A stretch of DNA of 33,631 bases from Melioribacteraceae bacterium (lineage in GTDB: Bacteria; Bacteroidota; Ignavibacteria; Ignavibacteriales; Melioribacteraceae), in assembly GCA_026983795.1 (NCBI GenBank), contig JALSTI010000265.1, forward strand, positions 1 to 33,631, written 5' to 3'. Within the stretch, counting starts at the first letter, position 1. Every line of letters starts with the position of its first letter. The notes under the pieces are model-generated. The model was not told the origin of the DNA. It did no database searches and saw nothing but the letters and a program-made list of their open reading frames with translations. Position numbers and translations under genes: made by a program. Positions 1 through 33,631 of this stretch are shown here, one piece after another.

Positions 1-321
1 ATCCGGTTCATTTACCGGTTAAGCAAAAATAAAATTATTAAAGCTTTAATTTAATTATTCCATTCGCAAGCAAATGTTGGGGAAAGCAATAGGCAAACGG
101 AACACATTCCGCTAAAAATTTGTTTTTACCGTTTGGTTACATTAATAGTAATTGAAGAAATGATTTGTATTTTTACCGTAAAAATCAATTAAGGGCAAAA
201 AGGTAAATCACTGCATAAAATCACTTTATAATAATATGATTTTAATTTTACCTTGGCATTTAATAACAGCAAAAAAGTTCGTATATAATTAGCCGAAAAT
301 TTAATTAAACAAATTTCAATC
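1..321. other. Intergenic, no gene seen
   Basis: No convincing reading frame or RNA gene is visible. It lies downstream of the minus-strand T9SS protein gene. A short inverted repeat (CGGAA-CACA-TTCCG, 98-111) is present, but its five-pair stem has no T-tract on either side, so I do not call a terminator. Confidence 0.6.
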
Positions 322-1773
322 TTATTTCATTAAAATCATTTTTCTAACTATAGTTTTAGTATTTGTTCGCAAAACATAAAAATATGTTCCGCTGCTTAAA
401 TTACTTCCGTCAAAAGTTTTATGATAAACACCGGCAACCAATTGACTGTTTTCCAAAGTTGTTATAAGATTACCCAACGGATCATAAATATCCAACTTAA
501 CAAAAGACGGATTTGCCAATTTGAAAGTTATAACAGTTGTAGGATTAAACGGGTTGGGGTAATTTTGGACCAATTGGAATGAATCCGGCGCTTTTACAGT
601 TACTTCAATTGTCGACGAATATTCAAATGAGCCGTTAATATCTATTTGTTTCAGTCTGTAAAAATATTTTCCGCTTTTTTCTATTGTTGCATCGGTAAAA
701 TGATATTCTTTAATTGAATTACTATTGCCATGACCGTTCACAAAGCCGATTTTCTCCCAATCGCTTGCTGCAGGCGGAGTTCCGGCTTTTTTGTACAAAG
801 TTCTCTCGATTTCAAAACCATAATTATTTACTTCGGTAGCCGTATGCCATTTCAGTTCGACTTTATTTTGCACAAACTTTGCGGCAAAGCTTGTCAATTC
901 AACCGGCAAAGACGAATTATATTTTGAAATTGCTACATCCGCGCAGTGCTGTAATCCAGCTAAATTTTTTGCTGCAATTATGGCAAAATTTGCAATAACC
1001 TTTCCACCGATATTTAAGGTAAACGGACCGGAACCGATCCACATTCTATAATCGCCGGGAGTTGTAATGGAACCGTTCTGAAACGAGGAAATTCTGTTAT
1101 ATGCAAGCGATCTAATATTAGAAGTTGAATTATCCGTAGTAACTTTGGCGCCCGACATTCCATCCAAAGCAACAATGCCGTAATAATTTTCATCGCTTTT
1201 ACCGGGTGAACCGTATTCGTATGCTAAATTTCTCGTCGGATCGTAACCGCCCAAGTTCGATGAATAATCGCTTCCGCCAATATCCCAATCGGCAAACATT
1301 CCCAAGTACAAATTATTAATTACGGAATCCGAACCGGATACTTCGTATTTCAAAAATAAAATAGTATCGCCGTTAGCTGAAGACGATGTTAATTTAATAT
1401 TAACACCGTAAGGATTAGGCGCTCCGCTATCGTCAAATCCGGTTGTGGCTATCTGATTAAATTCGGAATCCGAGTTAAATCCGCTTATCGGAACGGTATT
1501 AACCAAATCCGAATTAATCCTGAAGCTTCCCATTTTACCATTTACCTCTCCTCTACCGGCAGAACCGAAAATAAAACCGGCTGAAAAGATAGCATCGGAC
1601 AAATTATTATAAACTATACCATCGCCGCCGCTGCCAGTGTCGTTTATGTGTCCTATATTTCCATCGTCAAAAACAGAAGCTTTTATTGTTCCGGTGTTGT
1701 GCGTCAAATAATTTTGAGAATAAACGTAAGAACCAAGCAACAAAAACATCAACAAAACTTTTAAATATTTCAT
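322..1773 (-). CDS. Secreted protein with T9SS type A sorting domain
   Basis: This 483-residue protein has an N-terminal signal peptide (hydrophobic stretch at about residues 5-18, then a probable cut after 'YSQ'). It ends in a type IX secretion C-terminal domain of about 85 residues: the linker 'NYPNPFNPTT', then beta strands with 'LVAGVYHKTFDGSNLSSGTY' and a basic tail 'IVRKMILMK'. Such domains direct proteins through the Por/T9SS machinery to the cell surface or medium. The middle (about residues 25-290) is rich in Gly, Ser, Asn and Asp, with no catalytic motif that I recognise. Residues about 290-390 look like a fibronectin-type beta module ('LTSFAAKFVQNKVELKWHTA'), which often precedes this sorting domain. 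The ATG has an AAGGTGG ribosome site just upstream. The cargo function is unknown, but export is well supported. Confidence 0.9.
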   Translation of the reverse strand: MKYLKVLLMFLLLGSYVYSQNYLTHNTGTIKASVFDDGNIGHINDTGSGGDGIVYNNLSDAIFSAGFIFGSAGRGEVNGKMGSFRINSDLVNTVPISGFNSDSEFNQIATTGFDDSGAPNPYGVNIKLTSSSANGDTILFLKYEVSGSDSVINNLYLGMFADWDIGGSDYSSNLGGYDPTRNLAYEYGSPGKSDENYYGIVALDGMSGAKVTTDNSTSNIRSLAYNRISSFQNGSITTPGDYRMWIGSGPFTLNIGGKVIANFAIIAAKNLAGLQHCADVAISKYNSSLPVELTSFAAKFVQNKVELKWHTATEVNNYGFEIERTLYKKAGTPPAASDWEKIGFVNGHGNSNSIKEYHFTDATIEKSGKYFYRLKQIDINGSFEYSSTIEVTVKAPDSFQLVQNYPNPFNPTTVITFKLANPSFVKLDIYDPLGNLITTLENSQLVAGVYHKTFDGSNLSSGTYFYVLRTNTKTIVRKMILMK

Positions 1774-2197
1774 TTTACCACCTTTACTTATTAATTACTA
1801 ATTGCAAAACAAATCACGTACCACAACACTAAGAAAAACTTTCGGAACATCTTATCCGGAAGAAATCTAAAAATAAAACGACCAAACAATCCGCTAAATT
1901 GTTAATTTTCATCTAAAACGGAACTTTCCGGAGTAATTTATCCTAATTTTTTCAAAAACCCAGTTGCAATCACTTTCAGTAATTACACTGTGCATTAGTA
2001 TTTTCAAAACTTGTATTTTATAAAGTGTTTTAAAATGAAACTGCAACTTTAAGCAAAGTCTTATTTTGATAAATTTTTTGTTTTAAGTAAATTAAAGTGG
2101 GATTTGCTAAGTAAAAATTAGGGTTATCTAAAAATTGTTTATAAACCAGAAAATCTTTAAATTTATAATCTTTTTGAAAAATATTTAGGAATTATAA
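1774..2197. other. Divergent intergenic region upstream of rpmH
   Basis: These 424 bases separate two divergent genes and must hold the promoters of both. I looked for DnaA boxes (TTATNCACA), because rpmH often borders the replication origin, and found none. I also found no convincing TANNTTTG-type Bacteroidota -7 element. No small gene or RNA is evident. Confidence 0.5.
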
Positions 2198-2344
<147 letters not shown>

Positions 2345-2346
2345 TT

Positions 2347-2754
2347 TTGAAGGAATTTGGTCTTTCAAAAAAAGAAAGAATCAAAAGTAAGAAACGATTT
2401 GAACAAGTATATTCCGAAGGTAGAACCCTATTCTCTCAAAACCGGGCATTAAAAGCTACATTTTATGTTGAAGAATGCAAAATCAATCCTCTGGTTCAAG
2501 TAGCTTTTGCTGTTCATAAAAAAAGCGGGAATGCGGTTTGGAGAAACCGGGTTAAAAGACTTCTCCGGGAATCCTTCAGACTTAATAAAAAAGTTATCGT
2601 TTCCGAAAGTAACTTGTATAAAAAATGTGTTTATATAGTTTTTGCCGGAAACAGAATTAACCGTAAAGCGAACAGAAAATTATATCTGAAAGATATTGAG
2701 CCTGAGGTTAAAGATTTATTGAATAAAATTACAAGAGAAATTAAAAATGCGTAA
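2347..2754 (+). CDS. rnpA: Ribonuclease P protein component
   Basis: The 135-residue basic protein assists the catalytic RNA of RNase P in removing 5' leaders from pre-tRNAs. The family signature is clear: '[14 protein letters not shown]' near the N terminus and the RNR motif '[13 protein letters not shown]' at about residues 74-86. It starts with TTG two bases after the rpmH stop. No in-frame ATG gives a better N terminus and no strong Shine-Dalgarno is seen, so translation is probably coupled to rpmH. The end overlaps yidD by eight bases. Confidence 0.95.
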
Positions 2755-2956
2755 AATATTTGTTTTACTTATTAAGTTTTATCAAAAAGCCATTTCGCCA
2801 ATGTTTCCGCCCTCTTGCCGTTTTTATCCTACTTGTTCCGAATACGCTGTTCAGTCAATTACAAAATACGGCGTAATTAAAGGCGGAGTTAAATCGGCAT
2901 GGAGAGTTTTAAGATGCAATCCTTTCAACAAAGGCGGTTACGACCCAGTTGAATAA
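2747..2956 (+). CDS. yidD: Membrane protein insertion efficiency factor
   Basis: This 69-residue protein shows the YidD family core: '[20 protein letters not shown]' followed by '[20 protein letters not shown]'. The conserved cysteines and the CNPF motif are present, and the N terminus has a short amphipathic or membrane-associated helix. The family is known to help YidC/Sec-dependent insertion at the inner membrane. The start codon lies inside the end of rnpA (8-base overlap), and yidC follows 57 bases later. Confidence 0.95.
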
Positions 2957-3013
2957 ACCGGTAAAACATATTTGTAACCTTACAATCATGAATTTTAATT
3001 TTGGAATTTATTA

Positions 3014-4885
3014 ATGGATAAACAAACAACTATTGCCTTTGTGCTAATTGGTTTGATTTTGGTGGTTTGGCTTTATATGAATGCGCCGGAACAAAAACCT
3101 GAACTGCAAAAAAAAGCAACCGATTCGACTTTGGTTGAAAAGAAACCCGTAGAAAAAGTTAAACCGCAAAAAAAAGAAGCAGTACAAAAGCCTTCTAATA
3201 TTGTTAAAGATACTTCCGCTTTCGTAAACGAACTTCAACCCGAAAAGAAAAAAGAAAAGATAATTACAATAGAAACAGATCTTGCTCTTTACGAAATGAC
3301 CAGCCGCGGCGGTAGAATAAGAAAATGTTATTTGAAAAAATACGAAACATGGTATTATGATCTTTTGCCTGATACGGCTAATTTTTATGAAAGGCATGTT
3401 CAATTAATAAACGATAAAGACGGCGGTGATTTTAATCTGATTTTTGTAACCAAAAACGGTCATTTAATTAATACCAAAGCTCTTGATTTTGAGAGTAATT
3501 TAAATAATTACCATTACACCATAACCGGTAATGATTCACTTGAATTTGTTTATACCTTTAAGAATGCCGCCGGAAATACAATTATAAAAAGCTTCAAATT
3601 TAAAAGTAACGACTATGCAATTAAAACTACTATTGCTCTTAAAAACATGGAAAACATAATTAGTAGTTACAGATACGACGTTGAATGGGAACACGGGATT
3701 AACTTTTTAGAAGAAGATTCTCATCAAGAAGCAACTTACGCTAACGCCAGCGCATATTCCGGCGGCGAGCAAGTTATTGTGGACGCTTCATCACCGGGAG
3801 ATAAAGTTGAAAAAAGCATTAACGGTAAAGTTGACTGGGTTGGAATCAGAAATCATTACTTTGCGGTAATTTTATCGCCCGACAAGCCAAGCAGCGACGG
3901 CGGCGCTAATTTTAAAGGCGAACATATACTTACTAAATGGGGCGACCGAGAATATTATACCGCCAGTTTAAAAGTTCCGTTTCAAGATTTAAATAACCAA
4001 CACGATTCTTTCGAGCTTTATTTAGGACCTATAGATTATGACATTTTAAAAGCACACGACAGAAATTTTAAAGCGCTTTTCGATTTCGGAAGCTTCTTCG
4101 GATTAAAATTTATTACCCGCCCAATATCGGAATATATTCTTTTACCTTTATTTAAATTTTTACATCTCTTTATTCCGAATTACGGTTTAGTAATTATTGT
4201 ATTCTCAATTATTATTAAACTTGTTTTATATCCGTTAACGCGTCAAAGTTACAGATCGATGCGTAAGATGCAATTATTACAACCTAAAATAAAAGAGATT
4301 AAAGAAAAGTATAAAGACGATAATCAAAAAGTACAAAAAGAAACTATGAAATTATATTCCACTTACGGAATTAATCCCGCGGGTGGATGTTTGCCCACAT
4401 TGCTGCAAATGCCTATTTTATTTGCATTGTTTACATTTTTCAGGGTTACTATTGAATTAAGACACGAGCCGTTCGTCGGTTGGATAAAAAACTTAGCGGC
4501 GCCCGATGTTTTGTACAAATTACCGTTCAAACTTCCGTTATTCGGTATCAACCAAATTTCCGGACTTGCAGTTTTGCTTGGCATTATGATGTTTATTCAA
4601 CAGAAAATGAGCATAAAGGATCCCAGTCAAAAAGCAATGGTTTACGTAATGCCGGTAGTTTTTACTTTAATGTTTATGGGATTTTCGTCGGGATTGAATC
4701 TGTATTATTTGATGTTCAATATTCTTACGGTTGCACAACAATATTACATTAATCATCAAAAAGACGGCGCGGAATTAGTGCCGGTTAAAAATCCCAAAAA
4801 GAAAAAAGGATTTATGCAAAAAATGATGGAAGCGGCGGAACAACAGCAAGCCGCCCAAAGAAAATCATCTAAAAAAAGAAGATAG
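3014..4885 (+). CDS. yidC: Membrane protein insertase YidC
   Basis: The 623-residue insertase integrates and folds inner-membrane proteins, alone or with SecYEG. It has an N-terminal membrane anchor (about residues 7-22), a Lys/Glu-rich linker and a large periplasmic beta domain (about 85-350). A C-terminal five-helix core (about 370-585) opens with 'LTRQSYRSMRKMQLLQPKI' and contains 'NPAGGCLPTLLQMPILFALF'. The arginine in the first core helix and the coiled cytoplasmic hairpin fit the family. The tail is strongly basic ('KNPKKKKGF', 'RKSSKKRR'), as expected for ribosome contact. Length and layout match Gram-negative YidC. The gene ends the rpmH block and a strong terminator follows. Confidence 0.97.
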   Translation: MDKQTTIAFVLIGLILVVWLYMNAPEQKPELQKKATDSTLVEKKPVEKVKPQKKEAVQKPSNIVKDTSAFVNELQPEKKKEKIITIETDLALYEMTSRGGRIRKCYLKKYETWYYDLLPDTANFYERHVQLINDKDGGDFNLIFVTKNGHLINTKALDFESNLNNYHYTITGNDSLEFVYTFKNAAGNTIIKSFKFKSNDYAIKTTIALKNMENIISSYRYDVEWEHGINFLEEDSHQEATYANASAYSGGEQVIVDASSPGDKVEKSINGKVDWVGIRNHYFAVILSPDKPSSDGGANFKGEHILTKWGDREYYTASLKVPFQDLNNQHDSFELYLGPIDYDILKAHDRNFKALFDFGSFFGLKFITRPISEYILLPLFKFLHLFIPNYGLVIIVFSIIIKLVLYPLTRQSYRSMRKMQLLQPKIKEIKEKYKDDNQKVQKETMKLYSTYGINPAGGCLPTLLQMPILFALFTFFRVTIELRHEPFVGWIKNLAAPDVLYKLPFKLPLFGINQISGLAVLLGIMMFIQQKMSIKDPSQKAMVYVMPVVFTLMFMGFSSGLNLYYLMFNILTVAQQYYINHQKDGAELVPVKNPKKKKGFMQKMMEAAEQQQAAQRKSSKKRR

Positions 4886-4911
4886 TGTAAAAATATATAT
4901 CTTTACAAATT

Positions 4912-4940
4912 ACCCAACTTAATTATAGGTTGGGTTTTTT
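4912..4940 (+). terminator. Intrinsic terminator after yidC
   Basis: ACCCAACTT (4912-4920) pairs with AGGTTGGGT (4927-4935), including one G-T pair, around a six-base loop. A run of T follows directly. This is a classic rho-independent terminator 27 bases after the yidC stop, closing the rpmH-rnpA-yidD-yidC unit. Confidence 0.9.
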
Positions 4941-4987
4941 ATTTTTATCCTTAGTAAATTTTAAAAATAATTTTACTAAAAATTTAT

Positions 4988-7684
4988 ATGACTAAACTGG
5001 TCAAAATACTATTCGTAACTTTTGCACTTTCTCAAATTATTTATCCGCAAAACATAGACACACTGAAACTGAATTTGGTAAGTAAATCCCTGCCGTTCGG
5101 TTTAACAATAAAAAAGCCAAAACCAAAACCGAAAGTGGGATTAGTGCTTAGCGGTGGCGGCGCACGCGCCGTTAGTCAAATTGGTGTGTTAAAAGCATTA
5201 AGCGAATCGAATATAGAACCGGATGAAATTGTTGGAACAAGTATGGGAAGTATTATAGGAGGATTGTACTCGGCAGGCTACTGTGTAAACGAATTGGATT
5301 CTATAATGAGAGCAACAAATTGGAATGATTTTTTTACATTTCAAAAAACCAATAGAAATGATTTATTTTTAGAGCAAAAAATCACAGAAGACCGCGCAAT
5401 ATTAACTTTAACATTAGACGGGTTCAAACCTATCATTCCTACTTCAATTAATACGGGACAAGAAGTATCCAACTTCTTAAATATTATAACTCTTAACGCG
5501 CCTTTGCATGTAAAACGAAACTTTAGCGAATTATTATACGACTTTAAAGCTGTTAGCACTAACCTGATAAACGGTGAAGAATATGTGCTGGACAAAGGTT
5601 CGCTTAGCCTGGCAATGAGAGCCAGTTCCAGCGTTTCTTTTTTGCTGCCGCCCGTTAGTTATGATTCGCTTTTATTGGTCGATGGCGGATTAGTTGCAAA
5701 CATTCCCATTGATGTTGCCAAAAAAAATAACTGCAACTGTATAATCGCCGTTAATACAACCAGTCCGCTTAAAAATAAAAACGACTTAAAATACCCTTGG
5801 AATATTGCCGATCAAGTTGTGAGCATTCCAATACAAATAATATCGAAACAACAAATAAAAAATTCGGATATTCTAATAGAGCCGAAACTCGGAAACAAAA
5901 AAAACACAGATTTTACCGGTCTGGATTCGCTTGTGAATATAGGATACAAAACCACTTTAAAATTAATACCGCAGATTAAAGCCGAATTAAGGAAACGATA
6001 TTTTTCCAACATCAAGACCGACGACAAGATTTATTCTGATTTAACATTGAGTAATAACCCGACGGAAATTGAGAAGGCTGTTTACAATTCTCTTTCTTCA
6101 ACAAAAAATGTTTCGAAAAAAGAAATTATTTACCGGTTATACAAACAGTTCGAATCCGGTAATTATAAAAACCTTTATTCCGAAGTATTTTCCGAAAATG
6201 GTAAATCCATATTAAAAATATATGATAAAGAAAATCCCATTGTCAGAAATACAGTGATAACCGGAATACAATCAATAAACAAAAGTAAAGTACAATCAAT
6301 AGTTAATTCACTTTTGCATAAGCCATATAACAGCAAAAAATTATTAACCGCTCTAATAAAGATATTACGCTTATACAGAAAAGAAGGTTTTGCGCTTGCA
6401 AAAATAGACAGTGTGAATTTTAACTCTACTGCTCAAACATTGCAAATTAAAATTTCGGAAGGCAGAATTAATAAAATTAAAATAGAAGGAAATACAAAAA
6501 CAAACATTAACGTTATTCTTAGAGAACTGCCTTTTAACGAAGGAGACTATTTAAAAACCGGTAAAATATCAGAAGGTTTGAAAAACCTTACAAGTACAAA
6601 TTTATTTAAGACCATTGATATAAACATTAATAACCGGAATGAACTTTCAATAAAAGTTAAAGAAAAACTTTCTACGGTTTTGAGATTGGGATTAAGAATC
6701 GATAATGAATATTTTACACAAGCATCATTCGATTTACGCGATGAAAATCTTTGGGGAACCGGATCGGAATTGGGTTTAATATTTTCGGGAGGTTTAAGAA
6801 ACCGTCTGATTTCATTGGAGCATCTTAGTCATAGAGTTTTTAATACTTATTTAACTTACAAAATTAAAGCCTATTATTCATTTAACGATGTAAATGTATA
6901 CAAAAACGAAAAAACGGACAGCGACAGAGAATTTTCCAGATCAAAAATTGGTGAATACAGACAAATCTTTTACGGTACGACAATAGGAGTTGGTGCACAG
7001 CTAAAAAAAATAGGCAATATTTTAATAGAAGGTAAATTTCAAAGGGACAAATTAAAAAATAAAATCAATTATACCGGATTTTCTCCGTACAATTTAGATA
7101 TTGCAAGTTTAAAATTTAAATTATCGTTCGATTCGCAAAACGACTATCCGTATCCGACTAAAGGAATTTTACTAAATACTTATTACGAAACCGCACAAAA
7201 AATATTGGGCGGTGATGTAGGTTTTACAAAATTTTATTTTAATTATAAAAACTACTTCTCGTTTAATCTTAGAAATACTATAAGATTAGGATTTGAGCTC
7301 GGATTTGCGGACAAAACACTTCCGTTAAGCGAGCAATTCAGTTTGGGAGGTCAAGATAACTTTTTCGGGTACCGGGATTATGAATACAGAGGCAGGCAAG
7401 TCTTTGATCTTTCGTTCGAATACAGATATTTTCTTCCCGTTAAATTATTCTTTGATGCATACTTAAAATTCCATTACAATCTCGGATCTATTTGGGCAGA
7501 ACAAGAACAAATTAGATTTAAGGATTTACGTCACGGCTTAGGCGCTTCAATTTCATTCGATACTCCAATTGGACCGGCAGATTTTTCGATAGGAAAAAGT
7601 TTTATAATAAAGAACACTTTACCGAAAAATATAATTTCGTGGGGACCGTTATTTTTCTATTTTACAATCGGGTTTTACTATTGA
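4988..7684 (+). CDS. Patatin-like phospholipase with POTRA and outer-membrane barrel (PlpD type)
   Basis: The 898-residue protein has a signal peptide (about 1-20, ending 'YPQ'), then a patatin lipase domain (about 48-330). The domain shows the oxyanion loop 'GLVLSGGGARA', the nucleophile elbow GTSMG with Ser85, and the dyad aspartate Asp232 in 'VDGGLVANIP'. After a linker come one or more POTRA-like modules (about 400-560, for example 'KIKIEGNTKTNINVILREL') and a C-terminal surface-antigen barrel (about 565-898). The barrel contains 'FSLGGQDNFFGYRDYEYRG' and ends in aromatic residues. This is the layout of type Vd/PlpD proteins, in which the barrel anchors or exports a phospholipase A. The substrate is unknown. 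It stands alone after the yidC terminator, and its 3' end overlaps that of the convergent downstream gene. Confidence 0.93.
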   Translation: MTKLVKILFVTFALSQIIYPQNIDTLKLNLVSKSLPFGLTIKKPKPKPKVGLVLSGGGARAVSQIGVLKALSESNIEPDEIVGTSMGSIIGGLYSAGYCVNELDSIMRATNWNDFFTFQKTNRNDLFLEQKITEDRAILTLTLDGFKPIIPTSINTGQEVSNFLNIITLNAPLHVKRNFSELLYDFKAVSTNLINGEEYVLDKGSLSLAMRASSSVSFLLPPVSYDSLLLVDGGLVANIPIDVAKKNNCNCIIAVNTTSPLKNKNDLKYPWNIADQVVSIPIQIISKQQIKNSDILIEPKLGNKKNTDFTGLDSLVNIGYKTTLKLIPQIKAELRKRYFSNIKTDDKIYSDLTLSNNPTEIEKAVYNSLSSTKNVSKKEIIYRLYKQFESGNYKNLYSEVFSENGKSILKIYDKENPIVRNTVITGIQSINKSKVQSIVNSLLHKPYNSKKLLTALIKILRLYRKEGFALAKIDSVNFNSTAQTLQIKISEGRINKIKIEGNTKTNINVILRELPFNEGDYLKTGKISEGLKNLTSTNLFKTIDININNRNELSIKVKEKLSTVLRLGLRIDNEYFTQASFDLRDENLWGTGSELGLIFSGGLRNRLISLEHLSHRVFNTYLTYKIKAYYSFNDVNVYKNEKTDSDREFSRSKIGEYRQIFYGTTIGVGAQLKKIGNILIEGKFQRDKLKNKINYTGFSPYNLDIASLKFKLSFDSQNDYPYPTKGILLNTYYETAQKILGGDVGFTKFYFNYKNYFSFNLRNTIRLGFELGFADKTLPLSEQFSLGGQDNFFGYRDYEYRGRQVFDLSFEYRYFLPVKLFFDAYLKFHYNLGSIWAEQEQIRFKDLRHGLGASISFDTPIGPADFSIGKSFIIKNTLPKNIISWGPLFFYFTIGFYY

Positions 7685-8220
7685 TTTCCGGTTAGTCTAT
7701 ATTTTTCAGCTAATCTCAAATATTTTCTTTGGTAATACAAATCGCCTAATTTTTTATAATGATTGGCTAAAGCATAATAAATTTTGCTTCTTAATTTAAC
7801 CTTATCGGCATTGGCGGAAATAACTTCTATTATTGTGGAGTTAATCGGCAAATTAATTTCATAATTATAAAGTTTTAACAACCGTAAATACGTTAAATAA
7901 TCCTCCGGTTCTTTTTGAATTGCTTTCTTATAATAATTTACGGCATTTTCAATACACGAATAATCCTCGCATTTATTTTCAAACAAACCGGCAGTCCAAA
8001 CATACAACTCTTTACAAAACTCTTTGAACTCTTTACACAACTTTTCCGTGTACATAATAATTTCGTCATCGGAAAGAACCGTGTTAGCTAACAAAATTTT
8101 ATAAAGATCGAGGTCTTTAATTTTTTCGTTTATACTTTCTATAACCGCGTCAAAAATTTCTTCTGATGAATTTGATACTCTAAAAATTTCTTCGATTCTA
8201 TTTTTTTGTTCTTCGTTCAT
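7678..8220 (-). CDS. Uncharacterised helical-repeat protein
   Basis: The protein has about 180 residues, mostly helical and acidic. The C-terminal half looks like two to three TPR-like helix pairs ('YYKKAIQKEPEDYLTYLRLL', 'YYALANHYKKLGDLYYQRKY'). TPR-like repeats usually mediate protein contacts, and I see no catalytic motif. A TTG lies one codon upstream, but the ATG at 8220 ('MNEEQKNRIEE') is the likelier start. It follows the PD-(D/E)XK-like gene by 15 bases, so the two probably form an operon. Its stop overlaps the convergent patatin gene by seven bases. Function unknown. Confidence 0.75.
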   Translation of the reverse strand: MNEEQKNRIEEIFRVSNSSEEIFDAVIESINEKIKDLDLYKILLANTVLSDDEIIMYTEKLCKEFKEFCKELYVWTAGLFENKCEDYSCIENAVNYYKKAIQKEPEDYLTYLRLLKLYNYEINLPINSTIIEVISANADKVKLRSKIYYALANHYKKLGDLYYQRKYLRLAEKYRLTGNQ

Positions 8221-8235
8221 CAATAGAAAACCCGG

Positions 8236-8727
8236 TTAAAATATTGCTTTTAATATTACGGATTTCGAAAACAGCGGAAGTTCATTTTGAAATTCGACGG
8301 TTTCGTTTTTATCCCATTGTTTGTTATCCGACAAAGAATAACTATGTTTGCCTAAAAATGCAACTCTTCTATCAATAATATTTTTATTTTCATCAAAAAC
8401 AAAGAAAGCAATTAGCACGGGCAATTTTAACTTCCCGCTCCACTTTTCGTACGACTTAATAGCTCTTTTATTAACAATCCATCCTTTTTTATGTTTACCT
8501 TTCCAATCAAGCAAAGCGCTTTTATTTTTATACGAAATTATGATATCGGGTTTATCCTCGCCTTTTTCCCAAACTCTATTAAATCTTTTATCACCGCCGA
8601 ATTCTTTAAAATCAATTCCCCATTGAACCAGTAGATTTTTACCGTAAAATTCAGCCATATCATGCAATTTATAATTTTTATGAAATTCCCGTTTGGTTTT
8701 AGACGGAGTAAAATTTAAATTTTTCAT
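8236..8727 (-). CDS. Putative PD-(D/E)XK nuclease-fold protein
   Basis: The product is a small 163-residue basic protein. I see a PD-(D/E)XK-type active-site pattern: 'KPDIIISY' (Asp61) then 'ALLDWKGKHKKG' (Asp74-Trp-Lys76). The preceding helix carries Glu27 ('MAEFYGKNLLVQWGID'), a frequent fourth ligand. The hydrophobic strands around both motifs fit the restriction-endonuclease core beta hairpin. The assignment rests on the motif, not on a recognised family. If right, the protein cuts or processes nucleic acid. No methylase or helicase is nearby, so it is not a simple restriction system. The helical-repeat gene downstream may be its partner. Confidence 0.6.
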   Translation of the reverse strand: MKNLNFTPSKTKREFHKNYKLHDMAEFYGKNLLVQWGIDFKEFGGDKRFNRVWEKGEDKPDIIISYKNKSALLDWKGKHKKGWIVNKRAIKSYEKWSGKLKLPVLIAFFVFDENKNIIDRRVAFLGKHSYSLSDNKQWDKNETVEFQNELPLFSKSVILKAIF

Positions 8728-8857
8728 AATTCAATTAAAGTAAAAAATAATAATTCTAATCCAAAATAACTGATGCAACTAACATACCGGATTTTATACG
8801 GAATTAATTTTAATTATAATATTCAAGAATTCAAATATAAAGTTTTCCCGGGATAAT

Positions 8858-9400
8858 TTAATTACCGTTAAAAAACAAGTCCGGTTTTATTAAAGGAACC
8901 ATAGCAGTAATAATTCCCGAAACATATAATTCCTTTCTATTCATAACGCCGCCGGTTAAAAACCCAATTGCGCCGTGTTTCTGTTTTGTATTTTCCTTAT
9001 TCTGAAGTTCATCCATTACATCGCCTAATTCCTTTCCTTCGAGCAATTGTTTAATAATAGGGGCAGGTAATTCGAACAACGGCGAAGTGCCGTAACCCGC
9101 TTGCTTTTGCGCGTTAAGAATACAAATTCCGCCAAAGGAAAACCATCGATTTGATAATTTGGCAATACCGCCTTCAATTCCCACAAAATATTCGGCATTT
9201 AAATTCCGTTTCATATTCAAACCGAAAAGATTTCCGGCTCTGATTTTGGCGCCTTGTAAAACTTGATCTTCAACCGGTTGAGCCGGCACTCCGGATTCTA
9301 CATTTATCCCAATAACTTCAACATTATTAAAATATTTTTCAAATGCTTCTTTCGAAGCATTTATTTTAACCGGGTTTTTTGAACCGACTAGTATTCTCAT
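8858..9400 (-). CDS. yjjX: Inosine/xanthosine triphosphatase (YjjX, DUF84 family)
   Basis: The protein of about 180 residues belongs to the house-cleaning NTPases that hydrolyse ITP and XTP (non-canonical purine nucleotides). Recognisable features are the N-terminal 'MRILVGSKNPVKINA', then 'GVPAQPVEDQVLQGAKIRA', 'YFVGIEGGI' and the C-terminal 'KHGAIGFLTGGVMNR'. The length fits the family (170-185). A TTG two codons upstream is possible, but the ATG at 9400 gives the standard N terminus. It is followed 17 bases later by no co-directional partner in the same pathway, so it appears to act as a solitary housekeeping gene. Confidence 0.88.
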   Translation of the reverse strand: MRILVGSKNPVKINASKEAFEKYFNNVEVIGINVESGVPAQPVEDQVLQGAKIRAGNLFGLNMKRNLNAEYFVGIEGGIAKLSNRWFSFGGICILNAQKQAGYGTSPLFELPAPIIKQLLEGKELGDVMDELQNKENTKQKHGAIGFLTGGVMNRKELYVSGIITAMVPLIKPDLFFNGN

Positions 9401-9423
9401 AAGCAATATTTACATTAAAAAAA

Positions 9424-11064
9424 TTAAAATGAAAATCCAATTGAAATATAATATAACTCTTTTGAATAGTTCCAAGGTAATTTATTTACTCCGGCTTCAA
9501 TTTCAAATAAATAATTATGGAAAAATTTATGAATGTAACCTATTTCCGCTCCCCAAAAAGGAACGGGGGCAAGTCCAAATTTGTTAGATATATTTGTGGC
9601 AAAAATTCCCAGACCGATATGAAAATCAGTGTAAAAATATTTCTTTATTCTAATTTCCGGACCGATTTTAAAGTATGCGAACAAAAAAAGTTCCGGATAA
9701 AAACCAATGTTGAATCCGGGTTCTTTGGTAAATGAGAGAGTAATTAAATTTTCCAAATCCAATGAATCCACCGAAGAGTTCCTATAGTTTAATGAGAGCA
9801 AAAAGGGTATATTCGCTATATTTTTAATACCGGCGTAAGTATTAGCAAATGTACTTTGAATTCTAAACCTCTTACTCAATTTATATCTTTGCTTAATCTT
9901 TTTTTTCTTATTTAAATTTTGAGTATCGAAAAATATTTTAAGCGGTCGCCAAAATCTTTTCGCCCAATCGGCTTCAAAGTGTTTGGCGGTGGAATCTTTA
10001 AACCAAAAAATATTTTTATTTAATTTAAATCCTTTCCCTTTTAATGCATTAATCATCTTATCTATTCCGGGTTGTAGCTTTTTATCAAGTCCCGCGCCTC
10101 CGTTATCAAAATAAAATTCAATTTCTTTTTCATCTTTCCGGTAATTTTTTACCACAGTAGTCAAATCGAACTTACCGGTTTTGAAGGCCGGCGAAAAGCA
10201 GGCGGCTTTAGAAAAAATTCCGGGATAATACCAAGCAAGCATAAAAGAGATTGTTCCACCGTATGACGAGCCGCCCGCCGATGTATATTCCCTGCCGGGT
10301 AATGTTCTGAATGTGCTGTCAATAAAGGGTTTCAATTTAGTTGCAATAAATTTCATATACGCCATTCCCTTTTTAGTCGGGGTATATTCTTGACTTCTAT
10401 CTATAGTATTATAAACACCAACAATTATAATAGGTGAAATTATGTTATTACGAATTAAGCTGTCTGTTGTTTCGTCGGCTTGCCAATCAATACCAAAAGC
10501 GGAGGTTTCCGGATCGAATAAATTTTGCCCGTCTTGCATATAAAGTACGGGATAATGATTCAGTGTATCTGCGTCGTAACCCGGTGGAAGCCAAACCACA
10601 ACATCGCGCGGTTTTATACCGTTCCCGGTTATATTTTTGAAATACCGCACTTTACCGGTAATTTTTCCTTCAAAACCATTGGTTATTTTACTTTGATCTT
10701 TCCATTTTAATATTTTCACAAGAATTGTAGTATCGCGGTTTACTTTAAGTTTATAATTAGAGGGAATATAACCTTTATTAGTTAATGCTTCCTCTTGCCA
10801 GGATCCTTTTGTAAATTTATATTCCAACAAGTTGCCCTTAGGAAACAAAAAAGATTTTGTCCAGGTTGAATCGTTAACTCTATTTAATTTGATTTTTCCC
10901 GGATTCCACTTGCCCAACAAATCATTATTACCGGAGATATAAACATTTCCGGTATCAGGAACAGAATTTGAAATTACTATAAATTTAATTGAATAGCTTT
11001 GAGCAAAACCAAGCTTAAAAGTTAGGAAAGGCAATACTATTAAATAACCCAAATATTTTATCAT
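9424..11064 (-). CDS. Exported esterase with starch-binding-like and beta-rich C-terminal domains
   Basis: The 546-residue protein is built of three parts. After a signal peptide (cut near 'GFAQ', residue 22) comes a CBM20/CBM48-like beta domain (about 24-120) with 'NVYISGNNDLLGKWNPGKI'. Next is an esterase D/enterochelin-esterase alpha/beta-hydrolase (about 150-380) with 'YPVLYMQDGQNLFDP'. Its nucleophile elbow is 'GGSSYGG' (Ser267), a likely acid is Asp320 and the likely catalytic histidine is His362 ('KHFEADWAKRFW'). The last 165 residues alternate hydrophobic and polar residues and end 'YYISIGFSF', like an outer-membrane barrel. Similar esterases cleave siderophore, feruloyl or acetyl esters; the substrate here is unknown. 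The barrel reading is tentative. Confidence 0.82.
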   Translation of the reverse strand: MIKYLGYLIVLPFLTFKLGFAQSYSIKFIVISNSVPDTGNVYISGNNDLLGKWNPGKIKLNRVNDSTWTKSFLFPKGNLLEYKFTKGSWQEEALTNKGYIPSNYKLKVNRDTTILVKILKWKDQSKITNGFEGKITGKVRYFKNITGNGIKPRDVVVWLPPGYDADTLNHYPVLYMQDGQNLFDPETSAFGIDWQADETTDSLIRNNIISPIIIVGVYNTIDRSQEYTPTKKGMAYMKFIATKLKPFIDSTFRTLPGREYTSAGGSSYGGTISFMLAWYYPGIFSKAACFSPAFKTGKFDLTTVVKNYRKDEKEIEFYFDNGGAGLDKKLQPGIDKMINALKGKGFKLNKNIFWFKDSTAKHFEADWAKRFWRPLKIFFDTQNLNKKKKIKQRYKLSKRFRIQSTFANTYAGIKNIANIPFLLSLNYRNSSVDSLDLENLITLSFTKEPGFNIGFYPELFLFAYFKIGPEIRIKKYFYTDFHIGLGIFATNISNKFGLAPVPFWGAEIGYIHKFFHNYLFEIEAGVNKLPWNYSKELYYISIGFSF

Positions 11065-11117
11065 CTGCAGGCTTAATTATTAATAATTTGAGTATCTCAA
11101 TTTAAGAACATTTTCAA

Positions 11118-11471
11118 TTAAACTCTATTCTGAATCATTGCCGCTATTTGCTGAGCTTGTTTTTGATTGTACTCAAAGCTAATACTTTTGTGATTCACCA
11201 AATCGATAATTGTTCCCACCAAACAAATTCCGCCCGTAAGCAAATATAAAATTCCCATACCGATTTGATCGACTACAAATCTTTGAATTCCGGCTATACC
11301 GAGAAAGCCGACCAAAGTTAGCAATAAAATAGTTTGCGGATCTTTTCTTCTTGCGCGGTAAACATTTGCGAAGGTTTGTGCCGTTTCGTCATCCATGTTT
11401 TTGATTAAACCGGCAATAAACATCTGTTCGTCCCCCGTTAATTCAGGAAGTAATCTTAAAACGTCTGCCAT
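11118..11471 (-). CDS. TM2 domain protein
   Basis: The product is a 117-residue protein with a helical cytoplasmic N terminus ('LLPELTGDEQMFIAGLIKNM'). A TM2 module of two membrane helices follows at about residues 47-95 ('ILLLTLVGFLGIAGIQRFVV', then 'GILYLLTGGICLVGTIIDLV'). The spacing around the turn ('QRFVVDQIGMGILYL') is typical. The molecular role of TM2 proteins in bacteria is unclear. A strong GGAGGA ribosome site lies about eight bases before the ATG, inside the upstream DUF2752 gene. The two genes overlap by 29 bases and are clearly co-translated. Confidence 0.88.
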   Translation of the reverse strand: MADVLRLLPELTGDEQMFIAGLIKNMDDETAQTFANVYRARRKDPQTILLLTLVGFLGIAGIQRFVVDQIGMGILYLLTGGICLVGTIIDLVNHKSISFEYNQKQAQQIAAMIQNRV

Positions 11472-11787
11472 TTTTTAGTCCTCCGATTAATGACTTAATA
11501 TATTGAGATTTTAGTAACAACGAAATTATTCTGTAACCGATAATAAATAATGCAAATAAACCTAAGGGATGCGTTCTAAATGAATTTAAAATATCACCAT
11601 GATAAATAAACGAAATTGACCTGCCTAAACCGCAGCCCGGGCAATGATCAATTCCAACTAACTTAAATGCACAAAAACTAAAATGTTGAGTTTCGTATGG
11701 ATTAATAAATAAAAGGTAAACAAGCCCAATAATCCATAAAACGGCTTCGGTCTCCGGTCTTTGTAATTTATTAAATAGTTTTTTCAT
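11443..11787 (-). CDS. DUF2752 membrane protein
   Basis: The product is a 114-residue membrane protein with about three hydrophobic segments. The DUF2752 hallmark is present: 'GIDHCPGCGLGRSISFIYHG' followed by a short amphipathic stretch and 'THPLGLFALFIIGYRII'. The two cysteines in CPGCG could bind metal or form a disulfide; the function is unknown. An upstream in-frame TTG at 11799 would add four residues, but I prefer the ATG at 11787. It overlaps the downstream TM2 gene, a pairing I recall from other Bacteroidota. Confidence 0.85.
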   Translation of the reverse strand: MKKLFNKLQRPETEAVLWIIGLVYLLFINPYETQHFSFCAFKLVGIDHCPGCGLGRSISFIYHGDILNSFRTHPLGLFALFIIGYRIISLLLKSQYIKSLIGGLKNGRRFKITS

Positions 11788-11814
11788 CTGTTGGGGCAAT
11801 GAAGATAAATTTTA

Positions 11815-11870
11815 TTTAATTAACTCAAGTTGACTGCTGAATTTTATAAACGGTCAACTTGAGTAATTAA
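11815..11870. repeat. Long intergenic inverted repeat
   Basis: ACTCAAGTTGAC (11823-11834) is perfectly complementary to GTCAACTTGAGT (11853-11864). The stem extends by about six more A/T pairs if one adenine (11822) is bulged. The loop is 18 bases. It lies downstream of the GNAT gene and upstream of the DUF2752 gene, both minus strand. There is no clean T-tract, so it could be a processing or termination hairpin or a palindromic operator. Confidence 0.6.
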
Positions 11871-11962
11871 TTTATTCTTTAGACGGGAAAGAAGCAATAA
11901 AGTTTAGGAGAATAAAATATTTTTGCGTGTTGGTAGTCATAAGTCATTTTGGGAAACTAACA

Positions 11963-12403
11963 TTATTTGTTCTTCGAATAAATATCCAAATCCGTATTTT
12001 CCATAAGCCAGCCGGGATGTTTAGGAGCAGTAAAACCGAATTGTGAATATAAACCGTGTGCGTCTTTTGTACCGAGCATCCATCTTTTCAAATTTTGCAA
12101 TTCGGGATAATTCATTATAACTTCCATCAACCATTTTGCAAGTCCTTGCCCTCTGAAATCTTTAAGAATAAAAACATCTGCAATATAAGCGCAAGTGGAA
12201 TAATCGGTAACAACCCTTGCAAAACCAATTTGGTTATTTTGATAATAAACCCCGAAACATACAGAGTTCCGGATCGATTTTTCCACAACTTTCAGCGGTA
12301 TATTTTTAGCCCAATATGTTTCCTTCAAAAAATTGTGAATTACATGAACATCCAATTTTGTTTTGTCAGTACTTATTAAATAATCTTGTTTTCGAAATTC
12401 CAT
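11963..12403 (-). CDS. GNAT family N-acetyltransferase
   Basis: The 146-residue protein has the acetyl-CoA binding motif A of GNAT enzymes: the strand 'AYIADVFILKDF' followed by the pyrophosphate loop 'RGQGLAKWLM' (about residues 74-98). The C-terminal motif B has 'DAHGLYSQFGF'. It fits the small stand-alone acetyltransferases related to Bacillus YjdJ/PaiA-like proteins ('MLGTKDAHGLYSQFGFTA'). The substrate, an amine of a small molecule or protein, cannot be told. It is a single-domain protein of normal length with no obvious operon partner. Confidence 0.9.
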   Translation of the reverse strand: MEFRKQDYLISTDKTKLDVHVIHNFLKETYWAKNIPLKVVEKSIRNSVCFGVYYQNNQIGFARVVTDYSTCAYIADVFILKDFRGQGLAKWLMEVIMNYPELQNLKRWMLGTKDAHGLYSQFGFTAPKHPGWLMENTDLDIYSKNK

Positions 12404-12484
12404 CTAAACTCTCAAACTATGTAAACCGTTTTAATTCCATGCTGCCCGTACTTATTCAAAACTAATTTAGAAACAACCGAGCGG

Positions 12485-13171
12485 TTATTTCAACATTTTA
12501 AATGCCGCTTTTGCTTCATTTACAAATTCACTTACAAGCCGATAATCTTTTCTGCCGTTTTTACCTTCCACTCCGGTATGCGAATCTACTCCTGCCGGCT
12601 TAACAAATAAGATTGCCTCTTTTACATTCTTGGGAGTTAAACCACCCGCTAAAATTACCGGTTTAGGAGAAAATTCGACAAGCGTTTTACTGATTTGCCA
12701 ATCGTGGGTTTTACCTGTAGCGCCTGTTGCTCCGGTATCCGGATCAAAAGTATCTGTAATGAAAGCATCACAAAAAGGATATAGTTTTTCTATTGTATTT
12801 TTTAAATTGTTTAAATTCGAATTACGTATTATTAAGCTTTTAATTACGGTTATACCGGGAAATTCTTCCTTTAAAATTTTTAATTCCGCCGCTTTAATAT
12901 TACCGTGAAGTTGAACAATGGAAGAACCTAGTTTTTTACAAAATTGAATAATCCCGCCGGCTTTATCCAAATAGGTTATTAAAACAGCATGATTTGGTTC
13001 ATTAATGGTTTTTATTAATTCGGCGGCTTTCTCTTCCGGAAGGTCTTCCTTATTAACCGGAAGGCGAAGCGGAAAGCCCAAAAAATTTACACCGGCATTA
13101 ATTAATCCTTTTAATTCTTCAGCGTCAATTATACCTGCAATTTGAATATAATCGTGAAAAATAATCTCCAT
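12485..13171 (-). CDS. TrpF-like (phosphoribosylanthranilate isomerase family) protein
   Basis: The 228-residue (beta/alpha)8 barrel carries most PRA isomerase landmarks: 'IVQLHG' (85-90), 'DAFITDT' with Asp140 at the general-acid position, 'GATGKTHDW' (150-158), the phosphate loop 'VILAGGLTPKNV' (172-183) and 'GVDSHTGVEGKNGRKD' (194-209). The N-terminal KICG motif is replaced by 'IQIAGI' (9-14), so the catalytic cysteine of TrpF is an alanine. The following loop reads 'GFPLRLPVNKED', not the usual 'SPRYV'. The phosphate-binding sites are intact, so it should bind a phosphorylated ligand, but classical TrpF activity is doubtful. The neighbours are not trp genes. Its ATG overlaps the stop of the upstream lipoprotein gene by one base (TAATG). 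Confidence 0.85.
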   Translation of the reverse strand: MEIIFHDYIQIAGIIDAEELKGLINAGVNFLGFPLRLPVNKEDLPEEKAAELIKTINEPNHAVLITYLDKAGGIIQFCKKLGSSIVQLHGNIKAAELKILKEEFPGITVIKSLIIRNSNLNNLKNTIEKLYPFCDAFITDTFDPDTGATGATGKTHDWQISKTLVEFSPKPVILAGGLTPKNVKEAILFVKPAGVDSHTGVEGKNGRKDYRLVSEFVNEAKAAFKMLK

Positions 13172-13815
13172 TAATTTTCACCGCAATCGATGAAAGGGAT
13201 ACAAGGTTTTTGCCCGGTGGTTTCTTTAATCAGATTAAAATTTTCGTCAAATGCTTTTATTAAAAGATTCTTATTATTATAAATATAGGCGAGAACGGGC
13301 GCAATAAAACCATTTTGTTTAATCTTTCCGCTATTATCTTTCGGCACTTTCAATAACTTGAAATCTTTATCTCTGTAAATTTCAACAATTACCCTGCCGG
13401 CGTTATTATAAATATATTCAACGCTTGAGTAATTAAATTTCGGGTTTAATGCGGGTCGACCCACTTTGTCGAAATAGCGCAAATACTTAACCCTGTTTTG
13501 CGCGTCGTATTCAAATGCCGTAACTGCCGGAACGAAAAGACCATCGGTAAGTTTTCCGGATTTATCAAATCTTTCAACTTTAATTAATTTATTTTTTTCG
13601 AATGTGTTTTTTTCAAAATAATGATTTACCGTTTTCGATTCAGGAACATTTTTTTCAATAACAGCGTAAATTCCCGACGAAGGTTTAATTAAATTAAATT
13701 TAACATCCGTATTTTCTTCGTTACTTTTATTTGTTTTACAAGATGCAATTATAAAAACCGGAAGAATTGCAGTAAACAAGTATAGTATTTTTTTAAAAGT
13801 CATTTTTCCACTCAT
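13171..13815 (-). CDS. Putative lipoprotein with repeated YD-like strands
   Basis: The protein has 214 residues. It starts with a lipoprotein signal peptide ending in a lipobox-like 'FIIASC' (Cys about residue 26), so it is probably lipid-anchored. The mature part contains several imperfect repeats of the type 'FEYDAQNRVKYLRYFDKVGR' and 'YIYNNAGRVIVEIYRD', like the RHS/YD-type or MORN-like repeats of surface proteins. The C terminus carries two further cysteines ('KPCIPFIDCGEN'). ATG codons exist at 13815 and 13803, and both give a workable signal peptide. It is translationally coupled to the TrpF-like gene, although no functional link is obvious. Function unknown. Confidence 0.75.
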   Translation of the reverse strand: MSGKMTFKKILYLFTAILPVFIIASCKTNKSNEENTDVKFNLIKPSSGIYAVIEKNVPESKTVNHYFEKNTFEKNKLIKVERFDKSGKLTDGLFVPAVTAFEYDAQNRVKYLRYFDKVGRPALNPKFNYSSVEYIYNNAGRVIVEIYRDKDFKLLKVPKDNSGKIKQNGFIAPVLAYIYNNKNLLIKAFDENFNLIKETTGQKPCIPFIDCGEN

Positions 13816-13958
13816 TTTAATTTAAAGAGTTAGTAAAATACAAAAATGAATAAATTTTATTTTTGTTTTAAATAACCGGTTTTTCTTTACGGTAAAACCT
13901 TAATATTTGCGCTTACTCAATTTTCAAAATATTTTTCCCTGTTGAGTGTAAGAATTTT

Positions 13959-14948
13959 CTACCGGAAATAACCGGGAACCGGAATATCTAACATGGTATG
14001 TAACCCAGGTTTCATTTTTAAGATACTTCTAATCGAATTTAATGTAATTGCACAAGTTGCAATATCACCGTTTACTCCACCTTCTATAACGGATTTGATA
14101 TCCGGTTCACCTTTAATTTCGATGGTATCGTTAGGATTTGTTTCAGCCAAAGAAGCTTTAAATACCAATTTGATCACTTCTTTTCCGTTTACAAATCCTC
14201 TGCCAATTTGCTCCACGCCGCAGACCATCCCTTTTTCTACAACCCTAAATCCTTTTGTTATTTTTTCCTTTGCAATTACGGGTTTTATCACCTCTTTTAC
14301 GTTATCCACCTTCCAATTCATACAAGCGGCAATCAAATCAATCGATTCCGGCAATCCTACATGCCTAATGATTTTTTTCCTAACTTTATCATTAAATTCC
14401 TTACGAGTTAAACCGACCCCTATTTTTTTCTGAAACGGAATTCTTCTAACGGATGCATCTTGAATTCTAAATACACTGAGTTTTTTTACATTTTGATTTA
14501 CCGAACTAATCACACAAGGCAAATAATCCATTAAAAAACCGGGATTAACTCCGGTGCCGAGACATGCGATATTATTGGCTCTACATATACCGTCAATCTT
14601 TTTTGCAGTTCTACTATGCCGTTTCCATGGGTAAGATAATTCTTCGCAAGTAGAAACAACAGGGATGCCATAATTAGCAATGTTTTCAATTTGTTTTACA
14701 ATTTTATTTATACCGGAAACGGTAGTAAGAATTACCACATCGGCTTTTTTCTTTTTTAAAGCTTCTTTTACCGAGTTTGTAATTTTTACATTCAGCTTTT
14801 CAATTTTACAAATATCGCCCAAATCTTTACCCGTAATAGCCGGATTAAGATCTACCGCTCCAATAAATTTTATATTTTTTCTTTGATTACCGAAACGAAC
14901 AATTTTTTGCCCTAACGGTCCAAGTCCTATTTGCAATACTTTTATCAT
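13959..14948 (-). CDS. DapB-like / 2,4-diaminopentanoate dehydrogenase-like oxidoreductase
   Basis: The 329-residue NAD(P)-dependent enzyme has a Rossmann loop at its very N terminus ('VLQIGLGPLGQKIV'), 'ADVVILTT' in the fourth strand, and 'NYGIPVVSTCEELSYPW' and 'CLGTGVNPGFLMDYLP' further on. These features match the DapB-like family that contains 2,4-diaminopentanoate dehydrogenase of ornithine fermentation. True DapB is shorter (about 250-270 residues) and has a different C-terminal domain. No other ornithine-degradation gene (ornithine mutase, AKP thiolase) is adjacent, so the substrate is uncertain: any amino acid or amino ketone is possible. A GGAG ribosome site precedes the ATG. Confidence 0.8.
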   Translation of the reverse strand: MIKVLQIGLGPLGQKIVRFGNQRKNIKFIGAVDLNPAITGKDLGDICKIEKLNVKITNSVKEALKKKKADVVILTTVSGINKIVKQIENIANYGIPVVSTCEELSYPWKRHSRTAKKIDGICRANNIACLGTGVNPGFLMDYLPCVISSVNQNVKKLSVFRIQDASVRRIPFQKKIGVGLTRKEFNDKVRKKIIRHVGLPESIDLIAACMNWKVDNVKEVIKPVIAKEKITKGFRVVEKGMVCGVEQIGRGFVNGKEVIKLVFKASLAETNPNDTIEIKGEPDIKSVIEGGVNGDIATCAITLNSIRSILKMKPGLHTMLDIPVPGYFR

Positions 14949-15145
14949 GTTGTACTCCGTATTAAGTATATATAAGCAAAACTTGAAACATAAAAATAAG
15001 CTTATTTATTAGAAGTCAGAAACTTTTTTTGAGAAAATGCGCTTAACAAACGGAGTAATATTTTTACTTTAATGTATTGCCGAATTATTAAATTACAATT
15101 ACCGTTTATTTTTTTTAAAGAACTTACACTTCAAAAGGTAACGTC

Positions 15146-18100
15146 ATGAAATTTAAAATTTTATTCTTAAGTATTTTGCTTTCCGTCTCAACCATTTTAT
15201 CACAGAGTGAAACTATTCATCATAACATAACAGCTAAGGTAAATCCGGATAATTCATCTCTGGAAGTAACAGATGAAATAACAATTCCGCAAAACACTGA
15301 TGCGAACAAGTTAGTTTTTTCTTTAAATGATCAACTTAAGCCGTACTTCGTATCTAAACCGGTAAAGATTACTTTAATAAAAAAACATGTATCCGCTACA
15401 GATATTGGAATTGACAGGGAAGAACCGGAAAACGAACAAAAGTTAAAATTAGACGAATACAAATTGGTTATTCCGGTTACTAAGAACAGTGAAGTTAAAT
15501 TTACAATAAAATACAAAGGAAAAATAGATTCTCCCATAGAACAAAGCGCAGAAAACTATGCACGCGGGTTTAGTCAATCGCCGGGAATAATTTCATCCAA
15601 AGGCGTTTATCTGGCAGGGTCTACTTTCTGGGTGCCGACGTTCGGCAACATGTTAGTAAATTTCGACTTAACGGTTATACTGCCAAAAGGATGGGAAAGC
15701 GTAAGTCAAGGTAAACGGATAACGAAAAGCGAACATAACGGTTTACATTTAGATAAGTGGGATTCCCCCTCTCCGCAAGAAGAAATATTTTTAATTGCGG
15801 CAAAGTTTACCGAATATAAATACGATGCCGGCTCCGTAACTGCAATGGCATTTTTACGAAAACCGGACGACGGTCTGGCAAACAAATACCTCGAAACCAC
15901 GGCTCAATATCTTGAAATGTACCGGCAGTTGTTCGGCCCTTATCCTTATTCCAAATTTGCATTGGTCGAAAATTTCTGGGAAACAGGATACGGAATGCCT
16001 TCGTTTACATTGCTCGGTGAAAAAATAATCCGGTTCCCTTTTATTTTACATTCTTCATATCCTCACGAGCTTTTACACAACTGGTGGGGAAACAGTGTTT
16101 ACGTAGATTTTAGCAAAGGAAATTGGTGCGAGGGACTTACGGCTTATAACGCCGACCATCTGATAAAAGAACAACGGGGACAAGGCGAAGAATACAGAAG
16201 ATCAACATTACAAAAATTTACGGATTATGTGAACGTTTCGAATGATTTTCCGTTAAGCAAATTCAGATCGAGATACGATGCTCCAAGCGAAGCTATAGGT
16301 TATGGAAAGTGTTTGATGATGTGGCACATGTTACGAAGAAAAGTAGGTGATGATAACTTTAGAAAATCTTTACAAAAATTCTACAGAAATAATAAGTTTA
16401 AGGTTGCTTCGTTCAATGATATAAGAAAATCGTTCGAGGAAGTAACAGGATATAAGCTAAAACAATTTTTCGATCAATGGATTAACAGAACCGGAGCTCC
16501 CGTTTTAAGTTTGGATAACGTTAAAATCAAAAGAATTCATGATTTTTTTGATATTTCGTTCACACTTAAACAAACACAAAAAGAAGATCCCTTCACCGTT
16601 GATGTGCCGGTAGTTGTTGTTACTAAAAACGGAAATAAAACAAAAGTATTTACAATTTCCGCCAGAGAAGAAAAATTAAACTTAACCGTTAAAGACAAAC
16701 CCCTGGAAATATTGGTCGATCCGCAATACGATGTTTTTAGACGGCTCGATCCCCATGAAATACCGCCGGCTCTTTCAACCGCATTCGGTAAGAAAAAAGC
16801 GTTATTCCTTTTACCTTCAAAAGCTTCTCTACAAGAAGTAAAGAATTATAAAAATTTTATTTCCAAATGGGAGAAAACCCAAAAATTAAATATTACGGTA
16901 ATAAACGATAATGAAGCGGACGAATTACCGACGGATAGAACAATCTATATTTTAGGATTTAACAATCTGTTTACTAAATTCATTCAAAGCAGATTAAAAA
17001 ACTATAAAGTTTCTCTCACTGCCGATTCGGTAAAATTTAATAATAAAAGTGTTGGCAAGAAAAACAACGACTTTATAATTTCAGTAAGAAATCCCAAAAA
17101 CATAAAAGAAGTTATGGTTTTACTTACTATAAACAACTCTAAAGCAATTGACGGATTAGTGAGAAAACTTCCACATTATGGTAAATACGGCTATTTGGCA
17201 TTCGAAGGGACCGAACCTACAAATATTGTTAAAGGTCAATGGCCCATTATTAATTCTCCGTTGGTAAAAATTTTAGATAAAACTGCCGGCAATATCAAAC
17301 CCAAGCTGGAAAAACGAAAAGCTTTAGCATACCTTAAACCGGTATTTTCTAGTAAAAGAATGCTTGAGACCGTTAAATTTCTTGCTTCCGATAAATTAAA
17401 AGGAAGAGGACTCGGAACAAAAGAGCTTGAAGAAGCTGCAAATTATATAGCAGATCATTTTAAGTCTGCAGGGTTACTTCCCGCCGGCGATAACGGAACT
17501 TATTTTCAAACTTGGTATAAAATTTTTAAAGATAAAGGAAGATTAAAATTACAAAACGTAATCGGAATTATTCCCGGAACTAAAGAAAAGTTAAAAAATA
17601 CATACGTCGTAATATCTGCGCACTACGATCATCTTGGATTGGGATGGCCCGATGTTCATAAAGGTGATGAAGGAAAAATTCATAACGGCGCCGACGATAA
17701 TGCCAGCGGCATAGCAGTGCTATTGGAATTAGCCAAAATTATGGGCAAAACGGCTAAACCGGCAAGAACTATTGTTTTTGCCGCATTCTCCGGCGAGGAA
17801 GAAGGACTTTTAGGTTCAAAACATTTTGTAAAAACATTTCCTATAACTCCGGACAATACAATAGCCGATTTGAATTTAGATACGGTTGGAAGACTTGAAG
17901 GGAAAAAATTATTGATTCTTAACGGAAATTCTGCGCGGGAATGGAAATTTATTTTTATGGGAACCGAATATACAACAGGCATCAAAACGGATATGGTTAC
18001 ACAACAATTGGACGCTAGCGATCAAGTTTCATTTATTAAAAACGGTATTCCTGCAGTACAGTTATTTAGCGGTCCTAATACCGATTACCACCGTCCGACC

Positions 18101-18529
18101 GATATTGCAGATAAAATAGATTCCGAAGGTTTGGTAAAAGTTGCAACGGTAACAAAAGAAGTGCTGGAATATCTTGCCGAACGGGAAGAGCCGCTAAAAT
18201 ATACAGGTCCGGAAAAACTAAGGAGTAAAGAGAAAAGCATTACTACCAAAGAATCTAAAAAAATCAGAAAAGTAAGCACCGGTACAATTCCCGATTTTGC
18301 TTTCTCCGGCAAAGGCGTAAAAGTCGGCGGAGTAGTTCCAAATTCCCCCGCTACTAAAGCCGGATTAAAAACAGGGGATATAATTAAAAAGTTTAACGGG
18401 AAAATCGTTAAAAACTTGCGAGACTATTCGGTTTATTTAAAAGAACACAAACCGGGCGATAAAGTAACCCTTGAAATTGAAAGAAACGGAAAAACTAAAA
18501 TATTAAAATTGATTTTACGAGCAAGATAA
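15146..18529 (+). CDS. M1-M28-PDZ fusion peptidase
   Basis: The 1127-residue exported protein has a signal peptide ending 'STILSQ' (about 20). The first half is an M1-type gluzincin: zinc motif HELLH (307-311) and Glu329 in 'GNWCEGLTAYNADH'. Instead of GAMEN it has 'GYGMPSF', so the glutamate that defines aminopeptidases is missing. After a beta-rich linker comes an M28 aminopeptidase (about 770-1030) with 'AHYDHLG' (His826), 'GADDNASG' (Asp850), 'GEEEGLLGS' (Glu884/885), 'LNLDTVGR' and 'DYHRPTD'. Last is a PDZ domain (about 1050-1127, 'VKVGGVVPNSPATKAGLKTG'). Both zinc sites look intact. It probably degrades peptides in the periplasm or at the surface. It is transcribed alone. Confidence 0.93.
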   Translation: MKFKILFLSILLSVSTILSQSETIHHNITAKVNPDNSSLEVTDEITIPQNTDANKLVFSLNDQLKPYFVSKPVKITLIKKHVSATDIGIDREEPENEQKLKLDEYKLVIPVTKNSEVKFTIKYKGKIDSPIEQSAENYARGFSQSPGIISSKGVYLAGSTFWVPTFGNMLVNFDLTVILPKGWESVSQGKRITKSEHNGLHLDKWDSPSPQEEIFLIAAKFTEYKYDAGSVTAMAFLRKPDDGLANKYLETTAQYLEMYRQLFGPYPYSKFALVENFWETGYGMPSFTLLGEKIIRFPFILHSSYPHELLHNWWGNSVYVDFSKGNWCEGLTAYNADHLIKEQRGQGEEYRRSTLQKFTDYVNVSNDFPLSKFRSRYDAPSEAIGYGKCLMMWHMLRRKVGDDNFRKSLQKFYRNNKFKVASFNDIRKSFEEVTGYKLKQFFDQWINRTGAPVLSLDNVKIKRIHDFFDISFTLKQTQKEDPFTVDVPVVVVTKNGNKTKVFTISAREEKLNLTVKDKPLEILVDPQYDVFRRLDPHEIPPALSTAFGKKKALFLLPSKASLQEVKNYKNFISKWEKTQKLNITVINDNEADELPTDRTIYILGFNNLFTKFIQSRLKNYKVSLTADSVKFNNKSVGKKNNDFIISVRNPKNIKEVMVLLTINNSKAIDGLVRKLPHYGKYGYLAFEGTEPTNIVKGQWPIINSPLVKILDKTAGNIKPKLEKRKALAYLKPVFSSKRMLETVKFLASDKLKGRGLGTKELEEAANYIADHFKSAGLLPAGDNGTYFQTWYKIFKDKGRLKLQNVIGIIPGTKEKLKNTYVVISAHYDHLGLGWPDVHKGDEGKIHNGADDNASGIAVLLELAKIMGKTAKPARTIVFAAFSGEEEGLLGSKHFVKTFPITPDNTIADLNLDTVGRLEGKKLLILNGNSAREWKFIFMGTEYTTGIKTDMVTQQLDASDQVSFIKNGIPAVQLFSGPNTDYHRPTDIADKIDSEGLVKVATVTKEVLEYLAEREEPLKYTGPEKLRSKEKSITTKESKKIRKVSTGTIPDFAFSGKGVKVGGVVPNSPATKAGLKTGDIIKKFNGKIVKNLRDYSVYLKEHKPGDKVTLEIERNGKTKILKLILRAR

Positions 18530-18901
18530 ATAAGATTGAATAAACACCTTATTGATTAAAGGTTAACAAATAATTATTCTGAAGTATTCAGCAAATATTT
18601 TGCCCGGTTTTATTTTTATACCTGTCAAAATTGTTTTTGTTGAGCAAAAACGTCCTTTCAAAAATAAAAAATTTATACTGTTTTAATTTATTTATTACGA
18701 CGTAGAAAATTTCATATTTATAAACCAATTTTACGTATATTCATACAAAGAGTTGCCGTTCCCAAAGAAGCATGACCGTTTGACTTAATTGTAAAGGGGA
18801 TGACACAACGTAAGCGCATAACTATTTAAAATTACATATTAATTTTTTAGATCAAATTTTATTACATTTATCGTCCCGATTAATATTTTAATTGGGAGTT
18901 T
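18530..18901 (+). promoter_or_regulatory. Leader region of the lipid operon
   Basis: These 372 bases lie between the peptidase gene and the eleven-gene operon and probably hold its promoter and 5' untranslated leader. I see no small gene and no confident promoter match. Directly before the first start codon is a hairpin: CCCGATTAA (18875-18883) pairs with TTAATTGGG (18888-18896) over a four-base loop, with one G-T pair. Its right arm includes part of the GGGAG ribosome site, so folding could hide it. Confidence 0.4.
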
Positions 18902-19642
18902 ATGAAAGGTTGCTATATGAATTTTGCAATTATTGCCGCCGGAGAAGGTTCGCGGCTTAAACAAGAAGGAATTAGCATACCGAAACCGCTGGTGAAGATC
19001 CACAACACACCAATGATTGACCGGGTAATCAATTCCGCTATTCAAAACGATGCAACTTCCATTTCAATTATAATTAATGAAAACTCGGAGGAATTAAAAA
19101 ACCATTTAACTTCATTAAATCTCGGTATTCCGTTAAATATTGTTGTAAAGTCCACACCAAGCTCTATGCACAGCTTGTTTGAATTGTCCAAATTCTTACG
19201 GGACGAACCATTCTTCCTTTCCACCACCGATTCTGTCTACAGCAATTCAGAATTTTCGGATTTTGTAAGATTTTGCAAGACTCACAAAGAATATGATGCA
19301 ATTTTGGCTGTAACGGAATTTATAGATGACGAAAAACCGTTAAGTGTAAAATTAGATTCCGGTTTCAACATTCTTGAATTCGACGATTCAATAAATGATA
19401 ATCAATTCGTAACCGGCGGTGCGTATTTTTTCAGATCATTAATTTTTTCACAAATGGAATATGCATTAAGTAAAGGAACAAACCGGTTGAGAAATTTTCT
19501 AAGACTTTTGTTGGAAAAAGGCTATAAAATGCGCGCTTATTCGTTTAGTAAAATAATTGATGTTGACCATATTAACGACATTAAAACCGCCGAGGAATTT
19601 TTGACTAATATAGATAACAATTTGAATTATTATTCGTCTTAA
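18902..19642 (+). CDS. Sugar-phosphate-type nucleotidyltransferase, possible inositol-phosphate cytidylyltransferase
   Basis: The protein is 246 residues (241 if the ATG at 18917, 'MNFAIIAAGEGSRL', is used, which gives the standard N terminus). It has the NTP-transferase signature 'AAGEGSRL...PKPLVKI', a metal aspartate in 'LSTTDSVY' and a second in 'IIDVDHINDIKTAEEF'. The family joins a sugar-, choline- or polyol-phosphate to CTP, UTP or dTTP. It opens an operon that also contains Ino1 and a CDP-alcohol phosphotransferase, the set used for CDP-inositol routes in Archaeoglobus and Thermotoga. CTP:inositol-phosphate cytidylyltransferase is therefore the best guess; the specificity is inferred from context only. 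MlaE follows after five bases. Confidence 0.82.
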   Translation: MKGCYMNFAIIAAGEGSRLKQEGISIPKPLVKIHNTPMIDRVINSAIQNDATSISIIINENSEELKNHLTSLNLGIPLNIVVKSTPSSMHSLFELSKFLRDEPFFLSTTDSVYSNSEFSDFVRFCKTHKEYDAILAVTEFIDDEKPLSVKLDSGFNILEFDDSINDNQFVTGGAYFFRSLIFSQMEYALSKGTNRLRNFLRLLLEKGYKMRAYSFSKIIDVDHINDIKTAEEFLTNIDNNLNYYSS

Positions 19643-19647
19643 TAACT

Positions 19648-20403
19648 ATGGAAACCTTTACCAAAATACTTTCGGGTTTACAAAACTACACTTTATTTGT
19701 AAAAGATATAATTCGCGGTATGTTCCGTTGCTTTAAATATAAAGATGATGCTCTGAGAGAAATGTACTTAATAGGCGCAAAGGCGTTTTTGGTTGCTTTA
19801 GGAGGAGGATTATTTGTAGGTATTATTTTAGCAATTGAAGTCGGTCATCAACTTGAATTGTTCGGAGCTAAAACATTAATCGGCAGAACCGTTTCTCTTG
19901 GAATGATCAGGGAAATAGGACCTATTATTACCGGACTTCTTCTAGCGGCAAGAACCGGCGCTAAAAACACATCGGAGCTTGGCTCGATGCAATTGAGCGA
20001 ACAAATTGACGCTTTGCGCGCTTTCGGAACCAGTCCTGTTGATAGACTAATAGTTCCGCGCGTGGTTGCAGCATTGATTATGTTTTTACCTCTAACCCTT
20101 ATAGCCGATATAACCGGTATATTGGGCGGTATGTTTATAACTATTACCACATTCCACATGGATGTATCGTTTTATTGGCATTCCGCTTTGGATGCACTTT
20201 TACTTAAGGATTTATTCGTAGGCTTCCTGAAACCTTTTTTCTTTGCATTTTTTATAGCAACAATAAGCTGTTATTACGGTATTTACACAAAAGGCGGTAC
20301 AACGGGTCTGGGTAAAAATACAATAAAGGCGGTAGTTTCTTCTTCCGTTGCCGTTCTTGTTATCGATTTTATTTTTACCAAAGTTGTTTGGGAGGTTATG
20401 TAA
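19648..20403 (+). CDS. mlaE: MlaE-family ABC transporter permease
   Basis: The 251-residue integral membrane protein has about five to six helices. The MlaE signature is unmistakable: 'GMIREIGPIITGLLLAARTG', then 'ELGSMQLSEQIDALRAFGTS' and 'VPRVVAALIMFLPLTL'. MlaE dimers form the membrane part of MCE transporters, which move phospholipids between the inner membrane and an MCE protein ring. The ATPase and MCE genes follow with three-base gaps, so a complete MlaEFD-type complex is encoded. MlaB and MlaC are not present here. Confidence 0.94.
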   Translation: METFTKILSGLQNYTLFVKDIIRGMFRCFKYKDDALREMYLIGAKAFLVALGGGLFVGIILAIEVGHQLELFGAKTLIGRTVSLGMIREIGPIITGLLLAARTGAKNTSELGSMQLSEQIDALRAFGTSPVDRLIVPRVVAALIMFLPLTLIADITGILGGMFITITTFHMDVSFYWHSALDALLLKDLFVGFLKPFFFAFFIATISCYYGIYTKGGTTGLGKNTIKAVVSSSVAVLVIDFIFTKVVWEVM

Positions 20404-20406
20404 CAA

Positions 20407-21165
20407 ATGATAACCCTCAATAATGTATCGTTAAATTTAGAAGGAAAACAAATTCTTAATAATATATCGCTGAATGTTTGCGAAGGTAAAACAGCTATTA
20501 TTTTAGGACCTAGCGGAGCAGGTAAAAGTTCCGTTTTAAGAGTAATTTTAGGTTTATGGCGACCTCAAAAAGGAACGGTAATTATAGACGGTGAAGACAT
20601 TACTAATAAATCCGAAAATCAATTATTACATGTAAGAAGAAAAATGGGAATGGTATTTCAAGGAAACGCTTTGTTCGATTCTTTAACCGTTGCCGAAAAT
20701 GTTTGCTATTTTTTAAAAGAAAAAGAAAATTTAACCGAAAAAGAAATTTCCTTCCGCATTAAGGAATCACTTGAGTTTGTGAATTTGGAAGGAACCGATG
20801 ATTTGTATCCTGCACAATTGAGCGGCGGAATGAAAAAACGGGTCGCAATTGCTCGCGCTTTGGCTTTCAAACCTTGCATTCTGCTATACGACGAACCGAC
20901 AACCGGACTCGATCCTATTAATGCAAAATCAATAGTGGAATTAATTAATAAAGTTAAAGAATCCGGAACAACTACAATCGTAGTTACTCATATTCTTCAA
21001 GATGCAATAATTTTAGGAGACAAACTGACCCTTATGAATAACGGAAAAATTGTTGAGACTAATACCGTTGATAATTTGCTTAATTCATCGAACAATTTTG
21101 TCCAGGACTTCTTTTTCGAAATCAATCAGGAATTAAAAATTCTTAAACATAAATCAGTAATTTAA
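20407..21165 (+). CDS. mlaF: MlaF-family ABC transporter ATPase
   Basis: The 252-residue ATP-binding subunit has Walker A 'GPSGAGKS' (34-41), Q-loop 'GMVFQGNALFDSLTV', the signature 'LSGGMKKR' (138-145), Walker B 'ILLYDEP' (158-164), the D-loop 'TGLDP' and the switch histidine in 'VVTHIL'. 'FQGNALFDSLTVAENV' is typical of the MlaF branch. It powers lipid movement through MlaE. No residue needed for ATP hydrolysis is missing. Confidence 0.95.
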   Translation: MITLNNVSLNLEGKQILNNISLNVCEGKTAIILGPSGAGKSSVLRVILGLWRPQKGTVIIDGEDITNKSENQLLHVRRKMGMVFQGNALFDSLTVAENVCYFLKEKENLTEKEISFRIKESLEFVNLEGTDDLYPAQLSGGMKKRVAIARALAFKPCILLYDEPTTGLDPINAKSIVELINKVKESGTTTIVVTHILQDAIILGDKLTLMNNGKIVETNTVDNLLNSSNNFVQDFFFEINQELKILKHKSVI

Positions 21166-21168
21166 ATT

Positions 21169-22131
21169 ATGGGCGACAAAAATTTAAAACTTGCTAACCT
21201 TAAAGTTGGTTTAACAGTATTTATCGGACTAGTAATTTTCTTCCTTTTTATTTTTTTAGTAGGAACTGGTGGAAATTACTTTGCCAGCTCTTACGAACTG
21301 AAGTTATTTGTACAAGACGTTCAAGGGTTGGCAGAAGGTAATTTGGTTTCTTTGGGCGGTATTAAAATAGGAACCGTAAAAAAATTGGATTTTAAAACGA
21401 AAAATGATGTCCCGGGTATTAATATTCATTTGGAAATTCTGTCTAAATATAAAAACCAAATAACTAAAAGCTCAACCGCAGAAATAAAAACAATCGGATT
21501 GTTAGGCGATAAATTTGTGGATATTAAACTCGGCAAACCCAATGAAACTCCGTTAAACGAAGGGGATTACATCAAATTCCATAAATCATTAACAATAAAC
21601 GAAATTTCCAAAGAACTTGAACCGGCGCTTAACGACTTTGTTGTTGTTATGAAAAACTTAAGAATCATATCGGATTCGGTTTCGCAAGGGAAAGGAAGCC
21701 TTTCGCAATTATTAACAGACAATACTCTTTCCAACGATATAAAAAACGTAATACACGGATTAAATTCTTTTATCGGATCAATAAATTCTAAAAAAGGAAC
21801 TTTAGGTAAATTAGCTTACAGCGATTCAATTTATAATGAATTAGCTTCCCTAACAAAAAACTTTAATAAAATTAGTAATTCCGTTTCAAACGGGAAAGGA
21901 AGTTTGGGAAAATTGATTTCAACCGATTCGTTATACCATAACTTAAATGCTTTATTGACCAACTTAACCGGAATTACCGATAAGTTGAACGCCGATTCCT
22001 CAATTGCAGGCAGTCTGGTAAATAACAAAAAACTGTATACAACATTTAAGAAATTAATTATGGATCTCGATTCGTTATCGGTTGACTTGAAAAATAACCC
22101 CGACAGATACATACAATTTTCTATTTTTTAA
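21169..22131 (+). CDS. MCE/MlaD domain protein
   Basis: The 320-residue lipid-binding subunit has one N-terminal membrane helix (about 13-33), a single MCE domain (about 40-125, with 'FVQDVQGLAEGNLVSLGGIK' and 'GLLGDKFVDIKLG') and a long helical tail. The tail has 34-residue repeats beginning at residues 175, 209, 243 and about 278 ('GKGSLSQLLTD', 'KKGTLGKLAYSD', 'GKGSLGKLISTD', 'IAGSLVNNKKLY'). E. coli MlaD is only about 180 residues. Longer tails in MCE proteins can form a tube that spans the periplasm. It presumably forms a hexamer with MlaE and MlaF. Confidence 0.93.
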   Translation: MGDKNLKLANLKVGLTVFIGLVIFFLFIFLVGTGGNYFASSYELKLFVQDVQGLAEGNLVSLGGIKIGTVKKLDFKTKNDVPGINIHLEILSKYKNQITKSSTAEIKTIGLLGDKFVDIKLGKPNETPLNEGDYIKFHKSLTINEISKELEPALNDFVVVMKNLRIISDSVSQGKGSLSQLLTDNTLSNDIKNVIHGLNSFIGSINSKKGTLGKLAYSDSIYNELASLTKNFNKISNSVSNGKGSLGKLISTDSLYHNLNALLTNLTGITDKLNADSSIAGSLVNNKKLYTTFKKLIMDLDSLSVDLKNNPDRYIQFSIF

Positions 22132-22148
22132 CAAGGTGAACCGGTAAA

Positions 22149-23009
22149 ATGCGGATAAAATTAGCGGGAATTAAAAGACAGCTTGACTATTCACCGAATC
22201 ATATTGAAAATGATTCTTTAATCCTTATGCGAACAGCCGAACATTTAATTGGCCTTGGCGCTGTTGTATCAATATACAACGAAGAAGACATAGGGAAAAT
22301 AGAAATACCGGAAAAGATGATTTTTTCTATGGTACAGGGCGAACGTGCAACAAACGAACTAATGAATTATGAAAATGAAGGGCGGCAAATAATTAACTCA
22401 CCCGCCTCCGTCAAAAATTGCTACAGGGTAAATATGACCAAACTTTTACCGGAAAGCGGAATCCCATTTCCGAAAAGCGTTCACGTTAAAACCAACAATA
22501 CTAATTCCGTTAATTTTGATGACTTCGGCTCAAGAAAAATTTGGGTTAAACGGGGCGACGTTCATGCCGTTCACCGCGAAGATGTTACTCTGGTTTATTC
22601 CAATTCCGAAATGCTTATTACTCTTAGGGAATTTGAACGCCGGGGAATATCCGATGCAATTTTACAAACTCACTTGGACGGCGATGTTGTTAAATTTTAC
22701 GCGGTCAGAAACACGAAATTATTCCATTGGTATTATCTTAACGGTATAAACCATACAAAGTTTAATATAAAAAAATTACAAGAATTGGCAAAATCGTCAG
22801 CAGAAGTTTTAGGACTCTTTATTTATGGCGGCGATGCCGTAATTGCGGAAGACGGTTCGATCAGTATTATCGACATTAACGATTGGCCCAGTTTCGCACC
22901 TATAAGAGAACAAGCAAGTAAACAAATAGCAAAATTAATATTTAATAAGGCGGAAAAATATGAATACGGATTATGTAACGAAACAAAAATTCGCTTCAAT
23001 CAAGACTAA
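22149..23009 (+). CDS. ATP-grasp enzyme (RimK-like or inositol-kinase-like)
   Basis: This is a 286-residue ATP-grasp protein. The visible motifs are Lys134 in 'KIWVKRGD', the strand 'ILQTHLDGDVVKFYAV' (171-186) and 'IYGGDAVIAEDGSISIIDIN' (225-244), with Asp229, Asp242 and Asn244 as likely magnesium ligands. RimK-type members join amino acids to carboxylates or amines. The ITPK inositol-phosphate kinases share the same fold and a similar 'DIN..P' end. Ligation of an amino acid and phosphorylation of inositol both fit this operon. The preceding AAGGTGA is a fair ribosome site. Its 3' end overlaps the aminotransferase gene by 50 bases. Confidence 0.75.
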   Translation: MRIKLAGIKRQLDYSPNHIENDSLILMRTAEHLIGLGAVVSIYNEEDIGKIEIPEKMIFSMVQGERATNELMNYENEGRQIINSPASVKNCYRVNMTKLLPESGIPFPKSVHVKTNNTNSVNFDDFGSRKIWVKRGDVHAVHREDVTLVYSNSEMLITLREFERRGISDAILQTHLDGDVVKFYAVRNTKLFHWYYLNGINHTKFNIKKLQELAKSSAEVLGLFIYGGDAVIAEDGSISIIDINDWPSFAPIREQASKQIAKLIFNKAEKYEYGLCNETKIRFNQD

Positions 23010-24321
23010 AATACCCGGACCGGAATCTTTAAAGTATTTTGAAGAAGAACAAAAATACATAGCGCCGGGAATTCAAACTATTGCAACCCGTTCCAAAATT
23101 ACCATTGAGAAAGGCGAGGGTTGTTTGGTTTACGATGCAGATGGAAATAGATATATCGACTTCTTTGCCGGAGTTGGCGTGGCCAGTCTTGGTTATAACC
23201 ATCCCAAATACAATAAAATGATGAAAAATCAGTTAGAGCATATTCACGTCGGAAGTTTTACATCTAAAAACAGAGTTGCTTTAACCAAACTTCTTTCCGA
23301 AGTTGCAATAGGGGATTTGAGAAGAAGTCAATTTTACAGCGGCGGCGCAGAAGCGGTGGAAGCAGCTTTAAGAATGGCCAAATCTTATACTAAGAAAACA
23401 GAATTTATGGGCTTTTGGAGCGGATTCCATGGTAAAACCATGGGCGTTTTAGGACTTTTAGGCGATAATTTCAAAGCCGGTTTGGGCCCTTTAACTCCTG
23501 GAATTTACAATACTCCTTATGCCGATTGCCGCCATTGTGAATTTAACAAAACCTTTCCGGATTGCAATTTCGAATGTGTGGAGCATATCAGGAAAAAAAT
23601 ACGTTACGAAACAACAAATAATATTGCCGCCATTATTGTAGAACCGATTCAAGGAACCGCTGGAAATGTTGTTCCACCGCCGGGATATTTAAGAGAATTA
23701 AGAAAACTAGCCGATGAAATAGACGCTTTGTTAATTTGTGATGAAATGATAACAGGCTTTGGCAGAACCGGTAAAATGTTCGGGACCCAACACGAAGATG
23801 TTGTTCCCGATATAATTACAATCGGGAAAGGATTCGGCGGCGGATTTCCAATGACGGGAGTAATGAGCAGAGACGAAATAATTTTCGCAAAACCTTTCGG
23901 AAATCCGAGCGGAAGTTCATCAAGTTACGGCGGCAACCCGATGGCATCTACGGCAGCGTACGCAACTTTGAAAACAATTATTGAAGACGGACTGGTGGAA
24001 AATTCGGCAAAAGTCGGCGCTTTTATGTTGGAAAAATTTAACCAAATGAAAAACCGTATCCCGATTATTGGCGATGTGCGCGGCAAAGGATTGATGATTG
24101 GAATAGAATTAGTCAAAGGAAATAATACTAAAGAAAAACTTGATAAAAAATATACCGAAATGGTTTTCCACGAATGTTTGAAACGCGGATTAATTGTTAT
24201 GGGTTATAACCCAGATATAAGAATTTATCCTCCGTTAATAATTACGGAGGAAATTGCCGAAGAAGGTATTTCAATTATGGAGGAGGCTTTTACTTATGTT
24301 GCTCAACAGCTCAAATATTAG
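22960..24321 (+). CDS. Class III PLP-dependent aminotransferase
   Basis: The 453-residue enzyme belongs to the acetylornithine/4-aminobutyrate aminotransferase class. It has 'YSGGAEAVEAALRMAK' (phosphate site), 'IIVEPIQGTAGNVVPPPGYL', 'LLICDEMITGFGRTG' (Asp261 contacts the PLP nitrogen) and Lys290 in 'TIGKGFGGGFPM' (Schiff base). A four-cysteine insert (190, 193, 202, 206) resembles that of several class III enzymes. The substrate cannot be read from sequence. Its place beside a Gfo/Idh dehydrogenase and Ino1 suggests an inosose or another lipid head-group ketone. An AAGGCGG site precedes the ATG. Confidence 0.88.
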   Translation: MNTDYVTKQKFASIKTKIPGPESLKYFEEEQKYIAPGIQTIATRSKITIEKGEGCLVYDADGNRYIDFFAGVGVASLGYNHPKYNKMMKNQLEHIHVGSFTSKNRVALTKLLSEVAIGDLRRSQFYSGGAEAVEAALRMAKSYTKKTEFMGFWSGFHGKTMGVLGLLGDNFKAGLGPLTPGIYNTPYADCRHCEFNKTFPDCNFECVEHIRKKIRYETTNNIAAIIVEPIQGTAGNVVPPPGYLRELRKLADEIDALLICDEMITGFGRTGKMFGTQHEDVVPDIITIGKGFGGGFPMTGVMSRDEIIFAKPFGNPSGSSSSYGGNPMASTAAYATLKTIIEDGLVENSAKVGAFMLEKFNQMKNRIPIIGDVRGKGLMIGIELVKGNNTKEKLDKKYTEMVFHECLKRGLIVMGYNPDIRIYPPLIITEEIAEEGISIMEEAFTYVAQQLKY

Positions 24322-25219
24322 ATCAACATATAAGTCCGAGGATACGGAAGAAATATTAGACAAACTTTTCTACCGCCCGGTTGGTTACGGATTAGCAGTT
24401 ATTTCCAAAAAATTGGGCTTTACACCGAATGTAGTAACATTTATTAGTATTATTTTTGGCGTTACGGCGGGACATTTATTTTTCTACCGAGATGTAAAAA
24501 TAAACTTAATCGGGGTTTTTCTACTGGTATTTGCCGAATCGCTCGATGCTGCCGACGGTCAACTTGCACGTATGACCAATATTCATTCCCGCTACGGAAA
24601 AATATTTGACGGTGTTGCGGGTAACTTAATGTTTATTAGTATTTATCTTCATCTTTGTGCAAGGTATGTAATTGAAGGCGGAACACCGTGGATTTTTGCA
24701 ATCGCAGCAATATCCGGATTAAGTCATTCGTTCCAGAGCGCAATGTCGGAATATTACAGAAATTTCTATCTCTATTTTGTAACCGGTAAAAATATAGGGC
24801 AAATTGATGAATTAGAAGATGTATTAAAAACATACAACAAACTTTCATGGTTTAAAGACTTCGCAAAAAAAATTCTTCTCAGGCTTTATATTAATTACAC
24901 AAGGCAACAACAGGCGTTGTCCAAATCAATAAGAAAACTTTACAGATACATAAAAGATAATTTCAACGGGGTTGTGCCGGCTTGGTTAAGCCAAGAGTAC
25001 AGAAAATACAATAAACCGATGATTAAATACGGCAGTATCTTAACTACCAATACACGCATGATAGTTTTATTCATCACAATTTTTTGGGCAAATATTTTAT
25101 ATTACTTTTTATTCGAATTAATCGTACTTAACCTGCTGTTGGTTTATTATTCTATAAAGGAAGAGAAGATCAGTGCATATTTATTACGGTTTGCAAAAGA
25201 TAAAGGCAAAGGAAATTAA
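24296..25219 (+). CDS. CDP-alcohol phosphotransferase family protein lacking the fourth motif aspartate
   Basis: The 307-residue membrane enzyme starts at the ATG at 24296, which has a strong GGAGGAGG ribosome site nine bases upstream; an upstream start at 24254 lies deep in the aminotransferase gene and is less likely. The family motif is Asp84-x2-Asp87-Gly88-x2-Ala91-Arg92-x8-Gly101-x3-Asp105-x3-Gly109. Position 109 should be the fourth aspartate, the proposed catalytic base, but the codon is GGT. Several membrane helices surround it, and there is a basic central insert (about 155-220). Family members move a phospho-alcohol from a CDP-activated donor to a lipid or polyol. Here it would join an activated inositol-type head group to a lipid, if it is active at all. 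Confidence 0.85.
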   Translation: MLLNSSNIRSTYKSEDTEEILDKLFYRPVGYGLAVISKKLGFTPNVVTFISIIFGVTAGHLFFYRDVKINLIGVFLLVFAESLDAADGQLARMTNIHSRYGKIFDGVAGNLMFISIYLHLCARYVIEGGTPWIFAIAAISGLSHSFQSAMSEYYRNFYLYFVTGKNIGQIDELEDVLKTYNKLSWFKDFAKKILLRLYINYTRQQQALSKSIRKLYRYIKDNFNGVVPAWLSQEYRKYNKPMIKYGSILTTNTRMIVLFITIFWANILYYFLFELIVLNLLLVYYSIKEEKISAYLLRFAKDKGKGN

Positions 25220-26233
25220 ATGCTCAAAGGAGCTTTAATAGGGTTTGGCAAAATTGCGCAAAACAGTCATCTTGCTGCTTATTTTAATAACGGTTTGAAA
25301 AATAAAGTTTCTTTAACCGCAGTAGTGGAACCGGATGACCTAAACCGTGCAAAAAGCAAAGCAAAGTATCCTGAACTAAAATTTTATAAATCGATTGAGG
25401 AATTGTTAAACTCAAACGATATAGATTTCCTGGATATTACAACGCCGCCGAAATATCATAAAGATGTAATTGAAGCGGGAATTAAAAACAACTTAAATAT
25501 AATTAGTGAAAAACCTTTTACTCTTACCCTTAATGAGGCCGAGGAATTATACGGCAAATTAAAAAACTACAATAAGTATTTTATCCCGTGCCATCAATAT
25601 AAATTTTTACCTTTATGGCGGGAATTTAAAGAACAAATAACCAGGCTGGGTTCAAACGATAAAATTTTTTTACAATTCAATGTATTCCGGCAGCATGCAG
25701 ATCCCGGTTTGGAAATTTTTAATAATCCATGGAGAATAAACAAAGAAGTAAGCGGAGGCGGCATTTTAGCCGATACCGGAGTTCATTATTTATATCTTTC
25801 CATTTGGATGTTAGGACAACCGTTAAAAGTAACTACTAATATTTTTAACTTGGCTCACCATGATTATGAGGTTGAAGATACCGCACTTACAACAATCGAA
25901 TTCGAAAAAGGATTATCCCAAATTACACTTACATGGGGCAGTAATTCCAGATTAAACAGCGCAAATCTTGTTTCCCAAAACGTTAACTTAAAATATTCCG
26001 GCGGAACAAATCTTGTAAAAACCGTCGGAAATAACGAAGAAATTTTAACTATTCCCGATCCCTCCGATAAAAAAAATTATACGGCCCTTTACGTCTCGTT
26101 ATTCGAAGAGTTCATAAAAGGAATAGAAAACGGACTGAAACCAACCGGATGGGTAAACGAAGCATACCAATCAATTAAATTGATGGAAGCTTGCTACCGC
26201 TCGGCAAAAGAACAACGAACTATACTTTTATAA
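25220..26233 (+). CDS. Gfo/Idh/MocA family oxidoreductase
   Basis: The 337-residue NAD(P)-dependent dehydrogenase has the Rossmann loop 'ALIGFGKIAQNSH' (5-17), 'EKP' (97-99, the catalytic lysine of the family) and 'GGGILADTGVHY' with Asp185 and His189 in the active site. Family members oxidise or reduce hydroxyls of sugars and inositols; inositol 2-dehydrogenase (IolG) is one of them. With Ino1 in the same operon, an inositol or inositol-phosphate substrate is plausible but not shown. The start codon directly abuts the preceding stop codon. Confidence 0.9.
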   Translation: MLKGALIGFGKIAQNSHLAAYFNNGLKNKVSLTAVVEPDDLNRAKSKAKYPELKFYKSIEELLNSNDIDFLDITTPPKYHKDVIEAGIKNNLNIISEKPFTLTLNEAEELYGKLKNYNKYFIPCHQYKFLPLWREFKEQITRLGSNDKIFLQFNVFRQHADPGLEIFNNPWRINKEVSGGGILADTGVHYLYLSIWMLGQPLKVTTNIFNLAHHDYEVEDTALTTIEFEKGLSQITLTWGSNSRLNSANLVSQNVNLKYSGGTNLVKTVGNNEEILTIPDPSDKKNYTALYVSLFEEFIKGIENGLKPTGWVNEAYQSIKLMEACYRSAKEQRTILL

Positions 26234-26234
26234 A

Positions 26235-27239
26235 ATGAATAAGAAATTCAAAACAATATTTTTTGTTATTGGCATTGCCGTCTTTACTTTTCTGATATTC
26301 AACTTCGGAATTGATAATATTATTTTAAATATAAAAAAAACAGGTTGGTGGTTTTTGCCTGTTATAGGAATTTGGGGAATAGTTTATTTAATGAATGCCT
26401 GGGCATGGTATTTTATAATTGACGGAAAAAATAAAAATATTTCCTTTGCCGAAACTTTTGCCATAACATTAAGCGGTTTTGCTATTAATTATATTACTCC
26501 AGTAGTTAACCTTGGGGGTGAACCATACAGAATATTAGCTCTAAAAGAGTCCCTAGGATTGCACAATTCAGTTTCCTCAACGGTTTTATATACAATGATC
26601 CATTTCCTTTCGCACTTTATATTTTGGCTTTCCGCAATTATTTTGATGAGCATTTTTTCGCCTTTATCGGAAGCATTAAAAATTATATTTGCCGTTACGT
26701 CCTTTGTATTAGTTTTAGCAATTTACTTTTTTATTTCCCGCCATAAAAAAGGAGTGCTTTCTTCGCTTTATAAAATTTTGTTAAGAATTTCTTTTTTAAA
26801 AAATTATCATAAAAAATTAAAATCCAAAGAAGAATCGATTATTAAAATTGATAAAGAAATAACAAATTTTTACAATAACCGTAAATTGTCATTTTTTTCG
26901 TCACTCACGCTCGATTATTTAGCCCGTATTATTGCTTCAGTGGAATTTTATTTCATTCTGAGTTCGATAGGATTTAATATTTCTATCCTCGAAGCAATAT
27001 ACATAAGCGCAGGTTCTTCGTTAATTATGAACATTCTTTTCTTTATGCCTTTCGAATTGGGAACGAGAGAAGGCGGAATAATGTTAATAATGAGCGGATT
27101 AAAGTATACTTCTACAATCGGCGTGTATGTTGGATTGGTAAACAGAATCCGCGAATTTTTCTGGATTTTAATCGGGCTGATTTTGATTCAACTACATAAA
27201 CATAAAACAGCCGGCAAAAAAATTCTGGAATCGATATGA
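26235..27239 (+). CDS. UPF0104 / LPG-synthase transmembrane domain protein
   Basis: This is a 334-residue polytopic membrane protein with about seven to eight helices. Hallmarks of the YbhN/AglD/MprF-TM family are 'INYITPVVNLGGEPYRILAL' near residue 90 and 'MPFELGTREGGIMLIMSGL' near residue 275. In MprF this domain flips lysyl-phosphatidylglycerol, and in other members it serves glycolipid synthesis or transport. It lacks the soluble aminoacyl-transferase domain of MprF. In this operon it may flip or hand over the newly made lipid. One base separates it from the dehydrogenase gene and four bases overlap the HAD gene (ATGA). Confidence 0.9.
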   Translation: MNKKFKTIFFVIGIAVFTFLIFNFGIDNIILNIKKTGWWFLPVIGIWGIVYLMNAWAWYFIIDGKNKNISFAETFAITLSGFAINYITPVVNLGGEPYRILALKESLGLHNSVSSTVLYTMIHFLSHFIFWLSAIILMSIFSPLSEALKIIFAVTSFVLVLAIYFFISRHKKGVLSSLYKILLRISFLKNYHKKLKSKEESIIKIDKEITNFYNNRKLSFFSSLTLDYLARIIASVEFYFILSSIGFNISILEAIYISAGSSLIMNILFFMPFELGTREGGIMLIMSGLKYTSTIGVYVGLVNRIREFFWILIGLILIQLHKHKTAGKKILESI

Positions 27240-27952
27240 TAAACTTCAACACAACAGATACTATAATATTCGATTTTGGCGGAACGCTGGATATTAACGG
27301 TACTCATTGGAGTATGAAATTTTGGGAGGTTTATCAAAAAAACAAAGTTCCTATAAACTACGGGGAATTCAGAGAAGCGTATGTATATTCCGAACCCAAT
27401 GTTAGCAAATATGTAAAAAAAGATGATAACCTCTTTTCAACATTAAAAACCCAAGTATCATTACAATTAAACTATCTGACCAAAAGAAAAATTTCCTTTT
27501 CCAACGGTGTGGAAAATTATGTTAACCAAATTACCAAAGATTGTTATAAAGATGTGATTAGTAATATAAACGACACCAGGCAATTATTAAATTCCTTAAA
27601 ATTAGATTATAAAATCGGACTGGTTTCTAATTTTTATGGTAATATAAAAACCGTTTGTAAAGAGTTGGATATAGATTCGTATTTCGATGTTATTATTGAT
27701 TCAACCGAGATAAACATTAGTAAACCGGAGCCTAAGATTTTTGAACTGGCAATTAAAATGTTAAAGTCGAGTCCGGATAAAACAATCGTAATCGGAGATT
27801 CATACCAAAGGGATGTTATACCGGCAAAAAAGTTAGGATGCAAAACTATTTGGTTAAAAGGAAAAAGTTGGAAAGAAGAACACAATACCGGCGATGCGGA
27901 TTTTATAATACATTCTTTGTTTGAAATTGAAAATATATGCTCGAGAAAGTAA
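27236..27952 (+). CDS. HAD family hydrolase
   Basis: The 238-residue haloacid-dehalogenase-fold protein has motif I 'FDFGGTLD' (Asp13 nucleophile; the residue two on is Gly15, not the usual Asp), motif II 'GLVSNFYG', motif III lysine in 'ISKPEPKIFELAIKM' and motif IV 'VIGDSYQRDVIPAKKLGCKT'. Most HAD phosphatases have Asp at the +2 position as general acid. Members with glycine exist, but their activity is harder to predict. In context it may remove phosphate from an inositol-phosphate intermediate or phospholipid. Its start overlaps the previous stop codon by four bases. Confidence 0.9.
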   Translation: MINFNTTDTIIFDFGGTLDINGTHWSMKFWEVYQKNKVPINYGEFREAYVYSEPNVSKYVKKDDNLFSTLKTQVSLQLNYLTKRKISFSNGVENYVNQITKDCYKDVISNINDTRQLLNSLKLDYKIGLVSNFYGNIKTVCKELDIDSYFDVIIDSTEINISKPEPKIFELAIKMLKSSPDKTIVIGDSYQRDVIPAKKLGCKTIWLKGKSWKEEHNTGDADFIIHSLFEIENICSRK

Positions 27953-27989
27953 TAAATTAAATTTTAAAATTGATTTTTAGGAGACTAAA

Positions 27990-29336
27990 ATGTTAAACAA
28001 TCTATCAAAACCAAAAGGCAAATTAGGCGTTTTAATTGCGGGACTAAACGGAGCTGTATCTACAACGTTTTTAGCTGGCACGCTTGCGGTTCGTAAAGGG
28101 AAAGCAAAACCAATAGGTTCGCTAACACAAATGGGAACTATTCGCATCGGTAAAAGAATTGACGCAAACTTTCCCAAAATAAAAGACTTTGTCCCTTTAG
28201 CTGACTTAGACGATTTAGTTTTCGGCGGTTGGGATATTCGAAACGAAAATACTTATGAAAGCGCAAAAATTGCACAAGTGTTAAAAGATAGTGATTTGGA
28301 TGTAGTAAAAAATGAATTGGAAAACATTCGTCCTATGAGGGCTGCATTCCAAAAGCAATATGTAAAAAGACTGGACGGCGATTGGGTAAAGAAAGGTGAG
28401 ACCAAATACGACTTAATGGAACAAATTAGAAACGATATCAAATCTTTTAAAATAAGTAATAATTTATCCAGACTTGTTGTTATTTGGGCTGGGAGCACAG
28501 AAATATATACTCCTATTCATAATGTACACAAGACGCTTGCAAACTTTGAAATGGGAATGCGTGAAAATGATGACAATATAAGTCCCAGTATGCTTTATGC
28601 TTATGCATCTATTGCAGAAGGTGTTCCATACATAATGGGCGCTCCCAATTTGGCAATTGATACTCCTGCATTAATCGATTTCTCCAAAAAACAGAACGTA
28701 CCGATTGCAGGAAAGGATTTTAAAACCGGGCAAACTATGTTAAAAACCGTTATAGCTCCAATGTTAAAAGCCAGAATGTTAGGACTAACCGGATGGTTTT
28801 CAAGCAATATTTTGGGAAATAGAGACGGTGAAGTTCTTGACGACCCGGATAATTTCAAAACTAAAGAAGAGAGTAAGCTTTCCGTATTAGAGGGAATTTT
28901 ACAACCGGAATTATATCCGGAACTCTATGCTAATCATTATCATAAAGTTAGAATTAATTATTATCCTCCCCGCGGGGATAATAAAGAAGGTTGGGATAAT
29001 ATTGATATTTTCGGATGGCTCGGATATCCTATGCAATTAAAAATAGATTTCCTTTGTCGCGATTCAATACTTGCAGCTCCTATAGTTTTAGATTTAATTC
29101 TGTTTGCCGACCTTGCTCAAAGAAGCGGAATGCACGGCGTACAAGAATGGCTTTCGTTTTATTTTAAAAGTCCTATGCACGATGTTGATAAAGTACCGGA
29201 ACACGATTTATTCATTCAATTGATGAAATTGAAGAATACCTTGAGAAAATTAATGAACGAACATCCTATAACGCATTTGGATACTAACGGAGTTGAGGAA
29301 TTCAGCGATAATATCGAAGAATTCTTAGAAGATTAA
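27990..29336 (+). CDS. ino1: myo-Inositol-1(3)-phosphate synthase
   Basis: The 448-residue enzyme makes inositol phosphate from glucose 6-phosphate in an NAD-dependent, internally redox-balanced reaction. Key features are the Rossmann segment 'GVLIAGLNGAVSTT', 'VVIWAGSTEIY', the catalytic-core motifs 'GKDFKTGQT' (241-249) and 'SSNILGNRDGEVLDDP' (271-286), and 'PMQLKIDFLCRDSILAAPIV' near residue 350. It fits the short prokaryotic forms; eukaryotic Ino1 is about 510-530 residues. An AGGAG ribosome site lies eight bases before the ATG, and the 37-base gap from the HAD gene keeps it in the same operon. It is the strongest clue that the operon product contains inositol. Confidence 0.96.
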   Translation: MLNNLSKPKGKLGVLIAGLNGAVSTTFLAGTLAVRKGKAKPIGSLTQMGTIRIGKRIDANFPKIKDFVPLADLDDLVFGGWDIRNENTYESAKIAQVLKDSDLDVVKNELENIRPMRAAFQKQYVKRLDGDWVKKGETKYDLMEQIRNDIKSFKISNNLSRLVVIWAGSTEIYTPIHNVHKTLANFEMGMRENDDNISPSMLYAYASIAEGVPYIMGAPNLAIDTPALIDFSKKQNVPIAGKDFKTGQTMLKTVIAPMLKARMLGLTGWFSSNILGNRDGEVLDDPDNFKTKEESKLSVLEGILQPELYPELYANHYHKVRINYYPPRGDNKEGWDNIDIFGWLGYPMQLKIDFLCRDSILAAPIVLDLILFADLAQRSGMHGVQEWLSFYFKSPMHDVDKVPEHDLFIQLMKLKNTLRKLMNEHPITHLDTNGVEEFSDNIEEFLED

Positions 29337-29444
29337 GTAATCGTTTTTAAGAATTTTATTTTATATATAAGTTTTATATGTATAATAATTTTAAGTATTT
29401 ACTTAAATTTTATTTAATTAAAATAATATCGGAAGGAAATTATT

Positions 29445-31298
29445 ATGAAAATTAAAAGTTTACATATTGTAATAATTGGTATACTGATGTTAATCTTAGG
29501 CGGAATCTCATCGACAATTATTTTAGCCCAATCAATGGATTATCCCATCTTAATCTCCATTAAACCTGTGAATGAAATTGTAAGCCCGGGACAAAAATCC
29601 GCTTTAATAGTTACGTTTAAAATACCGCGCGGTTATTGGCTTGGAAGCAGCGACCCTTCTACAAGAAACCCTTCCGCAACGGTAATTAAAATGGAACCAA
29701 AGGATAAATTTCAATTTAGCCGGCCTATATTTCCTAAACCTGTAGCAAGCGGAGTTCCTGTGCATAAAGGATATACCTACATTCATCAAGGTGAAATTAA
29801 TGTTGTTGTCCCTTTCTCGGTAAAAGAAAATTTACCCGGCGGGGAATATAAAATTACAGCAAAAATTACTTATACACCCGGACTTAATGCCGGTCAGTTA
29901 ATAACACATATAAACGAAGCATATAGTACAACTGTAAAAGTCGTACCGAATGCCCGTGTAGCTCAAACAACACTTCCGGGACCATCTGTTCGTCAAGTTC
30001 CGCAAAATTTTTTGGTTAAAGAAGAAGTCGTAAATCTCAGTCAACCTATGAAAACACTTCTATACCGCTGGCCGGAACATACAGCTGTTCCAAACTTGCT
30101 GCATTGGTTATGGATTGATCCTGAAAACCATGGCAAACATATTCAGACCGTTTGGGCGCCATTTGTCGGGAATACCGAAAATAACGGATTAACCCTTGGT
30201 GGAAGCCTTGCGCTTCTTAATCTTACTCCCGAAGGAATAATGACCGGTTTGTTCCAATTGCGGGCATTATATAACGAAACATTCGGAACCACGTTTGCTC
30301 TTGAAATGGTAAGCTGCCCGGCAGCTTATTTTAATTATTGGCTTTCAAGTGAAATTTCAACAAACGGAGAGGACAAACAAATTCATTTCCACATGGAAAA
30401 TTTAACAATCGGATCGGACGACAGATTCGGTTATGAAATTCAGCTCGATGTATTCAAAGATCCGCGTTACAGATTTTACGGATTAGGTGCAGCTACAAAA
30501 GAAGAAGATAAAACAGTATACACACATAGCGAATCCGGTGTTGTGCTGGACCTTTACTGGCTTCCTGTAGATCATCTGCGTTTTGCAATCGGCGGTAAAT
30601 ACAGATCGGTTGCGGTAAATGATGCGGCGGCAGATTTTAGAGGAAATACAACTTTTACAACTTCGCTTACAAGCACCGGTGGAAAATTTGCCCGGGTTCC
30701 TGGAATTAAAGGCGCAACAATAGCCGGCGAAAGAGTTAGCGTAGTTTACGACCATAGGAATTCCGAATTTTTACCGACTGACGGATTTTACGGCAAAATT
30801 ACCGGTGAGTATAACCAAGTTATTCATCAGGTTAAAACCAGTCCCGAACAAGTAGATAATTATGGAAGGCTGCTCGTTGACTTAAGGCAATATTTTTCTA
30901 CTGTGGATCAAAGAATTACATTTTTAATCAGAAATTCATGGACATTTACAACAAGCCGGAATATACCGTTTTTCGACCAAGCAACAATAGGCGGAGATTT
31001 TTCCGATCGCGCCTTTGACAGGGGAAGATTCTTTGGGCAACATATGGGATTTTTAAGTATGGAATTCCGTTACCAAGCTTTTCACATGGATATGCTGGGA
31101 ACTCCTTGGACTATTGAATTAGCTCCGTTTTTAGATATGAGTCAAATTTTTAACGATAATTCAATAAAAGGAAGATTTAATATAAATCCGGGAATGAGTA
31201 TGAGAATGTTGAATAAACCAAACGTCGGTATGGTAGGAAATATTGCATACGGTCAAGATGGAATAATCTTAACAGGCGGCGTACAATTACCGTTCTAG
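29445..31298 (+). CDS. DsbD-N-like domain fused to an outer-membrane barrel
   Basis: The 617-residue exported protein has a long signal peptide ending 'IILAQS' (about 30). Residues about 33-165 resemble the N-terminal immunoglobulin-like domain of DsbD ('IPRGYWLGSSDPSTRNPSAT', then 'KENLPGGEYKITAKITYTPG'), but the DsbD cysteine pair is absent. From about 215 to the end is a surface-antigen/Omp85-type barrel, with 'VVYDHRNSEFLPTDGFYGKI', 'ATIGGDFSDRAFDRGRFFG' and a terminal Phe. No POTRA module is present. A GGAAGGAA site precedes the ATG. It follows ino1 by 108 bases in the same direction and may be a further member of that system, perhaps the outer-membrane end of lipid transfer; this is inference. 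Confidence 0.85.
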   Translation: MKIKSLHIVIIGILMLILGGISSTIILAQSMDYPILISIKPVNEIVSPGQKSALIVTFKIPRGYWLGSSDPSTRNPSATVIKMEPKDKFQFSRPIFPKPVASGVPVHKGYTYIHQGEINVVVPFSVKENLPGGEYKITAKITYTPGLNAGQLITHINEAYSTTVKVVPNARVAQTTLPGPSVRQVPQNFLVKEEVVNLSQPMKTLLYRWPEHTAVPNLLHWLWIDPENHGKHIQTVWAPFVGNTENNGLTLGGSLALLNLTPEGIMTGLFQLRALYNETFGTTFALEMVSCPAAYFNYWLSSEISTNGEDKQIHFHMENLTIGSDDRFGYEIQLDVFKDPRYRFYGLGAATKEEDKTVYTHSESGVVLDLYWLPVDHLRFAIGGKYRSVAVNDAAADFRGNTTFTTSLTSTGGKFARVPGIKGATIAGERVSVVYDHRNSEFLPTDGFYGKITGEYNQVIHQVKTSPEQVDNYGRLLVDLRQYFSTVDQRITFLIRNSWTFTTSRNIPFFDQATIGGDFSDRAFDRGRFFGQHMGFLSMEFRYQAFHMDMLGTPWTIELAPFLDMSQIFNDNSIKGRFNINPGMSMRMLNKPNVGMVGNIAYGQDGIILTGGVQLPF

Positions 31299-31317
31299 GT
31301 TTTGAAGGGAGAATATA

Positions 31318-31348
31318 AGCCGCAGATCAAGTTAATATTTCTGCGGCT
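31318..31348. terminator. Hairpin between convergent genes
   Basis: AGCCGCAGA (31318-31326) pairs perfectly with TCTGCGGCT (31340-31348) around a 13-base loop. It lies between the 3' ends of the barrel gene and the SnoaL-like gene and overlaps the latter's stop codon. Neither side has a clear T-tract, so it is a GC-rich hairpin likely to stop or stabilise both transcripts. Confidence 0.6.
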
Positions 31349-31745
31349 AAAACATTGTGTTTTCGTTTTTTGATTTTTCCGGAATAACTTGCAGCACATC
31401 CCAATGCTCAACTATTTTACCCTTATTATTTAATCTAAAAATATCCATTCCCGCATAATTTTTATCGCCGGGCCATTCCTGAAAACAGTGCAACACTACA
31501 TAATTCCCTTCTGCAATTACCCTTACAAATTCAACTTTCTTCCCGGGGTATTCCTTAGCCATTTTAGTAAAGTAATCTATAAACGCTTCTTTTCCATCGC
31601 CTACTTCAGGATTATGCTGAATGTATTTATCACCAACATATTTTTCTATGGCTTCTACCGGTTTACATTTATTGAACATCAAGTCGTAAAATTCAATCAC
31701 ATTTTGTTTGTTTTGTTCCGGTTTATTTGACATAATATTTTCCAT
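31347..31745 (-). CDS. SnoaL-like / NTF2-fold protein
   Basis: The protein of about 130 residues has a typical SnoaL-like pattern: '[20 protein letters not shown]', '[20 protein letters not shown]' and '[17 protein letters not shown]'. The His-Asn-Pro and His-Trp-Asp segments form the pocket in this fold, where a conserved His-Asp pair often acts. These small cone-shaped proteins include cyclases, isomerases and hydrolases, and many are of unknown function. Starts are possible at 31757 (GTG), 31745 (ATG) and 31733 (ATG); I chose the middle one. There is no signal peptide. The amidase gene upstream is separated by 35 bases or less, so the two may be co-transcribed. Confidence 0.82.
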
Positions 31746-31780
31746 ATTTTTATTCACTTAATCGCTGCAATCAAAATACT

Positions 31781-33430
31781 TTATTTTAATAAAGGGTGTT
31801 TCATGTGATAATCCGTTGCATCCTGAAAAGCTTTTGCCGCAGCTATAATTTTCCCTTCATCAAAAAGTTTTCCTATAAACGTTATACTTGTCGGTAATCC
31901 TTTTGCGGAAAACCCATTGGGAACCACTACACAAGGATGACCGGTTAAATTAGTTAACAATAAATTATTTCCTTCGAAAGAAGGCGCCAGATAAAAATCT
32001 ACTTTCCGCATAATCTTTTCCATTTTTTGAATTAATAAGTAGCGAATTCTATTCGCATTTATATATTCTACCGCGGGAATAAATCTAGCCGACCTAAATT
32101 CATTAGGCCAAGCGTTTTTAATTTGCCGCACTAACAAATCATCTCTATTGGTTCTTGTTAATTCATCAAATGCAGCCGCCGCTTCCGCGGAAAGAATGAA
32201 CGAAATATTTTCAACCGGCAGATCGGGCAATTGAACAGGAATAAGTTTTGCCCCCAATGATTGCAATGTTACAAGCGTTAAAGAATCATTTTTATGAAAC
32301 GGATAATCTTTATCGAAATCGTTTTTAAGATAACCGATTTTCAAATTTTTGAAATCAATATCCGGAGTGTAATTGAAAGGATAATCATAAATAGTTTGAT
32401 CTATTCCATCTTCACCATAGATTGCTTTAAACACAATTGCGAGGTCTTCTGCGTTTCTGCAAATAGGACCTATTTTATCCATTGTCCAACTGAGAGCCAT
32501 TGCGCCGGTTCTACTTACTCTTCCGTAAGTTGGGCGCAATCCGCTTACTCCGCATACCGTAGAAGGAGAAACAATTGAACCCCAAGTTTCCGTTCCTATT
32601 GCAAAAGGCACTAATCCCGCCGAAGTTGCCGCCGCCGGTCCAGCGGATGACCCGCTTGAACCTTGAGTTGTATCCCAAGGATTTCTTGTTTTACCGCCGA
32701 ACCAAACATCGCCCCAGGCTAATGCGCCCATACTTAACTTTGCCACCAGAACCGCACCGGCTTGTTCTAATTTTTTTATTACGCTAGCGTCTTTATTAAT
32801 TATTTGATTTTTATACGGCGCCGCACCCCAAGTGGTTTTGTAGTTTTTAACAGATAAAAGGTCTTTTACACCGTAAGGAATTCCATGTAACATTCCCCTG
32901 TATTTCCCCTTGGCTATTTCTTGGTCGGCTTTTTCAGCTTGCTCTAATGCCAATTTTTCAGTTAAAGTAATAACGCATTTAAGTTGATTATCATACTTTT
33001 TCAATCTTTTTATAAAGAACTTGGTTAACTCAACAGAAGATATTTTCCTTGTTCTGATTAATTCCGCTAATTGTCCAATAGAATAAAAAGCAAGGTCGTT
33101 TTTATTTTCCGGCAATTTTGTGTTTGAATAATCCGATACTTTAAATTTGCTTCCGGATACATTAAGTTTAAAACCAACCGGTATAGGATTAAAATTAAAA
33201 GCAGGTGGTATAGAATTAGGTAATTTAATTTTTCTTATTTCTTTATAATTCTTCAATGCAACATTCAAACCATCTTGCATAGAATCTATTTCCGTATTTG
33301 TAAATTCTAACCCAATAACCTTTTCCGCATCCTTAATTACAGATTTACTAATTTCATTATTTTGAGCTGACAGAGAGTTAATAAAAAGAAATAACATACT
33401 ACAAAGGAATAAAGAATTTATTCTTTTCAT
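31781..33430 (-). CDS. Exported amidase signature family protein
   Basis: The 549-residue amidase has a signal peptide (1-22, ending 'SLSAQ'). The amidase catalytic triad is visible: Lys189 in 'GIPYGVKDLL', the cis-serine region 'GSSGSSAGPAAA' (257-268) and nucleophile Ser285 in 'GTETWGSIVSPS', followed by 'CGVSGLRPTYGRVSRTGAM'. The 'GTET.GSI' form is closer to peptide and aryl amidases than to GatA ('GTDTGGSI'). An extra N-terminal region of about 110 residues precedes the core. Export rules out a role in tRNA amidation; it probably cleaves peptide or small-molecule amides outside the cytoplasm. Confidence 0.92.
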   Translation of the reverse strand: MKRINSLFLCSMLFLFINSLSAQNNEISKSVIKDAEKVIGLEFTNTEIDSMQDGLNVALKNYKEIRKIKLPNSIPPAFNFNPIPVGFKLNVSGSKFKVSDYSNTKLPENKNDLAFYSIGQLAELIRTRKISSVELTKFFIKRLKKYDNQLKCVITLTEKLALEQAEKADQEIAKGKYRGMLHGIPYGVKDLLSVKNYKTTWGAAPYKNQIINKDASVIKKLEQAGAVLVAKLSMGALAWGDVWFGGKTRNPWDTTQGSSGSSAGPAAATSAGLVPFAIGTETWGSIVSPSTVCGVSGLRPTYGRVSRTGAMALSWTMDKIGPICRNAEDLAIVFKAIYGEDGIDQTIYDYPFNYTPDIDFKNLKIGYLKNDFDKDYPFHKNDSLTLVTLQSLGAKLIPVQLPDLPVENISFILSAEAAAAFDELTRTNRDDLLVRQIKNAWPNEFRSARFIPAVEYINANRIRYLLIQKMEKIMRKVDFYLAPSFEGNNLLLTNLTGHPCVVVPNGFSAKGLPTSITFIGKLFDEGKIIAAAKAFQDATDYHMKHPLLK

Positions 33431-33631
33431 GTTACCATTCCTTATAATTTTTATAATATTAATTCAAACTGTTATAAAGCTTATTATATTACGGTAATTT
33501 CATAAGTTAATAATAGAGATAATTCTAAACCTTAAAATGAAAAGAAATTGTAATTCAGAATTCTTGTGTTAAATGCTACTTTTGAAATTAAGAAAAAATT
33601 CAATAAAGTATATGTGTAAAAAGAAAATAAA

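Follow-up and report, generated by a model that had tools for sequence, protein, structure and literature searches.

A Bacteroidota family of CDP-alcohol phosphotransferases from inositol-lipid clusters lacks the fourth signature aspartate

Enzymes of the CDP-alcohol phosphotransferase superfamily make most phospholipids. Their signature of eight residues, including four aspartates that are regarded as essential, has been described as absolutely conserved in the superfamily (PMC4634129). A gene of a Melioribacteraceae bacterium (assembly GCA_026983795.1) raises the question of whether such an enzyme can work without the fourth aspartate (D4). The gene lies at 24296..25219 of contig JALSTI010000265.1, the whole analysed stretch of which, 33,631 nucleotides, is called the window here; all features given below are on the + strand. 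It encodes a CDP-alcohol phosphotransferase (CDP-OH) of 307 amino acids that scored 49.8 bits against the PF01066 profile (cut-off 22). Translation gave the signature D84-A-A-D87-G88-Q-L-A91-R92-x8-G101-x3-D105-x3-G109-N110. The superfamily motif D1xxD2G1xxAR...G2xxxD3, which is conserved in the family of this protein, is thus complete, with D84xxD87G88xxA91R92 at 24545..24571 and G101xxxD105, containing the third aspartate (D3), at 24596..24610. The D4 site is occupied by Gly109 (codon GGT, 24620..24622), which is followed by Asn110 (codon AAC, 24623..24625). The translation bears out the preliminary description, made from the letters of the window, of a motif intact up to Asp105 with glycine in place of the final aspartate.

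The AlphaFold2 model of the protein had a mean pLDDT of 91.6 and a continuous signature helix (residues 99-126). The best structural match was AF2299 (4o6n; Z 17.9 over 209 residues, rmsd 3.1), followed by IPCT-DIPPS (Z 16.2), phosphatidylinositol-phosphate (PIP) synthases (Z about 14) and CHPT1/CEPT1 (Z 10.4-11.5). Sequence and predicted fold place the protein in the CDP-alcohol phosphotransferase superfamily, with an incomplete signature.

The preliminary description had suggested aligning the closest homologues. This alignment showed that Gly109 is conserved among them and that aspartate occurs in only a few scattered lineages. Across 204 non-identical homologues, residue 109 was Gly in 166, Asp in 28 (mostly distant ones), Ser in 6, Thr in 2, Ala in 1 and Glu in 1, and the D3 position was Asp in every sequence. 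Among 80 relatives from named genomes it was Gly in 75, Thr in 2, Asp in 2 and Ser in 1. As a control, other CDP-alcohol transferases of the window genome and of its relatives were inspected, and all 37 had D4. While Gly109 is conserved, D84, D87, G88, A91, R92, G101 and D105 are fixed across the family. In the 86 representatives of the GN and GD groups (groups are named here by their residues at 109-110), all metal and nucleotide residues other than D4 were invariant, including D84, D87, Q89 and R92. No relatives were found in viral contigs, and a literature search that took in few subscription papers found no earlier mention of the D4 loss. These comparisons indicate that the absence of D4 is a trait of the whole family, wider than the single-gene peculiarity first noted, and agree with the earlier proposal that it marks a branch: it is common to nearly the whole Bacteroidota family of transferases of the alternative inositol lipid cluster described below.

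Comparison of the window gene with its relatives gave dN of 0.24-0.27 and, where unsaturated, dS of 1.6-2.3, hence a dN/dS of about 0.1. The transferase gene is under strong purifying selection, and the suggestion that it is not decaying holds, as Gly109 is kept in homologues and the gene has no stops. Nothing pointed to an error of sequencing or to one recent mutation: the same residue was found in the closest homologues, in independent assemblies and isolates, including relatives at 65-71% identity. Together with the intact, selected reading frame, this makes such an origin practically negligible.

The transferase gene is tightly packed in an operon, as had been proposed: its 5′ end overlaps the aminotransferase gene by 26 bases and the oxidoreductase gene starts directly after its stop codon. 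The operon order is NTP transferase, MlaE/F/D, ATP-grasp, class III aminotransferase, CDP-OH, Gfo/Idh oxidoreductase, LPG-synthase-TM, HAD hydrolase and myo-inositol-1-phosphate synthase (MIPS). MIPS (27990..29336) matched PF07994 at 3.4e-104. The NTP transferase (18902..19642) is, from its profile matches and its place beside the CDP-OH, a probable inositol-1-phosphate cytidylyltransferase (IPCT), although it scored under the curated IPCT cut-off. An LPG-synthase-TM or flippase-like membrane protein (26235..27239) and the HAD hydrolase (27236..27952) were assigned from profile matches and neighbourhood, and an ITPK-like ATP-grasp protein (22149..23009) from neighbourhood and profile comparison. 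In the 80 loci, many of which end early at contig ends, the CDP-OH was accompanied by the ATP-grasp protein in 75, the HAD hydrolase in 74, the NTP transferase in 70, LPG-synthase-TM in 51 and MIPS in 49. An alternative inositol lipid cluster was proposed by Heaver et al. (2022) in Bacteroides vulgatus and Prevotella (PMC9246714). The window operon, in which NTP transferase, HAD hydrolase and MIPS are clustered with the transferase, belongs to it, and the core of NTP transferase, ATP-grasp, CDP-OH, HAD and MIPS found across Bacteroidota is this cluster. The pathway proposed for it, from CDP-inositol and diacylglycerol to phosphatidylinositol, is unconfirmed there too (PMC9246714).

Several features of the neighbourhood stand apart from this core. 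A profile of 30 ATP-grasp orthologues matched structures of inositol 1,3,4-trisphosphate 5/6-kinase (1z2n, 1.5e-5; 7pup, 5.3e-5; 2q7d, 4e-4), and the protein, which goes unmentioned in PMC9246714 (main text), may phosphorylate inositol phosphates or inositol lipids. The MlaE/F/D and aminotransferase genes (within 19648-24321) and the Gfo/Idh oxidoreductase gene (25220-26233), whose best NCBIfam match was inositol 2-dehydrogenase, under the cut-off, were in the cluster in only 7-13 of the 80 loci, chiefly in Ignavibacteria; perhaps they serve headgroup modification and lipid export. A contig labelled Patescibacteria (BOLA01000002.1, L040) carries an Ignavibacteria-type cluster with an aminotransferase 83% identical to that of the window; it is probably misassigned, or else the cluster was recently transferred.

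The same neighbourhood bears on the proposal of the preliminary description that the protein might have a non-catalytic lipid-binding role. A protein that descends from a CDP-alcohol transferase but now binds lipid or has a regulatory task would explain why a residue that the tested relatives need has gone. However, the rest of the signature is invariant and the dN/dS is low, and the protein is the sole candidate terminal enzyme beside MIPS and a cytidylyltransferase-like gene in a conserved cluster: the genome encodes four PF01066 proteins, the one under study, two PgsA-like and one PssA-like, and no other candidate terminal enzyme was found among them. Moreover, B. vulgatus and P. veroralis, both without the other known cluster, make inositol lipids (PMC9246714). 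The proposal is unsupported, and a non-catalytic protein is very unlikely.

An enzyme with exchanged substrates was also considered, namely a PIP synthase that joins CDP-diacylglycerol and inositol phosphate, with the HAD hydrolase acting as PIP phosphatase. The adjacent MIPS and phosphatase-like genes and weak NCBIfam matches to PIP synthases would fit this scheme, but the scores were far under the PIP synthase cut-offs and the conserved NTP transferase would be left unexplained. In addition, the Lys or Arg after D4 that PIP synthases need (PMC6506517) was found in none of the 204 sequences, the window protein having Asn110. We consider this assignment unlikely, if slightly less so than a non-catalytic role.

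Most probably the protein is active, catalyses the last step in the synthesis of inositol lipids from CDP-inositol and does so with no D4 at the usual site, its substrates, its activity and the replacement of D4 all being deduced. MIPS would produce inositol-1-phosphate, the NTP transferase would convert it to CDP-inositol, and the membrane transferase would move inositol phosphate from CDP-inositol to a lipid alcohol (diacylglycerol or a related lipid). D84, D87 and D105 would bind metal and CDP, and the canonical D4 would have been lost early in the family. Proton removal and second-metal contacts would then come from elsewhere, the candidates being Asn110, next to the missing carboxylate, and two residues of the adjacent helix, Asp/Glu152 and His144. 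The 'altered chemistry' envisaged at the outset is plausible on these terms. What weighs against an active enzyme is the need for D4 in every tested relative: in MtPIPS, where the signature was described as 'eight absolutely conserved residues', D93N almost abolishes activity (PMC4634129), and Asp-to-Ala mutants of CHPT1 retain under 20% activity (PMC10182977).

Work on these relatives also indicates where a substitute for D4 might be sought. In MtPgsA1, D4 is the presumed base and the next residue, R94, faces the acceptor pocket (PMC6506517). In enzymes with lipid-alcohol acceptors the proposed base is a histidine and not D4, H133 in CHPT1 (PMC10182977) and His155 or His197 in CEPT1. In MtPIPS (S132 and K135; PMC4634129) and in CEPT1 (His197), the acceptor site is lined by residues that lie about 39-42 positions after D4. 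A profile alignment, of low confidence in this region, placed CEPT1 His197 near residue 150 of the window protein, close to Asp/Glu152. In the window protein this residue is Glu152 (24749..24751), a candidate replacement carboxylate that is Asp in most relatives and acidic in every representative counted. His144 (24725..24727), invariant in the GN, GD, DN and DH groups, is a candidate general base. Both residues are also present in relatives that keep D4, so they do not count as specific compensations; they would rather have been there beforehand and have allowed D4 to be dispensed with. They are candidate stand-ins in the next helix, neither of which is preferred.

Two further assignments were rejected. 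The E/H base pair of the CHPT1 type (G2ExxD3HxxD4) is missing from the family, the window protein having K102, G106 and G109 instead, and H144 was not equated with CEPT1 His197, which the low-confidence profile alignment puts six residues away, near residue 150.

A quick maximum-likelihood tree of 111 representatives was built with columns 109 and 110 left out and rooted on more distant D4-bearing paralogues. Three changes between Asp and non-Asp at residue 109 are needed on this tree. Its simplest reading would be that D4 was lost once, early, with Asn at 110, as in the window and in other Ignavibacteria (GN); Asp109 would later have been regained twice (in L014, and in L134 with L136) or retained in one of these, and in the main group of Bacteroidota Asn110 would afterwards have given way to Asp (GD). 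Support at the base was only moderate (SH-aLRT 80-92), and we are unsure of the order of these changes; that Asp109 is limited to a few lineages is secure. Site 110 changed five times on the tree, too few for a covariation test. H119, considered as a replacement for D4, was seen only together with N110 and was missing in five N110 representatives, which leaves two independent comparisons on supported branches. Four second copies from one Bacteroidota family (L224, L225, L226 and L227) have kept D84, D87 and D105 and have lost the carboxylate at 109/110, H144 and R155; they may have changed in function and are perhaps truly altered members.

The distribution of states at 110 bears on another explanation, in which D4 has merely shifted by one residue: Asp110 would do the job of D4 in the GD type, Asn110 would be a weaker metal ligand in the branch of the window, and the enzyme would be an ordinary two-metal transferase. 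Residues 109-110 are GD in 125 of the 204 sequences, and the position of MtPgsA1 R94 shows that the residue after D4 can face the acceptor pocket. Nevertheless, the GN state, apparently the older one on the tree, has no carboxylate at 110, and the D93N mutation kills MtPIPS. The signature helix is also predicted to be unbroken, so that residue 110 should point about 100 degrees away from 109. A shift is therefore possible but doubtful for the family; it may apply to the GD enzymes, not to the GN branch of the window, where neither 109 nor 110 bears a carboxylate. We lean, with some reserve, towards a large natural subfamily that transfers inositol phosphate without D4 by a different base or metal arrangement, with Asp/Glu152 and His144 as candidates, a carboxylate having been re-acquired later one residue further on in most Bacteroidota.

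A large natural group of proteins thus departs from the 'absolutely conserved' four-aspartate rule and, if the proposed reaction is correct, inositol-phosphate transfer without D4 breaks the rule that all eight residues are absolutely conserved. The inositol-lipid pathway proposed for common gut Bacteroidota falls within the D4-less branch, which offers a natural test of the role of D4 as base or as metal ligand. Searches requiring GX3DX3D would miss such enzymes.

One of the closest known systems is the cluster in a genome that we take to be that of B. vulgatus ATCC 8482. Its order is NTP transferase, ATP-grasp, CDP-OH, LPG-synthase-TM and HAD, then MIPS, and its CDP-OH reads DGFAGDI, with Gly at the D4 site and Asp at 110. 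This protein is apparently 'BV Ptrans' (BVU_RS13105), the gene order fitting the numbering BVU_RS13095, 13105, 13115. It resembles the window protein in neighbourhood, family and glycine at D4, at about 40% identity, but has Asp110 where the latter has Asn110, and the window operon adds the Mla genes, the aminotransferase and the oxidoreductase. B. vulgatus, with an apparently D4-less enzyme, is reported to make inositol lipids in the absence of the other known pathway, which speaks for D4-less members being functional in cells. The apparent B. vulgatus protein (L282) has GX3DX4D and does not fit GX3DX3D, the PHI-BLAST pattern published for the B. vulgatus enzyme (PMC9246714). Two 577-residue proteins (L207 and L256) are fusions of a D4-less CDP-OH domain, with Gly at D4, to a HAD hydrolase, and resemble the CDP-OH-HAD fusion reported for P. 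veroralis.

A more distant homologue, the apparent CDP-OH of Rhodothermus marinus (about 27% identity), has MIPS downstream and then an NTP transferase, which matched NF041135 in its IPCT portion (3.7e-38), under the full-length cut-off of the model. R. marinus is the organism in which the synthesis of ether inositol lipids by way of CDP-inositol (CDP-inositol:dialkylglycerol) was demonstrated. In contrast to the window protein, its CDP-OH keeps D4 (DHG), and its cluster is without ATP-grasp and HAD homologues. The part of the family whose biochemistry is known would therefore keep D4, and the Bacteroidota branch is without it. The Archaeoglobus proteins IPCT-DIPPS (4mnd) and AF2299 (4o6m, 4o6n) share the fold, and IPCT-DIPPS also uses CDP-inositol; unlike the window protein, both keep D4, and the acceptor of IPCT-DIPPS is soluble. 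CHPT1 and CEPT1 share the core fold and, as proposed for the window protein, combine a CDP-headgroup donor with a lipid-alcohol acceptor, but they keep D4, carry the E/H pair around D3 that the window protein lacks, and have four extra helices.
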